Below, in pieces: positions 1-64,000 of a stretch of 64,000 nucleotides of DNA. Each line of letters starts with the position of its first letter. Position 1 is the stretch's first letter. Under the pieces are notes generated by a model. The model worked only from the letters and a program-made list of their open reading frames with translations, did not search any database and was not told where the DNA came from. A program made the translations under genes and the position numbers. This stretch comes from Candidatus Atribacteria bacterium (GTDB lineage Bacteria > Atribacterota > Phoenicimicrobiia > Phoenicimicrobiales > Stramentimicrobiaceae), in contig JAGYIZ010000002.1 of NCBI GenBank assembly GCA_018402425.1, forward strand, positions 1 to 64,000, in the 5' to 3' direction.

Positions 1-450
1 TAAAAATAGTAAACAGTATCAGGTATCGAGTCCAAAATACAATGAAATACAAGATGAAAACAATAAAAGTTGTTTTCGAACGTTGGTTGACAGTTTAGAG
101 TAAAAAGATGCAATATACAAGATACAAATTAACCAATTAATGAGAACGGTTTTCTGTTTACAGTTAAATACAAGATAATTCAATTTACCAATCAAAAGCG
201 TATATATTATAACGTATAACGGGAAAAAACAAAAAAAGAAAGTTGGCTAGTCTCCCGGACTGCCGGTCACCCTATATAATACAAGAAAAAACAAGATGCA
301 TAAAACAACTTAACTTCCTGCAATGACGGGGAGGGAAAGCCCTACATTTTTACTATAATTACCTTCAAAGAAATTGGGTTTTAAGGTTAAATAAAAAGCT
401 ATTGTCTTTGGAAAGCAAAATATTATCATTATAGCAAAATAACATATTAT
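1..450. other. Intergenic stretch of short word repeats
   Basis: No convincing gene is visible. The stretch consists of short recurring words seen in other gaps of the window (variants of caagatacaagat, gtatcgagt, tataacgtataacg, gtttacagtt). A reverse-strand open frame across 310-564 is made of this material and runs over the promoter of the next gene, so I do not treat it as coding. Confidence 0.6.
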
Positions 451-462
451 GTTAATATAATA

Positions 463-491
463 TTGACAAATAGTGATAATAATGCTATATT
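463..491 (+). promoter_or_regulatory. Sigma-70-type promoter of the AbrB/RelE toxin-antitoxin operon
   Basis: TTGACA at 463-468 and TATATT at 486-491 are separated by 17 bp, about 35 bp before the antitoxin start. The half-sites ATTATCA (near 423) and TGATAAT (near 474) form an inverted repeat flanking the -35 region. This could be the operator through which the antitoxin represses its own operon; that part is inference. Confidence 0.6.
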
Positions 492-525
492 TCAGTAAGA
501 AAATACAACAAAGAGGTGAATTGAA

Positions 526-807
526 ATGGTAGAAGTTATTGGTAAAATTGCCAGGAATGGACATATTACAATTCCCGGGAAAATAAGAAAAATATTAAAT
601 ATTGAAGATGGAGATATTGTTAAATTCAATGTGGAAGGTAACAAAATAACTATTACCCCGGGAGTTATTGTAGATAAAGACCAGGCGTATTTCTTTAAAA
701 AAGAAACACAGGAACAGATAAAAAAATCAGAGAATGAAATTAAAGAAGGAAAGTATTCAACTTTTGCCTCTGCTAAAGATTTAAAGAAAGCAATTGAAAG
801 TGAATAG
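526..807 (+). CDS. AbrB/SpoVT-AbrB (MazE-like) domain antitoxin
   Basis: This is a 93-residue protein with an N-terminal swapped-hairpin AbrB DNA-binding domain. Residues 1-45 carry the typical pattern of 'GKIARNGHITIPGKIRK' followed by a short segment rich in Asp and Gly. The charged C-terminal half would wrap and neutralise the toxin. The start has an AGAGGTG ribosome site 8 bp upstream. Its last codons overlap the downstream RelE-like gene by 14 bp, the usual antitoxin-first arrangement. The family represses its own promoter through the AbrB domain. The call is firm for the domain and inferred for the partnership. Confidence 0.85.
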   Translation: MVEVIGKIARNGHITIPGKIRKILNIEDGDIVKFNVEGNKITITPGVIVDKDQAYFFKKETQEQIKKSENEIKEGKYSTFASAKDLKKAIESE

Positions 808-1066
808 AAAAATACACATACCAGAACATCTAGTTAAATCTTTGAAAGGTAAGGGAAAATTTCCGAAACCGATTAAAGAAAAGTTTTACTGGTGCCTTGA
901 TATGATTTTAGAAAATCCACAATATCCTTCTTTAAGAAATAAAACGGTAAAAGGAACAACAGATATATGGGAATTTAGCATTACTAAAAATTATAGATGT
1001 ATATACAGAAAAGACAAAGAGGATATATATATTTTAGCGATTGCCAAACATGAAGATGCTTTTTAG
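794..1066 (+). CDS. RelE/ParE-superfamily toxin
   Basis: This is a 90-residue basic protein of the RelE/ParE fold, the subgroup carrying the pattern 'SLRNKTVKGTTDIWEFSI' followed by 'NYRCIYR' and a C-terminal 'AIAKHEDAF'. Members are usually ribosome-dependent mRNA interferases, but the family also includes gyrase poisons, so the target is not certain. Start codons TTG (794) or GTG (800) are both possible, and both overlap the end of the antitoxin gene, which implies translational coupling. Full length for the family. Confidence 0.8.
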   Translation: MKVNRKIHIPEHLVKSLKGKGKFPKPIKEKFYWCLDMILENPQYPSLRNKTVKGTTDIWEFSITKNYRCIYRKDKEDIYILAIAKHEDAF

Positions 1067-1407
1067 GAAATAATTTACTTTCAAAAATTTTATTGTATTT
1101 TGAGCTAAATACTAAGTACCAAAGACTAACGACTTTTTTATAAGTGGATGAGATTGCTTTGTCGCTACGCTCCGCGCAATGAAAAAAAAGGAAAACTCAG
1201 CGTAATGACAAAATAGTATCGTACAAGTATGTAGTATCGAAGTCTTCTCCAACGCAATGAAGCTCAAGGGTGACTACGCGCAATGACGGAGGGATGGTCT
1301 CCCATCTTTTTCTCTCTTAAAAAGTTGAATTAATACTGCCATGGTTGTAAACTATTAAAATAGGTTTAATTTTTACTACATTAAGATCTTTCAAGGCGAT
1401 AAATATC
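1067..1407. repeat. Intergenic repeat mosaic with cattgcg-type hairpin element
   Basis: No gene seen. Near 1148-1190 there is a copy of a short element, here in the orientation gagattgctttgtcgctacg, whose mate sequences recur at about 10909, 15859, 17390, 36739 and 37442. It is flanked by the words 'ctaagtaccaaagactaacgac' (split copies elsewhere) and 'gtatcgaagt'. A second partial copy lies near 1240-1290. Confidence 0.6.
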
Positions 1408-2550
1408 ATGAAAATAATTATTGTTGGTGCTGGCCCGGTTGGTTGTTATACTGCTCAATTACTAACAAGAATGGGTTATAAGCCTATTGTGTTGGAGGAG
1501 CATTCCAGTGTAGGAAAACCCGTACAGTGTGCCGGAATTGTATCTTCAAAGCTTTTTTCTAAGACAAAATCATTAATTTCAGAGGAAGCAATTATAAATC
1601 GGATTAATGGATTTTCTATCAGTTCACCATGGGTGGAAGAATTTTCAATCAATATTCCTGGTATTGCCTGCATTATTAATCGAGAAAAGTTTGATATAAA
1701 TATGGGAAAAGACTTAGATATTCGCTTGGATAAACGTGTTTCTTATATCGAAAAAGAGAAAAAGCAGTACTGTGTAAAAACAGTACAAGGGGAAACATTT
1801 AAAGCAGATATTTTGATTGGTGCTGATGGTCCTGATTCAATTGTCCGCAATTATATGCTGGAAAATTACAGCAAAAATAAAAGCAATATAAATTCAAAAA
1901 TAAATTATTATTTCGGTATGCAATATCAAATACAATTGTATGAAGATTATTCGAACATTTCTGATGATTTAATTCAAGTTTTTTTTGATAGCAACATTCC
2001 ATTTTTTCTCTGGATTATCCCTGAGAGTAAAGAAAAGCTACGTGTTGGGGTAGTAGCTGAAAATGCAAAAAATATATTGGATGGGTTTATTAAAAGCAAA
2101 AATATAAAAGGGGAAATCATTGACGTTATTGCTGGTAAAATACCTATGGGGTTCATTCCAACCTACTATAACAATATTGCCCTGGTTGGAGATGCTGCCT
2201 GTCAAATAAAACCTTTAACTGGTGGTGGTCTGTCTTATGGTATCCAATCTGCCAGTTTACTTGCTGATTGCATAGAAGAAGGCCATCTAAGTAAATATGA
2301 CCAGAGATGGAAAAGGAAGTTTGGGAAAGAAATACGGTTTGGTTTAAAGGCGAGAAATATTTATGAGAATTTAGATAGTAAGCAGAGGGGAAAAATATTT
2401 AGTTTATTCAAAAAGAATTCTCATTTTATTGAACAGGTTGTTGACTTTGATAATCACTCTATATTATTTAAAGAAGCATTTAAAAATCCCCAGCTGCTAT
2501 TTGATGCAGGAAAACTATTAGGATTTTATATGGAAGACATGTTAAAATAG
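1408..2550 (+). CDS. Geranylgeranyl-reductase-family FAD-dependent oxidoreductase
   Basis: This 380-residue flavoprotein has an N-terminal Rossmann FAD-binding motif (IIVGAGPVGCYTAQLL, residues 3-18), the second FAD motif 'GADGPDSIVR' near 144 and the C-terminal 'LVGDAACQIKPLTGGGL' near 260-276. These are hallmarks of the geranylgeranyl reductase branch of the group that also holds PHBH-like hydroxylases. Family members reduce isoprenoid chains of lipids, quinones or chlorophyll; the substrate here cannot be told. A polyprenyl synthase (49954-50814) in the same window is a possible supplier of substrate, but the two are far apart. It is followed 35 bp later by a nucleotidylyltransferase gene and may share its transcript. 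Confidence 0.8.
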   Translation: MKIIIVGAGPVGCYTAQLLTRMGYKPIVLEEHSSVGKPVQCAGIVSSKLFSKTKSLISEEAIINRINGFSISSPWVEEFSINIPGIACIINREKFDINMGKDLDIRLDKRVSYIEKEKKQYCVKTVQGETFKADILIGADGPDSIVRNYMLENYSKNKSNINSKINYYFGMQYQIQLYEDYSNISDDLIQVFFDSNIPFFLWIIPESKEKLRVGVVAENAKNILDGFIKSKNIKGEIIDVIAGKIPMGFIPTYYNNIALVGDAACQIKPLTGGGLSYGIQSASLLADCIEEGHLSKYDQRWKRKFGKEIRFGLKARNIYENLDSKQRGKIFSLFKKNSHFIEQVVDFDNHSILFKEAFKNPQLLFDAGKLLGFYMEDMLK

Positions 2551-2585
2551 GTCATAGGAAGATATAGGATATAGGAGGAGTTTAT

Positions 2586-3656
2586 ATGAAAGCGATTATA
2601 CTATGTGCAGGGAAAGGGACTAGATTAAGACCGCTTACTTATACCAGCGCAAAACATCTTATTCCATTGGCAAATAAGCCGGCTTTAGAATACGGTATAG
2701 AGAAAATAAAAGAATGCGGAATAGATGAAATTGGTATTATTATTGGTGAAGAAACTGGAGAAGATATCAAGCGGGAAATTGGTGATGGACAGAAGTTTGG
2801 GATTAAGATTAGTTATATAATGCAGAAAGAACCGCTTGGATTAGCCCATGCTGTGAAAGTATCTCGAGATTTTTTAAAGGATGAACCCTTTCTGATGTAT
2901 TTAGGTGATAATTTACTGAAAAATAATATTTCACAATATCGTAAAAAATTTGAAGAGGGCAAAAAACAGGCTTTTGTTCTGTTGACACATGTAGATAACC
3001 CACAAGCTTTTGGCATAGTTGAGCTTAAGGACAAGAAAATTGTTCGAATGGTTGAAAAACCAAAAGATCCGCCAACTGACTTAGCACTTATCGGGGTATA
3101 TTTTTTTGATAAAGCTATCCATCAAGCTATTGATAATATTAAACCTTCAGGTCGGGGAGAGCTAGAAATAACTGATGCCGTTCAATGGCTGGTTGATAAT
3201 CAATATGATGTTGAGGCTGAAGTTATTGAGGGCTGGTGGAAAGATACCGGCAAGCCTGAGGATATTATTGAGGCAAATCGCTTGATTTTAGAAGATATTC
3301 CCAGAGATTTAACAAGTGCAATAATTGATACCAAGTCTAAGGTGTTTGGCAGAGTTAATTTAGCTAAAAATGTAGAAATCATTAATTCGACAATATTAGG
3401 TCCGGTTGTAATTGGTGAGAATGCCAAAATTATCAATTCTTATATAGGTCCTTTTACATCTTTATCCGAGGGAGTCACTGTTGAGAATGGTGAAGTTGAG
3501 TATAGTGTTGTAATGTCCAATACTTATATCGAAAATGTCAAGTGTCGAATGCAGAATTGTCTAATTGGTAAGGATGTTCATATCTATCGTTCCGGAGAGA
3601 TGCCCAGGGTTCATGAATTTATACTGGCAGATGACAGCAGTGTTCGATTAATTTAA
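2586..3656 (+). CDS. Glucose-1-phosphate thymidylyltransferase, long (RmlA-long) type
   Basis: This 356-residue protein transfers a nucleotidyl group to a sugar-1-phosphate, giving NDP-glucose for surface polysaccharide sugars. The N-terminal signature 'LCAGKGTRLRPLTYTSAKHL' (residues 6-25) and 'EKPKDPPTDLALIGVYFF' near 158 define the nucleotidyltransferase domain (1-240). A C-terminal left-handed beta-helix (about 250-350, with hexapeptide-like steps such as 'AKNVEIINSTILGPVVIGENAKI' in part) marks the long type common in archaea and actinomycetes rather than the short 290-residue RfbA. It has a strong AGGAGG site 6 bp before ATG. No other rml gene is visible nearby. Confidence 0.8.
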   Translation: MKAIILCAGKGTRLRPLTYTSAKHLIPLANKPALEYGIEKIKECGIDEIGIIIGEETGEDIKREIGDGQKFGIKISYIMQKEPLGLAHAVKVSRDFLKDEPFLMYLGDNLLKNNISQYRKKFEEGKKQAFVLLTHVDNPQAFGIVELKDKKIVRMVEKPKDPPTDLALIGVYFFDKAIHQAIDNIKPSGRGELEITDAVQWLVDNQYDVEAEVIEGWWKDTGKPEDIIEANRLILEDIPRDLTSAIIDTKSKVFGRVNLAKNVEIINSTILGPVVIGENAKIINSYIGPFTSLSEGVTVENGEVEYSVVMSNTYIENVKCRMQNCLIGKDVHIYRSGEMPRVHEFILADDSSVRLI

Positions 3657-3689
3657 AAGTGAATTTAAGGTTATTTTTAGATTAAGAAA

Positions 3690-6600
3690 TTAAAAAGAGA
3701 TACCTGTTTGGAAATAAAAGCGGAATTGGGAAGATTCAGTTATGGGTTTTCCTACTCCGAGAGTAATATTAAAAGGACTGTTGTGTGCAGAGTTAAATTT
3801 GAAAATTAACTCTGCACCGACAGATGCATTTATTTTATGATGGAAACTATCAAACTTTTCTTCCAGGCATGACCTGCATCCAGGAATAGGGAGCCGGAAA
3901 TTCTTTCTAAAAAGATAGAAGCCCAGTCAAAGCCAACTTTTTCTTCAACTGTTTTAATGGGAAAGCGATATTCCAAACTGCTACAGAATAGATTTTTACC
4001 GTTAAAAGAAAAGGAAGAAAAACCTCTCAATGGAAAAGAGCTGTTATTAATAGAATTCAGTTTAGTGTTGTTTATATTTCCGCCAAGATGAAACTGTTCT
4101 TTTTCATTTAAGCTTTTTGATGTAGCCCCAACAACCAAACGAAGTGCCATAACTTGATTTTGACCGGAAAGGGGGAAATATTTTCTACCATCAAAGAGTA
4201 TCTTGCTAAAGGTTAAATCACTACCCAGTATTTTATTGGCATGTTGATAGCTTAAAGAAAAAGAAGAGCCGGTTTCAGGACTGATAGAAGACTGATAGCT
4301 TTCTGTATCATTATAGCTATACCTGAGAACAAGGGAGTTTATCTTTCTAAAAAAGCTGTCTGTGTTATCATTATCTTCTACCTTGAAACTATATAAATCA
4401 TTTTGGAATCCCAGGGAAATATTCTCATTAAAATAACGGGCAGAGTCCTGTTGAGAAGTGTAACCTTCCCGGGGGAAGTTTATTTTAGCCTGAAATCTAG
4501 AGTTAGTGAATTCCGGGTCGAAAAAATTATTTATCTGTCTATCTTCCAGCAATGTTTCACCCTGCCAGGAAAATGAAAACACCGGTTTATGTGCATAATT
4601 GATAAATTGAATATCGTAATAGAGGGAAGGATTCATGATACCCCAGGCCATTTTGAAGGGGAGGTTATAAAATTTTAAATAGTCTTGTGCTAAGCTGGAG
4701 AAACCAAGATATAGATCATTTGAAGTAAAGGCAAAATAAGGAGTCCAGTAAGTTGGTACTATGCTATCCCAGGGAGAATAATCTGTAGTTTGTGACAGGG
4801 GACGGTCCTTGATACAGGGGACGGTTCTCTGTTTTTCAACAAACAGAGAACCGTCCCCTGTATCATGATGAATATCCGATGATTCCCATAACAATTCTTC
4901 CGTTCTTGATAAATGTAATTCATAACCTGAAGAATGGTATTGAATGAAAGCCAATTCTTCTCCGTCAGGTGAAATTGCCGGTTCAAAAGCTCCCGTAAGA
5001 ACATTAGTCAATCTGAATAACTGCTCATTTTCTACATTATAGGCATATAGATTAAAGATTCCGCTTCGGTCTGAAGAAAAGAAAAGATATTGTCCATCTG
5101 GTGACCAATTGGGGCTGATATCTGTAAACTTGTCCCGTGTAATAGTCTTAGTAGATTGAATTTGGTTATTCTTATCAAGTTCTATGATATAAATATCCTG
5201 ATAACCATTTTGCCATAAGGAGAATGCTATTTGATTGCCACTGGGGGACCAGACCGGTTGGGAGATCTGTGTACCATCACTAAAATCAGTTAGATAGGTG
5301 ATATTTTCAAAAGATATTAATCCTGTTTTAGAAGAATTACTTTCAATTTGACTAACAGTTTTTTTATTAAAATTATCAAGAAATTTTTGTTCAATAGAGA
5401 AAAGAACCAGATTGTTATTGCCGGCATCGTTAAGAACAGCTATGACTTTATTTTGAGAATGATGTGGATGGCAGCTGGGGTCTTTTATTCTCATTCCCTC
5501 AGAGACTCTTATTTGTTTACCATTTTCCAGTTGATATAAAAAAAGGTCATGATATTGATAATATTGCTGATATTTGGATAGCTTGGTATAGAGAAGGTAT
5601 TTTTTATCTGGTGATAAGGTATATGAAGTTCCATGACCGCTAGTCCTATTAATAAGAATATTTTCATCTTTACTGTCAGGGTCATATTCACGAATAGTTG
5701 GATATAATTCTGTATTACTTACTTTGTAAAGCAGAGAAGCTGTGTTGCTGTCCGGCCTTGACAGCCATAATGGGTCATCAACCCAGTATTGGTGTTTAGT
5801 TAGTTGTTCTGATTGGGTAAGTTCACTGAATTGATATACTTCTTCTGCTTGATGTTGGTAGGATTCATACTGTTCATCCTGCCAGTTTTCATAGAGCCTG
5901 TCCTGATTAATACCGAGTGCCTTTTTTATGGCCCAATTCATTCCCAAAAAAGGATAGGCAGAAAATATTTCACTAATGTCAATGAGTTTATCTTCACCAT
6001 ACTTTTGAACAATATAATGAATTATAGATTGTCCGTAAATATATGGTAGGTTGCCACCTGGCCAGGATGTGAGATAAGAACCAGCCAAAAGTTCTAAATT
6101 TTTGGGCTGATTTTCTAAAAAATCTGAACGAAGGTACATGTCATACCTGGAATCTTTTGCACGACCCCCGGTACTCCATTTGCTTTCATTGTAAATAGCC
6201 AATCCTTCGATAGCCCACATTGGCTGTAATGCATTAGGAGCAATTATTTGACCTAAAAAGAAACGTAAAAAGGTTGTTCCTTTCCTGGTCATATCAAAAT
6301 GGGCTAAATGGGTATATTCATGAGTTATTAGAATCTTTAACCAGTTTTCAAATTTTGTATCAAAGCTTTTAAATCCCGGTGCAGTAAGATTTATGCGGAT
6401 AGAGCGATGTGGTAATGCCGAGGCAAATCCATAGACATAATCACTAAAGTCCTCCAGGATAATGGCAATTTTGTGATTTTCTTTAAACGGCTCGTCAAAA
6501 TATGGAGTTATTTGATGATAGGTTTCTTCGGCTATTTCGGCTACATGAATAGCAATTTGCTGGTACTCGAAAGATGTATGCACAGGACTTTCCCTGGGAA

Positions 6601-6736
6601 AAATAACTGAGAAATTCAGGCTTTCCAGGACCTGCCAGTCAAGAGACGGGTCATATAGTTTTGCCTGTGCTGGTGTAACACAAAACATGCTTAAGACAAT
6701 GGAAACAAATATTAAAGAAAAAATAAAAAATATTTT
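3690..6736 (-). CDS. Surface protein: HExxH peptidase-like domain, TolB-type beta-propeller, BamA/D15-like beta-barrel (frameshifted at both ends)
   Basis: The longest open frame (3830-6688, 952 residues) holds three parts. Residues about 20-280 are a metallopeptidase-like domain with HEYTH (H123, E124, H127) and a downstream 'WAIEGLAIYNE' Glu, a gluzincin pattern. Residues about 300-640 contain PD40 beta-propeller blades ('VWSPSGNQIAFS', 'NWSPDGQYLFFSSD', 'AISPDGEELAF'). Residues about 660-952 are a beta-barrel like the surface-antigen/BamA family. The frame upstream of the first ATG stays open to 6736 and encodes a hydrophobic run ending in 'TPAQA', a signal peptide, but has no start codon. 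At the other end a shift near 3846 would continue the barrel to a stop at 3690 with a final 'RFYFQTGISF', the terminal Phe typical of outer-membrane proteins. Both ends therefore look like single-base frameshifts. A palindromic repeat is inserted in frame near residues 608-626. Confidence 0.75.
4792..4865. repeat. Perfect 25-bp palindromic repeat (ggggacggttctctg family) inside a coding region
   Basis: Positions 4810-4834 and 4841-4865 are exact reverse complements (25 bp arms, core GGGGACGGTTCTCTG) around a 6-base loop. A partial direct copy (tgacaggggacggtcc) precedes it at 4792-4807. It sits in frame within the surface-protein gene and adds about 20-25 residues there. Related hairpins or arms occur at 32123-32165 and near 35072. 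I infer a mobile palindromic element of the REP/MITE kind. Confidence 0.85.
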
Positions 6737-6896
6737 TTATGATTTTTGCAAAATTGAAAATTTAGAAGGCACAACCTCCCTGATTACAGTTTTACAATTA
6801 TTATAACTTGTTTTGCAAAACCTTACAACAAAAATAAATAAATTATAGATATATCTTGGAAACTATAATCATATTCAGGTATAATAAAAATTAATT

Positions 6897-8051
6897 TTGC
6901 ATATGCAACGGAGGTATATTTTGGTAGAAAAAAAGGAAAGCTTCAAAAAAAATTCCAAGTCAACGAAGAAAAAATGGTTTGACATATTATTCTACAGTAT
7001 GAGTGCGGTAGTTATTTTAGTATTACTATTCATTGGACTTAGGCAGAGAGGGTGGTTGCCTTTATGGATTGATAATTTGCCATCTTCGCAAATTTCGGAA
7101 ATATCCGAAGACGTTAGAGAGAGAAGATCAGGATTTAATATAATCAATGCTCATGAACATGTGCAGAGCGAAGAAAATATTCCTATGTTGAGAAAAGCCA
7201 TGGAAGATTGTCAGGTTGAAAAAATGGTTATGCTGGGAACCTCAGACTTTACATTTTTTTTAGACCCTGAATATGGATTTACCGGATATGACGAAAACAA
7301 TGAAACGATTGTAGGGATTAGCAATAAATACCCTGATGTCTTTGCGGCATTGGTCACCATGGATCCTCGTGATGAAGAAAAGCTGGAAAAATTAAAAGAA
7401 TATATCGTTGCAGGGGCAACAGGCGTTAAATTGTATAATGGACATGGTAGTTTTTATGATATGTTTTTTAATATGACTTTAGATGATCCCGGGATGATGG
7501 AAGTATATGAATATTGTGAGCAAGAAGGTATTCCAATTCTGCATCATATTAATACCGGGCGTTTCTTAACTGAAATGGAGCATGTATTACAGGAGTTTCC
7601 GGATTTAGTCCAGGTTGTTCCTCATTTTATGTTATCATCGGGCAATTTATCCAGATTAACCCGCTTGATGAGAGAATATCCGCAGCTTTATACTGATATA
7701 AGTTTTGGTCATCCCGACTTTCTGGTTGCCGGTTTTGGAAGAATATCAAATAATTATCTTGCCTTCAGAGAGTTTATGAAAAATTACCGGGACCGGATTA
7801 CCTATGGGACAGACTTGGTAGTAACTACCTATAAAGCCAAAACACGGGCTTACATAGATGATATACATCTTGCCTATATGGACTTTTTAGAAAAAGAAGA
7901 ATTTACTTTGCCGGCAAGTATTTATGGGATGATGTCTAGCGATGCGCGGAAAAATGTGGACCAGGAAAGAATATATCGTGGCTTAGCATTAGATGATGAA
8001 ACACTACGCATGATCTATCATGATAATGCGATGAAATTGTTTTTCCAATAA
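6897..8051 (+). CDS. Membrane-anchored amidohydrolase (amidohydrolase-2 family)
   Basis: The frame opens with TTG at 6897, but the better start is TTG at 6921, which has GGAGG at 6910-6914, giving about 376 residues. A basic N-terminus is followed by one membrane helix (roughly residues 33-53 of the longer form, 'SAVVILVLLFIGL'), so the catalytic domain is probably displayed outside the cytoplasmic membrane. TIM-barrel metal ligands fit the family: 'NAHEHV' (HxH), 'TGVKLYNG' (possible bridging Lys), 'ILHHIN' (His) and 'TYGTDLV' (Asp). Such enzymes hydrolyse or decarboxylate small molecules; the substrate is not inferable. It is transcribed divergently from the large surface-protein gene, sharing a 160-bp AT-rich gap. 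Confidence 0.75.
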   Translation: MHMQRRYILVEKKESFKKNSKSTKKKWFDILFYSMSAVVILVLLFIGLRQRGWLPLWIDNLPSSQISEISEDVRERRSGFNIINAHEHVQSEENIPMLRKAMEDCQVEKMVMLGTSDFTFFLDPEYGFTGYDENNETIVGISNKYPDVFAALVTMDPRDEEKLEKLKEYIVAGATGVKLYNGHGSFYDMFFNMTLDDPGMMEVYEYCEQEGIPILHHINTGRFLTEMEHVLQEFPDLVQVVPHFMLSSGNLSRLTRLMREYPQLYTDISFGHPDFLVAGFGRISNNYLAFREFMKNYRDRITYGTDLVVTTYKAKTRAYIDDIHLAYMDFLEKEEFTLPASIYGMMSSDARKNVDQERIYRGLALDDETLRMIYHDNAMKLFFQ

Positions 8052-8645
8052 AAACAAGTTTTCAGTTGTCGGTTTTCAGTTTACAGTTAAAAAATAGAAA
8101 ATACAAAAAGGTGCAAGGAAAAATAAAGGTTCCTGGTACAAGTTACCAGATTTCAAGTTCAGAGTTAAGAAATAAATACAAATACTCAAGATTACACAGG
8201 TTAAGGAAAATAAAAGGTTATAAGTTATGATTTCAATTCGAGTTAAAAATAAATACAAATGTCAGTTACGAAGTTGCAAGAAAATAAAAGGTTACCAAAT
8301 TTATAGTTTCAAATTTCAGTTGAGAATAAAAAAGAATAAAAAGATGAAGGATGATCAATAAATGCAGTCGGCCAGTCAAATCAGTATAAGTCTGAAAGCC
8401 TGAACATCAGTATTCGTATAACGTGAAATAGTAATACAGGATACAAAGCTGTAGAGACAAGTTGAGAGATAGTTTTGAGAAAGAAATTCACCCCCACCTT
8501 AATCCACTCCCCCTCAAGAGAGAATGAAATAGAAGGTATTAGGCATAAATAATGTTACCTGTATCGTGAAAAAATATAAATCTACTGATGAAAGTTGAAT
8601 TGGTTGGTAGATAAAAACTCAGATGGTTAATGAGTAGATTTTAGA
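8052..8645. repeat. Intergenic word-repeat region
   Basis: No gene seen in about 600 bp. It opens with 'gttttcagttgtcggttttc' and 'cagtttacagtt' words repeated with variation, runs through imperfect repeats of 'aagttaccagatttcaagtt' and 'aaataaatacaaat', and contains a 'cacccccaccttaatccac' copy of the ccctccccctt family near 8491. The short reverse frame at 8076-8258 is composed of these repeats. Confidence 0.6.
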
Positions 8646-8649
8646 AAGA

Positions 8650-9625
8650 GGGAACCTATAAAGAGTGAATTATATTTAGATTTGCAGTTGCTTTTTGTTT
8701 CCTATATTATTACTCCTTTTATTGCTCAGGTAGGAAAAAGAAAATTTCGTAGATAAACCTGGTTTATCGTAAAATACATAGTGATTCAGTTCAAATTTAG
8801 GCGGAATTGTTATATTTTTGGTTTTATATTGAGCAGCCGCTTTATTATTCCCATTGAAGGAAAAGCAAAGCTTGTTGGCAGGCAGTGTATTATACTTCTA
8901 TTAGGCATTGTTGACTCGTGTTATAGATTTAAGGCCTGTTATAAATTTGTAATTCAGATGGTACCACTTACTTGTAATTGGATATCATTATCAGCCTATT
9001 AACCAGTTTACTCAAGAACTATCTTTTTTGAGCATAATAGAGTTATTCCAACACCCTTATTGCTGGATTACAGGAGTAACTTAATTCAATTAACCTAATT
9101 GATGGATTGGATGGTTTGGCATGTGGAATCTCTGTTATATCACTTGCTACATTATTTATGTTGGGTTTGCTTATTGATGGCAATTTCAATTATATAATCT
9201 TTTAAATATTGCTCTTTTAGGAAGTATGCTGGCTTTTTTAACTATAATTTTTATCCAAAGCAAGATTTTCCTGAGTGATTAGGCAGCACATTTTGCCGGT
9301 TATGTGATTACTTCATAGAACTTGTGTATCATATTATCCATGTGTTTTTTATTTTATTAATTCCTGATTATTCTATTGCTTCCAGTAGGAAATACGCTTT
9401 TTGCAATAGGGAGAAGATATAGAAATCATAAACCAATTTTCAGGCTGATCAGGGACATTTTGCCATAGATTATTGAAAAGAGGAATATCTCATCTGTAAT
9501 GTTATTACTTAATATTGTTAGGTATCAATGTAATATGCTGTTTGGTTGCCTTAGGTATTGTTTTGAGCGTAAGATGAAAATATTTTAGAAGTCAGGTCTT
9601 CACATTTGTGTTTATTAAGAGAAAT
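8650..9625 (+). pseudogene. Decayed WecA/TagO-type undecaprenyl-phosphate sugar-1-phosphate transferase
   Basis: No long frame survives, but pieces in all three forward frames match the family in order. They include 'NLVYRKIHSD' near 8755 (family: VDxPxxRKIHxxP), 'LGIVDSCYRFKACYKF' near 8900, 'INLIDGLDGLACGIS' near 9090 (the family hallmark NLIDGLDGLA), 'NFYPKQDF' or 'IFLSD' near 9255, and 'QADQGHF' with 'KRGIS'-like text near 9440-9490 (family: QADxxHxHHRL). Between them lie many stops and single-base shifts. The functional enzyme starts O-antigen or teichoic-type polymer synthesis on undecaprenyl phosphate. Identification is good, reading frame lost. Whether the loss is biological or partly sequence error is open. 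Confidence 0.7.
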
Positions 9626-9770
9626 GTCAAATGAAAGCCCCCTATGACTATGATTGAATTTCATCAGTATATGGTATACTTTATCCATAATACTTTTATA
9701 CTTGGTACTAAATACCAAATAGCATCGACTAACGACTAAATACTATTTTTAAAAGGTTGCACTTATTACA

Positions 9771-10826
9771 ATGTTATTAACTTTACTTTTAATATTTATA
9801 CTTGGATTTATAGGATATCGCGTTTTCGCCTTTTTACATATTCCCGGTGGCGCAGTTACTGGTGCCCTGGTAACTTTGGCTATAATTACCAGCCAGGGAG
9901 TGGAATGGGCAGAAATGCCAACTTATGTAACCACTTTTTTCCAGGTAATTATAGGAGTCATGATCGGCTGCAGGTTTAAAAAGGAACAGCTTTCAACAAT
10001 GAAATCGCTTTTACTTCCGGGAGTTTTGTCTTCTATCTGGATGATAGTTATCAGTCTGGGAGTAGGATATCTATTAACAAAATTTACTAGAGTTGATCTT
10101 GGTACAGCTCTTTATGGTTCTGTTCCGGGAGGCTTATTTGAAATGGGCTTAATTGCTTTGACTTTTAATTTAAGTGTGCCGGTTGTAACCTTATTACAAT
10201 TTGTCCGAATATTGTCAATTAGTATAAGCCTTCCTTTTATAGTTACAAAGTGTAATAATAACCTGGCAAAAGAAGGGACTGAATGTCAGTTTACTGCTGA
10301 TGTGAATAGTACTCAACAAAAAAATAGTAAAACTGATTTTCCAAATATATTATTTGCCCTGTTTTTGGGTGGAATAGGTGGTTATACTGTAAATTATCTT
10401 GGGCTTCCGGTAGGGGGATTATTAGGAGCAATGATTGTCATCGGATTTCTAAAATCCGTTGGCGTACCTTTGAAAGAACTTCCACAATGGTTAATTATCG
10501 GTACCCAAATTGTCCTGGGTGGATATCTCGGTACTACTTTTACCCCGGAAATGGTTTCTACACTCCAGTCTTTGTTAATACCGGTCGTATTCTTTTCTAT
10601 CTTTGTGGTGTTAAACGGAATACTTGTGGGATTTTTATTTTATTGGTTTCTAAAGTGGGACCTTGCTACCTCATTACTGGCAACCGCAGCAGGCGGAGTT
10701 ACCTTAATGACTCTAACTGCAATGGAAGTCAATGCAGACCCGGTTAGAGTGAGCATTCTTCATTCACTAAGGTTAGTAATTATTCTTTTAACCATGCCTA
10801 CCTTAATTGCTTTTATAATTGGATAA
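9771..10826 (+). CDS. AbrB-family (PF05145-type) integral membrane protein
   Basis: This 351-residue, very hydrophobic protein has about ten membrane helices in two homologous halves. Both halves carry the pattern 'IPGGAVTGALV' (residues 23-33) and 'LPVGGLLGAMIVIG' (about 218-231), and each is followed by an 'FQVIIGVMIGCRF' or 'TQIVLGGYLGTTF' segment. This is the duplicated family often called AbrB duplication, and sometimes mislabelled as ammonia monooxygenase. The transport or regulatory role is unknown. It stands alone between the decayed transferase and repeat DNA, with a short AT-rich leader containing actaacgactaaatact words. Confidence 0.8.
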   Translation: MLLTLLLIFILGFIGYRVFAFLHIPGGAVTGALVTLAIITSQGVEWAEMPTYVTTFFQVIIGVMIGCRFKKEQLSTMKSLLLPGVLSSIWMIVISLGVGYLLTKFTRVDLGTALYGSVPGGLFEMGLIALTFNLSVPVVTLLQFVRILSISISLPFIVTKCNNNLAKEGTECQFTADVNSTQQKNSKTDFPNILFALFLGGIGGYTVNYLGLPVGGLLGAMIVIGFLKSVGVPLKELPQWLIIGTQIVLGGYLGTTFTPEMVSTLQSLLIPVVFFSIFVVLNGILVGFLFYWFLKWDLATSLLATAAGGVTLMTLTAMEVNADPVRVSILHSLRLVIILLTMPTLIAFIIG

Positions 10827-11250
10827 AAAAAGTATAATGTATACTGTATTATGTATATCGTTGATATTGATAGAATAAATCAAAGCAGAATAGTATTCAT
10901 TTTTGTCATTGCGAGGAACGAAGTGACGAAGCAATCTCATCCACCTACACCCACAGTATTTTACTAAAAACTAAAAACTTTTTATCCCCCTCACCCTAAC
11001 CCTCTCCCTACCGAGGGAGAGGAAATTTCCAAATATCCTCAAGGGGAGAGGAATTATAGGAGAAGATGAGTGTCCTCCCCATTAATGGAAAGATTGACTT
11101 TTCTTCTATTTTTCCCCTTTTGAGTGAAGGATTAACTATTCTTTAATCTCCTCTGCCCTTGAGGCGAGTTTAGACTAACATCATTTCCTCCACTTGATGG
11201 GGGAGGATGAAGGTGGGGGTGAAGGAAGTATGAGGAGAACTGAAAACTTT
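10827..11250. repeat. Intergenic repeat mosaic
   Basis: No gene. Contents in order: a 'gtcattgcgaggaacgaag' hairpin element at about 10909-10945, a 'ccctcaccctaaccctctcc' block with two short 'gaggggagagg'-type repeats (about 10987-11055), then a 'cttgatgggggaggatgaag' block ending in gtgggggtg (about 11185-11222). All three recur elsewhere in the window. Confidence 0.7.
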
Positions 11251-11257
11251 ACTTATT

Positions 11258-11304
11258 TTGACTTCTCTTGGCATTAGAGTATAATAAGTTAACACTAATG
11301 TTAA
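11258..11304 (+). promoter_or_regulatory. Promoter and candidate operator of the AbiE module
   Basis: TTGACT (11258-11263) and TATAAT (11280-11285) are separated by 16 bp. Immediately downstream, TTAACACTAATGTTAA at 11289-11304 is a perfect 6-bp inverted repeat around 4 bases, placed where a repressor would block the polymerase. AbiEi-type antitoxins are known to bind inverted repeats in their own promoter, so this is the likely operator. Confidence 0.65.
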
Positions 11305-11345
11305 TATTCTGTACTTAACAAATAATACATTGTAAGAAGTTTCTT

Positions 11346-11930
11346 ATGAGATACAACGATTTGAAGAGAATCAAAAAAAAATATTTCAACTACCAGGATA
11401 TAGCTAGAGTCCTTTCCATATCCGAAGCCTCGGCGAGGGTAATAGCAAGCAGATATGTTAAGAAAAATTATCTAATTCGTTTGAAAAATAATTATTACAT
11501 TTTCAAAGAAAGATGGAACAATTTAAGATACATAGAAAAAATGGAAATTGCAAATATTATTCAGGTCCCATCCTATATTTCTCTTATGACAGCCTTATCC
11601 TATTATGAAATTACTACTCAGGTCCAGAAAAACTATTTTGAATCAATTTCTATATATAGAACTTTTAACAAAGATGTAAATGACACCACTTTTAACTATA
11701 GTAAAATTCAACAGCTATACTATTTTGGTTTCAATAAAGAAAAGGGCATATTCATTGCCTCAACAGAAAAAGCATTTATTGATGCTCTCTATTTGACTTA
11801 TCGAGGGAAATATAATTTAGATATTAGTTCAATCGATTTAAAAAAAATAGATCAAAATAAAATTGATAAACTTTTACGGATTTACTCGGATAAATTTACG
11901 AATTATGTCAATAGGATATTAAATGATTGA
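11346..11930 (+). CDS. AbiEi-like antitoxin (winged-helix regulator)
   Basis: This 194-residue protein has an N-terminal winged-helix segment ('YQDIARVLSISEASARVIASR', part of residues 17-38) and a C-terminal domain with 'STEKAFIDALYLTYRGKYN', the pattern of the AbiEi antitoxin C-terminal domain. In type IV AbiE systems the antitoxin represses the operon and counters the nucleotidyltransferase toxin without binding it directly. The next gene, which starts 8 bp before this one stops, is the cognate AbiEii-like toxin. The gene appears intact and full length. Confidence 0.8.
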   Translation: MRYNDLKRIKKKYFNYQDIARVLSISEASARVIASRYVKKNYLIRLKNNYYIFKERWNNLRYIEKMEIANIIQVPSYISLMTALSYYEITTQVQKNYFESISIYRTFNKDVNDTTFNYSKIQQLYYFGFNKEKGIFIASTEKAFIDALYLTYRGKYNLDISSIDLKKIDQNKIDKLLRIYSDKFTNYVNRILND

Positions 11931-12590
11931 TTTAGGACAACAGGAACTTTTTGAAATAGAAGTACTCGTATGGTTAAAAAATAAGAGATTTCTTAAAAAT
12001 CTTATCTTTGGTGGTGGAACCATGATGAGGTTATGTCATAATCTGAATAGATATTCCATTGATTTGGATTTCTGGTTGTACAATGTTCAAGAGATAGATA
12101 AATTCTATAATAATATTAAAGATAGTTTGTTTCAAGAATACACAATAACAGATACCCAAAACAAATACCATACCTTATTATTTGAAATCAAAAAAACACC
12201 TTATCCCCGAAAATTAAAAATCGAAATAAGGAAAGAAATGGAAAAAGCAGATTTCCAGGAGAAAATAGCCTATTCAAAGCAAGGGAATATGCAGGTGCTT
12301 GTTAAAGGATTTACATTAGAGCAGATGATGCAAAAACAAAACTAAAGCATTATTAGATAGGAAGAAATCAGAGATGCCTTTGATATTGAATTTTTGGTAA
12401 ACGGAATTGAATTATCTGCTGATATGGAAAAAATTAAGAAAATGGAAAAAATTGTCAGAAATTTTAAAAAAGACATTATGTTACTCTGGTTCATTATTAG
12501 ATCAAGAAACTCACGAGGACCCATAAGCAAAATGGATTTTCTTATTTATTACAGATGCTCAATCAAAACTATCTTATAAGTATTAGTATT
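11923..12590 (+). pseudogene. AbiEii-like nucleotidyltransferase toxin, frameshifted in the C-terminal third
   Basis: The first 140 residues (11923-12345) are in frame and carry the nucleotidyltransferase core 'GGGTMMRLCHNLNRYSIDLD' (GG plus the DxD acid pair). The frame then breaks in an A-rich stretch near 12330. 'LLDRKEIRDAFDIEFLVNGI', a typical AbiEii helix, follows in another frame (12345-12480). A further shift near 12480 is needed to read a closing 'NGFSYLLQMLNQNYL'. At least three indels thus separate this from a working toxin. With an intact antitoxin upstream, loss of the toxin is a tolerable state, but sequence error in homopolymers would look the same. Confidence 0.7.
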
Positions 12591-12599
12591 AGTTAATTA

Positions 12600-13220
12600 G
12601 TTCCGCTAGTTAATTTGTTAATTTTGTTACAAATACTAAAAGTATCTTGAAAATTTATTTAACATTACCACCTTCTTAGAAGGTGGTAATGAATTAAATA
12701 AATAGTTTACCATAAAAGATTAAGATAGCTAGAGGACAATTTTTCACCTGAAGTCCAAAGTATGAAGTTATATTACTTAGAAATATTATAGCTAAGGTAT
12801 AAATAAAAAATCAGAAAGAAAAAGAGCTAAAAATTGGTAAAAGTTAAACCTCTTTAGAGGTTCTTAAAACAACCCGCTATGCGAATTGCGATATTGTCTA
12901 TTTGTGCAAATAAACTCTTTCTAATTATTTGATCAATTGGACAATTGTTTAATTGATTTGATTGTTAACCAATAGACCGGTAGATTGGTCAACTTTATTT
13001 TTTTTACATTTTACGCAATACGCAATATGATATACTAATCATATCTTAAATTTATATGGTATACACTATACGATTTCGACTCTATATTGGTTGCTGTTTT
13101 GATTGGTGATTGGAGATTAGTGATTGGGGATTGTCTTTAGGCTCGATACTATATACTCGATACTATTTTTACGTTATTACGTTATAAAAGTATATTATAT
13201 CTTTTAATAGGGGTATTTCA
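12600..13220. repeat. Intergenic region with word repeats
   Basis: No gene seen. After a strong hairpin at 12663-12691 the stretch is AT-rich, then contains 'aattgtttaattgatttgat', 'gaccggtagattggtc', 'acgcaatacgcaat' and 'ctcgatactatatactcgat' words before the prepilin peptidase gene. Confidence 0.55.
12663..12691. repeat. Perfect 13-bp hairpin
   Basis: CATTACCACCTTC, a TTA loop and GAAGGTGGTAATG form a perfect 13-bp stem. There is no T run after it on either strand, so a classical intrinsic terminator is unlikely. It lies about 75 bp after the broken AbiEii gene and could be a transcript-end stabiliser or a mobile-element end. Confidence 0.7.
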
Positions 13221-13985
13221 ATGATTGAAATAATTACAGGAATTATAATCTTTGTAATTGGGCTGGTAATCGGCAGTTTTAGCAATGTCTGCATTTACCG
13301 AATTCCCCGTAATGAATCAATCATACACCCGGGCTCTCATTGCCCGCAATGCTCTAAGCCTATCCCATTTTATGACAATATTCCCGTAATCAGTTATATT
13401 CTCTTAAAAGGCAAATGCCGCTATTGCGGTCAACCGATACCGCTTCAATATCCAATAGTGGAGCTGGCAACAGGCCTGTTTTATCTTGCCTTATATTTAT
13501 TCTATGGATTACAGCTAATTGCTATCGTATATATGATAATGTGTACCCTGTTAATAATTATCAGCTTCATTGACCTGAAAGAAAGAATTATTCCTGATGT
13601 TTTATCATTACCCTTTATGGCTATTGGTTTTATATTAAGTTTCTTCATGAAGAGCCTTTCACCTATAGATTCCTTGCTTGGCATCCTGGCAGGTGGTGGC
13701 AGTTTGCTGATAATAGCAATTGCTGGTACTTATTTATTTAAAAAAGAGGCAATGGGAGGAGGGGATATAAAGCTGGGGGCCATGATTGGTGCCTTTTTGG
13801 GGTGGCAATTGACCCTGCTTTCTCTATTTCTTGGTTTTTTTCTGGGTTCTATCATCGGTGTTGTTGTATTAATCATAAATAAAGGAAAAACTGACATTGT
13901 TCCTTTTGGCCCTTTTATTGCCCTTGGTGCTATACTCTCTATATTCTGGGGACAAGCCATTATCCACTGGTATCTGATGATTTGA
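13221..13985 (+). CDS. pilD: Prepilin peptidase / methyltransferase
   Basis: This 254-residue membrane enzyme removes the leader of type IV prepilins and N-methylates the new N-terminus. The N-terminal cytoplasmic region carries the zinc-binding pairs 'CPQCSKPIPFYDNIP' and 'CRYCGQPIPLQYP' (about residues 40-75) that go with the methyltransferase activity. The peptidase aspartates are in 'FIDLKERIIPD' (near 116) and 'GGGDIKLG' (near 178). About eight membrane helices. It serves the pseudopilins at 16773 and 18.5-22.9 kb and the PilMNOPQ genes at 24.6 kb. Transcribed on its own, with repeat DNA on both sides. Confidence 0.92.
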   Translation: MIEIITGIIIFVIGLVIGSFSNVCIYRIPRNESIIHPGSHCPQCSKPIPFYDNIPVISYILLKGKCRYCGQPIPLQYPIVELATGLFYLALYLFYGLQLIAIVYMIMCTLLIIISFIDLKERIIPDVLSLPFMAIGFILSFFMKSLSPIDSLLGILAGGGSLLIIAIAGTYLFKKEAMGGGDIKLGAMIGAFLGWQLTLLSLFLGFFLGSIIGVVVLIINKGKTDIVPFGPFIALGAILSIFWGQAIIHWYLMI

Positions 13986-14283
13986 TCTTCGAAGGTATAA
14001 TTGATAGCAAGCCGTTTTCAGTTTCCGGTTTTTAGTTTACAGTTTTAATTCAATTAATGCATTTTCTAAAAAATTATTGACATATTAATAGATCCAATAA
14101 TTTAGAACCTGACAAAACAGAGAATTATAAAATATTATTTTCTTGCTACTTGTACCCTACATTTTTTATTTTATGTTATGCGTTTTATACAAATCCTAAT
14201 CTTTTTAATTATTGTAAAATAAAGTATAATTAATTTATAATATTGAATCGATAAGCAATATCTCTTAGAAGGAGTTAATAATT
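13986..14283. other. Intergenic, word repeats and AT-rich leader
   Basis: Contains 'gccgttttcagtttccggtt' and 'agtttacagtttt' words near 14012-14045, then AT-rich DNA leading to the HicB gene. A TTGACA at 14087 has no good -10 partner. No gene seen. Confidence 0.5.
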
Positions 14284-14499
14284 ATGAAATTTATGGTTAT
14301 ATTGGAACCTGCCGAAGAAGGGGGCTATAACGTTTCTGTACCTGCTCTTGATGGTTGCTTTACACAAGGGATGGATGAAAAAGAAGCCTTAAAAAATGTA
14401 AAAGAAGCAATTAAATGTTATCTGGAAGGCATGGAAAAAATCAATGAAATAAAGACAAAACCTGGATTTATTGCAAAAGAAGTAAAGGTTTCTTTATGA
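14284..14499 (+). CDS. HicB-family antitoxin
   Basis: This 71-residue protein has the partial RNase H-like HicB fold: '[20 protein letters not shown]' (residues 9-28) followed by '[20 protein letters not shown]', the family's usual glycine-rich strand and helix. AAGGAG lies 9 bp before the ATG. The stop overlaps the start of a HicA frame by four bases (ATGA), giving a hicBA operon. HicB neutralises HicA by blocking its catalytic His; some also bind DNA, but no DNA-binding extension is visible here. Confidence 0.85.
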
Positions 14500-14712
14500 G
14501 TAAAGTTTTTTCAGGTCGAGAGCTAGTAAAAGCTCTTCATCGTACTGGTTTTATCATAGACCATCAAAGAGGTAGTCATATTTTTTTACATAATCCTGAA
14601 AAAAAATATTTCATTAATTGTGCCTAATCATAAAGAAATAAGAAAAGGTACTTCAAATTCAATTATTAAAAAGGCAGGAATTACTTTTAAACAATTAAAA
14701 AAATTAGTATAG
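14496..14712 (+). pseudogene. HicA-family toxin with a frameshift in an A8 run
   Basis: The frame opens '[19 protein letters not shown]' and includes the catalytic-His region 'HQRGSHIFL'. It is interrupted after an 8-A run at 14599-14606. In the next frame the protein continues '[20 protein letters not shown]' and ends 'FKQLKKLV' at 14712, the normal HicA C-terminus. One base more or less in the A run restores a full toxin of about 71 residues, so either a phase-variable tract or sequence error is possible. Confidence 0.75.
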
Positions 14713-14855
14713 AGAAGTGAATATCAAGTTGGTATTTTTAGTTAAAATTTCATTTTGATTTATTAAATACTATTAATTATAATCAAAACTATTAAAAAGA
14801 AATACAAATTATATTAACTAATACAACTAGAATATTTTAAAAAGGACGAACTATA

Positions 14856-15056
14856 TTGAATAGAATGTATAAAGTTAATGTAACTATCGAAAAAGATGAA
14901 CATGGTTATTTTGCTTATTGCCCGGCATTAGAAGGTTGCCAAACACAGGGCAATACCTTCGAAGAAGCATTAAGCAATACAAAAGAGGCTATAGCTGAAG
15001 AAGCCTTGAACATAAATAAAGCCAAAGAATATTATAATACCTTAAAAAAAAATTAA
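14856..15056 (+). CDS. Solitary HicB-like protein
   Basis: This 66-residue protein has the HicB core 'KDEHGYFAYCPALEGCQTQG' and 'TFEEALSNTKEAIAEEALN'. The start is probably TTG at 14856 (AAGGA at 14842-14846); an ATG at 14865 is the alternative. No HicA follows. Instead the next 100 bp hold what looks like the first part of a RelE-type toxin, so the antitoxin may once have paired with a RelE-like partner, a combination known for some HicB-like proteins. Confidence 0.75.
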   Translation: MNRMYKVNVTIEKDEHGYFAYCPALEGCQTQGNTFEEALSNTKEAIAEEALNINKAKEYYNTLKKN

Positions 15057-15072
15057 TATTATAGATTGCTTT

Positions 15073-15157
15073 TATAAAAAAACATTCTTAAAAGATTTAG
15101 CAAGCATTCGGAAATTTATCAAAAAGAATTAAAATGTTTGTTTTTAAAAAATTATAA
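15073..15157 (+). pseudogene. Remnant of a RelE/YafQ-type toxin N-terminus
   Basis: The frame reads 'YKKTFLKDLASIR' and, after one shift, 'NLSKRIKMFVFKKL' before a stop. That resembles the opening helices of RelE-family toxins (FLKDL...I...). The rest of the gene is missing. Short and degenerate, so the call is tentative. Confidence 0.4.
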
Positions 15158-15188
15158 TAAATTCTTTGCAAGCAAAAGGAGATTTAAT

Positions 15189-15350
15189 ATGAGATTTCAA
15201 GTTATTTTTACTTATGATCCCGAATATAGAGGATATGTAGCTGATGTACCTGAATTACCAGGTTGTATGAGTCAAGGAAAAACAATAGATGAGGCGGTCA
15301 AAAACATAAAGGATGCAATAAAAGGTTATCTTTATGTGCAAAAAACATAA
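15189..15350 (+). CDS. HicB-family antitoxin (short)
   Basis: The start at ATG 15189 is set by AAAGGAG at 15175-15181; an earlier in-frame ATG at 15138 lacks such a site and lies in the RelE remnant. The 53-residue product has 'DPEYRGYVADVPELPGCMSQ' and 'TIDEAVKNIKDAIKGYL', the HicB core without a C-terminal extension. A HicA gene follows after 57 bp. Confidence 0.8.
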   Translation: MRFQVIFTYDPEYRGYVADVPELPGCMSQGKTIDEAVKNIKDAIKGYLYVQKT

Positions 15351-15407
15351 TCGAAAATTAAGGATATCAGAAAGTGAAAGCGCCTTTATTGGTGAGGTAA
15401 CTGTTTA

Positions 15408-15668
15408 ATGGGTATTTTGTCTAATATATCAGGCAAGAAGGCTACTAAAATTTTTTGTAAAATTGGATATTTTGTGGATCACCACACTGGAAGTCACATG
15501 ATTTTATATCATGATTCAAGGCCAACACTATCTATACCGGAGCATAAGGAATTGGCTCCAGGATTATTACGTGGGTTAATTAGAAGAGCTGGTATAGAAG
15601 TCGAAGAATTTCTAAAGATAAATAAAAGAGATTTGGACCAAAATACTTACAATATCTATTACAACTAA
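15408..15668 (+). CDS. HicA-family (YcfA) toxin
   Basis: This is an 86-residue dsRNA-binding-fold mRNA interferase. Signature: 'KIFCKIGYFVDHHTGSHMIL' with the catalytic His in 'GSH', then 'LSIPEHKELAPGLLRGLIRR' and 'AGIEVEEFLKI'. The reading frame is intact and full length, making this with 15189-15350 the one undamaged hicBA-type pair of the window. A GGTGAGG site precedes the ATG. Confidence 0.85.
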   Translation: MGILSNISGKKATKIFCKIGYFVDHHTGSHMILYHDSRPTLSIPEHKELAPGLLRGLIRRAGIEVEEFLKINKRDLDQNTYNIYYN

Positions 15669-16070
15669 AGGATTAGCTCTTCTTTTGTTTCACCCTCCCC
15701 ATGTAGGGGAAGGACTAAATCTAATTTCCTCCCCCTTGAGGAGGACTAAGGTAAGTGAAATTGGCATATTTATCCCCTCACCTGACCTCACTCCGAGGGA
15801 GAAGGGAAGTACAAAGAAAGATGGAATTATAGGATTAGATATAAGGTTACCTCTGTTCGTCATTGCGCGGGCAAGCGACAAAGCAATCACTTCTCTATAA
15901 AATAGTCGTTAGTCGTTGGTATTTACTATTTAGTTCAAAGTGCAATATAATTTTTGAACGTAAATTTTATAAGACTCCTGGAAAGTGAATGATTAACAGT
16001 TTTTACTTTTAATTAGCAAATAGTATTTACTTGAAACATGTATTAAACAATTTGAAACTATTCGTATTCA
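15669..16070. repeat. Intergenic repeat mosaic
   Basis: No gene. Opens with two copies of the ccctcccc...gaggg family (15697-15805), then a 'gtcattgcgcgggcaagcga' hairpin element (about 15859-15895) and 'agtcgttagtcgttggtatt' words. Two overlapping open frames on opposite strands at 15685-15900 are reading this repeat. Confidence 0.7.
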
Positions 16071-16075
16071 ACTTA

Positions 16076-16102
16076 TTGACATCTGATATCTAATGCTATC
16101 AT
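16076..16102 (+). promoter_or_regulatory. Probable promoter of the RHH-RelE pair
   Basis: TTGACA (16076-16081) and TATCAT (16097-16102) with a 15-bp spacer, 22 bp before the antitoxin start. The spacer is short, so confidence is moderate. Confidence 0.45.
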
Positions 16103-16123
16103 TTGCTAACAGAGGTGATAATA

Positions 16124-16363
16124 ATGAATAAAATATCTTTAGGCTCAAGAATTCGGAAGATGTCATCAATGATTCCCCGAGAAAATATTGCAGATCAAAG
16201 GGAATAGTGATTAATCATTTTGTAACAGAAGCCATTAAGAGAAATTAAATAGAATAAAAGAAGATGAAGAAGATATCCGGACAGTTGAGATAAGAAGAAG
16301 AGAATCTTCTATAAGTGAAGAAGAGTGGAATGAATATCTTAAAAACAGAGGAATGAGTGTATA
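16124..16363 (+). pseudogene. Ribbon-helix-helix-type antitoxin, twice frameshifted
   Basis: Start 'MNKISLG' has AGAGGTG upstream. After a shift near 16155 the frame reads 'EDVINDSPRKYCRSKGIVIN' and 'HFVTEAIK'. After a second shift near 16245 it reads 'EKLNRIKEDEEDIRTVEIRR' and ends 'EEEWNEYLKNRGMSV' with its stop inside the RelE start. The parts give a normal antitoxin of about 80 residues in correct order and spacing, so the gene is broken by only two indels. Confidence 0.65.
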
Positions 16364-16614
16364 AACTATTCTACAAATCTAGTATCAAAAAAGATATTAG
16401 AGATATTACCAATAATGAATTGCAAAGAATTACGGAAGATATAAAATCTTTAAAAAATGATCCTTTACCGGTCGGAGTTAGAAAGATAAAAAAGGGCAAA
16501 ATATCATTTTATAGAATTCGACAGGGGAATTATCGGATTGGATATCAGGTTAACTTCTCTAAGAATGAAATTGAAATCTTATTTATTAAAAGAAGAAATG
16601 AAGAAACTTATTAA
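16357..16614 (+). CDS. RelE-family toxin
   Basis: This 85-residue basic protein starts at GTG inside the antitoxin's last codons. RelE pattern: 'YKLFYKSSIKKDIRDI', 'LKNDPLPVGVRKIKKG', 'FYRIRQGNYRIGYQVN' and C-terminal 'ILFIKRRNEETY'. The positively charged loops and the R-x-G-N-Y-R-I-G-Y motif fit ribosome-dependent mRNA interferases. The toxin is intact although its antitoxin reads as frameshifted, which argues that the antitoxin indels may not be real. Confidence 0.85.
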   Translation: MYKLFYKSSIKKDIRDITNNELQRITEDIKSLKNDPLPVGVRKIKKGKISFYRIRQGNYRIGYQVNFSKNEIEILFIKRRNEETY

Positions 16615-16772
16615 TATTTTTACTCATTACTTATCACTGTATATTGGACTCGATACTCGATACTAATCTTAACATTATACGCAATACGCACGACGCAATA
16701 CGATTTCGAATACTTTTCTTGCTAAAAAATGTTATAATAGGGAATAATAAAAGTAAAAAGATATACAATTAA

Positions 16773-17243
16773 ATGAAGTATTGTTATAATAGCATCAAAC
16801 GCAGTAATGGATTCACCCTCATTGAACTATTGGTTGTAATAGGAATCATATCAATACTGTTAGTTTTATCCTTTAAAGGTCTTTTAAATATGAAACAGAA
16901 CATGGACCTGAATCGGGTAGCCCACCAATTGGAAGCAACACTTAAAAATTGTCAATCCAAAGCCATGTACACCGGTAGCTATTATAAAATAGAATTCCAT
17001 CAGAACCTTAACCGTTACAGGATTTTTAAAGACTTTGAGATTGATAGGACTATTCAATTAGAAAATATTATTATACATGATGTAAACTTTACAGATAATA
17101 GAGTGGGTTTCAATAAGAAGGGTACTCCAAGTATGGGTGGTACGGTAACCTTGAAAACCAAAAATGGCAAAAAGCTATACGTAATCATGACACCGGTAAC
17201 AGCCCGAACCCGAATAAGTGACAAGCCACCGGAGAATTGGTAG
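16773..17243 (+). CDS. GspH/FimT-like type IV pseudopilin
   Basis: This 156-residue prepilin has a short basic leader ending in Gly-13 and the class III cleavage and assembly motif 'GFTLIELLVVIGIISILL' with Glu at mature position 5. The rest is a soluble head of GspH/FimT length. PilD would cleave after the Gly. It is the only intact pseudopilin in the window and precedes the degraded minor-pilin cluster at 18.5-22.9 kb. No clear ribosome site is visible. Confidence 0.85.
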   Translation: MKYCYNSIKRSNGFTLIELLVVIGIISILLVLSFKGLLNMKQNMDLNRVAHQLEATLKNCQSKAMYTGSYYKIEFHQNLNRYRIFKDFEIDRTIQLENIIIHDVNFTDNRVGFNKKGTPSMGGTVTLKTKNGKKLYVIMTPVTARTRISDKPPENW

Positions 17244-17465
17244 GTTTTGCATAGCAAAACCAGTATCGAGTATCGAGCAAGTAGTATCGAGTTTAATACA
17301 AAAATGAAAAGGCAAAAGAATTCTTTAAAAATTTTATTTCTTTTTATGATTTTACGCGATACGCGATACACAATACGCACGACTAATTCGTCATTACGAG
17401 GAGCATAGCGACGAAGTAATCTCATACAAATATACTAAAATTATTAAGAATTAGGTAAAATAATT
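17244..17465. repeat. Intergenic word repeats and hairpin element
   Basis: Contains 'agtatcgagtatcgag' and 'gtagtatcgagt' (17262-17295), 'acgcgatacgcgatacacaa' and 'tacgcacgac' (about 17353-17382) and a 'gtcattacgaggagcatagc' element (17389-17428). No gene. Confidence 0.65.
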
Positions 17466-17651
17466 ATGAAATATAGAATATTAATTGAACAAGATGAAGA
17501 TGGCATTTTTGTTGCTGAATGTCCTTCCTTGCCCGGATGTATTTCTCAGGGAAAAACAAGAGAAGAAGTGTTAGAAAATATTCAAGATGCTATTAAAGGA
17601 TATTTAGAAAGTTTAGAAAAACATAATGAACTAATACCTTGTCATTATTAA
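17466..17651 (+). CDS. HicB-family antitoxin
   Basis: This 61-residue protein has 'QDEDGIFVAECPSLPGCISQ' and 'TREEVLENIQDAIKGYLESL', a clear HicB core. The partner toxin is reduced to a C-terminal remnant at 17736. The 3' end of this gene has a second copy 690 bp downstream (18281-18345), pointing to a past duplication. Confidence 0.82.
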   Translation: MKYRILIEQDEDGIFVAECPSLPGCISQGKTREEVLENIQDAIKGYLESLEKHNELIPCHY

Positions 17652-17735
17652 TTTTAATAACATTTTACTTTATTACTTTATTTTGATATATGTTTAAACG
17701 ATATACGATATACGTTAATAAGTTATACGTTTTTA

Positions 17736-17803
17736 AAAGGGTATTTAAGAGCTATTATAAGACAGGCTGTATTATCATTAGAAGAGTATAATAAATTATT
17801 AAA
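17736..17803 (+). pseudogene. HicA C-terminal remnant
   Basis: The frame reads 'KGYLRAIIRQAVLSLEEYNK' and then LL, which matches the usual HicA ending (G-T-L-x-x-I-I-R-Q-A-x-L-x-x-E-E-F). The preceding two thirds of the toxin are absent. In their place lies 'acgatatacgatatacgtta', one of the window's intergenic words. The toxin was therefore deleted and the gap now contains repeat DNA. Confidence 0.6.
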
Positions 17804-17912
17804 TAGTTTATACATCTTAAGTTTTTTAGCTGTTGCTTTATTTACTGATAATAGATATTGTTAATAATTGCAAAAAATTCTATAATTAATTAGAAAAGGA
17901 GATTAGTAAAAT

Positions 17913-18290
17913 ATGGCGGTGAAGGAACGTCTTTTAAAGGAAATTAAATCACTAGATGAACCACAATTATATGAGTTGGAACAATATGTAGCATTTTTGA
18001 AGTTCCGTTCACGTTTTATGTTATCTCTATTGTCTGACGAAAAACAGATAGCTGAACTATATAATAAATTTGCAAAAGAGGATAGTAATTTTGCCGAGGA
18101 AGGTATGAATGATTATGTGGATGGTTTAATTAAGGAAGATAAACAATGCAACCTTCCAAATGATTCTGTTGCTTTATGCCATCAATTGCGTGTCTTAGAT
18201 AAGATTCGGTTACAACGGAAAATCGGAACTCTGAGCCAAACTATTTCTATGATTGAGAGAGTAATTCTAGTCACAATGGGGATGCTATAA
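17913..18290 (+). CDS. Antitoxin fused in frame to the C-terminus of a MazF/PemK-like toxin
   Basis: Residues 1-78 resemble a small antitoxin ('VKERLLKEIKSLDEPQLYEL', ending 'YVDGLIKEDKQ'). Residues 79-125 are the C-terminal part of a PemK/MazF toxin ('NDSVALCHQLRVLDKIRL' then 'KIGTLSQ'). At the junction the antitoxin codons overlap an ATG CAA CCT TCC AAA, which looks like the original toxin start. A deletion of the toxin core then joined the two in one frame. The catalytic first half of MazF is missing, so toxin activity is not expected. The end of the frame runs into a duplicated piece of hicB. Confidence 0.7.
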   Translation: MAVKERLLKEIKSLDEPQLYELEQYVAFLKFRSRFMLSLLSDEKQIAELYNKFAKEDSNFAEEGMNDYVDGLIKEDKQCNLPNDSVALCHQLRVLDKIRLQRKIGTLSQTISMIERVILVTMGML

Positions 18291-18345
18291 AGGATATTTA
18301 GAAAGTTTTTAAAAACATAATGAATTAATTACTTGTAATTAATTA
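18281..18345 (+). repeat. Duplicated 3' fragment of the upstream hicB
   Basis: 'gatgctataaaggatattta' followed by 'gaaagtttttaaaaacataa' at 18281-18320 matches, with few differences and indels, the end of hicB at 17587-17630 (encoding DAIKGYLESLEKHNEL). It is a truncated copy joined directly to the MazF remnant. Confidence 0.65.
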
Positions 18346-18499
18346 GTTATTTCGTTCATTAATTTATTGATTAATTAGTTATTATATATGTTGGCCTAGA
18401 TTATATAGCATACTAGCGGAATTGTATTGTGCCATGCATTTAGTGATTTTAACGCGATACTCGATACTGAATACTCGATACTGTTTGGGATTTAATGTT

Positions 18500-19060
18500 A
18501 AAAAAATTAAATAAAAAATTATCCCTAAATCAAAAGTTTTCTTAGTGAACTCATGATAGCTGTTGCCACTCCTTCATTTAGTAGCTATGGGGCTATTCAG
18601 GCTTTTAGCTACTTTTCCAAATAGTAAGATGATTCTAAAGAATAGGACAATAGCTACCAATTATGCTCAACAAATATTAGAGATTTTACAAAAATGGCGC
18701 TTTTTGAAAAAAAATAGGAAATGTCCTATCCGATAGCCGGGTTAAGTTTAATGTAGAAAGTTATTAACATTGATGTTGATCCTATTGATAAAATAACAAA
18801 GTGATTATTAAAGTAGATTGGGACGATAGAAATAACCAGGAAAAATTCGTTTCAATAAGCACTTTGATTTATGATAACCAGTCTATTGCAGAGAGAAGGT
18901 TCAGCTCCTGCAGCCATTATTATACGCTGATAGATATAACCTGTTGCCAGGAACCGATGACAGGTCTCAACCTTCACATATATATGCCGAAATAGTTGAT
19001 AAAAATGGTGATTTAATAATTGATTGGAATGATAGCATTTTATTTTGAGAGTTGATCTTT
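18500..19060 (+). pseudogene. Degraded PilV-like type IV minor prepilin
   Basis: Around 18545-18660 one can read, across shifts, 'ELMIAV' followed by text equivalent to a prepilin N-terminal helix, then 'NRTIATNYAQQILEIL' in frame. That is the PilV/GspI-type segment in which a long helix follows the GFTLxELxxA motif. Many indels and stops follow. Position, between the GspH-like gene and PilW/PilX-like remnants, supports the call. Confidence 0.5.
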
Positions 19061-20480
19061 ATTGAGATTTTGAGGTGTACCACTTGAAATATCTTATACA
19101 GTTCTTAAAATTATTCCGTGCCCGTACTCAGGAAAGCAGAAACATATTATGACCAGTATGATGAAGAAAGAGAAGGTTTTCATGAGAGTATAAAGGCAAA
19201 CAGCCGTGGAGGTGTCCGGAGAATTATATGATTCACTGACCTTAAAAATTACAAATGAAGCCGTATCAGTTATTTAACTGGGTAAAGAAATTATCAGCAC
19301 TGAAGGTAGGAGAAGATGGGACAGCAAATCTTACAGCAACAATTGTGGAGTTCAAGTCTTAATCCGGATAACCCGTAATTACTGACCCGGCAGTGATTTC
19401 TCCCTGATATCCGGACCAAGGAACTCTGGTTGATTTGTCCCTGCAATTGATGGTGTTGCTTATATTGACTTAATATCAGGGACAACTACGGTACTGCAAC
19501 ATGTGCAACGTCTAATTTATTGAGCCTGATAGCATAGATATTGAGATTGTCAATCCTGGATTAAACAATCTTAAATAGAAGCAGTAAACCAAACAATTTT
19601 ACAGCAGGGCTCAACAGATATAATTGTGACTTTGACTGGTATCTGGAAATCCTGTTCCTAGCGAGGAGATTTCATTTACAATTGATAATTCTGCATTAGG
19701 AAGCCTAGCCCCGGAAGCATACCTACTAATGTTGATGGACAAGCTGTAACATCTCTTACAATGAATTGGCAGTACTGCTATAATAACCTTACTCCTGGGA
19801 AGCTGAAGACGGGACTATTGTTTCAGATACAGTATCCGTTTTATGCAGAAACCTTATTTACTGTGGTACTGCTGATCCTTTAACAATTGCTGCTGAAGGT
19901 GGTTCACAACAATTTCAGCTGAATTAACCGATGCAGCTGGTAACTTTATTGAAAGTGAAATTATTAACTTTAGTATCTTAGAAGGAAATGGTTATTTCCA
20001 TAATAATATTAGTAATTAGTACTACCACTGAGCTTGGAAGTAACATCGGTTACACTTAATATTGATTCTGCGGGTACTATAACAGTTTATTCAGAAGCTA
20101 ATTGGCAAGGAGATCCTACTGTTGTTCTTGATTTTGCTGAAGTAATTTGTACCAGTGCCCCTATTTATCAGGTTGAAATATATCAACTGAACAAACAACA
20201 ATTTCGATTTGGGAGATACCTTAAATATTAAAGCTACGGTTGTGAAAACGAGGATCCAGTTAGTGGTATTGATGTGACATTTTCGTTAAATGATTACAGT
20301 AAAGCCGAAATAGACAATCAATCTACTTCTATAATAAAAACTACCGATGAGAATGGAGAGGCTTCAGTTGAGTTGAGTGGATTAGCTGGGTGAATCTGTG
20401 ACTGTAACGGCAGAATTGGAGGTGCGGTGATAGTGTTATGTGGTTGCAGAAAAGTCTCCAGGCCTAATGGGATTAGTAAA
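18960..20480 (+). pseudogene. Degraded repeat-containing Ig-like surface protein
   Basis: Scattered frames show bacterial Ig-like (Big/invasin-type) repeat text: 'IYAEIVDKNGDLIIDWND', 'LTAPSF'-like strands, 'EVTSVTLNIDSAGTITVYSE' (20034-20095) and 'TTDENGEASVELSGLAG' (20340-20395). The last pattern, D-x-N-G-x-A-x-V-x-L, is a strong Ig-like repeat marker. No frame exceeds about 65 residues. It may belong to the same polypeptide as the neighbouring pilin-like remnants or be a separate adhesin. Confidence 0.5.
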
Positions 20481-20867
20481 TAAATCCCCAAAGCATGGTA
20501 CTGGGAACAACGGAAAGAACAGGTATATTTAATATAAGTATTTTAAATAGCAATGTTGATTTGGAAAAAATGAAAATTTTTGAAATCTTAAGTAGTGTGT
20601 GAGAAGATTAAGAATTTGCTAATAAATGATACAGAAGTTTATTCAAATGATCCTGGAGCAGCTAATGGCACTGTGATTGCACTACAATCATATAATTATA
20701 ATTATTTTACTTTAGAAAAAAATAATCTTATGAAATTAAAATGATATTTGATGAAGGGTTACAAAAGAAAGATTGGACTATTGCAACTGTGTCCAGAAAC
20801 GCTAACTGAAATAACACCAAATATAACTTTTTATACTTAACTAAAATAATAGTAATAGGAAAAAATT

Positions 20868-21460
20868 AAATGATTGTACAAGATAAGTCTTTTAATATAA
20901 ATGGTTTTACATTGATAGAATTAATGGTTATTAGCGATATTAAAGCCTGATTCCTTATTGGGACAGTTTCATTTTTTGGTGGAGGTGTTCGTTCATGGAT
21001 ATCAGGTCAATATCAATTACAGACACAGAGAGATGCCCAGCTGTACCTCGACCAGATGGTCAAAGGAAATCAGAGAGGTGATAAATTATTAGCAGTGACT
21101 CTGATGAAATAATATTATAGTGAATACAACATTCTTTCAAGGAATGCGATAAAATACAGCTGGCCTGGTATTTCAGGCGACAGCATAGCTCTGGGAAAAT
21201 TGAAACGGAACTCCTGCTCCTTTTTAGATAATGTGCCTTTTCCCTGACTTATTTAAATCAATCCAGATTATAATGACTAATAAAGTATTATCAAAGCAGA
21301 GGTTGTAATCGACCTACAGCTAGATCTGGATGATGCAACAACCGGTAGAAATCCGGATATGCATCTTAAATACCGAGAAAAATTAATTTGAGAATTTTGA
21401 AATGAAGCCAGATACTGGTGAATAATAAAATTATCCAAAAATAATAATTTGTTTATTTGA
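20868..21460 (+). pseudogene. Degraded PilW/GspJ-like minor prepilin
   Basis: ATG at about 20870 opens 'MIVQDKSFNINGFTLIELMV', a good type III prepilin leader and motif. After a shift near 20930 it continues 'GGGVRSWISGQYQLQTQRDA' and 'QLYLDQMVK', the typical PilW/PulJ neck helix. Further shifts destroy the head domain. Confidence 0.6.
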
Positions 21461-21477
21461 AAAAGAGGAATGAAAAT

Positions 21478-22930
21478 ATGGTGAATTATTTTAGAATTAA
21501 TAAATAAAAATAATCACTAAAATATGCAGTCTAAACGGAATGGCATTATTAAATGTATTGATATTTACATTTTGTGATATGGTAAACATTGTGATTGCAA
21601 TGCTTGTTATGGCACAAAAAACGATACCAAGCTGTCTACTTTGCAGCGTGATTCTACAAGCTTTCTATCTTGCTGAATCAGAATTGAAGAAACAGTATGG
21701 AGATTAAATAATCCGGATTTGGAAATGGAATATTTACAGATGATATTGGATATCTTGAAGATGATCTTCGTTTGGGAAATTATGATTATCCACCAGTGAG
21801 TGAAGTGAATATTATAATGTTAGATTGAACCTATTCGGAAGTGTTTGAAGAGAAGCGGTTGAAAAATAAAGACTGGGTAGTGATTACGTCAAAGCAGGTG
21901 AGTGAAAGGAAACGGAAGATATTAGTGGTAAAGGACAATCCAAATTAGTTTGCGGTATAGCCTCGATCAAGATGGCATTCTTTATGACAAAGCAATATTA
22001 ACAAACCATAGCAAATAACTTTAAACGGATTTCCTTCATTTATGGAGGATATACACTCTAATTATGGTATTGATACCTGAACAAATAATCTTAGTGATAT
22101 TAACTTTGATGGAACAGCATTTACTTCCAATTATTCCTGATGATTATCCCAATACACCCTATAGCGCTCGTGATTTTAGATGATACTGATAATGAGTGAT
22201 TTTTCAGGGCTGGTAACTGGCCTACAATGGATATCCCGCCGGTTCCTTACTATTCCAAAGATGATGTGGTAGGATTGGAAGATTTATGAAAACACTCATC
22301 TTCAAATTCTAGCCTACTGAAGTAGGGACAAACTATTTCCCTAATGGTTTTGATTCAAAAATTATGATATGGATGTTTGAATTTACTGGAGTTATTTATG
22401 TTGAAGGATGGTATCATTTTAGAAATGGCGATTCTCTTACTATAAATGATGAATTGCCTAGTGATTTGCCCAAGACTAATCCGGATGACCCCTAATGATT
22501 CCTCCAGGAACCATGGAATTTAAAAGCAGCTCTAATCTTACCTAACTAAGAAGTGACCCTGTTCCGGAAGGTGCTTACCCTGGACCAGCCTTTTGCAGCT
22601 ATGGAGATGTTTTTGCTGTCCTGCTTCTTCATCAATAAATAACGTCATGCAATCACAGGTAGTTATTACAGCGATGAAGGAAGCTAATGCCTGGAGGAAT
22701 GGTAGATTTTAGAAGTGAATCAGTTATTTTAGGATCAGTAGTTGCAGAAGTATGGATGCATAATAAGACAACTATAAATTATGACGGTGATTTTATGGAC
22801 AACTTTACTGCTGTTACACTGTATGGGGATGAAAAGATGTGACAAAGTCTCCTGGCAAGAGATTATTTTGAAATCATTAAAGATATCAAACGTATAATTG
22901 ATTGAATTATATTGATAAACAAGCAATAAA
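21478..22930 (+). pseudogene. Degraded PilX-like minor prepilin / pilus assembly protein
   Basis: Near 21535 'NGMALLNVLIFTF' followed by 'IAMLVMAQ' and, after shifts, 'AFYLAESE...EETVWRLN' match the PilX N-terminal pattern (G-x-A-L-x-x-x-L, then R-x-A-x-Y-x-A-E-A/S-G). Downstream text such as 'FTGVIYVEGWYHF' and 'DSLTINDELPSDLP' (22380-22470) fits the repeated 'GVIYVEG' beta-helix-like part seen in long PilX-type proteins. Many indels. Confidence 0.55.
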
Positions 22931-23196
22931 TTAAATTTAAAAACATAAATAATGTAATATTTATAAAAGTGCTAATTCATATGAAGTAATTGCCAAATAC
23001 AAAAGAATTAATATATATAGTAAAATAACAAAAATTTTTGCTGATTGTGTTTTAAAAACCCTCTGTCTATAACATGATATTTTTGGTATTTTAAAATAGT
23101 CATTAGTATCAGTATATAGTATAGGCATAATATGTAGGAATATCTCGAAGAGGCCATGATATTTCTAATATAATGTAAATACCTGGAATAAATGGA

Positions 23197-23245
23197 TGAG
23201 ATTGCCACGCCTACCTCTTAACATTGGTTAGGGCAGGCTTACAAT
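23197..23245. repeat. Imperfect-palindrome repeat, left copy
   Basis: 'tgagattgccacgcctacct' followed by 'cttaacattggttagggcag' and gcttacaat. A near-identical copy is at 24426-24475. The element is an imperfect inverted repeat (attgc...gcct...taac / ggtta...aggc...gcaat). The two copies bracket a segment of about 1.2 kb that contains only toxin-antitoxin genes. Confidence 0.75.
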
Positions 23246-23282
23246 ATTAAGTGTTATAATTATATATTTTTGGAGTTAAGTA

Positions 23283-23665
23283 ATGGAAAGAAAAAGAAAA
23301 ATTGAAAATACCATCTTCCAATTATTGTTTTGAAATGGATGAAGATGGTTGTCTATAGTTAGTTATCATGTTACAGGTTGCCACTCTATGGTGAAAATGA
23401 TGAAGCATTGAAAAACATTACAAGTAATCGATATGTGTGAAGAAACAGAGTGAAAATTAAATAAATTGTTGGGTTTAGAAGTTGGAAGATTTGCCAAATA
23501 CATAAACTTCCAGCAATTAAAGGAGTAAAGAACTAGTAAAATTTACAAAAAAATAAATTTTAATATTAGAACAAAGGGATCTCCTGTAAGGGTAGATGAT
23601 GGAAGAGCCTACCGTTACTGTGCACACAAAAAGAAGAATGTTATAAGGTGATATCTTTAGGATAG
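23283..23665 (+). pseudogene. Degraded hicBA-like pair
   Basis: From the ATG at 23283 the text in shifting frames includes 'MDEDGC', 'VSYHVTGCHSM', 'EALKNIT' and 'VIDMCEETE', equivalent to a HicB core (DEDGxxxVxxPxLxGCxSxG...EALxNI). After 23580 'DGRA', 'VTVH' and 'KKNVI' resemble the V-P-x-H segment of HicA. No complete frame remains. It lies directly before the intact mntA-hepT pair. Confidence 0.45.
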
Positions 23666-23677
23666 GAGAATGGTTCG

Positions 23678-23986
23678 ATGAAAAAGTTTGGTATTAAGGT
23701 ACCAAAGCGTAATATCTCTGAGTTTTGTAAACGGAATCATATCCGAAGCCTATCTTTGTTTGGCTCTATTTTGCGATATGATTTTTCGCAGAGTAGTGAT
23801 ATTGATTTGCTTGTTGAGTTTGAAGCTGATTATGTGCCGGGGTTTTTTGATTTGATCGAGATGGAAGAAGAACTTTCTTCTATATTCGGCGGGCGGAAAG
23901 TCGATTTAAAAACTCCCGATGACTTAAGTAGATACTTTCGTGATGATGTGATAGCAGAGGCTGAGGCGGTGTACCTTGAAAGCTGA
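23678..23986 (+). CDS. mntA: MntA-type nucleotidyltransferase antitoxin
   Basis: This 102-residue minimal nucleotidyltransferase has the signature 'LFGSILRYDFSQSSDIDLLV' (GS-x9-D-x-D, residues 28-47) and a third acidic site near 'RKVDLKTPDDL'. In MntA-HepT systems this enzyme AMPylates Tyr of the HepT toxin and so silences it. The stop overlaps the hepT start by 11 bp. The gene is intact, and its codon usage and GC content are slightly higher than those of the surrounding decayed DNA, consistent with recent acquisition. Confidence 0.85.
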   Translation: MKKFGIKVPKRNISEFCKRNHIRSLSLFGSILRYDFSQSSDIDLLVEFEADYVPGFFDLIEMEEELSSIFGGRKVDLKTPDDLSRYFRDDVIAEAEAVYLES

Positions 23987-24314
23987 TTTGGTTCGTATTC
24001 ATCATATGCTTGATGCAACGCGTGAAATATTAGCGTTTTCTGATGATAAAATACGGCTTGATCTGGATACTGATAGGATGTTGTGTCTCTCACTTATCCA
24101 TTTATTGGAGATTATTGGTGAGGCGTCGGTCGGTGTTTCTTCAGAGTTCAAAGAGAAATACCCTCAAATTCGCTGGAGTAATATTGTCGGGATGCGTAAC
24201 CGACTTATTCACGGCTATTATGACATAAACATAAATATTGTCTGGAAAACTATTAAAGAAGATATTCCTCCTCTAAACGCAGACCTAGAAAAAATTGTTG
24301 AATACGAGGAATAA
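23976..24314 (+). CDS. hepT: HepT-type HEPN toxin (DUF86)
   Basis: This 112-residue all-helical HEPN ribonuclease starts at TTG. The catalytic and modified motif R-x4-6-H-x-Y is present as 'RNRLIHGYYD' (residues 72-81), with the Tyr that MntA AMPylates. HepT enzymes cleave RNA; with MntA they form the type VII toxin-antitoxin class. It is intact and full length. Confidence 0.87.
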   Translation: MKADLVRIHHMLDATREILAFSDDKIRLDLDTDRMLCLSLIHLLEIIGEASVGVSSEFKEKYPQIRWSNIVGMRNRLIHGYYDININIVWKTIKEDIPPLNADLEKIVEYEE

Positions 24315-24425
24315 CTTTAAATAAGCAATCTTAAAAAATAATTGATACAAAGTTTTTAAACCTTTATGGACTAGATACTAATTTAACAGTGTACTATATA
24401 TGTAGTACGTTATACTTTTTAAAAC

Positions 24426-24475
24426 TGAGATTGCCACGCCTACCTCTTAACATTGGTTAAGGGCAGGCTCGCAAT
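24426..24475. repeat. Imperfect-palindrome repeat, right copy
   Basis: Copy of the 23197-23245 element in the same orientation: 'gagattgccacgcctacctc', 'ttaacattggttaagggcag', gctcgcaat. Followed by 'aactgtaaactaaaaactaa' words up to the pilM gene. No gene between 24315 and 24604. Confidence 0.75.
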
Positions 24476-24604
24476 GACAATACTAGATTTAATGTTTTTT
24501 ATTTGTTTTTAACTGTAAACTAAAAACTAATAACTGAAAACTGTATTTACTAACGACTGACGACAATTTAGACTTGATACTCGATACTAATTAAAGGAGC
24601 AAAA

Positions 24605-25735
24605 ATGCTGGCAATAGACTTTGGTGCACGTTCAATCAAGGCAGTACAATTAAGCAGGACCGGTGATGGTTACCGTTTGGATAATTTTGGAATGGTTTTA
24701 ACCCCTCCGGGAAGCGTTTTACATGGTGAGATTAAAGATGTAGATGCTGTAACTCAAGCATTAGCAAAAATGCTCCGAAAAAAAGGAATTCATGAAAGAA
24801 ACGTTAATATCAGTATAACTGGTCAAAAAGTTATTGTTCGCGAAATTACTACCCCAATAATGAATGAGAAAGAACTAATGGATGGATTACAGTGGGAAGC
24901 CCCCAAATATGTTCCCTATGATTTAAAGGAATCTTTGCTGGATGCCAAAAAAATCGAAGAGTTAGAAGAAAAAGAGGGCAACAAAATGATGAAGGTCCTG
25001 TTGGTAGCTGCCCCCAAAAGTCTGGTGAATCAACAGATTGAAGTTCTAAAAAATGTAAAAATACAACCCCGGGTAGTTGATATCGTATCAAATGCACAAA
25101 TACGCGCATTTGAAAATTATCTCACCCCTGTATCTCCCAATGAAGAAGACGGAAATAAAATGGATGTTATCCTCTCTATGGGTGCCAGTACCACTGAAAT
25201 TACCTTGATTGAAGGAGACAGACTAAAATTCACCCGTACCATTCTGAAGGGAGGAAATGATATTACCAGGTTAATAGAGAAGAAGTTGGAAGTTCCCTTT
25301 AACGAAGCAGAGATACTAAAACGTAGAATTGGGCTTTCCTTACCTGTAGAGCCTGCTAAAAAAGAAGAATCAGAGATGCCACCCGAAGAAAAAACGTCCC
25401 GAGAGCCGGAAGAAGATGCTATTCCCAATGAAGAAGAAATTACCAAGTTAGTTAAAAATGGTGTTCATGATATATTTAATGAAATAAGAAAATCTCTTAA
25501 TTATTATAAGACTCAATATCAAAAAGTGACTTATCAGAGAATTATTTTAAGTGGAGGAATGGCTGCAATGTCCAATATTGGGCAGGTCCTAAAGCAACAG
25601 TTTGGTATTACGGTAGTAATGGCCAACCCATTAAAGGGTATCACTGTAAATCAAAACGATGTAAATTTAGAAAACCTGGATAAATATAAAAGATGCCTAT
25701 CTACTGCCATTGGATTGGCAAAAAGAGAAAGGTAA
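24605..25735 (+). CDS. pilM: Type IV pilus assembly protein PilM
   Basis: This 376-residue actin-like ATPase is the cytoplasmic ring partner of PilN in the pilus alignment complex. It opens 'MLAIDFGARSIKAVQLSRTG' (ASKHA phosphate-1 motif) and has 'DVILSMGASTTEITLIEGD' near 190 (phosphate-2) and 'RIILSGGMAAMSNIGQVL' near 315 (adenosine motif). An acidic, Glu/Pro-rich insert (about 250-285) separates the subdomains. It is the first gene of a tight pilMNOPQ operon and has an AAAGGAG site before ATG. Confidence 0.92.
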   Translation: MLAIDFGARSIKAVQLSRTGDGYRLDNFGMVLTPPGSVLHGEIKDVDAVTQALAKMLRKKGIHERNVNISITGQKVIVREITTPIMNEKELMDGLQWEAPKYVPYDLKESLLDAKKIEELEEKEGNKMMKVLLVAAPKSLVNQQIEVLKNVKIQPRVVDIVSNAQIRAFENYLTPVSPNEEDGNKMDVILSMGASTTEITLIEGDRLKFTRTILKGGNDITRLIEKKLEVPFNEAEILKRRIGLSLPVEPAKKEESEMPPEEKTSREPEEDAIPNEEEITKLVKNGVHDIFNEIRKSLNYYKTQYQKVTYQRIILSGGMAAMSNIGQVLKQQFGITVVMANPLKGITVNQNDVNLENLDKYKRCLSTAIGLAKRER

Positions 25736-25745
25736 GACATAAAGT

Positions 25746-26363
25746 ATGGCAAAAAATAAAAACATAATTCGGGACATTAATCTTCTACCAGAGGAATATA
25801 GAGAAAAAGAGAAATTCAATTTTTTAAGGACACTATTCGTTGTTTTTATTATTCTTTTATTTGCCGGTTCAGGTTATCTATATCTAACCCTTGAAAATGA
25901 AATTTATACCAAAGAAAATGAAGTTAAAAATCTTGAGGTACAGCTTGCTTCAATTGAAAAAGTTATTCAAGAAGTAAGAAACCTGGAGAAGGATAAAGCA
26001 GAGCTGGCTGAAAGAGTAGAAGTTATTGAAAATTTGATTAAAAATCAATCCCGGCTAACCAGGGTATTGGGTGATTTTAGTGAAACAACATTGTCAGAAG
26101 TCTGGCTGAACAACTTGAGCATTAATGCTAACCAGACCTTCAGTTTTTCTGCCAATACTTTTAATAATTACCTTATTGCCCAGTATATGAATACCCTTAA
26201 AGATCATGAGCGATTTGACGCTATCGAACTACAGTATATTCGTAAACAAAGTACCAGAATAGCGGAATATGACAGGAGTGTTGATACAGTCAATTTTCAA
26301 CTTTCCGGTGTCTTTATCCCTTATCGTATGACAGAAGAAACAAAAAATGTGCAAGGTAAATAG
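25746..26363 (+). CDS. pilN: Type IV pilus assembly protein PilN
   Basis: This 205-residue inner-membrane protein has the PilM-binding motif at its cytoplasmic N-terminus ('IRDINLLPEEYREKEK', residues 8-23), a single membrane helix (about 27-50), a coiled coil (55-100) and a ferredoxin-like periplasmic domain. The spacing to pilM is 10 bp. It links the cytoplasmic ATPase ring to PilO and PilP. Confidence 0.9.
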   Translation: MAKNKNIIRDINLLPEEYREKEKFNFLRTLFVVFIILLFAGSGYLYLTLENEIYTKENEVKNLEVQLASIEKVIQEVRNLEKDKAELAERVEVIENLIKNQSRLTRVLGDFSETTLSEVWLNNLSINANQTFSFSANTFNNYLIAQYMNTLKDHERFDAIELQYIRKQSTRIAEYDRSVDTVNFQLSGVFIPYRMTEETKNVQGK

Positions 26364-26375
26364 AGGAGTTTTATT

Positions 26376-26927
26376 TTGAAGATAAGTAAAAGAATGAAAA
26401 TTGTTATATTTATAATTTTTTTAGTTGTATTTGCTTATCTTAACTATTCCTTTATTTATCAGCCCAGGAAAATAAGGATAGAGGAGTTGGATCAGCAGAT
26501 AAGCTCTCTTCATACTAAAATAGAAGAAGGTAGGCGCATTGCTGCCCGTCTGGACGACTTAAAAAAAGAATATGCTGAACTTACCGAGAGATTGGAATTT
26601 GTAGAAGTACTATTGCCCAAAGAAAAAGATATACCTGATTTCCTGGTTCTCCTGCAGGAAACCATGGATGAATTCAATATTAACTTTACTAATTTTTCAC
26701 CTCAAAAATTAGTACAGGAAAGAGATGCTATTTATGCACGCTTACCTATTAATTTAACCTATACTGCCAATTATTTTGAAACCATTGAATTTTTAGATAG
26801 ATTGGAAAATTTTCCCAGAATTGTTGATGTGAAAGATTTAAAACTTAACCCAGCAGGTGATGATAAAGAAACTGTAAATATAACCATGAGCATGTTTACC
26901 TATGTCTTAACGAAAGGAACACAGTAA
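26376..26927 (+). CDS. pilO: Type IV pilus assembly protein PilO
   Basis: This 183-residue protein starts at TTG (AGGAG upstream) and has one membrane helix (about 9-27), a coiled coil (35-75, 'EELDQQISSLHTKIEEGRRI') and a C-terminal ferredoxin-like domain containing 'LPKEKDIPDFLVLLQE'. It heterodimerises with PilN in the periplasm. Length and order are typical. Confidence 0.9.
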   Translation: MKISKRMKIVIFIIFLVVFAYLNYSFIYQPRKIRIEELDQQISSLHTKIEEGRRIAARLDDLKKEYAELTERLEFVEVLLPKEKDIPDFLVLLQETMDEFNINFTNFSPQKLVQERDAIYARLPINLTYTANYFETIEFLDRLENFPRIVDVKDLKLNPAGDDKETVNITMSMFTYVLTKGTQ

Positions 26928-26928
26928 A

Positions 26929-27594
26929 TTGAGCAGGTTAAACCGTATTTTATTGATCATAGTGATTATATTGGCTATAATAACTGCTATTTTATGGTTT
27001 TTCCCTGATGTATTATCTTCATTATCTGAATTAAATCCATTTGGCGGCGGAGAGGATACAGCTTCGACAACTATAAGTAGTTCAAATGTGACTGAAAACC
27101 GCACAAATACCACAACTACTCCCGGCAATGCTGCTAACACTGTTGAGGGTAATAGCCTGGAAGAAAATGAGGAAGAGCTAAGTCCATTTGAAGAGGAAAT
27201 AAGACAAAGACATGAAAGTTATCAGACAAAGGTCTTTACATATGAACCGTATGAACCGCCTGTAGCACGTAACCCTTTCCAACGTATGGTTAGCACGGTC
27301 TATTTAGAGGAAGAAGAGGAAAGGCTGGCAGGTGAATTAGCTACCGAAGAAGATGTCCGGCGATTTGTTCAACCGGAACTACCACCGGACAGTAATTTTA
27401 CCGGATTAATTTCAGCCGGCGATGAACGCTTGGCTATACTGAAAATTGATAATGAAACTTATATTGCCAAAGAAAGTGATATTATCTTAGATAAATATTT
27501 AGTTAAGTCGATTCAGGATGAAAAAGTAATTATCGATATTAACGGTTATGAGATTTCACTACAATTAGGAGGTGGGGGAGCAACCAATGATTGA
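26929..27594 (+). CDS. pilP: PilP-like pilus assembly protein
   Basis: This 221-residue protein has an N-terminal membrane segment (about 4-27) instead of the usual lipobox, a low-complexity Ser/Thr/Asn linker (40-75) and a C-terminal beta domain ('GLISAGDERLAILKIDNETY' near 163) resembling the PilP fold that contacts the secretin. The TTG start lies 1 bp after the pilO stop, and the gene overlaps pilQ. The call relies on position plus the weak C-terminal pattern. Confidence 0.75.
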   Translation: MSRLNRILLIIVIILAIITAILWFFPDVLSSLSELNPFGGGEDTASTTISSSNVTENRTNTTTTPGNAANTVEGNSLEENEEELSPFEEEIRQRHESYQTKVFTYEPYEPPVARNPFQRMVSTVYLEEEEERLAGELATEEDVRRFVQPELPPDSNFTGLISAGDERLAILKIDNETYIAKESDIILDKYLVKSIQDEKVIIDINGYEISLQLGGGGATND

Positions 27595-29464
27595 ACAAAC
27601 GAAAAACAGGACAAATAGAAACAAAAGACCTGGTATGATAAAAACATTAAATGGATTGCTTAAAATCCAAGTTTTAATATTTTTAATATCTTTATTATTT
27701 TTTAGTTTAGTTGATGTTTGCTTTGCCCAGGATAATGTAACCATCACCAATATCTGGTATAAAAAAGTGCCTAATTTTACCAGGGTTACTATTAAGGCAG
27801 ACAATCCTATGGAAAACTTTGAATCAATGTATATAGGTGACCCTGAACGTATCGTAATTGATATTAACCAGGCAGATTATGATATAGATGAATTGGTTAA
27901 AAATACTCTCTTTTTAAATATGGGCTCTGTTAAACAAGTTAGATGCGGACAGATCGAAGAAGGCAAAGTGCGATTTACAATAGATTTATTTCATAAGGTA
28001 GACTATGACATGGCACTTGATAATACCGGTCAGTTGTTGCAAATAAATGTATATGATTATGATGAGTTTCTTGCTCCCGAAGAACAAATATATACTGTAG
28101 AACCGCTCAGTGTAGAAGAGATTAAAAAAATCAAGGAGCAGGAAGTAGAACGAGTACCATCTCTGGTTGATAAAGTTACAACTCCAATTAGCATGAATCT
28201 GAAAGAAACTGAGGTTATTGATGCCATTCGGACACTATCTTTATTGAGTGGTGTTAATATTGTTGCAGATGATTCTGTATCTGGAAATATTACGCTCAAT
28301 ATATCAGAAGTAACTTTTAAGGAAGCTCTGGACTGGATATTAAAACTAAAAAGATTAAGTTATACCCAGGTTGGCAATGCCCTGATTATCGGTACTCCTG
28401 ATATAATTGAAACATACAAAGAAAGAATTACCCGCATTGTTCATCTGGAAAATGCTGATGTAGAAAATATGAAAACTGTCCTGGATAGTTACTTTGGTGA
28501 AGATGGTAACATAAAAATAACAACTGATACACGACTAAATTCTTTGATTGTAGAAGGTACCCTGGAACCCGTTGCCAAGGCCGAAGAGCTCATTAAAGAA
28601 ATGGATGCTAGTTTAATAACCAGAAGTTTTAAGATAGATAATGCCACTTTTTCGGAAGAAGTCGAAGCCATAAAAAGTATGCTGAAAATTATTATTCCTG
28701 ATGAAGAGAGGATTATTATAGATAATCGGCAGAATGAAATAATTGTCAAAGGGAACCTGGAAGAGATAGAAAATGCTGCTACCATGATAGAAGGAATGGA
28801 TAAGCGTGCACCACAGATAATGATTGAGGCAAAGATAGTTGAAATTACCCTGGATGGAGAAAGAGATATGGGAATTCGCTGGTTTAGTGATGGAACTGAG
28901 GGTGAAATGACTTTAGGTGAGTTGACATTAGGTGGCTCTTTTGAAAGGCAAGGTTTAATTAGTGCAAGACTAAAAGCATTGGAAGTTGAAAATGAAGTAA
29001 ATATTTTATCAAATCCGAAGGTTCTTACTTTGGACGGGAAAGAAGCAACAATTGATTCTGGACAGCAAATACCAATTCAAGAAGAGGTAATAGATGCTGA
29101 TGGCAACATAAGACAAACTGTTACCTGGAAAGACGTTGGAATCAAGCTAACGATTACTCCGAGGCTGACATCTGATGGTCTTATAAATATTGATCTTTAT
29201 ACAGAAGTTAAATCTTTAGGTCAGGAATACATTGTAGGATATCCAGTAATTAATAATCGTTCTGAAACAGGTTTTATAAGAGCTAAATTAGGGGAAACAA
29301 GAGTTATTGGTGGTTTGATAAGTACTGAAGAAACTGAAAATATTCGACGAATACCTATATTGTCAGAAATCCCAATATTTGGTGAGATATTTAAATTTAG
29401 AAATAAAACTGAAAAAAGGACAGAAGTAATTGTCCTTATAACAGCAAATAAGATTGAATATTAA
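27572..29464 (+). CDS. pilQ: Type IV pilus secretin PilQ
   Basis: This is a 630-residue outer-membrane secretin. It has a signal peptide (about 28-53 ending 'VCFAQ'), an AMIN domain (about 55-165), an STN domain (about 205-265, 'SMNLKETEVIDAIRTLSLLS'), two N-type domains (about 275-410) and the secretin channel (about 415-630), ending 'RTEVIVLITANKI'. The frame opens at GTG 27572 inside AGGAGG; the ATG at 27587 may be the real start. Its presence implies a double membrane. The whole pilMNOPQ operon is intact, in contrast to the upstream minor pilins. Confidence 0.93.
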   Translation: MGEQPMIEQTKNRTNRNKRPGMIKTLNGLLKIQVLIFLISLLFFSLVDVCFAQDNVTITNIWYKKVPNFTRVTIKADNPMENFESMYIGDPERIVIDINQADYDIDELVKNTLFLNMGSVKQVRCGQIEEGKVRFTIDLFHKVDYDMALDNTGQLLQINVYDYDEFLAPEEQIYTVEPLSVEEIKKIKEQEVERVPSLVDKVTTPISMNLKETEVIDAIRTLSLLSGVNIVADDSVSGNITLNISEVTFKEALDWILKLKRLSYTQVGNALIIGTPDIIETYKERITRIVHLENADVENMKTVLDSYFGEDGNIKITTDTRLNSLIVEGTLEPVAKAEELIKEMDASLITRSFKIDNATFSEEVEAIKSMLKIIIPDEERIIIDNRQNEIIVKGNLEEIENAATMIEGMDKRAPQIMIEAKIVEITLDGERDMGIRWFSDGTEGEMTLGELTLGGSFERQGLISARLKALEVENEVNILSNPKVLTLDGKEATIDSGQQIPIQEEVIDADGNIRQTVTWKDVGIKLTITPRLTSDGLINIDLYTEVKSLGQEYIVGYPVINNRSETGFIRAKLGETRVIGGLISTEETENIRRIPILSEIPIFGEIFKFRNKTEKRTEVIVLITANKIEY

Positions 29465-29889
29465 AATAGTATATCATATTATGCATAACGTATAACGTGA
29501 ATACTGGTGGAAAATAGCGAAAAAGTATTTTCGCAAATATGTACCTGTAGAATTGATTGTTTGATGGGTATATAAGATGATTGAAGAATTTAAATTTATT
29601 TTTAACTGTAAACTAAAAAATTAGAACTTTTTAGTCTCGAAAACTTTTTTAATTCCTCCCCCTTGAGGGGGGAGGATAAAGGTGGGGGTGGAATCATCCC
29701 CCTCACCCTGACCCTCTCCCTCCGAGGGGAGAGAAGATTTGAAACAATTGGTAAACTGGGTAATTTAATAAATTAGATTTTGCCCATTATACAACACTTA
29801 TCTCTTTACTGAATTTAGTCTTGATACTCGATAAACACGATACTAATTTAATCTTCGATTAAATTTTTAAAAAAAAGGAGGGGAAGGGA
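29465..29889. repeat. Intergenic repeat mosaic
   Basis: No gene. Contains 'cataacgtataacgtgaata' (29483), 'aactgtaaactaaaaaatta' (29606), a cctcccccttgaggggggag element followed by gtgggggtg (29657-29692), a ccctcaccctgaccctctcc block (29700-29735) and 'cttgatactcgataaacacg' (29820). The next gene's AAGGAGG sits at 29874-29880. Confidence 0.7.
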
Positions 29890-32096
29890 TTGCAAAAGAA
29901 TATTTTAAATGAAAAAAAGAAACTCATTCTGTTTTTATCGGTTTTAATATTATTTTCTGTAATACTAACCGGCTGTAATTGGTTTGGGGAAGGAATTCTA
30001 AATGTCTTTGACCCAAAATCACAAATAAGAGTCAATTACACTGATATTGATTTTACAGAAGGAGAAGGGAGTATTAATTTAGAAATTTATTCATTAAATC
30101 AGGATTTGAATTTATTGGAGAAAGTTTTAACTATAAATATTATAACAATTGGTGAATTAATGATTCTACCAAAACAGTTGGTACTGTATTTTATGTTGAT
30201 CCTTCAAATACACCTGGAACCCCAATATCCTGAAATGATCTACCCTTATATTATCAAGAAGTTTCAGATTATGTTAAATCAAACCCAATGCTTACAGAAA
30301 TTACCTGTACCATTACTTTGATTGGGACAGATGGTGCCAGACATAGTATCACTAAGTCTGTAACAGTTGATTTGCCAGCTGTTCAACCAGGTGTTGATTT
30401 TGAACCACCTAATGCTGTGATTACAGTTACTCCGGGAACAACTGGAACTGCACCATTTACAGTACAATTTGATGGTTCTGGTTCTACTGATGACCTGGGA
30501 ATTGCCAGCTATAGTTGGGACTTTGGTGATGGTTCAACAGGAACTGGTGTCATGCCACCTGCACATACCTATGTTTCAGGGGTATATATTGCAAAATTAA
30601 CTGTAACTGATTATTGGGGACTCAAAGATTATGCAACGGTGGTTATAAATGTTGGGGATTCAGCAGTTGGTGCTCCAATTGCAGTATCCAGGTAACCCAT
30701 CTACGACGGCAATGTACCATTTACAGTTGCTTTGATGGTTCTGGTTCTTCGGTGAGCAATGAATCTGATTGTGATGTTCGATTTGCCAGCTACAGTTGGG
30801 ACTTTGGTGATGTTCTAGTGGAACAGGGTATTGCCACCACACATACTTATGAAGATCCCGGTACATATGTTGTGATTCTAACTGTTACTGATACTAATGG
30901 AAAAGAAGGATATGCCACTGTTGTTATTACGGTAACATCAGACGAAGATCCAAATGTAGACAATATTACATTATATGCAAACCCAGAAACAAATGTTCCA
31001 GGAGGAACTTCGGAAATAACAGCAATAGTGACAAATACTGAAGGAGATAGTGTTCTGATGGTACTGCTGTTTACTTTATTACAAGCAGTGGTACACACTT
31101 TCCTCTAGTTCTGCTAACACTGTAAATGGTATGGCAACTGTTGATTTAGAGCTAAGTGCATCCATGCAAGCTGGCGATATAGCAACTGTTACTGTTATTG
31201 GTTCAGTATCTGAATCCCATTGATATAACCTGCATTACTGAATCGCAGAAGGTCCTAGCTGTTATAAATGTTACCCCGGATCCTGCCGAAGGGGTAGTAC
31301 CGTTTGAAGTATACTTTAATGCTAGTAGCTCAACATCTGAAAGCGGTATTGTAAGTTATGAATGGGATTTTGGGGACGGCACTACTGGTTCTGGAATAAC
31401 TACCAATCACACTTATAATGAAGTAGGTAGTTATACTGTAATTCTGACTGTAACAGATGTTAATGGAAAGAGTGATTTTGCCTATGAAGGAATTGACGCT
31501 AAATTACCTAGCAAATAATTAAATACAGTTCCCAATGTTAGTGCTGGGACAGAGATGGTTGAAGGAATGCCTCTTTAAAGTATATTTTGATGCTTACCAA
31601 TCAACATCAGAAAGCGGTATTGTAAGTTACGAATGGGACTTCGGTGATGGTGCTATAGGTTCAGGTATTCTAAATCACACATATGATGAAGTAGGAGCCT
31701 ATATTGTTTATTTAACTATAACAGACAAAAATGGTTTTGAAGCATATGATTATTTATTTGTTACTGTAAGTACTGTAGGGAGACGTAAGGGCAGTAATAA
31801 AAACTACCCCTGAAGCAACACAACCTACTGGAGACAAACCATTTACTGTTGGTTTTGATGCATCAGATTCCTCAACTTTGTTAGGTGCAACTATTGCAAG
31901 CTATACTTGGGATTTTATAGATAGTACTGGTACTGAAACAGTCATTCACATGAAACACCTATACCTATACCTGTTGAAGTTCACACATTTGATAGTCACT
32001 GGAACTTATCTTGTTCAATTGACTGTTGAAGATTCAGAAGGTAACAGAGGATATGCATTTGTTTCTATAAAGGTTACGGATCCTGCATTACCATAA
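29890..32096 (+). pseudogene. PKD-repeat surface lipoprotein, frameshifted
   Basis: The start is TTG with a strong AAAGGAGGGG site. A signal peptide with lipobox 'ILTGC' (Cys near residue 29) predicts a lipoprotein. Through at least six frame changes the text shows PKD domains near 30395-30655, 30700-30935, 31250-31495, 31560-31780 and 31850-32090, each with the 'YSWDFGDGSTGTG...HTY' type core and 'LTVTD'. An Ig-like segment ('VDNITLYANPETNVPGGTSE') lies near 30958. PKD domains mediate surface contacts and carbohydrate or protein binding. Order and spacing of the domains are regular, so the gene was one long frame of about 730 codons. Confidence 0.75.
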
Positions 32097-32122
32097 AGAA
32101 TAATTATATATAAAACAAATAA

Positions 32123-32165
32123 AGGGATGGTTCTCGTTTTTTTAAAAAACAGAGAACCATCCCCT
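32123..32165. terminator. Hairpin of the gggaYggttctc repeat family after the PKD gene
   Basis: 'gggatggttctcgttttttt' and 'aaaaaacagagaaccatccc' pair almost perfectly, with one base missing in the left arm. It is a relative of the 4810-4865 palindrome (gggacggttctctg). It lies 27 bp after the lipoprotein stop and could end transcription, although the T run is inside the stem. Confidence 0.55.
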
Positions 32166-32375
32166 GATAAATAAAGATTTTACTTGCTTTTTAATTGTTT
32201 AATGTTATTTAATAATTAAATACCATATGATTTTATTAAAAATATTAAAAAATGTTTGTCTAAGTTGATGGTAAATAGGGAATAACTTATAAAGAGAGAA
32301 ATATAGTGATCGTTACTTTGAATTTATTCTTTAAAAATATTTATTAAGGAAGTGATGCCTATCGCACCAGAAATA

Positions 32376-32480
32376 AAAAAGTTGAAAAAGGTAAACTGTC
32401 CGAAAGGGCAGGACGCAAAGTACTGGGTCTAAGGTCTGTATCCTTATGACAGACTACGGCTGCCAGACTACCGACTTTTT
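32376..32480 (+). ncRNA. c-di-GMP-I (GEMM) riboswitch aptamer
   Basis: The P1 stem pairs aaaaagttg (32376-32384) with cgacttttt (32472-32480). Inside are the conserved GEMM features: 'aggtaaactgtccgaaaggg' (with GNRA-type loop gaaa), 'caggacgcaaag' and a third stem around 'tctaagg...ggctgccag' followed by the A-C-C-G tail. These match the class I cyclic-di-GMP aptamer, in which the core A/G residues bind the second messenger. An intrinsic terminator follows before the lipoprotein gene, so the switch probably controls termination. Confidence 0.9.
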
Positions 32481-32493
32481 GTTATTTATATTT

Positions 32494-32524
32494 ACCCCAC
32501 AGGATGTACCTGATGGGGTTTTTT
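32494..32524 (+). terminator. Riboswitch expression-platform terminator
   Basis: ACCCCACAGG and CCTGATGGGGT (one bulged A) form a stem with a 5-base loop, followed by six T residues. It lies 14 bp after the GEMM aptamer and about 85 bp before the lipoprotein start. No alternative antiterminator could be fixed by eye, so on/off polarity is open. Confidence 0.8.
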
Positions 32525-32609
32525 AAAATGCTTAATTATTAAACTTGAGTGATACCTGTCATGGTATCCAAAAACAAAAATATAAATAATGAAAAGGAGA
32601 TTTTCAAAA

Positions 32610-35062
32610 TGAAGGATTTACGTTTTGTTTTATCTATTTTTTACTGATTTTAGTTGTACTACTACTATCCGGATGTGGTGGAGTTGTCCCCTCCCGGTGC
32701 CAGAAGAGGATGTCACTACCATAACAGGCCAGATCAAGATGCCTTTAATCTGTTGTGATACCTTATCTGAACAGGCCGAAGGCATATCCCGGAAACCACC
32801 TGTGATGAAAGTGAACTCTGGAATCCTACCGAGGTGCCATCGTAGAGCTCAAATCTGCCGAGAAAGGCAAATGTAACAAAGTAATAGATGAAGCTATGCC
32901 GATGATACCGGCTACTACCTCTTTGAGGATGTCCAACCAGGACTCTATATCATCACTGCCAAATGCCCGGTAACAGGCAATGAAGGATTCATTTTTAAAG
33001 GATGGCAGAAAAGTTCTCCGGTAGCCTGGATGTTGGAATCCCGGATTATACCTCAACAGCCTTAGCCTTAGTCATTGAAAAAGATCAATAACTGCTATAA
33101 TGACTGGTATCAGTGTTTTAGCAAATTAACTGCCTCAAGATCTACAACAAGGTAGAAGATATCGCTGATGCTATTGGTACAGTCGATATCCAGGCCATCA
33201 AAACCCATGCTGATTTCGCAACTACTGTGATGAAGAAGATGAAGACTTGGTTTGACCTGATCTTGCCTGGAGCTGTTGTGGAGGACCTGACAAACCGATG
33301 GCGGCGGCGGCAATGGGGTAATGGAGATCCCTGTGATAATAATTTATAAGCTTCAATAAGGTAGACTATTATGATGGTGAGACCTGGACTGAAATAACCT
33401 CTAGCGATAGTCTAACATTATACACAGGTATCGAGTATACGCTATAGGGTTGATGGTGCCGATAATGATGATATCCTGAATCCATTATCCTATAGGGATT
33501 ATATGTCGATACCGTAATAGCAGAAGAAGCTACCTATCCGGTTCCTGGACCACTGACATTTACCGGAACACCACAGGCTGCAGATATTGGGAGAGTATTC
33601 ATTTAATGTGGGATTATTGGATGGCTGTGGAGACCTCTTTGGCGCATTCGATGTCAAGATCTGTCCTTTTGAACCATACTTAAAGTAAATATTGATGATA
33701 CCAGCCCCTGTGCAGGTACCTGCGCTAATGTTACCTCTATTGTCTGGAGGACTGAAGATGAGACCATTGCTACTTTTGGAGCCTCCTTATGAATCAAATG
33801 GCTCTGATGGATTGGGATTGGATTGGGCAATTACTGGGATATTACCTTTGATCCAGCTACTGGAGATATCTGTTGGCCAGTCAATGATGTTGCTGCAGTT
33901 GCAGTAGAAAATACTGTTAGACACCATTCAATTTACTTACTATGATGACTGTGGTCAAAATGCTAGCCATACCCCAATTATTATAGACTTTATGGAAGGA
34001 CCCTGCTGATGCCGGATGTCCTTATTCAGGTAGTGTTTGTAGTGGGCGGTACTGTGGAAATAACTCTTGATGGAAGTGGAACCAAGGAGATTCAACAATA
34101 GATACCTATGAATGGTTTGTAGACGAGTTCTTCTATAGGCAACGGACAGACATTGGCTCCATGTTTGCACCAAGCAGTTGCTATGCTATAGGAACTAGTG
34201 GTGACCGATACAAATGGCTGCACCGATAGTGCTGAGACCACGGTAAATGTTAGCGAACACGTTGGACCTACTGCTAATGCCCGGAGGTCCTATTCGGATT
34301 CTGTGCCCTTCAGGTACTGTGGAAATAACTCTTGATGGAAGTGGTTCAAGCCAAGGAGATTCAGCAATAGATACCTATGAATGGTTTGTAGACGGTTCTT
34401 CTATAGGCAACGGACAGACATTGGCTCATGTTTTGCACCAAGCGGATTTATGCTATAGAACTAGTGGTGACCGATACAAATGGCTGCACAACAGTGCTGA
34501 GACTACGGTAAATGTTGAAAACCAACTGCAGATATATGGTTAGAACAGACTATAATTGCTGTGATAATGATGTACTTTACTGGTATGCGGATTGCGGTAC
34601 TGCCCATGGTAGGTATTGGAAAATGTGTTGTGGTTGGATATATTGGCTAAAAGAGATTGGGTGACCGTTAATGTGAAGATTATGATGATTCTCTAACAAC
34701 TGCAGACATAGTTCTTAACTATGATGATAGTAAGCTCAAATTATGGGAACCTGACACCGGTGATGATCCAAATATGAATCCATTAACTGATCAATATGGT
34801 GTAGCTATAACTTATTCGTTGATATTGGTGTATTGAAGTAAATGATATAGATTGTTCAGGAGCGGAGAAGAACCTGCTGTCAATTATATTCATGAAAACA
34901 GGCGGAAATCCATCAGGAGAAGGCGATCCTGAAGGCCATGACTGGGACGATAGTACAAATATAAACTTTGATACGACTGATATGGAATTTAATAACGGTG
35001 GTATTTGTATTGGTGACGCAAATGGATGTACAATCTATGGTGATGACAACGTGATAGAATAA
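32610..35062 (+). pseudogene. c-di-GMP-controlled surface lipoprotein with Ig/PKD repeats, frameshifted
   Basis: ATG near 32610 (AAAGGAG upstream) opens 'MKDLRFVLSIF'. After one shift a lipobox-like 'LLLSGCGG' is readable, then 'EEDVTTITGQIKMP'. Later pieces include 'GYYLFEDVQPGLYIITAKCP'-type text (a carboxypeptidase-regulatory-like domain) near 32910. Two near-identical tandem PKD repeats follow at about 34040-34260 and 34310-34530 ('TVEITLDGSGSSQGDSAIDT', 'YEWFVDGSSIGNGQTL'). The gene ends 'GDDNVIE' at 35062. At least ten frame changes are needed. The two repeats differ mostly by single-base indels, which suggests sequencing artefact as much as decay. Confidence 0.65.
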
Positions 35063-35190
35063 AATAATATATTGTCCCAGGGATGGTTCTTTTGACATAA
35101 AAATAATTTAATAGAAGGTAATAAATCCTGAAATAGGTAAAAAGAAAGTCCCCTGTATGCTTTCTTTGTTTATTTTGGAAAGAATATTAT

Positions 35191-35218
35191 TTGACTTGAG
35201 TATAATAAGCTGTATAAT
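35191..35218 (+). promoter_or_regulatory. Promoter of the RHH/MazF pair
   Basis: TTGACT (35191-35196) and TATAAT (35213-35218) with a 16-bp spacer. A second TATAAT at 35201-35206 lies in the spacer and may form part of an operator. The AGGAGG of the antitoxin follows at 35224. Confidence 0.6.
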
Positions 35219-35238
35219 AAATACAGGAGGTGATACAC

Positions 35239-35460
35239 TTGAAGAGATTAAATATTACTATACCAGAGGAAATTGATAAAGAGATAAAAAATATTCCCAA
35301 TAAAAGTTCTTTTATTTCAGCGGCTATAAAAGAAAAAATTGATAGGATAAACAAAGAAAAATTAGATAAACTTCTTATAGAAGGATATAAAGCAACTTGC
35401 CAAGAAGATAAAGAGATAAATGAAGAGTGGGAAAATATTACTTTAGAAGGTTGGAAATAA
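35239..35460 (+). CDS. Ribbon-helix-helix antitoxin of a MazF-type toxin
   Basis: The start TTG 35239 is chosen because AGGAGG at 35224-35229 is 9 bp upstream; a GTG at 35230 touches the ribosome site. The product of about 73 residues opens 'KRLNITIPEEIDKEIKN', a ribbon-helix-helix strand and helix that binds DNA, and has an acidic C-terminus ('EDKEINEEWENITLEGW') that would occupy the MazF active site. The toxin starts 1 bp after its stop. Confidence 0.82.
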   Translation: MKRLNITIPEEIDKEIKNIPNKSSFISAAIKEKIDRINKEKLDKLLIEGYKATCQEDKEINEEWENITLEGWK

Positions 35461-35461
35461 T

Positions 35462-35806
35462 ATGGATTTTCCAAAAAAAGGAGAGATATGGTTTGTTTCT
35501 TTGGAACCTGTAAAGGGGTCTGAAATAGGGAAAACAAGACCTGCCCTAATTATTTCCAACAATAGAAACAATAAGTTTTCAGAAACAGTAACTGTTCTTC
35601 CAATCACTTCAAATATTTCAAAGGTATACCCTTTTGAGGTTTTTCTTTCTACTAAGGATACAAAACTAAACAATGACTCAAAGATTAAATGTAATCAGAT
35701 AAGAACAATAGATAAAAAAAGACTTTTAGATTTGGTGTGTACTGTTTCTCCTGAAATACTTGAAAAAATAAAGAAAGCTCTTTTAATCCATCTTGATATG
35801 AATTAA
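35462..35806 (+). CDS. MazF/PemK-family mRNA interferase toxin
   Basis: This 114-residue SH3-like barrel toxin has 'KGEIWFVSLEPVKGSEIGKT' and 'RPALIISNN' (catalytic Arg in KTRP), then 'VLPITSN' with the conserved Ser/Thr and 'KCNQIRTIDKKRLLDLVC'. MazF enzymes cut mRNA at short sequences. It is intact and full length, unlike the fused remnant at 17913. The antitoxin lies immediately upstream. Confidence 0.9.
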   Translation: MDFPKKGEIWFVSLEPVKGSEIGKTRPALIISNNRNNKFSETVTVLPITSNISKVYPFEVFLSTKDTKLNNDSKIKCNQIRTIDKKRLLDLVCTVSPEILEKIKKALLIHLDMN

Positions 35807-36131
35807 AGATATCAATAAATTGTTACAAGGACGGCAGACTGTGTAGAAAATAATTTTAGAAATTTTTTAGCTTCACTTATGACATGCATTGTCTACATTA
35901 TGGGAAATAACCATAAAAAAAATACCTCACCGAAAAAACCGAGGTGGAGTTCATTACCTGTTTGTATTTTAAAAATTCTTTCCGCTTTCACCTATACCTA
36001 TAGTAATTTAATTCACTCAATACGCGATACGCACGACGCAATACTAATTTGTTTTTAATTTGACTTGAAGCTGCTTTATTGTACAATTAAGTAGTAAGAA
36101 AAAGAAATGGTTTTAGAAGATTGGAATCAAA
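35807..36131. other. Intergenic region
   Basis: Contains an imperfect hairpin 'cctcaccgaaaaaaccgagg' near 35925-35947, next to an A-rich run (T-rich on the minus strand), and an 'actcaatacgcgatacgcac' / 'gacgcaatac' word block (about 36015-36045). No gene seen. Confidence 0.5.
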
Positions 36132-36494
36132 ATGACAAATAATGAAAAACAAAATGGAGAATATAAAAAACTAAAGAGAAAATATTTTTGGCTGCGCCTG
36201 TTGATGCATATTCCTAATTTCTTTAAATTGGCATTTCGACTGGTAAGGGATAAACAGGTTCCTTTATATTTAAAAATAATATCCTATGCTGCCTTTATTT
36301 ATGTTCTTTCCCCGTATGACCTCATTCCAATTGTTTTGTTACCTTTTATTGGCTGGATTGAGGATTTGATTATTTTTATTATCTGCATGAAGCTTTTGGT
36401 TAATTTAAGTCCGCCTGAAGTAGTAGAAAAACATGTCAAAGATATTGATGCAGAAATGAAACAAAAATTCAGACAGTATTTTTATCGAAAATGA
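36132..36494 (+). CDS. DUF1232 (YkvA-type) membrane protein
   Basis: This 120-residue protein has a basic N-terminal part and two short hydrophobic segments around 'KIISYAAFIYVLSPYDLIPI' (about 50-69) and 'LPFIGWIEDLIIFIICMKLL' (about 73-92). The Y-x-x-S-P-Y/I-D-L-I-P motif defines DUF1232. The function is unknown; homologues are small membrane proteins often near stress or envelope genes. It is monocistronic between repeat blocks. Confidence 0.8.
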   Translation: MTNNEKQNGEYKKLKRKYFWLRLLMHIPNFFKLAFRLVRDKQVPLYLKIISYAAFIYVLSPYDLIPIVLLPFIGWIEDLIIFIICMKLLVNLSPPEVVEKHVKDIDAEMKQKFRQYFYRK

Positions 36495-37017
36495 CAATTA
36501 GTATTGCGTCCAAATACAATATCAAGTATTTAGTATCAAGCCCATAACGGTTTTCAGTTGTCAGTTTTGGTTTAAAGTTAAATTCAATAATAAATATCTT
36601 TTATTCCCTTTTTGTCATTGCGAACGAGTTCAGAATACAGTAATAAGTAATCAGCCATTTACCAATTATTAAGATGCGAGATGCAAATTGAAAGTTGCAA
36701 GATCAAAAATAAATACAAAATAAAATTCTGTGGGTATATCTGGATGAGATTGCTTTGTCCTTTGCTCCGCACCGTGACGAAATAGTATCGGGTATCGAGT
36801 TCAGAATACAGTAATAAGTAATTAGTAATGAAAAAAATTTCAACAATTAGAGTCGTATTACGTCGCGCGTATTGCGTATTGAGTTTGAATAAAGTCAAAA
36901 AATCTCTGACAAAAACATATTATTTTTAACATATATTGATTTTGAATATGATATCATGGTATGTTAAAATTTCAATGAAAATGATGTTAAAATATAATTA
37001 AAATTCCTTGGAGGAAT
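36495..37017. repeat. Intergenic repeat mosaic
   Basis: No gene. Words: 'gttttcagttgtcagttttg' (36550), 'gatgcgagatgcaaattgaa' (36671), a gagattgctttgtcctttgc element (36744-36780), 'gtatcgggtatcgagttcag' (36786) and 'acgtcgcgcgtattgcgtat' (36860). The reverse frame at 36659-36898 consists of these. Confidence 0.65.
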
Positions 37018-37227
37018 ATGAATAATTCTTATACAGCTATAATTAAAAAGTGGAACAATGGTGGATTGGCTGGATCATTAAAATGCAGGATAAATTGTCA
37101 AGAAAGAACGCAAAAAAAATTATTAGAAAGTCTTAGAAGTGCTTTACAAGAAGCATTAGAATTAAATAGACAAGAAGCTTTGATAGAAGCTGGAAATGAC
37201 TACAAAGAAGAAAAAATTGCTTTATGA
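37018..37227 (+). CDS. HicB-like antitoxin, probably altered
   Basis: This 69-residue protein has GGAGGA before ATG. 'NSYTAIIKKWNNGG' and 'ERTQKKLLESLRSALQEALE' resemble the first strand and the helix of HicB, but the central 'G-x-x-x-x-x-P-x-L-P-G-C' stretch is replaced by 'LAGSLKCRINCQ', so a compensated frameshift or deletion is likely. It is coupled to a HicA-like frame at 37224 by an ATGA overlap. Confidence 0.6.
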   Translation: MNNSYTAIIKKWNNGGLAGSLKCRINCQERTQKKLLESLRSALQEALELNRQEALIEAGNDYKEEKIAL

Positions 37228-37337
37228 AGAGAAAGGAACTGAGTGAACAAAAGATCTTCCCAGTACCAAGACACAAAATTATTGATTTTTTAACCATAAA
37301 AATATGCAAAGATCTGGGCGTTCCCAAGATAGATTAG
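37224..37337 (+). pseudogene. HicA-like toxin with internal deletion
   Basis: The 37-codon frame reads 'MKRKELSEQKIFPVPRHKII' then 'DFLTIKICKDLGVPKID'. The start (MKRKEL) and the end (V-P-R-H-x-x-I...ICKDLGVP) match the two ends of HicA proteins of about 60 residues. The middle with the catalytic G-x-x-H is missing, about 25 codons lost in frame. No toxin activity is expected. Confidence 0.6.
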
Positions 37338-37779
37338 CAAAATAACCAAGGATATACTGACGATGCTCTATACCCACGAAAAATGCCGATTACTCTTGGT
37401 ATTCTAATTATTATTTCAACGATATACTATATATACGTTTTTGTCATTGCGAACACTGTTAGCAGTGTGTGGCAATCATCCATTTATTCCCACAGTATTA
37501 ACGATATACTTTATATAATATTCGGAATACTCAGGATTTCAATTATCCTCCTCAGTATTTTACTCCATACTCAATACAAGATACTACCGGCTAATTTGTC
37601 ATTACGAACACTCGGTACCTGTTTATATTTCGACTCGATACTCTTCTTTTATTTCCTCCCCCTTGAGGGGGGAGGATAAAGGTGGGGGTGGAGAGAGAAA
37701 TTTTGCAGAAAACTTGTTTTTTCTTGTATCTTGTATTCTTTTTGGCATAATAAAAATAGATCAAACGGAAGCATAAAAA
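37338..37779. repeat. Intergenic repeat mosaic beside the IS element
   Basis: Contains a 'gtcattgcgaacactgttag' hairpin element (37442-37482), repeated 'actcaggatttcaattatcc'-type text, 'ctcgatactc' and a 'cctcccccttgaggggggag' plus gtgggggtg element (37656-37692). An open frame at 37383-37679 consists of these and is not considered coding. Confidence 0.65.
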
Positions 37780-37803
37780 TCTAGCATAAAACAGGAGAAA
37801 AGA

Positions 37804-39402
37804 TTGCCAGCACCCCAACAATCAACTACCCTTTTAGTGTCTAAAGCTAAAGGGGGTAATGAAAGGATGTTGAGAATGGAACAAGTTAAGGATATCAAAT
37901 ATTTACGGGAAAGAAAAGGACTGTCATATAGGGCAATCATAAAAGAAACCGGACATGCCTTTGAAACCGTAAAAAAATATGCAGATCAGGATGATTTTAA
38001 TATAGAGCCAAAACCAAGAAAGAGACGCAAAAGTAAGTTAGAACCATATCTAGAGATCATCAAAGCCTGGCTTGAACAGGATCTACAGACACCACGGAAG
38101 CAACGTCATACAGCGCAGAGGATTTATGACCGATTGAAAGAGATCTTTGGTGAGAAGTTTGCTGTATCTGATAGGGCGGTAAGGAGTAAAGTGGCCAACT
38201 TACGTAAAGAAATGAATAACAAGAATGATGGTTACCTGCCGCTAGAACATCCGCCTGGTGAAGCGCAAGCCGATTTTGGAGAAGCGGTATTTGTGGAAAA
38301 CGGAAAAAGATACCAGGGCCATTATCTAACACTCTCCTTCCCCTATAGTAATGTAGGTTATACCCAGTTAACTAAGGGAGAGAATCAGGAATGCCTGCTT
38401 ACCGGTTTAAAAGACATCTTTGAATACCTCCAGCTGGTTCCCGATACGATCTGGTTTGATAATCTTTCCCCTGCAGTCAAAAAAATTAAGAAATATGGCA
38501 TGAGGGATAAAACACAAGGTTTTGCAAGATTTGAACTACATTATGGTTTTAAGAGCAATTTTTGTAATCCGGCCAGTGGCCATGAGAAGGGATCTGTGGA
38601 AAACAAAATAGGCTATCATAGAAGAAATTTTCTGGTACCAGTTCCACAATTTGGGGATATGAAGGCATACAATAAGGAGCTTTTTAAAAAAGCAGATCAG
38701 GATATGAAAAGACTTCATTACCAGAAAAAAATACTGATTTCGGAACTTTTCCAACAAGACAAAAAGGCTATGCATCAACTTCCAAAAAGAGCATTGGAGG
38801 TCTTTAAACTGGAAAAAGCCAGGGTTGACCATTATGGCAAGGTTGCCTTTGATAGCCACCTCTATTCCACCAGTCCAAACTATGCCGGTAAGCAGGTCTG
38901 GATCAAGGCAACCGCCGATCAACTATTTGTTTTAGATGAAGGCTACCGGCAGATTCAAGACCATCCCCGGCTTTACGGCAAACAGAAAGAATCAATGAAA
39001 TGGATACCCTATTTAGAGTTGATGTCCAAAAGACCGACGGCACTGAAATACACCAGTTTTTTCCAAAAACTGCCGCAAACCCTGCAAAACTATTTTGAAA
39101 GTTGCCAATACCAGGAGAAAAAGGCTGCCTTGACACTCTTGACCAGAATGATTGCCCATAGCGATATCACCACAGCACAGCAGGCCTTTGAAATGACCAT
39201 CAAGAGAGGATTAACAGATTTAGACAGTATCTGGACCACTTATTACCAGATGACAGTACCAGTAAGGCCATTACCGGATATAATGCTGGGTAATCACATC
39301 CCGGAAATAAAGCCCTATGAGATTGATACAACCTCTTATGACACATTAATGAAAGGAGACACTCATGCAGTCATTAATCCAAAAGCATTGCAGAACACTT
39401 AA
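37804..39402 (+). CDS. istA: IS21-family transposase IstA
   Basis: The open frame is 532 residues; ATG at 37867 (residue 22) is the likelier start because the first codons lie in the left inverted repeat. A helix-turn-helix ('LSYRAIIKETGHAFETVKKY') is followed by the DDE integrase core: 'EAQADFGEAVF' (first Asp), 'IWFDNLSPAVK' (second Asp) and 'GHEKGSVENKIGYHRR' (Glu). It overlaps istB by 38 bp, the usual IS21 arrangement. Confidence 0.93.
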   Translation: MPAPQQSTTLLVSKAKGGNERMLRMEQVKDIKYLRERKGLSYRAIIKETGHAFETVKKYADQDDFNIEPKPRKRRKSKLEPYLEIIKAWLEQDLQTPRKQRHTAQRIYDRLKEIFGEKFAVSDRAVRSKVANLRKEMNNKNDGYLPLEHPPGEAQADFGEAVFVENGKRYQGHYLTLSFPYSNVGYTQLTKGENQECLLTGLKDIFEYLQLVPDTIWFDNLSPAVKKIKKYGMRDKTQGFARFELHYGFKSNFCNPASGHEKGSVENKIGYHRRNFLVPVPQFGDMKAYNKELFKKADQDMKRLHYQKKILISELFQQDKKAMHQLPKRALEVFKLEKARVDHYGKVAFDSHLYSTSPNYAGKQVWIKATADQLFVLDEGYRQIQDHPRLYGKQKESMKWIPYLELMSKRPTALKYTSFFQKLPQTLQNYFESCQYQEKKAALTLLTRMIAHSDITTAQQAFEMTIKRGLTDLDSIWTTYYQMTVPVRPLPDIMLGNHIPEIKPYEIDTTSYDTLMKGDTHAVINPKALQNT

Positions 39403-40087
39403 AATAGGTTCTAGAATAGCCGAGAGATACAAGGAGATACAGGCCCAAACACAGGAAGAATTTCTGGAGAAGATACTGAGAATGGAAGTAAAAGCCCGAG
39501 AGGTCAATCGTAAAAACCTGCTCTTAAAGCAAGCCAATTTTGATGTTGTCAAAACATTTGAAGGCTATTTGTTTGATGCTATACAAATACCAAACAGCAT
39601 AGGGATAGAAACCATAAAGGAAGCTTCCTTTGTTGACCAGAAAGAGAATTTGATTTTGTATGGGTCAGTGGGTACCGGAAAAAGTCATATGGCAACCGCA
39701 GTTGGGGTTGCTGCCTGTAACAACAATAAGAGGGTCAAGTTTTACCGGACGGCAGCGCTGGTTAATGATCTGCTTGATGCCAAGGCAGCAGGAACCATCA
39801 AACGGTTATTAAAAAAGCTAGAAAAGGCAGACTTGTTGATCTGTGATGAATGGGGGTATATTCCTTTTGCCAAGGAGGGTTCCCAGTTGTTGTTTCAGGT
39901 CATATCCCAGTGCTATGAAAGGAGGAGTTTAATTATTACCACCAACCTGGAATTCAGTAAATGGAATGGAATATTCTATGATGAGAAGCTAACCAGTGCC
40001 ATTATTGATAGAGTGATACACCACAGTCATTTATTAGTATTCACTGGTGACAGTTACAGGCTAAAAAATTCCACTATTAATTGTTAA
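39365..40087 (+). CDS. istB: IS21-family ATPase IstB
   Basis: This 240-residue AAA+ helper assembles on target DNA and stimulates IstA. Walker A 'LYGSVGTGKSHMATAVG' (about 98-114) and Walker B 'LLICDEWGYIPF' (about 158-169) are present, with a sensor-like 'LIITTNLEFSKW'. Full length. Confidence 0.93.
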   Translation: MQSLIQKHCRTLKIGSRIAERYKEIQAQTQEEFLEKILRMEVKAREVNRKNLLLKQANFDVVKTFEGYLFDAIQIPNSIGIETIKEASFVDQKENLILYGSVGTGKSHMATAVGVAACNNNKRVKFYRTAALVNDLLDAKAAGTIKRLLKKLEKADLLICDEWGYIPFAKEGSQLLFQVISQCYERRSLIITTNLEFSKWNGIFYDEKLTSAIIDRVIHHSHLLVFTGDSYRLKNSTINC

Positions 40088-40220
40088 AAAAAGGGAAATT
40101 GGGGTGCTAGAAAATTAATCTTCCGAATGCTAGAATTTTAAGTTGCCAAAAACAATTGCCCTCACATAAAAGCAATTGCATAATATCATGATAACCTATA
40201 CAATATAGATAGGTAGAAAA

Positions 40221-41426
40221 GTGTATCTTGAGAATAAAAATATTAAAAAATTGGAGGGATATTCTGTGAAAGAAGTCACTAGAAAAGTAATTGAAAAACT
40301 GATCGAAGAGAAGGATGATATTTGTATTTCAATTTATATGCCTACCAGGGCCGCTGCTAGTAGTGAAGTGAAAAAGATGCCCATTCAATTGAAAACTCTC
40401 CTAAACAATGTGAAGAAAAGTCTATCCGAAAACCATAGCCTGGATAGCAGAGAAATAGATAAATTATTAAAGCCGGCTGCAGATTTGATTGGAGATAGAG
40501 TTTTTTGGCAGAATCAAAAACAGGGACTAGCAATGTTTGTTAACACAAAACAATTCAGTTATTACCGACTACCCAGTGAAATGCCGGAAATGGCTACAGT
40601 TAGCCAGTACTTCAATATTGTTCCTTTGATTCCGGAGGTCATGTTTAATCATATTTATTATGTTCTTGCCTTAAGCAGGAATCATAATAGATTATTTCGT
40701 TGTACAAAAGGCAGTGTAGAGAAGAGGGATATTGAAGGAGTTCCGGAAAGTATTCAAGAAATCTTGCAATATGATGAATCTGAAAAGACACTTCAGTATC
40801 ATTCTGGTGGCGGAGAAGCAGCTATTTTTCATGGACAGGGTGTAGTCGATGATGAAAAGAAGGAAGAACTGTTACAGTATTTTCGGATGATTGACCAGGG
40901 ATTAAATAAATACCTTCATCCAAAAAATAAAAAACAGAAATTACCATTAATCGTGATGTGTGTAAAAGAATTATTCCCACTTTATAAGGAAATAAACACC
41001 TATCCTTATTTGCTGGAGAAAAATATAGAAGGAAATCCGGATGATGCTTCACCTGATTCAATTAAAAATAATGCCTGGAATATAGCCTCTGAGTATTTCC
41101 ATAATCAACTTGAGGATATTAATAGAATGTACCATGATTTAAAGGGGACAGGGAAGACATCTACTCAATTAGAAGATATCGTCTCTGCTTCTTATTTTAG
41201 CCGAGTTGAAAATTTATTAATAAAGAAGAATATTTCACAATATGGCACATTTGATGCGGAAGAGAATAAGGTTCAAATGGCCGAAGAAGGAAATGGAAAA
41301 CACCGGCAATACGATTTGTATAATTTTGCTGCCATTCATACTCTTTCTAATGGCGGTCAGGTATATGTACTTGAAGAAGATGAGATGCCTGATGGTGAAA
41401 ATATAATTGGGATGTTTAGATTTTAA
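40221..41426 (+). CDS. Bacterial archaeo-eukaryotic release factor-like protein (baeRF family 3)
   Basis: The frame opens at GTG 40221, but GGAGG at 40253-40257 points to GTG 40266, giving about 386 residues. The sequence has the layout of the bacterial eRF1-like group: 'ICISIYMPTR' near residue 33, 'FNHIYYVLALSRNHNRLFRC' in the central domain, 'FHGQGVVDDEKKEELLQYFR' and 'LPLIVMCVKELFPLYKEINT', and a C-terminal 'GGQVYVLEEDEMPD' segment. The family is thought to act on ribosomes or tRNA in stress or defence-like contexts; function is not established. No partner gene is adjacent. Confidence 0.7.
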   Translation: MYLENKNIKKLEGYSVKEVTRKVIEKLIEEKDDICISIYMPTRAAASSEVKKMPIQLKTLLNNVKKSLSENHSLDSREIDKLLKPAADLIGDRVFWQNQKQGLAMFVNTKQFSYYRLPSEMPEMATVSQYFNIVPLIPEVMFNHIYYVLALSRNHNRLFRCTKGSVEKRDIEGVPESIQEILQYDESEKTLQYHSGGGEAAIFHGQGVVDDEKKEELLQYFRMIDQGLNKYLHPKNKKQKLPLIVMCVKELFPLYKEINTYPYLLEKNIEGNPDDASPDSIKNNAWNIASEYFHNQLEDINRMYHDLKGTGKTSTQLEDIVSASYFSRVENLLIKKNISQYGTFDAEENKVQMAEEGNGKHRQYDLYNFAAIHTLSNGGQVYVLEEDEMPDGENIIGMFRF

Positions 41427-41604
41427 AATGGTATCGAGTATGTAGTATGTGGTATGTAGTGAAATACTGTGAGAATAAGTGTGAGAAAATCGTCGTTAGT
41501 TGCCGGTAATATGTATTTAACTGAAAACCAAAAACAAATAACTTTTTTAGTTCTTGGATCTTGTATTTTACTTCCTCCCCCTCACCCTAACCCTCTCCCA
41601 CCGT

Positions 41605-41744
41605 GGGGAGAGGGAAAGATTAAAAATTCTCCAATGGGGAGAGGGAAATGATCAAATATTCTCCGTGGGGAGAGGGAAATGATCAAATATTCTCCTTGGG
41701 GAGAGGGAAATGATCAAATATTCTCCTTGGGGAGAGGGGAATGC
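41605..41744. repeat. 31-bp tandem repeat array (ggggagagggaaatgatcaa unit)
   Basis: Units start at 41605, 41636, 41667 and 41698, with a truncated fifth at 41729. The unit begins ggggagagggaaatgatcaa and continues atattctcc plus two variable bases (gt, tt). The first unit is diverged. There are no distinct spacers, so it is a minisatellite rather than a CRISPR array. It is headed by a ccctcaccctaaccctctcc block. Confidence 0.9.
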
Positions 41745-42130
41745 CCAGAAACATGTTTTTGGTTTATTGTTTTTTGTTTTTAGTAAGGCTAACAACAGAT
41801 ATCGGGTTTTCAAGGAAGTAATAATGGAAAGTTGCAATATTGGAAGAAGGGAATAATGGTTTTATCTACCATTCATGCAAATTGTAACATATGTCCTGAA
41901 TAAATAATTTTTTTATTTAACTTGTAACTCTTACTTATATTTTTTCGGTATATGTTATACGGAATACTATATACGATTTTAATTGTTAGACCGGGTGACC
42001 GGCAGACCGGTAGACGGGCAGACCAAAATAATTGGGCGACCGGCAAACTGGTAAACCGGTAAAATAAATATTTCGCACCTTGCATCTTGATAATTGCTGA
42101 AACAGGTAAACCGTTAAGCTAACTATTTTA

Positions 42131-42332
42131 CTTCCTCCCCCTCACCCTAACCCTCTCCCACCGTGGGGAGAGGGGAATGTTTTAATATCCACCGTGGGAC
42201 GACTGTAAATAAATTCTATGTTCATCGGCTGTGACTCGATACCCGATACACGAAAAAAACTATTGGAAATGTTTTAATATCCACCGTGGGGAGATGGAAA
42301 TGTTTTAATATCCACCGTGGGGAGAGGGGAAT
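42131..42332. repeat. Second 31-bp array, interrupted
   Basis: The same ccctcaccctaaccctctcc head is followed by units 'ggggagaggggaatgtttta' plus atatccaccgt. About 70 bp containing 'gactcgatacccgatacacg' are inserted between units. The unit body differs from the 41605 array although the head and length are the same. Confidence 0.8.
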
Positions 42333-42493
42333 GATCAAAAAACTGACGACTGTATTTACTAACGAATAAATACTAACTACCAACGGTTAGTTGTGACTCG
42401 ATACCACATACTCAATACTATTTCTGTTTACACTCCGACATGCAAGTGATACAATACCCTAAGTATTTAAAAATATTTTATTGATGGTTAGTT

Positions 42494-43849
42494 ATGCGAA
42501 TTAGTATTCAATCATTGGGGTGTCCAAAAAATTTTGTAGATAGTGAAGTTATCTGTGGTTATCTGTTGGAGAAAAAATATACCCTGACTAACGAAATAGA
42601 AAATGCAGATGTGGCAATTATTAACACATGCAGTTTTATTCAACCGGCAGTAGAAGAATCAATTGATGCAATCCTGCAGACAGCCAGGCTAAAAAAGGAA
42701 GGTAAATTAAAATATATTATTGTGGCAGGTTGTTTGTCGCAAAGATACAAGCAGCAGGATTTGATTGAATCTCTACCGGAAGTGGATGCTTTTATAGGGG
42801 TGGACGAAATAAGTAAAATAGATAAGATTATTGAGAAACTTGATACAGTAAATCTAAATTCTGCTATATTTCAGGTTAATCCAAAACCTTGTTTTATTTA
42901 TGATGAAAAATCTCCACGCTTTCTGCTTACTCCACGGCATTATACTTATCTCAAGATAGCAGAAGGTTGTAATAACGGTTGCACCTATTGCCTGATACCT
43001 CATATCAAAGGTCGATATCGCAGCCGTACCATTGAGTCTGTACTTACTGAGGTTCAAAATCTTACTGCTGACTATCCTTTAAAAGAAATTATATTGGTTG
43101 CTGAAGATACAACTTACTATGGAATGGACCTTTACGGCAAGTTGGCCTTATCAGAGTTACTGCAGAAGATGGTTAAACTACCCTGGGATGAGGAGCAAAG
43201 GATTCGAATATTATATACTCACCCGGCACACTATGATGACTATTTAATCGAAACAATTGCCCAAAATCCCATAATATGCCCTTATCTTGATATTCCATTA
43301 CAACATATCAGCAATAATGTTTTGAAAAGAATGAATCGCAAGATTTGTCAGAAAGACATTCTTAAACTTATAAAAAAGTTAAGAGATAGAATTCACGGTT
43401 TGACTATCAGAAGCACTTTTATTGTTGGCTTTCCGGGTGAAACAGATGACGATTTTCAGCAGCTATATGACTTTATCAAGGAATATCGCCTTGAAAAAGT
43501 AGGCGTTTTCCCTTTTTATAATGAAGCTGAATGTCCTGCTAGCCGTTTGTCTGAACATGTTCCCGAAAGCATTAAAAAAGCACGGTTGGACAAGTTAATG
43601 AGACTACAGCAGGAAATTTCGCTGGAATTGCAGATTGCCAAAATCGGCAAAGAAAAGCGCGTTCTAATTGATGAAGTTTCCGAAAAAAATAAAAAAATAT
43701 TATTAGGTCGTTCATGCAGTGAAGCCCCGGAAATAGACGGCAATATAACTGTGTTAAAAGGAGACTATCGGGATGTTGGTAAATGGGTAGATGTAAAAAT
43801 AATTAATGCACATCCTTATAATTTGGTAGGGGAAAAGATTTGCAAATAA
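42494..43849 (+). CDS. rimO: Ribosomal protein S12 methylthiotransferase RimO
   Basis: This 451-residue radical-SAM enzyme adds a methylthio group to the conserved Asp of ribosomal protein S12. The N-terminal MTTase domain has 'SLGCPKNFVDSE' and further Cys in 'INTCSF' and 'VAGCLSQRY' for the auxiliary cluster. The radical-SAM Cys triad is 'CNNGCTYCLIPHIKGRYRSR'. A C-terminal TRAM domain follows. The S-L-G-C-P-K-N motif favours RimO over MiaB. It heads the housekeeping run, with repeats upstream. Confidence 0.93.
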   Translation: MRISIQSLGCPKNFVDSEVICGYLLEKKYTLTNEIENADVAIINTCSFIQPAVEESIDAILQTARLKKEGKLKYIIVAGCLSQRYKQQDLIESLPEVDAFIGVDEISKIDKIIEKLDTVNLNSAIFQVNPKPCFIYDEKSPRFLLTPRHYTYLKIAEGCNNGCTYCLIPHIKGRYRSRTIESVLTEVQNLTADYPLKEIILVAEDTTYYGMDLYGKLALSELLQKMVKLPWDEEQRIRILYTHPAHYDDYLIETIAQNPIICPYLDIPLQHISNNVLKRMNRKICQKDILKLIKKLRDRIHGLTIRSTFIVGFPGETDDDFQQLYDFIKEYRLEKVGVFPFYNEAECPASRLSEHVPESIKKARLDKLMRLQQEISLELQIAKIGKEKRVLIDEVSEKNKKILLGRSCSEAPEIDGNITVLKGDYRDVGKWVDVKIINAHPYNLVGEKICK

Positions 43850-43906
43850 GAAACAGAAATCGGTATAATGTTGATATATTAAGCACATCATGAAAGGATT
43901 TGTACT

Positions 43907-45028
43907 TTGATAAAAGAAAGAAACAAAAAACTCTGGCAGGAAATTATCAAGAGCAGGGAAAAACCTTCTGCTTTTTTAATAACTAACCCGAAAAATATTT
44001 TTTATCTATCTGGATTTAGCGGAGAAGGTATTTTGCTATCTACTGCTGAAAAAAAATACCTCATCACCGATTCGCGTTATACTGAACAGGCAAACCAGGA
44101 AGCTCAGGATTGTCAAATCATTATACAGGATATGAATCAAGTTGATGCCCAGACTAAATCACTGTATACACTAATTTCGGACCTTAATATTAAAAAAATA
44201 GGTTTTGAATCAAACTCACTCCAGGTTAGCAAATACCTTAAATATCAATCGAGCATGCCTCGATTGATATTATATCCTTTTGAAAATGTTATTGAAAAAT
44301 TGCGTATGATAAAAGATTCCCATGAAATTGAGCTAATGAAAAAGTCTGCCAGAATTGCTACAAATTCTTTTCTTCAAACAATTCCTTCAATACAAAATAA
44401 TATTTCCGAACTTGCCATCGCTGCTCAATTAAATTATAATATGCGAAAAAATGGTGCAAAAAAAGAAGCTTTTGATTTAATAGTTACTTCCGGCGAGAGA
44501 GGAACATTGATTCATGGTGAGCCTTCCACTAAGAAGATAAGAGAAGGGGAGCTAATTATTGTAGATTTTGGCTGTATATTTGAGATGTATCATTCTGACT
44601 GTACCCGTTCTTTTATTTTAGGTGATACCGATAGTGAAAAAAAGAAAATATTTGATATTATTAAAAAAGCACAAATAGAAACATTACAACAGGTGAAAGC
44701 TGGGAAGAGGTGTTGTGAGCTGGATGGTTTTGCACGAAGAATAATAAGGGAAAGCGGCTATGGAGATTATTTCAGTCATTCATTAGGCCATGGTGTAGGC
44801 CTTGATATCCATGAACTTCCCCGTCTGAGCTCAAATGACCAAACCATTCTCCAACCAGGCATGGTTGTAACAATTGAACCGGGTATCTATCTACCAGGTG
44901 TTGGAGGGGTTCGAATCGAGGATACTATTCTGGTGACAGAAAAGGGATGCCAAATACTAACCTTATTGCCAAAAGAATTATCTATTTCTGATTATGATAA
45001 AGAAGAATTTAATGATGTTATCATATAA
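43907..45028 (+). CDS. M24-family Xaa-Pro aminopeptidase
   Basis: This 373-residue protein starts at TTG with GAAAGGA 8 bp upstream. An N-terminal creatinase-like domain (1-130, 'NIFYLSGFSGEGILL') precedes the pita-bread catalytic domain with metal ligands 'IIVDFGCIFEMYHSDCTRSF' (two Asp), 'FSHSLGHGVGLDIHE' (His), 'VVTIEPGIYLPG' (Glu) and 'GVRIEDTILVT' (Glu). It releases N-terminal residues preceding Pro from peptides. In Firmicutes this gene often sits just before efp, as it nearly does here. Confidence 0.9.
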   Translation: MIKERNKKLWQEIIKSREKPSAFLITNPKNIFYLSGFSGEGILLSTAEKKYLITDSRYTEQANQEAQDCQIIIQDMNQVDAQTKSLYTLISDLNIKKIGFESNSLQVSKYLKYQSSMPRLILYPFENVIEKLRMIKDSHEIELMKKSARIATNSFLQTIPSIQNNISELAIAAQLNYNMRKNGAKKEAFDLIVTSGERGTLIHGEPSTKKIREGELIIVDFGCIFEMYHSDCTRSFILGDTDSEKKKIFDIIKKAQIETLQQVKAGKRCCELDGFARRIIRESGYGDYFSHSLGHGVGLDIHELPRLSSNDQTILQPGMVVTIEPGIYLPGVGGVRIEDTILVTEKGCQILTLLPKELSISDYDKEEFNDVII

Positions 45029-45115
45029 ATTGGCAGTTATAGTGTTATAGATAAAGATTTATTTAAATATTTATGGGAGATATATTTTTAGGTATAAATT
45101 AAAGGAGGAAGGCAA

Positions 45116-46342
45116 TTGAACTTAAAAAAGACCGATGAGGAAATATTTCAACTTATCCAGAAGGAAGAAGAAAGACAGAATTATACCCTGGAGCTTATTG
45201 CTTCAGAAAATTTTGTTAGTGATGCAGTTTTAGAGGCACAGGGCTCTGTTTTAACCAATAAATATGCTGAGGGATACCCCGGAAAGAAATATTATGGAGG
45301 ATGTCAATTTATCGATGAAGTGGAAACCCTGGCTATTAACAGGGCAAAGAAATTGTTTTCAGCCGACCATGCTAATGTACAACCGCATTCCGGTTCTCAA
45401 GCCAATATGGCGGTATATTTCAGTGTATTAAAACCCGGGGATACTATTTTATCAATGAATCTGGCTCATGGTGGTCATTTGACCCATGGTAGCCCGGTTA
45501 ATTTTTCCGGCAAATTATATAATATAATTCCCTATGGAGTAAAGAAAGAGACCGGACGAATTGATTATGACCAGCTCAGGGACTTGGCCTTAGAAAGTAA
45601 ACCTAAAATGATTGTAGCAGGTGCCAGTGCTTATCCGAGGGAAATTGATTTTGCAAAGTTTGGTGAAATAGCAGATGAAGTTGGTGCCTATCTCATGGCA
45701 GACATTGCCCACATTGCCGGCTTAATTGTAGCAGGAGAACATGTTAGCCCAATACCATACTGTCATTTTGTTACCACTACTACCCATAAGACTTTGCGTG
45801 GACCCAGGGGTGGAATGATTCTTTGCCAGCAGGATTTAGCTAAACTGGTTGACAAAAGTATCTTTCCTGGCATTCAGGGCGGTCCCTTGATGCATGTAAT
45901 AGCTGCAAAGGCAGTTTGCTTTAAGCAGGCAATGCAAAGTGATTTCATTACTTATCAAAAACAGATTAAGAAAAACGCTATTGCTCTTGCCCAAAAATTA
46001 ATGGATATGGACTATCAGTTAGTTTCTGGCGGTACTGATAATCATCTGATGCTGATTGATTTAAGGAATAAAGGAATTACCGGAAAACAAGCCGAAAAAG
46101 CGCTGGAAGATTCAGGTATAACGGTAAATAAAAATGCAGTTCCCTTTGATACCCAACCGCCGATGGTTACCAGCGGTATTCGTGTTGGTACTCCTGCTAT
46201 GACAACCCGGGGCATGAAAGAAGAAGAAATGATTATTATTGCTGAATTGATTGACCGGGTAATTAGTGATATTGAAAGCGAGCAAATAAAAAAAGAAGTC
46301 CGGAATGAAGTTAAAGAATTGTGCAAGCAATTTGTTGGATAA
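45116..46342 (+). CDS. glyA: Serine hydroxymethyltransferase
   Basis: This 408-residue PLP enzyme interconverts serine and glycine with tetrahydrofolate and feeds one-carbon metabolism. '[19 protein letters not shown]' at the N-terminus and the PLP-lysine motif '[18 protein letters not shown]' (Lys near 226) are diagnostic. The TTG start has AAAGGAGGAAGG upstream. Inserted between the peptidase gene and efp. Confidence 0.95.
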
Positions 46343-46909
46343 ATATTTTCTTATCAAACGACTAATTTTACTCGATACTAATATAAAACTGAGATTGATT
46401 TCATTTCCTCCCCCTTGAGGGGGGAGGATAAAGGTAGGGGAGAGGGAAATATAGGGAAAGGGTAAATAATGGTGACAGTTCCGTTTGTGGCACTATCTCC
46501 GAAATTTCTTAGATACTGTTATTTATAAACTGAATTGCCATGAATGGCAAAGCTATCTCTCTTAATGACAATTATTCGTCAGTATCAGTATGCAGTATGT
46601 AGTCAAATAAGTGAGAATAAGCTTAAAGCAAAATTGAAGAAAAAAAAATATGTTGGATTTAGAGGAAGTCTGTCTTAATTATTAGTTTTATAGTTGCTCG
46701 ATTGTTACTTGCCAAGAATACTATATTGTATTTTGACTCGATACACGATACTGTATACTTGATACTAGTTTTAACTGATAACTGATAAATAAAAACAGTT
46801 TTTACTATCGACTAAATACTAAATAGCAAAGACTTTTTTAGTAAGTATGTGTTATAATCAAACAATTATTTTGTAGTTATAATAATTAATTGTTGAAGGA
46901 GGATCGTCA
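46343..46909. repeat. Intergenic repeat mosaic
   Basis: No gene. Holds a 'cctcccccttgaggggggag' element (46404-46445), 'cagtatcagtatgcagtatg' (46580), 'gactcgatacacgatactgt' and atacttgatact (46734-46765), 'aactgataactgataaa' (46772) and 'cgactaaatactaaatagca' (46811). A TATAAT at 46851 may be the -10 box of efp. Confidence 0.65.
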
Positions 46910-47470
46910 TTGATTTCCACAAGTGATTTTAAAAACGGATTAAGTATTGAGCTCGATCAGGATTTATATATTATTATTGAATTCCAGCATGTAAAGCCGG
47001 GCAAAGGAGGAGCTTTTGTCAGAACGAAATTAAAAAACTTTCAAACCGGAGCGGTTATTGACAAAACTTTCCGGGCCGGTGAAAAGGTTGAACAGGCTAT
47101 TGTTGATCGTAAAGATATGCAATATATCTATAATGACGGACATGACTATTACTTTATGGATAAAGATAATTATGAACAAATTCCCATTAATCATGACCAG
47201 ATCGGAGATTCTGCGGATTTATTGAAAGAAGGCAATGATGTGCAGATTACTTTTTGGAAAGGTAGAGTTATGGGTGTAGAACTTCCTGGCAGTATTGCCC
47301 TGGAGGTAGTTAATACCATACCAGGTGCAAAGGGTAATACAGTATCAGGAGCATTAAAGCCAGCGACTCTAGAAACCGGTGCAGTTGTCCAGGTTCCACT
47401 TTTTATTAAAGAAGGGGATATTATTAAAGTTAATTCTAAAGACAAGAAATACCAGGAGAGAGTGCAGTAA
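46910..47470 (+). CDS. efp: Translation elongation factor P
   Basis: This 186-residue three-domain factor relieves stalling at polyproline. The N-terminal KOW-like domain carries the modified-Lys loop 'KPGKGGAFVRTKLKN' (about residues 29-43). The OB domains follow, ending 'EGDIIKVNSKDKKYQERV'. The TTG start is supported by GAAGGAGGATC upstream. Followed by asp23-like and nusB genes, a Firmicute-style order. Confidence 0.95.
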   Translation: MISTSDFKNGLSIELDQDLYIIIEFQHVKPGKGGAFVRTKLKNFQTGAVIDKTFRAGEKVEQAIVDRKDMQYIYNDGHDYYFMDKDNYEQIPINHDQIGDSADLLKEGNDVQITFWKGRVMGVELPGSIALEVVNTIPGAKGNTVSGALKPATLETGAVVQVPLFIKEGDIIKVNSKDKKYQERVQ

Positions 47471-47521
47471 GAAATAAAAAATTCAAGGGGATAATAATAT
47501 CATCCATTGAAAGGAATTTTT

Positions 47522-47950
47522 ATGGAATTTGCAACAGTTAATACTGATAAAGGGAATATAAATATTTCCAGAATGACTATAGAATCATTAATCCATCTGG
47601 TATTAAAGGATATCAAGGGTGTTGTGGTACCCGGAAAGACAAGATTAAGGGAATTAAGCAATAAAATCAAGCAGAGTACACAGGAGAAAAATGAAGGAAC
47701 CCCCCAGGAAATAAAAATTGAAATAAAGCCTGATTCCGTTATCATAAATCTTTTCCTAATTATAAATTATGGTATAAGAATTCCTGATTTAACCTGGGAA
47801 ATACAGGCAAAAGTAAAGGAAAAATTAAAGGAAGTAGCTGGATTGGATATAAACATAATTAATATTCACATAAATGGTATTCGTTATCCTAATAAATATC
47901 AAAATAAAGATAAATTGATAATTCCAGAAATGTTTGTAAAAATATTTTGA
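47522..47950 (+). CDS. Asp23/Gls24 family envelope-stress protein
   Basis: The start ATG 47522 is preferred (AAGGA 6 bp upstream) over TTG 47507. The product of about 142 residues has the alternating strands of the Asp23/DUF322 family ('GNINISRMTIESLIHLVLKD', 'GIRIPDLTWEIQAKVKEKLK', 'LDINIINIHINGIR'). A member of this family between efp and nusB is common in Firmicutes; its exact role is unclear. Confidence 0.8.
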   Translation: MEFATVNTDKGNINISRMTIESLIHLVLKDIKGVVVPGKTRLRELSNKIKQSTQEKNEGTPQEIKIEIKPDSVIINLFLIINYGIRIPDLTWEIQAKVKEKLKEVAGLDINIINIHINGIRYPNKYQNKDKLIIPEMFVKIF

Positions 47951-47995
47951 CGAAATAGAAGAAGATTAATTTGACAAGAAAAAATAGAGGAAGCA

Positions 47996-48418
47996 ATGGG
48001 AAACAGAAGAACATCCAGAGAAATGGCACTCAAAATCCTTTTCCAGGTAGACTTGGTTCACTGTAATGTGGATGATGCTAGCAGCTACACATTTCAGACT
48101 GAACAAATTATGCAGCTCAATGACCCTGATGCCATTATTGATTTTTCTCTGCAATTGGTGAGAGGCGTGCTCAGTAATCTTACTGATATTGATCCTTTGA
48201 TTAGGGAACATGCCAGCCATTGGACAATTGAAAGGATGGCAAATATTGATAGAAATATATTGCGAATTGCCATCTATGAAATTGTTTTTATTGAAAATAT
48301 ACCAAAAAGCGTATCTATTAATGAAGCCGTAGAATTAGCTAAAAAGTATAGCACTGAAGGCTCCTTTGGTTTTGTTAATGGAGTACTGGGGAAAATTGAA
48401 AAAAGCAACCAGTATTAA
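47996..48418 (+). CDS. nusB: Transcription antitermination factor NusB
   Basis: This 140-residue all-helical factor binds boxA RNA with S10 in rRNA antitermination. The pattern 'RRTSREMALKILFQVDL' at the N-terminus, 'ERMANIDRNILRIAIYEIVF' and 'INEAVELAKKYSTEGSFGFV' followed by NGVLGKI is diagnostic. Full length. Confidence 0.93.
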   Translation: MGNRRTSREMALKILFQVDLVHCNVDDASSYTFQTEQIMQLNDPDAIIDFSLQLVRGVLSNLTDIDPLIREHASHWTIERMANIDRNILRIAIYEIVFIENIPKSVSINEAVELAKKYSTEGSFGFVNGVLGKIEKSNQY

Positions 48419-48457
48419 TAATAATGAAATATTTAATGATTCAGATTCAGGTTTAAT

Positions 48458-49687
48458 ATGTCTTCAAACCAATTAAATAAAAAAGTATATTCCGTTAGTA
48501 ATATTACTCGACATATACAGCAACTATTTAATGCGGATCCGCTTTTACGTAATGTAACAATCCTTGGAGAATTAAGCAATTTTAAGTATCACTCATCCGG
48601 CCATATGTATTTTGTATTGAAAGATGACCAATGCCAAATAAGATGTGTCATGTTTCGTGGCAGTAACCTTGGCTTGAGTTTCGACCCCTCTGATGGAATG
48701 GAAGTAAGAGCGACGGGAGATGTCCGTGTTTATGAAAAGAGAGGGGAATACCAGTTTTATGTATTCCAGATGGCCGAGGCGGGTAAGGGAGCACTTTTTG
48801 CGGCCTTTGAAGCTTTAAAAGAAAAGTTGAAAGCGGAAGGATTATTTAAGCAGGAAATCAAGAAAAGTTTACCTAAAATTCCCCGGAAAATAGCCGTAAT
48901 AACCTCACCAACAGGAGCAGCTATAAGAGATATCATTTCTGTTACTTTGCGAAGGTTTCCCAATATTCATATTATAGTAGTTCCCGCTCAGGTTCAAGGT
49001 ACTGAGGCAGCTTCACAAATTGCTAAAAATATTAAATTTCTCAATCTAGCTTTACCTGACCTGGATTTTATTATTATAGGGAGAGGGGGAGGTTCTATTG
49101 AAGAGTTATGGGCTTTTAATGAGGAGATATTAGCTAGGCAAATCTATTCTTCCAGGATTCCTATAGTATCGGCTGTTGGTCATGAAACGGACTTTACTAT
49201 TTCGGATTTTGTAGCAGACCTTCGGGCTCCTACACCCTCCGGAGCAGCCGAAATGACTATTCCGGATAAAGAGAGCCTGCTAATACATCTTGGCTTATTA
49301 AAAGGCAAACTTAACCGCATGATGAATCATATTTTGGAGCTAAAAAGACAGCAATACTTCAATATCGTTGAGAACTTGAAATATCAAAGCCCAAAAAACA
49401 AAATATTGCAACACCTTCAGACCCTTGATGATTTAACTAACCGTTTAAATTTAAATATGAAGCATATTATTGGCATGAATGAAAATTTATTAGCAAAATA
49501 TAAAGAAAAAATAATTACTCTGAGTCCCAAGGCTGTATTGAAGCGAGGATATAGCATTTGTTTCAAAATGCCTAAGAAAATAATTGTAAAGAAAACAGAA
49601 CAAGTGGAAAAAAACAATCTAATTGAAATCATGGTTAGCGATGGTATTATCTCAGCTAATGTCTCAGGAAAGGAGAGTTGTAAATGA
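48458..49687 (+). CDS. xseA: Exodeoxyribonuclease VII large subunit
   Basis: This 409-residue catalytic subunit of ExoVII degrades single-stranded DNA. The N-terminal OB domain ('VTILGELSNFKYHSSGHMYF') is followed by the catalytic core with 'AVITSPTGAAIRDI', 'IIIGRGGGSIEELWAFNEE' and 'PIVSAVGHETDFTISDFVAD' and by a coiled coil that binds the small subunit. The stop overlaps the xseB start (ATGA). Confidence 0.95.
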   Translation: MSSNQLNKKVYSVSNITRHIQQLFNADPLLRNVTILGELSNFKYHSSGHMYFVLKDDQCQIRCVMFRGSNLGLSFDPSDGMEVRATGDVRVYEKRGEYQFYVFQMAEAGKGALFAAFEALKEKLKAEGLFKQEIKKSLPKIPRKIAVITSPTGAAIRDIISVTLRRFPNIHIIVVPAQVQGTEAASQIAKNIKFLNLALPDLDFIIIGRGGGSIEELWAFNEEILARQIYSSRIPIVSAVGHETDFTISDFVADLRAPTPSGAAEMTIPDKESLLIHLGLLKGKLNRMMNHILELKRQQYFNIVENLKYQSPKNKILQHLQTLDDLTNRLNLNMKHIIGMNENLLAKYKEKIITLSPKAVLKRGYSICFKMPKKIIVKKTEQVEKNNLIEIMVSDGIISANVSGKESCK

Positions 49688-49953
49688 ATGATAAGAAGAA
49701 AAAAGTTAAGGAAATATCTTTTGAAGATTCTTTAAAGAAATTAGAAGAAATTGTTGAAGAATTAGAAAAGGGTGAACTAAGCCTGGATGAAGCCTTGAAA
49801 TTATATGAAGAAGGTATGGAATTTTCTGATAAATGTATGGAAAAATTAAATGAATCTAAACAAAAAGTAGAAAAAATAACCAAAGAGGGAAATAATAAAT
49901 ATCACACCGAACCATTTTCCGTGCAGAATAATGAAGAGGATGAAAAAGAATAA
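49684..49953 (+). CDS. xseB: Exodeoxyribonuclease VII small subunit
   Basis: This 89-residue protein has 'SFEDSLKKLEEIVEELEKGE' followed by 'LSLDEALKLYEEGMEF', the standard XseB helices; the C-terminal acidic tail is variable. It is translationally coupled to xseA and immediately abuts the ispA start. Confidence 0.93.
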   Translation: MNDKKKKVKEISFEDSLKKLEEIVEELEKGELSLDEALKLYEEGMEFSDKCMEKLNESKQKVEKITKEGNNKYHTEPFSVQNNEEDEKE

Positions 49954-50814
49954 ATGGAATTAAGTTCCTATATGAAGGAAAAGAAAAGAATTATTGATAG
50001 ATATTTAGAAGAGGAACTTCCTTTGGAAAATCAAAATCCTTCTATTGTGCATAGGTCTATCCGCTATAGTGTTTTAAACGGAGGTAAAAGAATACGTCCC
50101 ATACTTACCATGATGGTTGCTGAGTTATTAGGCCAAGATTATAAAAAAGTATTACCCGCTGCTGCCGGAATTGAACTTATCCATACTTTTTCCCTGGTGC
50201 ATGATGATCTGCCTTGTATGGATGATGATGATTATCGACGTGGAAAATTAACCAATCACAAAGTTTTCGGTGAGGCAATGGCAATTTTAACCGGAGATGC
50301 ACTGTTAGTTATGGGTTTAGATTTTATTTGCCGAAATGCTCAAATAGAAGGTGTGAAAAAAGATTCTGTTGTTGAAGTAGTGCAAAATATTCTGGAAATG
50401 CTTGGAACCCAGAAGATGTTAGGTGGTCAGGTGGATGATATTAGCTGGCATAATCAAAAAAATAATGCTGATTTTATAGAGGATATTTATTCAAGAAAAA
50501 CATCTGCTTTGATTTGTGCATCACTAAAAACCGGGGCTTTGTTACTAAAGGCAAGTAAAAAACAAATTGAAGCCCTGGAAACATATGGTGAAAAGATTGG
50601 ACTGGCTTTTCAAATTATCGATGATATTATTGACTTGCAGGAGGATAAGAAGATTGATGATAAGCCTACTTATCCGGTGATATTCGGGGTAAAAAAATCT
50701 GAAGAAGTTGCACATCAATATTGTAATCAAGCCAAGGAAAGTATTTCTTTATTTGGGGGGAAAGCCCAATTGTTTTATGAATTGGCTGATTTTGTAGTTA
50801 GCCGCAAAAAATAA
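49954..50814 (+). CDS. ispA: Polyprenyl diphosphate synthase (farnesyl/geranylgeranyl type)
   Basis: This 286-residue trans-prenyltransferase condenses isopentenyl diphosphate with allylic diphosphates. The first Asp-rich motif 'LVHDDLPCMDDDDYRRGK' and second motif 'FQIIDDIIDL' are intact. 'GGKRIRPIL' binds IPP. The two residues between the DD pairs and the short length fit farnesyl/geranylgeranyl products in the ispA branch. The ATG directly follows the xseB stop. Confidence 0.9.
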   Translation: MELSSYMKEKKRIIDRYLEEELPLENQNPSIVHRSIRYSVLNGGKRIRPILTMMVAELLGQDYKKVLPAAAGIELIHTFSLVHDDLPCMDDDDYRRGKLTNHKVFGEAMAILTGDALLVMGLDFICRNAQIEGVKKDSVVEVVQNILEMLGTQKMLGGQVDDISWHNQKNNADFIEDIYSRKTSALICASLKTGALLLKASKKQIEALETYGEKIGLAFQIIDDIIDLQEDKKIDDKPTYPVIFGVKKSEEVAHQYCNQAKESISLFGGKAQLFYELADFVVSRKK

Positions 50815-50880
50815 AAATATTATCTTTTTAAGAAAGATTGAAAGAATTACATTGTAAATATTCATTGAACGGGAGGAAAC

Positions 50881-51590
50881 ATGCTAAGATCTTTTAATCG
50901 TAAATATGACCAGATTAGACCGATTACTGTAACTCGTAATTATATAAAATATTCTGAGGGTTCGGTATTAATTGAAATGGGTGATACCAAAAGCACTGTC
51001 TGTACACGGCAAGCGTGTAGAAGAGAAGGTACCTCTTTTTGAGGGGTCCAAATGGATTACCGCTGAATACTCCATGCGATACTCAGGCAAAACCAGATTC
51101 GTAATATGCGAGATTCCGTTAAAGGGAAAATAAATGGTAGAGCTCAGGAAATTCAGCGACTGGTCGGCCGTTCTTTAAGAGCTGTAACCGATCTGGATAT
51201 ACTTGGTCCGAGGATGATTTGGCTTGATTGTGATGTGATTCAGGCAGATGGCGGAACCAGGACTACTCAACGCAGGTCTTTATTAAGCAAGTGACAGATG
51301 CCATAAAATATTTAAAATCTGAAAAGAAAATTGAAAAATTCCTGTTAAACATTATCTTGCTGCTACAAGCGTAGGGATTGTTGATGGTGAAATGCTACTC
51401 GATCTTGAGTTTAAAGAAGACAGCTGCGCACAGGTTGATATGAATATAGTAATGACCGAGAGGCAGGAAGTTGTTGAAATACAGGGGACTGCAGAAGACC
51501 GTCCTTTCTCTATGCGAAATCTAACCAATAAGATTAGAATTAATTGAACCTCAATCACAGGTTGTTGAAGAAAAGAAATCATCGGGGAGT
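50881..51590 (+). pseudogene. rph: RNase PH, frameshifted
   Basis: A GGGAGGAAAC site precedes the ATG. The first 42 residues ('[20 protein letters not shown]', '[10 protein letters not shown]') match RNase PH. Then, across shifts, come '[10 protein letters not shown]', a W-I-T-A-E-Y-S-M-R equivalent, '[20 protein letters not shown]' and '[14 protein letters not shown]' (catalytic region, near 51225-51265). Near 51360 a '[14 protein letters not shown]'-like stretch is readable with one shift. At least five indels. RNase PH trims tRNA 3' ends. The gene order rph-rdgB is normal, so sequence error is as likely as decay. Confidence 0.8.
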
Positions 51591-51591
51591 T

Positions 51592-52137
51592 ATGTTAAAA
51601 TTAGTTCTGCTACTCGTAAGAGGGAAAAATAAAAGAGACAAGCATAAACTAAAGAATATCCTGTTATTGTTGAGGCCCATCACGATTATCCCGAGATTCC
51701 GGAAATTGAGGAAATCGGCAAAACATTTGCTGAAAATGCTTCAATAAAGGCAAAAACAGTTGCAAAATGGACAAAATTGCCTGCTCTGGCCGATGATTCT
51801 GGCCTGGAGATTGATTTTCATTGGGAAACCGAATCTATTCCTCCAGATGGGGAAGAAACAGACCAGGAAAGAATAAAAAAGTTCTTGATACTCTTCAAAA
51901 TACAAAAAGTGAGCAAAGAGAGGCTCGTTTTGTATAAGTATGAGCTGGCTCTACCTGGACAGGGAAACTACAAAACAAAAGGAATATGTTCAGGCAGAAT
52001 CACTCTTACGCCGAAAGGAGCTGAAGGATTTGGCTATGACCCTATTTTTATTCCCGATGGTTATGACCAGATTGTTGAATGGAAAGAATGGTTAAAACAG
52101 GATAAGTCATCGCGCTGTTGCTCTGAAAAATGATTAA
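51592..52137 (+). pseudogene. rdgB: RdgB/HAM1-type XTP/dITP pyrophosphatase, frameshifted
   Basis: ATG 51592 opens 'MLKLVL' and after shifts gives text equal to N-K-x-K-x-H-K-L-K-N-I-L, then 'IEEIGKTFAENASIKAKTVA' and 'LPALADDSGLEIDF' (51680-51820), the family's LADDSGLEVDAL motif. Later 'GFGYDPIFIPDGY' is in frame, and a final shift gives 'ISHRAVALKND' with a stop at 52137. The enzyme cleans non-canonical purine nucleotides. Three or more indels. Confidence 0.8.
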
Positions 52138-52266
52138 GATTATTGTTGAACATTTCAAACTTAGCAATGAACATAAATTATTTTATTAAAACCATTTATT
52201 CTTTATAGATATTTTTCTTTATACTAGTACTATCTGTTTCATAGGAAAATAAGAAAGAGAACTTTG

Positions 52267-52295
52267 TTGACTTCTCTAATGATATACTATATAAT
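52267..52295 (+). promoter_or_regulatory. Promoter of the tRNA cluster
   Basis: TTGACT (52267-52272) and TATAAT (52290-52295) with an ideal 17-bp spacer, 10 bp before the tRNA-Pro. Confidence 0.8.
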
Positions 52296-52305
52296 ACTCT
52301 TGTTT

Positions 52306-52383
52306 CGGGGTGTAGCGCAGTTTGGTTAGCGCACCTGCTTTGGGAGCAGGGGGCCGGAGGTTCAAATCCTCTCACCCCGACCA
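52306..52383 (+). tRNA. tRNA-Pro (TGG)
   Basis: The acceptor CGGGGTG pairs with CACCCCG, the anticodon loop TTTGGGA carries TGG, the TPsiC arm has GGTTCAAATCC, and CCA is encoded. It is the first of seven tRNAs on the plus strand. Confidence 0.95.
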
Positions 52384-52386
52384 TGA

Positions 52387-52462
52387 GCGGGAATAGCTCA
52401 GTTGGTAGAGCACTAGCCTTCCAAGCTGGTTGTCGCGGGTTCGAGACCCGTTTCCCGCTCCA
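52387..52462 (+). tRNA. tRNA-Gly (TCC)
   Basis: The acceptor GCGGGAA pairs with TTCCCGC. The anticodon loop CTTCCAA carries TCC. The T arm is GCGGGTTCGAGACCCGT. Discriminator T and encoded CCA. Confidence 0.95.
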
Positions 52463-52482
52463 TATTTTGAAAATTTATAACT

Positions 52483-52560
52483 GCGCCTGTAGCTCAATTA
52501 GGATAGAGCAACGGACTTCTAATCCGTAGGCTGGGGGTTCGACTCCCTCCGGGCGCGCCA
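52483..52560 (+). tRNA. tRNA-Arg (TCT)
   Basis: The acceptor GCGCCTG pairs with CGGGCGC (one G-U). The stem ACGGA/TCCGT encloses CTTCTAA with anticodon TCT. The T arm has GGGTTCGACTCCC. CCA is encoded. Confidence 0.95.
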
Positions 52561-52583
52561 TGAATAGTGTTGTAAGCGTACTT

Positions 52584-52662
52584 GGTGGGCGTAGCTCAGT
52601 CAGGTTAGAGCCCTGGATTGTGGCTCCAGTGGTCATGGGTTCAAATCCCATCGCTCACCCCA
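52584..52662 (+). tRNA. tRNA-His (GTG)
   Basis: An extra 5' G opposite C73 is the tRNA-His identity element. The anticodon stem CTGGA/TCCAG encloses TTGTGGC with GTG. The T arm has GGGTTCAAATCCC. CCA is encoded. Confidence 0.95.
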
Positions 52663-52668
52663 TTTTGA

Positions 52669-52742
52669 GCGCTCGTAGCTCAACTGGACAGAGCTGTGGA
52701 CTTCGGATCCAAGGGCTGGGGGTTCGACTCCCTCCGAGCGCG
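52669..52742 (+). tRNA. tRNA-Arg (TCG)
   Basis: The acceptor GCGCTCG pairs with CGAGCGC. Anticodon loop CTTCGGA gives TCG. The anticodon stem has one mismatch at its outer pair (GTGGA/TCCAA). CCA is not encoded (cct follows), unlike the neighbours, so it needs a CCA-adding enzyme. Confidence 0.9.
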
Positions 52743-52754
52743 CCTAAATAGAGT

Positions 52755-52887
52755 TTTCAGGGGAGACTTCCCCTGAACATATTCTGGCTACTACCAGAAG
52801 ATATCTTGTAAAGTTTAAGTTTTTGAATTAGTTTTTGAAGTATTCTTTGAGGGGTTTCAGGGGAGACTTCCCCTGAACATATTCTGG
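52755..52887. repeat. Direct pair of 33-bp repeats with hairpin
   Basis: 'tttcaggggagacttcccct' plus gaacatattctgg occurs at 52755-52787 and, identically, at 52855-52887. Each contains a 9-bp stem (TTCAGGGGA / TCCCCTGAA, 4-base loop). The second copy runs into the first two bases of tRNA-Lys. It could be a processing signal or the scar of a duplication. Confidence 0.85.
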
Positions 52888-52961
52888 GCCGTTAGCTCAG
52901 TTGGTAGAGCACCTGACTTTTAATCAGGGTGTCACAGGTTCGATACCTGTACGGCCCACCA
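52886..52961 (+). tRNA. tRNA-Lys (TTT)
   Basis: The acceptor GGGCCGT pairs with ACGGCCC. The anticodon stem CCTGA/TCAGG encloses CTTTTAA with TTT. The T arm has CAGGTTCGATACCTG. CCA is encoded. Confidence 0.95.
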
Positions 52962-52978
52962 ATTTTAATAAGAAACCT

Positions 52979-53063
52979 GCGAGGGTGGTGGAATTGGTAG
53001 ACACGCTGGATTTAGGATCCAGTGGGTAACTCCATGCGGGTTCGAGTCCCGCCTCTCGCACCA
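52979..53063 (+). tRNA. tRNA-Leu (TAG)
   Basis: This is a class II tRNA with a long variable arm (tgggtaactcca). The acceptor GCGAGGG pairs with CTCTCGC. The anticodon stem CTGGA/TCCAG encloses TTTAGGA with TAG. CCA is encoded. Confidence 0.95.
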
Positions 53064-53161
53064 GATAATAAAAAATGTGATAATACACAAGGAAAACAAA
53101 AAATTAAAAACATTCAAAATAATATTTTATAAAAGGAAAAAATGATAGTGCAAAAAATCTG

Positions 53162-53184
53162 CCGCAAAGAACATTTGCGGTTTT
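53162..53184 (+). terminator. Intrinsic terminator after the tRNA cluster
   Basis: CCGCAAA / TTTGCGG with a 5-base loop, followed by TTTT. Lies 100 bp after tRNA-Leu and 41 bp before the trigger factor start. Confidence 0.7.
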
Positions 53185-53224
53185 ATTGTGATTGAGCAAA
53201 TATCCGTGGAGGTAGAATAAAAAT

Positions 53225-54519
53225 ATGATTCATATTGAAAAAGGTAAGAAAGAAAACAATAAAATAGAAATTAAAGTAACCGTTGAGCATGATCAGGTTC
53301 AGCAGGAGTTTAACAATATTTACCATGAACTGTCTCAAAAAGTAAAAATACCGGGATTCCGAACAGGTCGTATTCCAACTAATATATTGGAAATGAATTT
53401 GGGTAAAGAATATATTAATCATCAAGTTGCTGAAAAACTCATTAAAGAAACTTATCTTGAAGCAATAGACCAGAGTAAACTTGACCCAATTGATGTACCC
53501 AAAATTGACCTGGTGCAGATTGATAAAGAGAAACCATTCATCTATAAAATGAATTTAGAAGTAAAACCTGATATTGAAATACCCAAATTGAGTGATATAG
53601 TAATTGAAAAGAAAATAGCAAAAGTTACCGAGAAAGAGATAAACGAAGATTTGGAAAGAATCAGGGAAAGCCATGGAAAATTAAAAGAGGTTTCCGATAG
53701 AGAATCTAAAATGGGTGATTTTTTAGTTATTGATTATGATACCTTTGTTGATGATAAACCAATTCTGATGGTGCAAAAGGAAAACAAATGATTCAGCTGG
53801 GAGATAAAATTCCAAAGGAGTTTAATGAAAATTTAGTTGGTTTAAAGCCTGGGGATGAAAAAGAAATAAAAATGAAAGTTCCGGAAGACGTGAATGATAA
53901 GAAAGTTGCCGGGAAAGAAATAACATATCTGATTAAATTGGCTGATATAAAAGAAAAAGAACTTCCACCTTTAGATGATGAATTTGCCAAAATTTCAGGT
54001 GATTATAAGAACCTGGAGGAATTGAAGAAACACATTAACAAACAACTAACTGAGAAAGCAAAATATCAGGCGGAAAGTGAATTCAATGAAAATTTGATGG
54101 AAAAAATAGCAGAAAAATGTGATTTTGCAGTACCTGAAGTTTTGATTGATAAACAGGTAGAAAATATGATGAGTAATCTGCAAGAAGATTTAAAGAATAG
54201 AAACATGAGCATGGAAGACTATTACAAAATGATTAAAGCCGACGAAGCTAAGGTAAAGAAAGAGTATCGGCCTTTGGCAGAAAAGCAGATTAAAAAGGAA
54301 TTGGTTCTTGACAAAATAATTCAAGATGATAAAATAACTGCCACTGAAGAAGATGTCAATAAAAAAATTGAAGAAATTGCCGAAAGCACCAACCAAAAGC
54401 CGTTGAAAGTAAGGGCAATGTTTGAAAAAAATAAAACATTAGATAATATAAAAGAGCAGATTAAAAGAGAAAAAGTAATTGAAATATTATCCAAACAAGT
54501 TAAGGTTAATGAAAAATAA
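53225..54519 (+). pseudogene. tig: Trigger factor, single frameshift
   Basis: The ribosome-binding domain ('FRTGRIPTNILEMNLGKEYI', carrying the G-F-R-x-G-x-x-P signature) lies in 53225-53763. One missing or extra base near 53763 then throws the frame. From there 'DGAKGKQMIQLGDKIPKEFN', the FKBP-like domain, and the C-terminal chaperone domain continue to 54519. With that one change the protein is about 431 residues, normal length. Trigger factor folds nascent chains. Neighbours clpP and clpX are intact and in the standard order, so the break is probably a sequence error. Confidence 0.85.
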
Positions 54520-54534
54520 AGGAGGTCCTTTACT

Positions 54535-55119
54535 ATGAATTTAGTACCAATTGTAGTGGAAAAAACTCCTCAGGGAGAAAGATCCTATGATATATATTCG
54601 CGTTTATTAAAAGAGAGAATAATATTTTTGGGAACAGAAATTGATGACCAGGCTGCTAATATTATTATTGCTCAATTACTGTTTTTGGAAGCAAATGAAC
54701 CGGAAAAAGATATATTTATCTATATAAACAGTCCTGGTGGTTCGGTTAGTTCAACCATTGCCATCTATGATACTATTCAATATATAAAATCTGATGTATC
54801 AACCATTTGTATTGGCATGGCTGCCAGCGGAGCTGCTTTGATTCTTGCCTCCGGTGCAAAAGGGAAACGGTCTTCTTTGCCTAATTCCAGAATTATGTTA
54901 CATCAACCGTTAGGCGGAGCTCAGGGTCAGGTTTCTGATATAGAAATTCAGACCAAGGAATTACTAAGAATTAAGAAAAAAATCAATGAGATTTTAACTT
55001 ATCACACTAATCAGCCATTAGAGAGAATAGAAAAAGATACTGACCGGGACTTTTTTATGACCGGTGATGAGGCAAAAACATATGGCGTTGTTGATGAAGT
55101 GATTAGGAAGCGTGTTTGA
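54535..55119 (+). CDS. clpP: ATP-dependent Clp protease proteolytic subunit
   Basis: This 194-residue serine protease subunit has catalytic Ser in '[15 protein letters not shown]', His in '[10 protein letters not shown]' and Asp in '[20 protein letters not shown]'. It forms the tetradecamer served by ClpX. AAGGAGGTCC precedes the ATG. Confidence 0.96.
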
Positions 55120-55149
55120 TTTTTAAAAAAATAGATTGAGGTGTTTTAA

Positions 55150-56427
55150 ATGAAATGTTCATTTTGCGGGAAAGACCAAAGTGAAGTCAAAAAAATTGTT
55201 TCAGGTCCTAATGGGGTCAATATCTGCAGTGAATGCATTCAAGTTTGCAGTTATATCCTGAAGGAGGACAAAAAAAAGAAAAGTGATGAACATTTTTCTA
55301 TAAAGAATATTCCTATTCCTGAAGAGATTAAAAAATATCTTGACCAATATGTTATTGGACAGGAAAAAGCCAAGAAGATTCTTTCTGTTGCAGTTTATAA
55401 CCATTATCAGAGAATTAAGAATAATCTTTCCGGGGGTCAAGTTGGTAAAAATTCTAAAAAATCTGATGATTTTGTCGAAATGGAGAAGAGTAATATCCTT
55501 TTATTAGGACCAAGTGGCTGTGGTAAAACTCTTTTAGCCCGAACATTGGCAAAAAAACTTGAGGTTCCTTTTGCTATTGCAGATGCCACTACTCTAACTG
55601 AGGCAGGATACGTCGGTGATGATGTGGAGAATGTTCTATTAAAGTTATATCATGCTGCAGATGAAGATCTCGATAAAGCTCAAAATGGGATAATATATAT
55701 TGATGAAATAGATAAAATAGCTCGTAAATCAGAGAACCCTTCTATTACCCGAGACGTTTCCGGAGAAGGGGTTCAGCAGGCGTTGCTAAAAATTATAGAA
55801 GGCACTGTTTCCAGTATGCCCATGCAAGGGGGTAGAAAACATCCCCATCAAAAGAATATTGAGATTGATACTTCCCAGATACTTTTTATCTGTGGAGGTT
55901 CGTTTGAAGGATTAGAAAATATTATCAAGAGTAGAATGCAGGCTCACCAAATCGGTTTTAATGCCGACATTTATGGTGATGGTAGTAGATATAGTAATAT
56001 TAAATCAATCCTTCCCAGTGTACTGCCGGAAGATTTAATAAAATTCGGGTTAATTCCTGAATTGGTCGGACGCCTGACAATTATTTCAACTATTAACAAT
56101 CTCGAAAAGGAAGCACTGGTAGATATCCTGACTAAACCGAAAAATGCAGTTACTCTGCAGTATCAACGGATATTGCGTAACCAGGGAGTCGAGCTGAAAT
56201 TTACACGTCCAGCTTTAGAAGCAGTAGCAAAGAAAGCATTGAGCAGAAAGACAGGTGCTAGAGGACTAAGGTCAATTATCGAGGAATCAATGCTGGATAT
56301 CATGTATCAGATTCCCTCACTGAAGAATATCAAAGGATGTACTATTACCAAAAAAGTTATTGAAGATAATGAAATTCCAATATTAATTGAAGATAATAAT
56401 ACTAAGAAAGAAAGAGAAACTGCCTGA
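55150..56427 (+). CDS. clpX: ATP-dependent Clp protease ATPase subunit ClpX
   Basis: This 425-residue unfoldase has an N-terminal zinc-binding domain ('CSFCGKDQ' and 'ICSECIQVC'), Walker A '[17 protein letters not shown]', Walker B '[16 protein letters not shown]', pore loop '[16 protein letters not shown]' and sensor 2 'TGARGLRSI'. The last codons lie in the left arm of a long hairpin that can act as a transcript end. Confidence 0.96.
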
Positions 56428-56448
56428 CACAGGCAATTTCTCTTTCTT
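56408..56448. terminator. Long hairpin at the end of clpX
   Basis: aagaaagagaaa-c-tgcctg (56408-56426) pairs with caggca-a-tttctctttctt (56430-56448), an almost perfect 19-bp stem with a 3-base loop. It includes the clpX stop codon. A T-rich right arm helps termination, but the T run is inside the stem. The valS promoter -35 box overlaps its right end. Confidence 0.65.
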
Positions 56449-56475
56449 GACATCTTGACACAAACATTGTAACAT
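56447..56475 (+). promoter_or_regulatory. Probable promoter of the valS T-box transcript
   Basis: TTGACA (56447-56452) and TAACAT (56470-56475) with a 17-bp spacer. A second TTGACA at 56455 has no better partner. Confidence 0.5.
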
Positions 56476-56481
56476 ATCACC

Positions 56482-56713
56482 AGTATTAAATAACTTGGCA
56501 ATGAAGGGATTTAGTAAATATTAATCTGATAAATTCAGTTTATATTGAATGTCCTCCCTGAGCCTTTTCCCGAAATATAAAAGTAAGTTTTATCGGTTGT
56601 ACCGTTAACACTATATTGAGAGCCTGTTCTTATCATGTGATTACCAGAGAACAGGAATTAAGGTGGTACCGCGAACCCTTTCCGTCCTTAAAAAGGATGA
56701 AAAGGGTTTTTTT
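56482..56713 (+). ncRNA. T-box riboswitch of valS
   Basis: The conserved T-box sequence aaggtggtaccgcg is at 56660-56673, directly followed by a terminator hairpin (aaccctttccgtcctt / aaggatgaaaagggtt, then T7). Upstream, gcctgttct / agaacagg (about 56627-56654) is the stem III equivalent. The leader of about 230 nt fits a T-box that senses uncharged tRNA-Val. I could not assign the specifier codon by eye. The valS gene starts 57 bp later. Confidence 0.9.
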
Positions 56714-56769
56714 ATGAAAACATTCTCATAATTTTACTAAAACAAAAAGAAGATACAGGAGAATATAGT

Positions 56770-59442
56770 ATGGAAAAACAACAACAAAGTCAATTACAAT
56801 CTGTTTATAATCCAAAAATAGTGGAAGATCATTGGTATCAATTTTGGTTAGAAAATGATCTTTTTACTGCCAGAGAGAATAAAGATAAGAGAAAAAATTA
56901 TTCTATTGTCATGCCACCGCCCAATATCACTGGTTCATTACATATTGGACATGCACTGAATAATACATTGCAAGATATTATTATCCGCTGGAAAAGGATG
57001 CAAGGATATAATGTTCTCTGGCTTCCCGGAACTGATCATGCCGGTATAGCTACTCAAAATGTGGTAGAAAGGGAAATTGCCAAAGAAGGCAAAACAAGGT
57101 ATGACCTTGGAAGGGAAGAGTTTACAAAACGGGCTTGGCAATGGCGTGAAAAATATGGCTCAAATATTCTAAACCAGCTAAAAAAAATGGGCTGCTCCTG
57201 TGACTGGTCTCGCTTAAGGTTTACACTGGATGAGGGATTATCAAAGGCAGTAAGAAAAGTATTTGTTACATTATATCAGGAAGGCCTTATCTATCGTTCT
57301 AATTATGTAATTAACTGGTGTCCTCGCTGTAAAACGGCATTAGCGGATATTGAGGTTGAACAGAGAGAAGAAAATGCCAAACTCTATTACGTCATTTATC
57401 CATTAAAAGAATCAGTAGAAGAAACTATTGTTGTTGCTACTACCCGTCCCGAAACGATGCTTGGTGATACCGCAATTGCCGTTAATCCTAAAGATAAGCG
57501 TTACGAAAAATATATTGGTAAGATAGCTATATTGCCCTTGGTTGGCAGAGAACTACCCATTGTAGCTGATGACTATGTGGACCCGGAATTTGGAACCGGT
57601 GCAGTCAAGATTACCCCGGCACATGATTTAAATGATTTTGAATTAGGCAAGAGGCATAAACTTGAGGAAATAAATATATTAAATGATGATGGGACCACCA
57701 ATCAAAATGCCGGAGAGTATATTAATATGACTGCTCTTGAGTGCCGGAAAAAAGTACTGGAGGACCTTAAAGATAAAGGGTATTTAAAAAAAGTAGAGAA
57801 TTACAAACATTCAATAGGACATTGTTATAGATGTGATACAGTGATTGAACCCTATCTTTCAAAACAGTGGTTTGTTAAGATAAAGGATTTGGCAAAACCG
57901 GCAATTGATGCTGTCGAGAGTAATGAAACAAGTTTTATTCCCAAAAGATGGTCTAAAGTTTATTTTGAATGGATGTATAATATCAGGGATTGGTGTATCT
58001 CGCGTCAGTTGTGGTGGGGACATCGTATTCCAGTATGGTATTGCAAGGATTGTGGCGAGATGATGGTGAGGATGGAAGACCCTTCCGAATGCTCCAAATG
58101 TCACAGCAAGAATATTGTTCAAGATAAAGATGTTCTTGATACCTGGTTTAGTTCAGCACTCTGGCCTTTTTCTACGCTTGGCTGGCCTGAACAAACTCCT
58201 GATTTAGAAGAATTTTACCCGACCTCTTTATTGGTTACTGGATTTGATATTATATTTTTCTGGGTTGCCCGAATGATGATGATGGGCATTAAGTTCAGAG
58301 GAGACATTCCTTTTGAAAAAGTGTTCATCAACCCCTTAATTAAAGACATTGAAGGGAAAAAAATGAGTAAATCAAAAGGAAACGTGATTGATCCTTTATT
58401 GATGATTGATCAATATGGTGCTGATGCTTTAAGAATGACCTTAGCTGCTCTAACAATTCAGGCAAATTACATTCGTTTGTCAAAGGATAAAATTGAGACA
58501 TTTCGGAACTTTACCAATAAGATATGGAATGTTTCCCGCTTTTCTTTGACTCACCTTGAGGAGTTTAATCCCCAGGAAGTAAAGAAAGAAAACCTGGAAT
58601 TTAGTTTATTTGATGAATGGATATTGAATCAATTAAATCAAACCATTAAAAAAGTATCTGATAGTCTGCAGAATTTTAAATTTAGTGATGCAGCTATGGC
58701 TATTTATGAATTTACCTGGAACTATTTTTGTGACTGGTATAGCAAGGAGTTAATTTTGGCGAAATTTATATCGTAAAGATTATAGTCTGAGAAGGAAATG
58801 GGCTCAATATGTCATGGTTCAAAAAATTTCATCATATCTCTATGCCATTACATCCTTTATGCCTTTATTACTGAAGAAATATGGCAAAAAATTCCACATA
58901 AGGAATTAAGTATCTCTATTTCCAGTTGGCCGGAATATAAAAAGGAAAAAGTAAAAAAGAATCTGGAAGAAAAAGTATCTACCATTCAGGAAGTTGTTAA
59001 AACTATTCGTAATATTAAAGCTGAAATGAATATTCCTCTTACTAAAGGCATTGATGTCTTTATTAAAGTTGTTGACAGCAGTAAGGGAAAATTGATAAAA
59101 GAACACTTGTCTTTCATAAAAAATCTTGCTCATGTTCAATCTTTTGAAGTAAGTGATTCAATGGAAAAACCGGAATACTCTGCTACAGGGGTTTTAGAAG
59201 ATATAGAGATATTTGTTCCCCTAAAAGGAGTTATTGATTTGGATGCAGAAGTACATCGCTTAGAAAAAAAATTACAGAAGATTGAAAAAGACATGATTAT
59301 CATTAATAAAAAATTGAACAATGCAGATTTTATCCAGAAGGCACCTGATAAAATTATTAAAAAAGAAAAAGAAAAAATAAAAGAACTAACTGATATACGT
59401 GATAGAATACAAAAAAATCTGAAAGCCCTAAAATCACTATGA
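56770..59442 (+). pseudogene. valS: Valyl-tRNA synthetase, frameshifted near residue 665
   Basis: Residues 1-668 (56770-58776) contain 'PPPNITGSLHIGHALNNTLQ' (HIGH), the editing domain ('TTRPETMLGDTAIAVNP'), 'DVLDTWFSSALWPF' and 'GKKMSKSKGNVIDP' (KMSKS). Near 58770-58860 several bases seem to be missing: a L-Y-R-K-D-Y-S-L-R-R stretch and the usual 'LHPFMPFITEEIW' motif can be read only after adding T residues to short T runs. From 58815 the anticodon-binding domain and C-terminal coiled coil continue to 59442. An essential gene broken this way strongly suggests sequence error. The stop overlaps the folC start. Confidence 0.88.
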
Positions 59443-60755
59443 TAGATTATCATCAAGCAATTGAATATATATATGGTCTGAACAAATATGGGATTAAATT
59501 AGGTCTCAAGAACATTTCTTATTTACTTTCCCTTTTTGATAATCCCCATTTAAAGACCAAGGTAATCCATATTGCCGGCACAAACGGCAAAGGCTCCACA
59601 GCAGCAATGATATTTTCAATATTAAAAGCTGCCGGATATAAAGTTGGTTTGTATACTTCTCCGCACCTGGTTCATTTTCAGGAGAGAATGAGGATAAACG
59701 AAAAATTAATATCTCAGCATGATGTATGTTCTCTTTTGGAAAGGATAAAACCAGCTATAGATAAAGTAGCCAAAACAGAAGGATACCAGCATCCCACCTT
59801 TTTTGAGGTCATAACTACCATGGCGTTTGTTTATTTTTATGAAAGCAAGGCTGATTTTTCTATTATGGAAGCTGGTTTAGGTGGACGACTCGATGCTACT
59901 AATGTTTGCCAATCACTTGTTTCCGCTATTAGTCATATTGACTATGACCATATGGACAAGTTAGGAAATACTTTAACTGAAATTGCTCGTGAAAAAGGGG
60001 AAATTATTAAAGATAAGACATATGTAATAAATGCCGAACAATATCCGGAAGCAGATAGGGTAATTAAATCTATAGCAGAAGAAAGACAGGCTCCTGTATA
60101 TTCGGTGGGGCAAGAGATCAAGCCATATCCAACTTATTCTGATTTAGAAGGAAACAATTTTAATTACTCTGGAATTTATCATAAATTTAATGATTTGCAC
60201 ATCCCGTTGTTGGGCGAATATCAGATTGAGAATGCTGCAATGGCCATTGCTGTAACAGAGTTATTAAATAAGATGGATTTTGTTATAAATGAGCAAGCAA
60301 TTTTGAATGTCCTAAGAGATAGCCAATGGCCGGGTAGATTTGAAATTGTACAAAAAGAGCCAATGGTTATCCTGGATGGCGCCCATAATCCCAATGGAGT
60401 TGACCAATTCAGCAAAAATTTAAGGAAGTTTGTTCCGGATAAAAAAATTGTAGCGGTTTTGGGTATCTTTAGTGATAAAGACTATCTAGGTATTCTCAAG
60501 AATATTGTTCCTTTTGCAGACCAAATTATCATAACAATGGCAAACAATCCCCGGGCTACACCAACCCATATACTGGCTAGAGAAGCAGGCCGTTATATTA
60601 ATCCTGATAAAATAATAGAAAAAACAACTGTTGATGCTGCTATTCAGGAATCTATCAGGATTGCTAAAAAAGATAGTGTAATTTGCGTAACCGGTTCATT
60701 GTACACTGTTGGAGAAGCAAAGGCCTATTTTCTCAAAAAGAAAAATTATGAGTAA
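59439..60755 (+). CDS. folC: Folylpolyglutamate synthase / dihydrofolate synthase
   Basis: This 438-residue Mur-ligase-fold enzyme has the P-loop 'HIAGTNGKGSTAAMIFSILK', 'YTSPHLVHFQERMRIN', 'SIMEAGLGGRLDATNV' and 'VILDGAHNPNGV'. It adds glutamate to folates. The ATG overlaps the valS stop (atgatag), so the two are coupled. Confidence 0.94.
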   Translation: MIDYHQAIEYIYGLNKYGIKLGLKNISYLLSLFDNPHLKTKVIHIAGTNGKGSTAAMIFSILKAAGYKVGLYTSPHLVHFQERMRINEKLISQHDVCSLLERIKPAIDKVAKTEGYQHPTFFEVITTMAFVYFYESKADFSIMEAGLGGRLDATNVCQSLVSAISHIDYDHMDKLGNTLTEIAREKGEIIKDKTYVINAEQYPEADRVIKSIAEERQAPVYSVGQEIKPYPTYSDLEGNNFNYSGIYHKFNDLHIPLLGEYQIENAAMAIAVTELLNKMDFVINEQAILNVLRDSQWPGRFEIVQKEPMVILDGAHNPNGVDQFSKNLRKFVPDKKIVAVLGIFSDKDYLGILKNIVPFADQIIITMANNPRATPTHILAREAGRYINPDKIIEKTTVDAAIQESIRIAKKDSVICVTGSLYTVGEAKAYFLKKKNYE

Positions 60756-60809
60756 AAGAAATTGTGGTCAGGAAAATAAGTAAAACAGAAAAGAAGAGGA
60801 GAATCAATT

Positions 60810-61439
60810 ATGTTCAATCTTTCCAGACAGGAAAAAATTGTTTTTCTGATTATTATTTCAGCACTGTTAATAACTTTCAGTTGGAAATTATATAGTAAAG
60901 AAAAAGAGAGTATTACCATAGTACCAACTGCTGATATGGGTGAAAGTGATATCCGGGAAGAAAAAGAATTAATTGATAAAAAAATATGTATAGTTCATAT
61001 TTCGGGGGCAGTTAACCAGCCTGGCGTGTATCAATTGACTGAAGGTGAACGTATAATTGATGCTGTGAAGATGGCTGGCGGGGAAATGGAAAAGGCAAAT
61101 GTTGATGCTGTTAATCTAGCTGCACACCTTTATGATGGACAAAAAATAGTTATCCCATTTATTTCAGAAAACAAGGGAGATGAAGTTAACCAAAATGCTC
61201 TAGCGAATGAAGAAGTTCGTCAGCATGATTACTCCCTTAACAGCAGTTTATTAAATCTTAATGCCGTTACCTCTAATAAGTTAGAAACTTTGCCCGGCAT
61301 CGGGCCGGCCTTAGCTGAGCGTATTCTTGCTTATCGCAAGAATCATGGTTTGTTTAGGAATATAGAGGATATTATGAATGTTTCAGGAATTGGAGAAAAG
61401 AGATTCGAAAGTATTAAGGAGTTCATCACTGTCTATTAA
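60810..61439 (+). CDS. comEA: ComEA-type competence DNA-binding protein
   Basis: This 209-residue protein has one N-terminal membrane helix (about 9-26), a SLBB-like domain ('VHISGAVNQPGVYQLTEGER', about 61-80) and a C-terminal helix-hairpin-helix ('LETLPGIGPALAERILAYRK' plus 'VSGIGEKRFESIKEF'). It binds incoming DNA outside the membrane and passes it to ComEC. AAGAGGAG precedes the ATG. With the type IV pilus of the same window it suggests natural transformation ability. Confidence 0.92.
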   Translation: MFNLSRQEKIVFLIIISALLITFSWKLYSKEKESITIVPTADMGESDIREEKELIDKKICIVHISGAVNQPGVYQLTEGERIIDAVKMAGGEMEKANVDAVNLAAHLYDGQKIVIPFISENKGDEVNQNALANEEVRQHDYSLNSSLLNLNAVTSNKLETLPGIGPALAERILAYRKNHGLFRNIEDIMNVSGIGEKRFESIKEFITVY

Positions 61440-63822
61440 ACAGGTTCACCCATTATCCTCTATAAAAAATCCCCTTCTTTTATTATTATCATCCTATGTT
61501 GCCGGAATTATTTTAGCCAATATTTTTGGGTTTCTCGATTATTTCAGTTTATTTATTATTTGCATAATTGTTTGTCTGCTAAGTTGGCTGTCCTATAAAA
61601 ATGATTGGAAAATTACCGTAATTTTATTTTTATCATCCTTTCTATTTATAGGTATGGTAAACACATCCTATCATTTACAGCCATCTGGCTCTAACAATAT
61701 CTATCATTTTAGCGGAGAGCAAGGTAAACTTTTTGGAACTGTCTGTCAAGCAGAAATGAAGCAAACATATAATTATCAGGAAATTCAAGTAAACACAAAC
61801 TTCTTCCAACTATATGATAAGCGTTACCAAACTAACGGTCGTGTCTTGTTGAGAGTATACGGTGTTGAACCGGTTATTAATTTTGGTGATGTTATAAAAG
61901 CAGAGGTATTGTTACAAGAACCGGAATTGCCTGGTAATTTTGGTGAATTTAATTATCGGGATTATCTGACAAGACAAAATATTTTTTTGACCGATAGTGT
62001 TGAAATTAATAAGCTGGAAATTATTGGACATAGTAAAAATTTAAGCATTAATGCCCTTATTTATGGTATTAAAAATCGGATAACCCAGAAGATTGAAAAA
62101 ATATATAAATCACCTGGAAAAGGTTTTATAAAAGCAATTCTAATAGGGGATAAAACGGAAATATCCAGAGAGTTGATCGATCTTTTTCAAGATGCAGGCA
62201 TTATGCACATACTTGCTATTTCCGGTTTGCATGTAGGCATTATTGCTATAGTTTTACTTTTTATTTTTAATTTGATACCGAAATATTGGATAAATGATCT
62301 ATTTAAATACCTTATTATCATTATCATCATGTTAGGGTATGCCTCTATGACAGGTTTTCGTCCCTCGGTAAGTAGAGCGACTCTGATGCTTGCTATTGTT
62401 ATTATTGCAAAATGCTTTAATCGACCTTACCACATATATAACAGCCTATACCTGGCAGCTTTTTTAATATTATTATGGCAGCCTTTATATATATATGATG
62501 CCGGTTTTGTACTTTCCTTTGTGGTTACATTCTTTATTATTTTTCTTGCTCCGATCCTGGAAGGTAAATTAGAATATCTGCCTTCCTACCTTAGAAAACT
62601 TTTCTCAGTATCATTGTCCGCCTGGTTGGGAATGGTTCCATTGTCTGCTTATTTTTTTATAAAATATCTTTTATTGGAATTCTATCCAATATTATAATAA
62701 TTCCCTCATCGGAGTTATCCTTATTTTAGCTTTGATTTCTATTTTTTATCATTTTTATTCCTGCCAATTGCTAGTTTATTTTCACTCTTTAATGAGGTTT
62801 TGATTGCCTTATTGCTTATAGTAGGGAAAAACTTATCATCATTACCTTTTGCCTATCAATATGTTGCTCAACCTGATTTAACTTCGATAATTCTTTATTA
62901 CATTATTGTTTTGATGGGTTTTTATTCTATCCACTTCTGGTCCAAGTATGATTTATTGGTAAAAAAGCGTAGATTTTGGCTGATAGTATCTTTCAGTTTT
63001 ATTTTGCTATTTATAAATATTCTTTTTCCATCATCTTTATTGGCAGTACATTTTATTAATGTAGGGCAGGGTGATTGTATTTTAGTACAAACTCCACAAA
63101 AAAGAATATTTTAATCGATGGTGGTGGAACACCATATGGTGATTTTGATGTAGGTAAAAATATAGTTATTCCCTATTTAAGACGGGAAGGCATCAATAAG
63201 ATTGATATTATGTTTTTAACTCACCCCGATATGGATCATTTGGAAGGACTGTTGCCTGTACTGAAAGAAATGAAAGTTAATTTGGTAGTGGATAGTGGTG
63301 TACAATATCAGGATAAAACGTATTTGGATTTTCTTTCTTTGATTAAGGAAGATGAAAAATTTCTTACTATCAAACCAGAGCAGGAGATGTGATACAAATA
63401 ACCCCTGAAATCGAGTTTTTATTTTAAATCCTTACAAAACATCTAATTGTGTGATTGAAAATGATTTCAATAACAATTCGATTGTGCTAAAATTACATTA
63501 TAAAAATACTGATTTTTTATTTACAGGTGACATAGAAGAGACCGCTGAAATAAATCTATTGTCCAGAAACAGTTTGCTGAAAAGTGATATATTGAAAGTT
63601 GCACACCATGGCAGTGGTAGCTCTACAGGAGATTTATTTTTAGAGAAAGTAAAACCTGAAGTTGCTATAATTTCAGTTGGCTCTAACAATTTTGGACATC
63701 CTAACCCAAAAGTAATTAAAAAATTAGAAAAAAATTGTCAGAAAGTATTTCGGACTGACATGAATGGAACTATTATAGTAAAAAGTAATGGCAGTAAATA
63801 TTATATTAATATTCTAAGGTGA
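61378..63822 (+). pseudogene. comEC: ComEC/Rec2 DNA-uptake channel, frameshifted
   Basis: The frame from 61378 overlaps comEA by 62 bp, and the exact start is uncertain. The N-terminal part has two helices and an OB-like domain, then the channel motif 'GIMHILAISGLHVGIIAIVL'. Shifts near 62690, 62770, 63105 and 63395 interrupt it. The C-terminal metallo-beta-lactamase-like domain is readable in pieces: 'INVGQGDCILV', 'ILIDGGGTPYG', 'FLTHPDMDHLEG', 'FLFTGDIEE' and 'LKVAHHGSGSSTG'. All parts are in order and the total is normal (about 800 codons). Sequence error or recent inactivation. Confidence 0.85.
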
Positions 63823-63830
63823 AAAAATAT

Positions 63831-64000
63831 ATGGCAAAACAACAGATTATTGATTTTTTTCAGCTGCAAAAGGATATAAACAATAACTCTCTAAAGCCAA
63901 TCTATCTTTTGTACGGAGAAGAGAATTATCTTCATAATATAATACAGGATAATATTAAAGCTCATTTCTGTAATGATAAACAATCTGTTAATTATGAAAT
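63831..64000 (+). CDS. holA: DNA polymerase III delta subunit, N-terminal part
   Basis: ATG 63831 (AAGGTG 9 bp upstream) opens a protein that continues past the window. The 56 residues seen include 'NNNSLKPIYLLYGEENYLHN', the HolA pattern (P-x-Y-L-x-x-G-x-E-x-Y/F-L). The delta subunit opens the sliding clamp in the loader. The order comEA-comEC-holA is common in Firmicutes. Confidence 0.8.
   Translation, partial: MAKQQIIDFFQLQKDINNNSLKPIYLLYGEENYLHNIIQDNIKAHFCNDKQSVNYE

Follow-up and report, generated by a model that had tools for sequence, protein, structure and literature searches.

In this study, which was based on a 64,000-nt stretch of Candidatus Atribacteria DNA (positions 1 to 64,000 of contig JAGYIZ010000002.1; hereafter the window) and on its comparison with related genomes, we found that a REPIN is translated in frame inside a surface-protein gene and that a second REPIN occupies the same site, in the same frame, in a sister genus. 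This REPIN probably belongs to a family that is mobilised by a transposase of the RAYT/TIRYT type, and would have entered the linker of the host protein before the two genera (g1 and g4) split, been tolerated there and later been re-seeded. The relevant features of the window are as follows:

3830..6688, minus strand: host gene, a surface protein of 952 codons with a Peptidase_MA-like domain, a PD40 propeller and a C-terminal beta-rich (barrel-like) domain
4790..4864, minus strand: REP-derived coding stretch of 25 codons, DTGDGSLFVEKQRTVPCIKDRPLSQ; also 25 codons in the sister genus
4795..4809, plus strand: truncated half-REP of the GTGACAGGGGACGGTCC type that adjoins the REPIN and shares its frame with the REPIN right arm of the sister genus
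4810..4834, plus strand: REP arm 1 of the REPIN, TGATACAGGGGACGGTTCTCTGTTT; a near-identical copy stands beside the 5' remnant of a RAYT gene on contig C97 of the same genome
4835..4840: 6-nt spacer between the arms, the hairpin loop of the whole REPIN
4841..4865, minus strand: second, inverted arm of the REPIN (REP arm 2), with 100% complementarity to the first
32124..32163: intergenic REPIN of this family, decayed, both of whose arms contain GGGATGGTTCT
35073..35097, plus strand: single REP-like unit, TGTCCCAGGGATGGTTCTTTTGACA, with a weak fold

The first-pass annotation of the window had described a perfect 25-bp palindrome that lies in frame in a surface-protein gene, which was confirmed by our analysis: two inverted 25-nt units of a short palindromic repeat, which also occurs dispersed elsewhere, form one hairpin at 4810-4865 and are translated through within the open reading frame at 3830-6688(-). 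The RNA fold of 4790-4870 was -49.6 kcal/mol (z = -9.9), and perfect hairpin arms did not exceed 12 nt in five Markov simulations. The second-longest perfect hairpin within the window has arms of only 13 nt, which speaks against a chance palindrome. A fragmented MAG and a frameshifted gene might be expected of an assembly artefact, but in an independent MAG, from another genus, this site is likewise occupied by a REPIN, and both chance and artefact can be regarded as excluded for practical purposes. Over 26 nt, there is no difference between the TGATACAGGGGACGGTTCTCTGTTTG of arm 2 and the REP that neighbours the RAYT remnant on contig C97. The half-REP at 4795-4809, which differs slightly from the arms, lay within the coordinates given in the first-pass annotation and was absent from its text. 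Two relatives of the palindrome had also been proposed. The one at 32123 proved to be a real, decayed REPIN with 12-nt perfect arms (z = -7.0), while the other, near 35072, consists of one REP-like unit, which has a GGGATGGTTCT loop and whose own fold is not significant (z = +0.5).

The host protein is of the outer-membrane type and carries the REPIN in a flexible linker. A Pfam search of its reading frame returned a PD40 propeller match and a weak match of the Peptidase_MA type. The earlier view that the element adds a peptide at the junction of the propeller and the barrel was supported both by the alignment of the orthologues and by an AlphaFold model, in which residues 609-646 were placed, at low confidence, in a coil that separates the strands of the propeller from the beta-rich domain that follows (mean pLDDT 55.6, low overall). 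The frame of the gene is broken near codon 944, at 3830-3900 of the window, and the end of the barrel goes on in another frame, a break that had been missed previously; it could mean that the window copy is a pseudogene, or it could stem from an error in the assembly. The orthologue in genome G003, which represents the sister genus, is intact and open over 1029 codons. At 6688-6760 of the window, there is no canonical start codon ahead of the signal-peptide-like stretch of the gene. Among the named genomes, an alignment query returned 13 loci related to the host protein, nearly all of them in Atribacterota and with named relatives from Candidatus Atribacterota, and a single-protein query of the named genomes found none. 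In the f2 genomes G010, G011, G013, G015, G017, G018, G019, G020, G021 and G022, a different, longer RAYT with an open frame of about 290-346 aa is located directly upstream of the host-gene orthologue on the same strand.

A comparison of the 16 orthologues that span the propeller/barrel linker revealed the REP peptide in only one of them, G003, which belongs to a different genus of the same family (65% identity). Its REPIN has the same site, frame and 25-codon length as that of the window; the arms are perfect over 26 nt, the loop, of 21 nt, differs, and the fold is -51.4 kcal/mol. The linkers of the 15 other orthologues are unrelated in sequence and longer (38-72 aa compared with 35-36 aa in G003 and the window genome, G000). 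Because these linkers are unrelated and the REP peptide is confined to the sister genus, with no occurrence in more distant species, the insertion is derived rather than native. Since the linkers of the relatives are also longer, the event either replaced a linker or shortened one by deletion, and an empty site is not demonstrable; none of the linker-spanning orthologues has a clean one. The claim that the element interrupts the gene without breaking the frame thus stands as far as the in-frame read-through is concerned, in a gene whose relatives are without the element (RPE-like behaviour), with the caveats that a clean empty site is lacking and that the gene copy is frameshifted further on.

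G000 and G003 are sisters, with a support of 100/99 even after the linker was removed. The alternative that two independent REPIN insertions occurred at one hot spot in g1 and g4 could account for arms that are identical although the gene is synonymously saturated, as well as for the wholly different loops. We consider it unlikely, as it would need two insertions in sister genera to agree in position to within 1-2 codons, in frame, in the 25-codon length and in the shortened residual linker. When the reading frame and the distance to the YSPWDS anchor are considered, the right arm of the G003 REPIN aligns with the outer half-REP of the window and not with the inner right arm, which suggests that a REPIN was present ancestrally and that its inner part was later renewed in g1.

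The pattern of divergence at the site is opposite to that in the rest of the gene. Over the whole gene, G000 and G003 differ by 0.71 at synonymous and 0.21 at non-synonymous sites, with a third-position identity of 0.49, whereas the values within the insert are 0.27 for synonymous and 0.35 for replacement differences. The left arm is identical at 21 of 21 nt. As the arms are identical although synonymous sites in the gene are saturated, it is the DNA and not the peptide that is conserved here, and the identity of the arms was probably kept through re-seeding by active REPs. The retention of the frame and the length in both genera could also be explained if the added peptide itself was selected as a new functional linker. 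This is highly improbable given the reversed order of synonymous and replacement differences and the middle third of the peptide, which differs wholly between the genera.

The description of the palindrome as a dispersed REP-type element was borne out across the order. There are ten occurrences of GGGGACGGTTC in the window's 2.13 Mb MAG, and the REP core was found in all 24 genomes of the order at 1-31 copies each, compared with 0-2 for the reversed-pattern control. In the rest of the phylum, there were 0-3 cores per genome, which, like the controls, is at or near chance. Among 227 distinct REP windows, stems of at least 6 bp were formed by 116, compared with a mean of 27.5 and a maximum of 39 in the shuffles, and the flanks of the core pair and co-vary (z = 10-13.7 for positions 3-6 of the stem). 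Each REP thus forms a hairpin in which compensatory changes accompany the variation of the stem around the loop GGGACGGTTCT; the constancy of the loop in this set is partly due to searching with the loop, and an independent check is provided by the RAYT genes, which were collected through Pfam. By inspection, no constant tetranucleotide was seen beside the stems of the listed REPs, whereas GTAG REPs are defined by GTAG or GTGG at the 5' foot of the hairpin. The CGTC motif lies inside the 11-nt loop, while CGTC REPs are defined by an unpaired CGTC at one end, an 8-9 bp stem and a 4-5 nt loop (PMC3733652). Neither the GTAG nor the CGTC definition fits the repeat. An Rfam search returned only sub-threshold hairpin families, and in the literature covered, no description of this core was found. 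The viral contigs hold only three REP copies, of one stem type; on the viral-collection contig L326 (9000-9100), REP-like units GGAACAAGGGGACGGTTCTCTCCGTTCC recur at 39-bp spacing. Truncated 5' half-REPs are arranged head-to-tail ahead of a full REP at L227, L174, L165, L170, L172 and L228, with three TGATACAAGGGAC units at L227. We also considered that REPs insert after the GGGGAC of older REPs, as partial 5' copies lie upstream at 14 of 225 sites, but the junction in the window differs and this rule was not adopted.

The search for a REP-associated transposase in the genome, which had been suggested as a check, revealed a family that is flanked by the same REPs as those of the palindrome. 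Upstream of each of the 18 RAYT (Y1 transposase, PF01797) genes examined in the size class of 256-281 aa, one of which is now disrupted, there is a REP with the GGGACGGT core, and an inverted REP is also present downstream in 16 of them; no REP accompanies 15 of the 16 other Y1 genes. The window genome itself has two intact REP-flanked RAYTs, on contigs C1 and C66. The distances between the RAYTs correlate with those between the REP stems (Mantel r 0.54, p 5e-5), which is also expected from simple co-inheritance. The RAYT proteins match the NCBIfam model REP_Tyr_transpos at or just under its cut-off. One of three proteins has a match to HTH_11, which is sub-threshold; TnpA-REP subclass 2.1 is defined by a C-terminal HTH (Bac_DnaA_C, HTH_23 or HTH_28) behind the Y1 core. 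In Acetoanaerobium noterae, a homologous transposase is flanked by inverted ATTAGGGACGGTTCTTTTTGA units, and therefore the pairing of REP and transposase is not confined to Atribacterota; a relative from Sporomusa has GGGGTCAGGC inverted repeats. Some RAYT proteins (L121, L124, L131 and L133) end in REP-encoded residues (EPSP), with the REP overlapping the stop codon.

We surveyed where 177 REP elements lie in genomes of the family and of most of its sister family: 107 lie outside open reading frames of at least 60 aa, 35 in short open reading frames, 18 at gene ends, ten at gene starts and seven in gene interiors. Five of these seven are single-core matches, in pyruvate:ferredoxin oxidoreductase (L223, L239, L252) and at L168 and L192, which we rejected as REPs since they reflect chance or conserved codons. 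Another (L255, G013:C76) is at the junction of two frames, where a membrane-protein frame runs into a Memo-like frame and one open frame passes through both. The seventh is the window gene. The first-pass annotation had seen in the palindrome an element able to enter coding DNA in frame. With a single clear interior case among 177 elements, no special capacity for such entry is evident, and the window REPIN is best seen as one of the few insertions, of an already known type, that were tolerated and survived; it does not point to a machine for making linkers.

An intergenic REPIN served for comparison. Between the gene of an RRM protein and purC, a REPIN was found at the orthologous place in eight genomes of both families (L332-L340). 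Among its seven distinct sequences, pairing is kept in 96.8% of cells and ten pairs are changed on both sides; none of 500 shuffles reached this value, and sliding the partners gave 0-3. REPINs of this family can thus persist as hairpins over family-level divergence, by selection or by palindrome correction. In G011, an ordinary terminator-like hairpin follows the RRM gene and the REPIN lies further on. These doubly changed pairs, together with the very stable folds in both genera at the in-gene site, would also suit a hairpin that is kept as an RNA element within the coding region, i.e., a pause, an attenuator or an mRNA stabiliser. However, the in-gene site is coding, the other orthologues manage without a hairpin, and self-correction of the palindrome at the replication fork could also maintain the pairing. 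We regard such a role as unlikely.

The preferred explanation is that of an ancestral, tolerated and re-seeded REPIN. The REP units would be mobilised in trans by a Y1 (HuH) single-strand transposase of the RAYT/TIRYT type that is encoded elsewhere in the genome. A single ancestral copy would have entered the disordered linker before g1 and g4 split, and would have been retained as its length kept the frame, its core is open in all reading frames and a peptide of almost any kind can be accommodated in the linker. REPs from the same population would later have overwritten the site or nested into it, which would leave fresh identical arms, different loops and an extra half-REP. In G003, no other full TGATACAG-type REP was found and the intact RAYT has a different stem type, and thus a donor for the re-seeding was not seen there.

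The case that is placed here, in one pair of sister genera, is that of a RAYT-linked REPIN retained in a protein gene amid saturated synonymous divergence, and such surroundings allow a force that conserves DNA to be told from selection on the peptide. More broadly, and tentatively, as we hold it to be slightly less probable than not, the family may represent a class of REPs with a fixed apical loop (GGGGACGGTTCT) and with stems that diversify, in a compensated manner, together with the RAYT of each. If this is true, TIRYT-like Y1 enzymes, which were reported without REP structures, would gain a genuine REP partner, and long-lived REPIN sites would form in genes and at terminator positions, where they would be overwritten again and again by later copies. 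A TIRYT-like transposase family that is paired with a self-complementary REP of changing stem and unchanged loop would also offer a testable specificity code.

Among the known systems, the TIRYT/TIRtron elements, in which inverted repeats with GGGGWSAS flank a transposase gene (Di Nocera et al. 2013, PMC3733652), resemble the present system in the HuH/Y1 transposase (about 270 aa, with a C-terminus that is HTH-like, tentatively so here), the flanking inverted repeats with GGGG-A-C, and the occurrence of the repeats as singles, inverted dimers and clusters. TIRYT corresponds to subclass 2.1 of Quentin et al. (2018, PMC6006769), next to which no REP-like structures were found. In contrast to the GGGGWSAS repeats, those described here read GGGGACGG(T/C)TC or close variants, with GGGGAC in common and then GG instead of AS, and have a self-complementary variable stem and a constant loop. 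In the published text covered, intragenic copies are reported for the GTAG and CGTC repeats and not for the TIR families. The GTAG REPs, REPINs and RAYTs (Bertels and Rainey 2011, PMC3116915; Nunvar 2010) are similar in that inverted doublets form a hairpin and the repeats are dispersed, RAYT-flanking and mostly intergenic, but here there is no GTAG tetranucleotide at the stem foot and the constant part is the loop. As in the Rickettsia palindromic elements and the intragenic CGTC and GTAG REPs (PMC3733652, PMC10969869), an in-frame palindrome adds 20-30 residues to a protein gene, in presumably tolerant loops. Those of Rickettsia and the CGTC systems have many intragenic copies, and no transposase is linked to CGTC, whereas here one gene and a linked transposase family are involved, and CGTC is inside the loop and not an unpaired end tag. 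The tnpA-REP genes of subclass 2.4 (Quentin et al. 2018, PMC6006769) also have an in-frame REP in the coding region, but their host gene is the transposase, while here it is an unrelated surface-protein gene. In-frame insertions of palindromic elements and REPs have therefore already been published, and what is new is a member that is linked to a TIRYT-like transposase.
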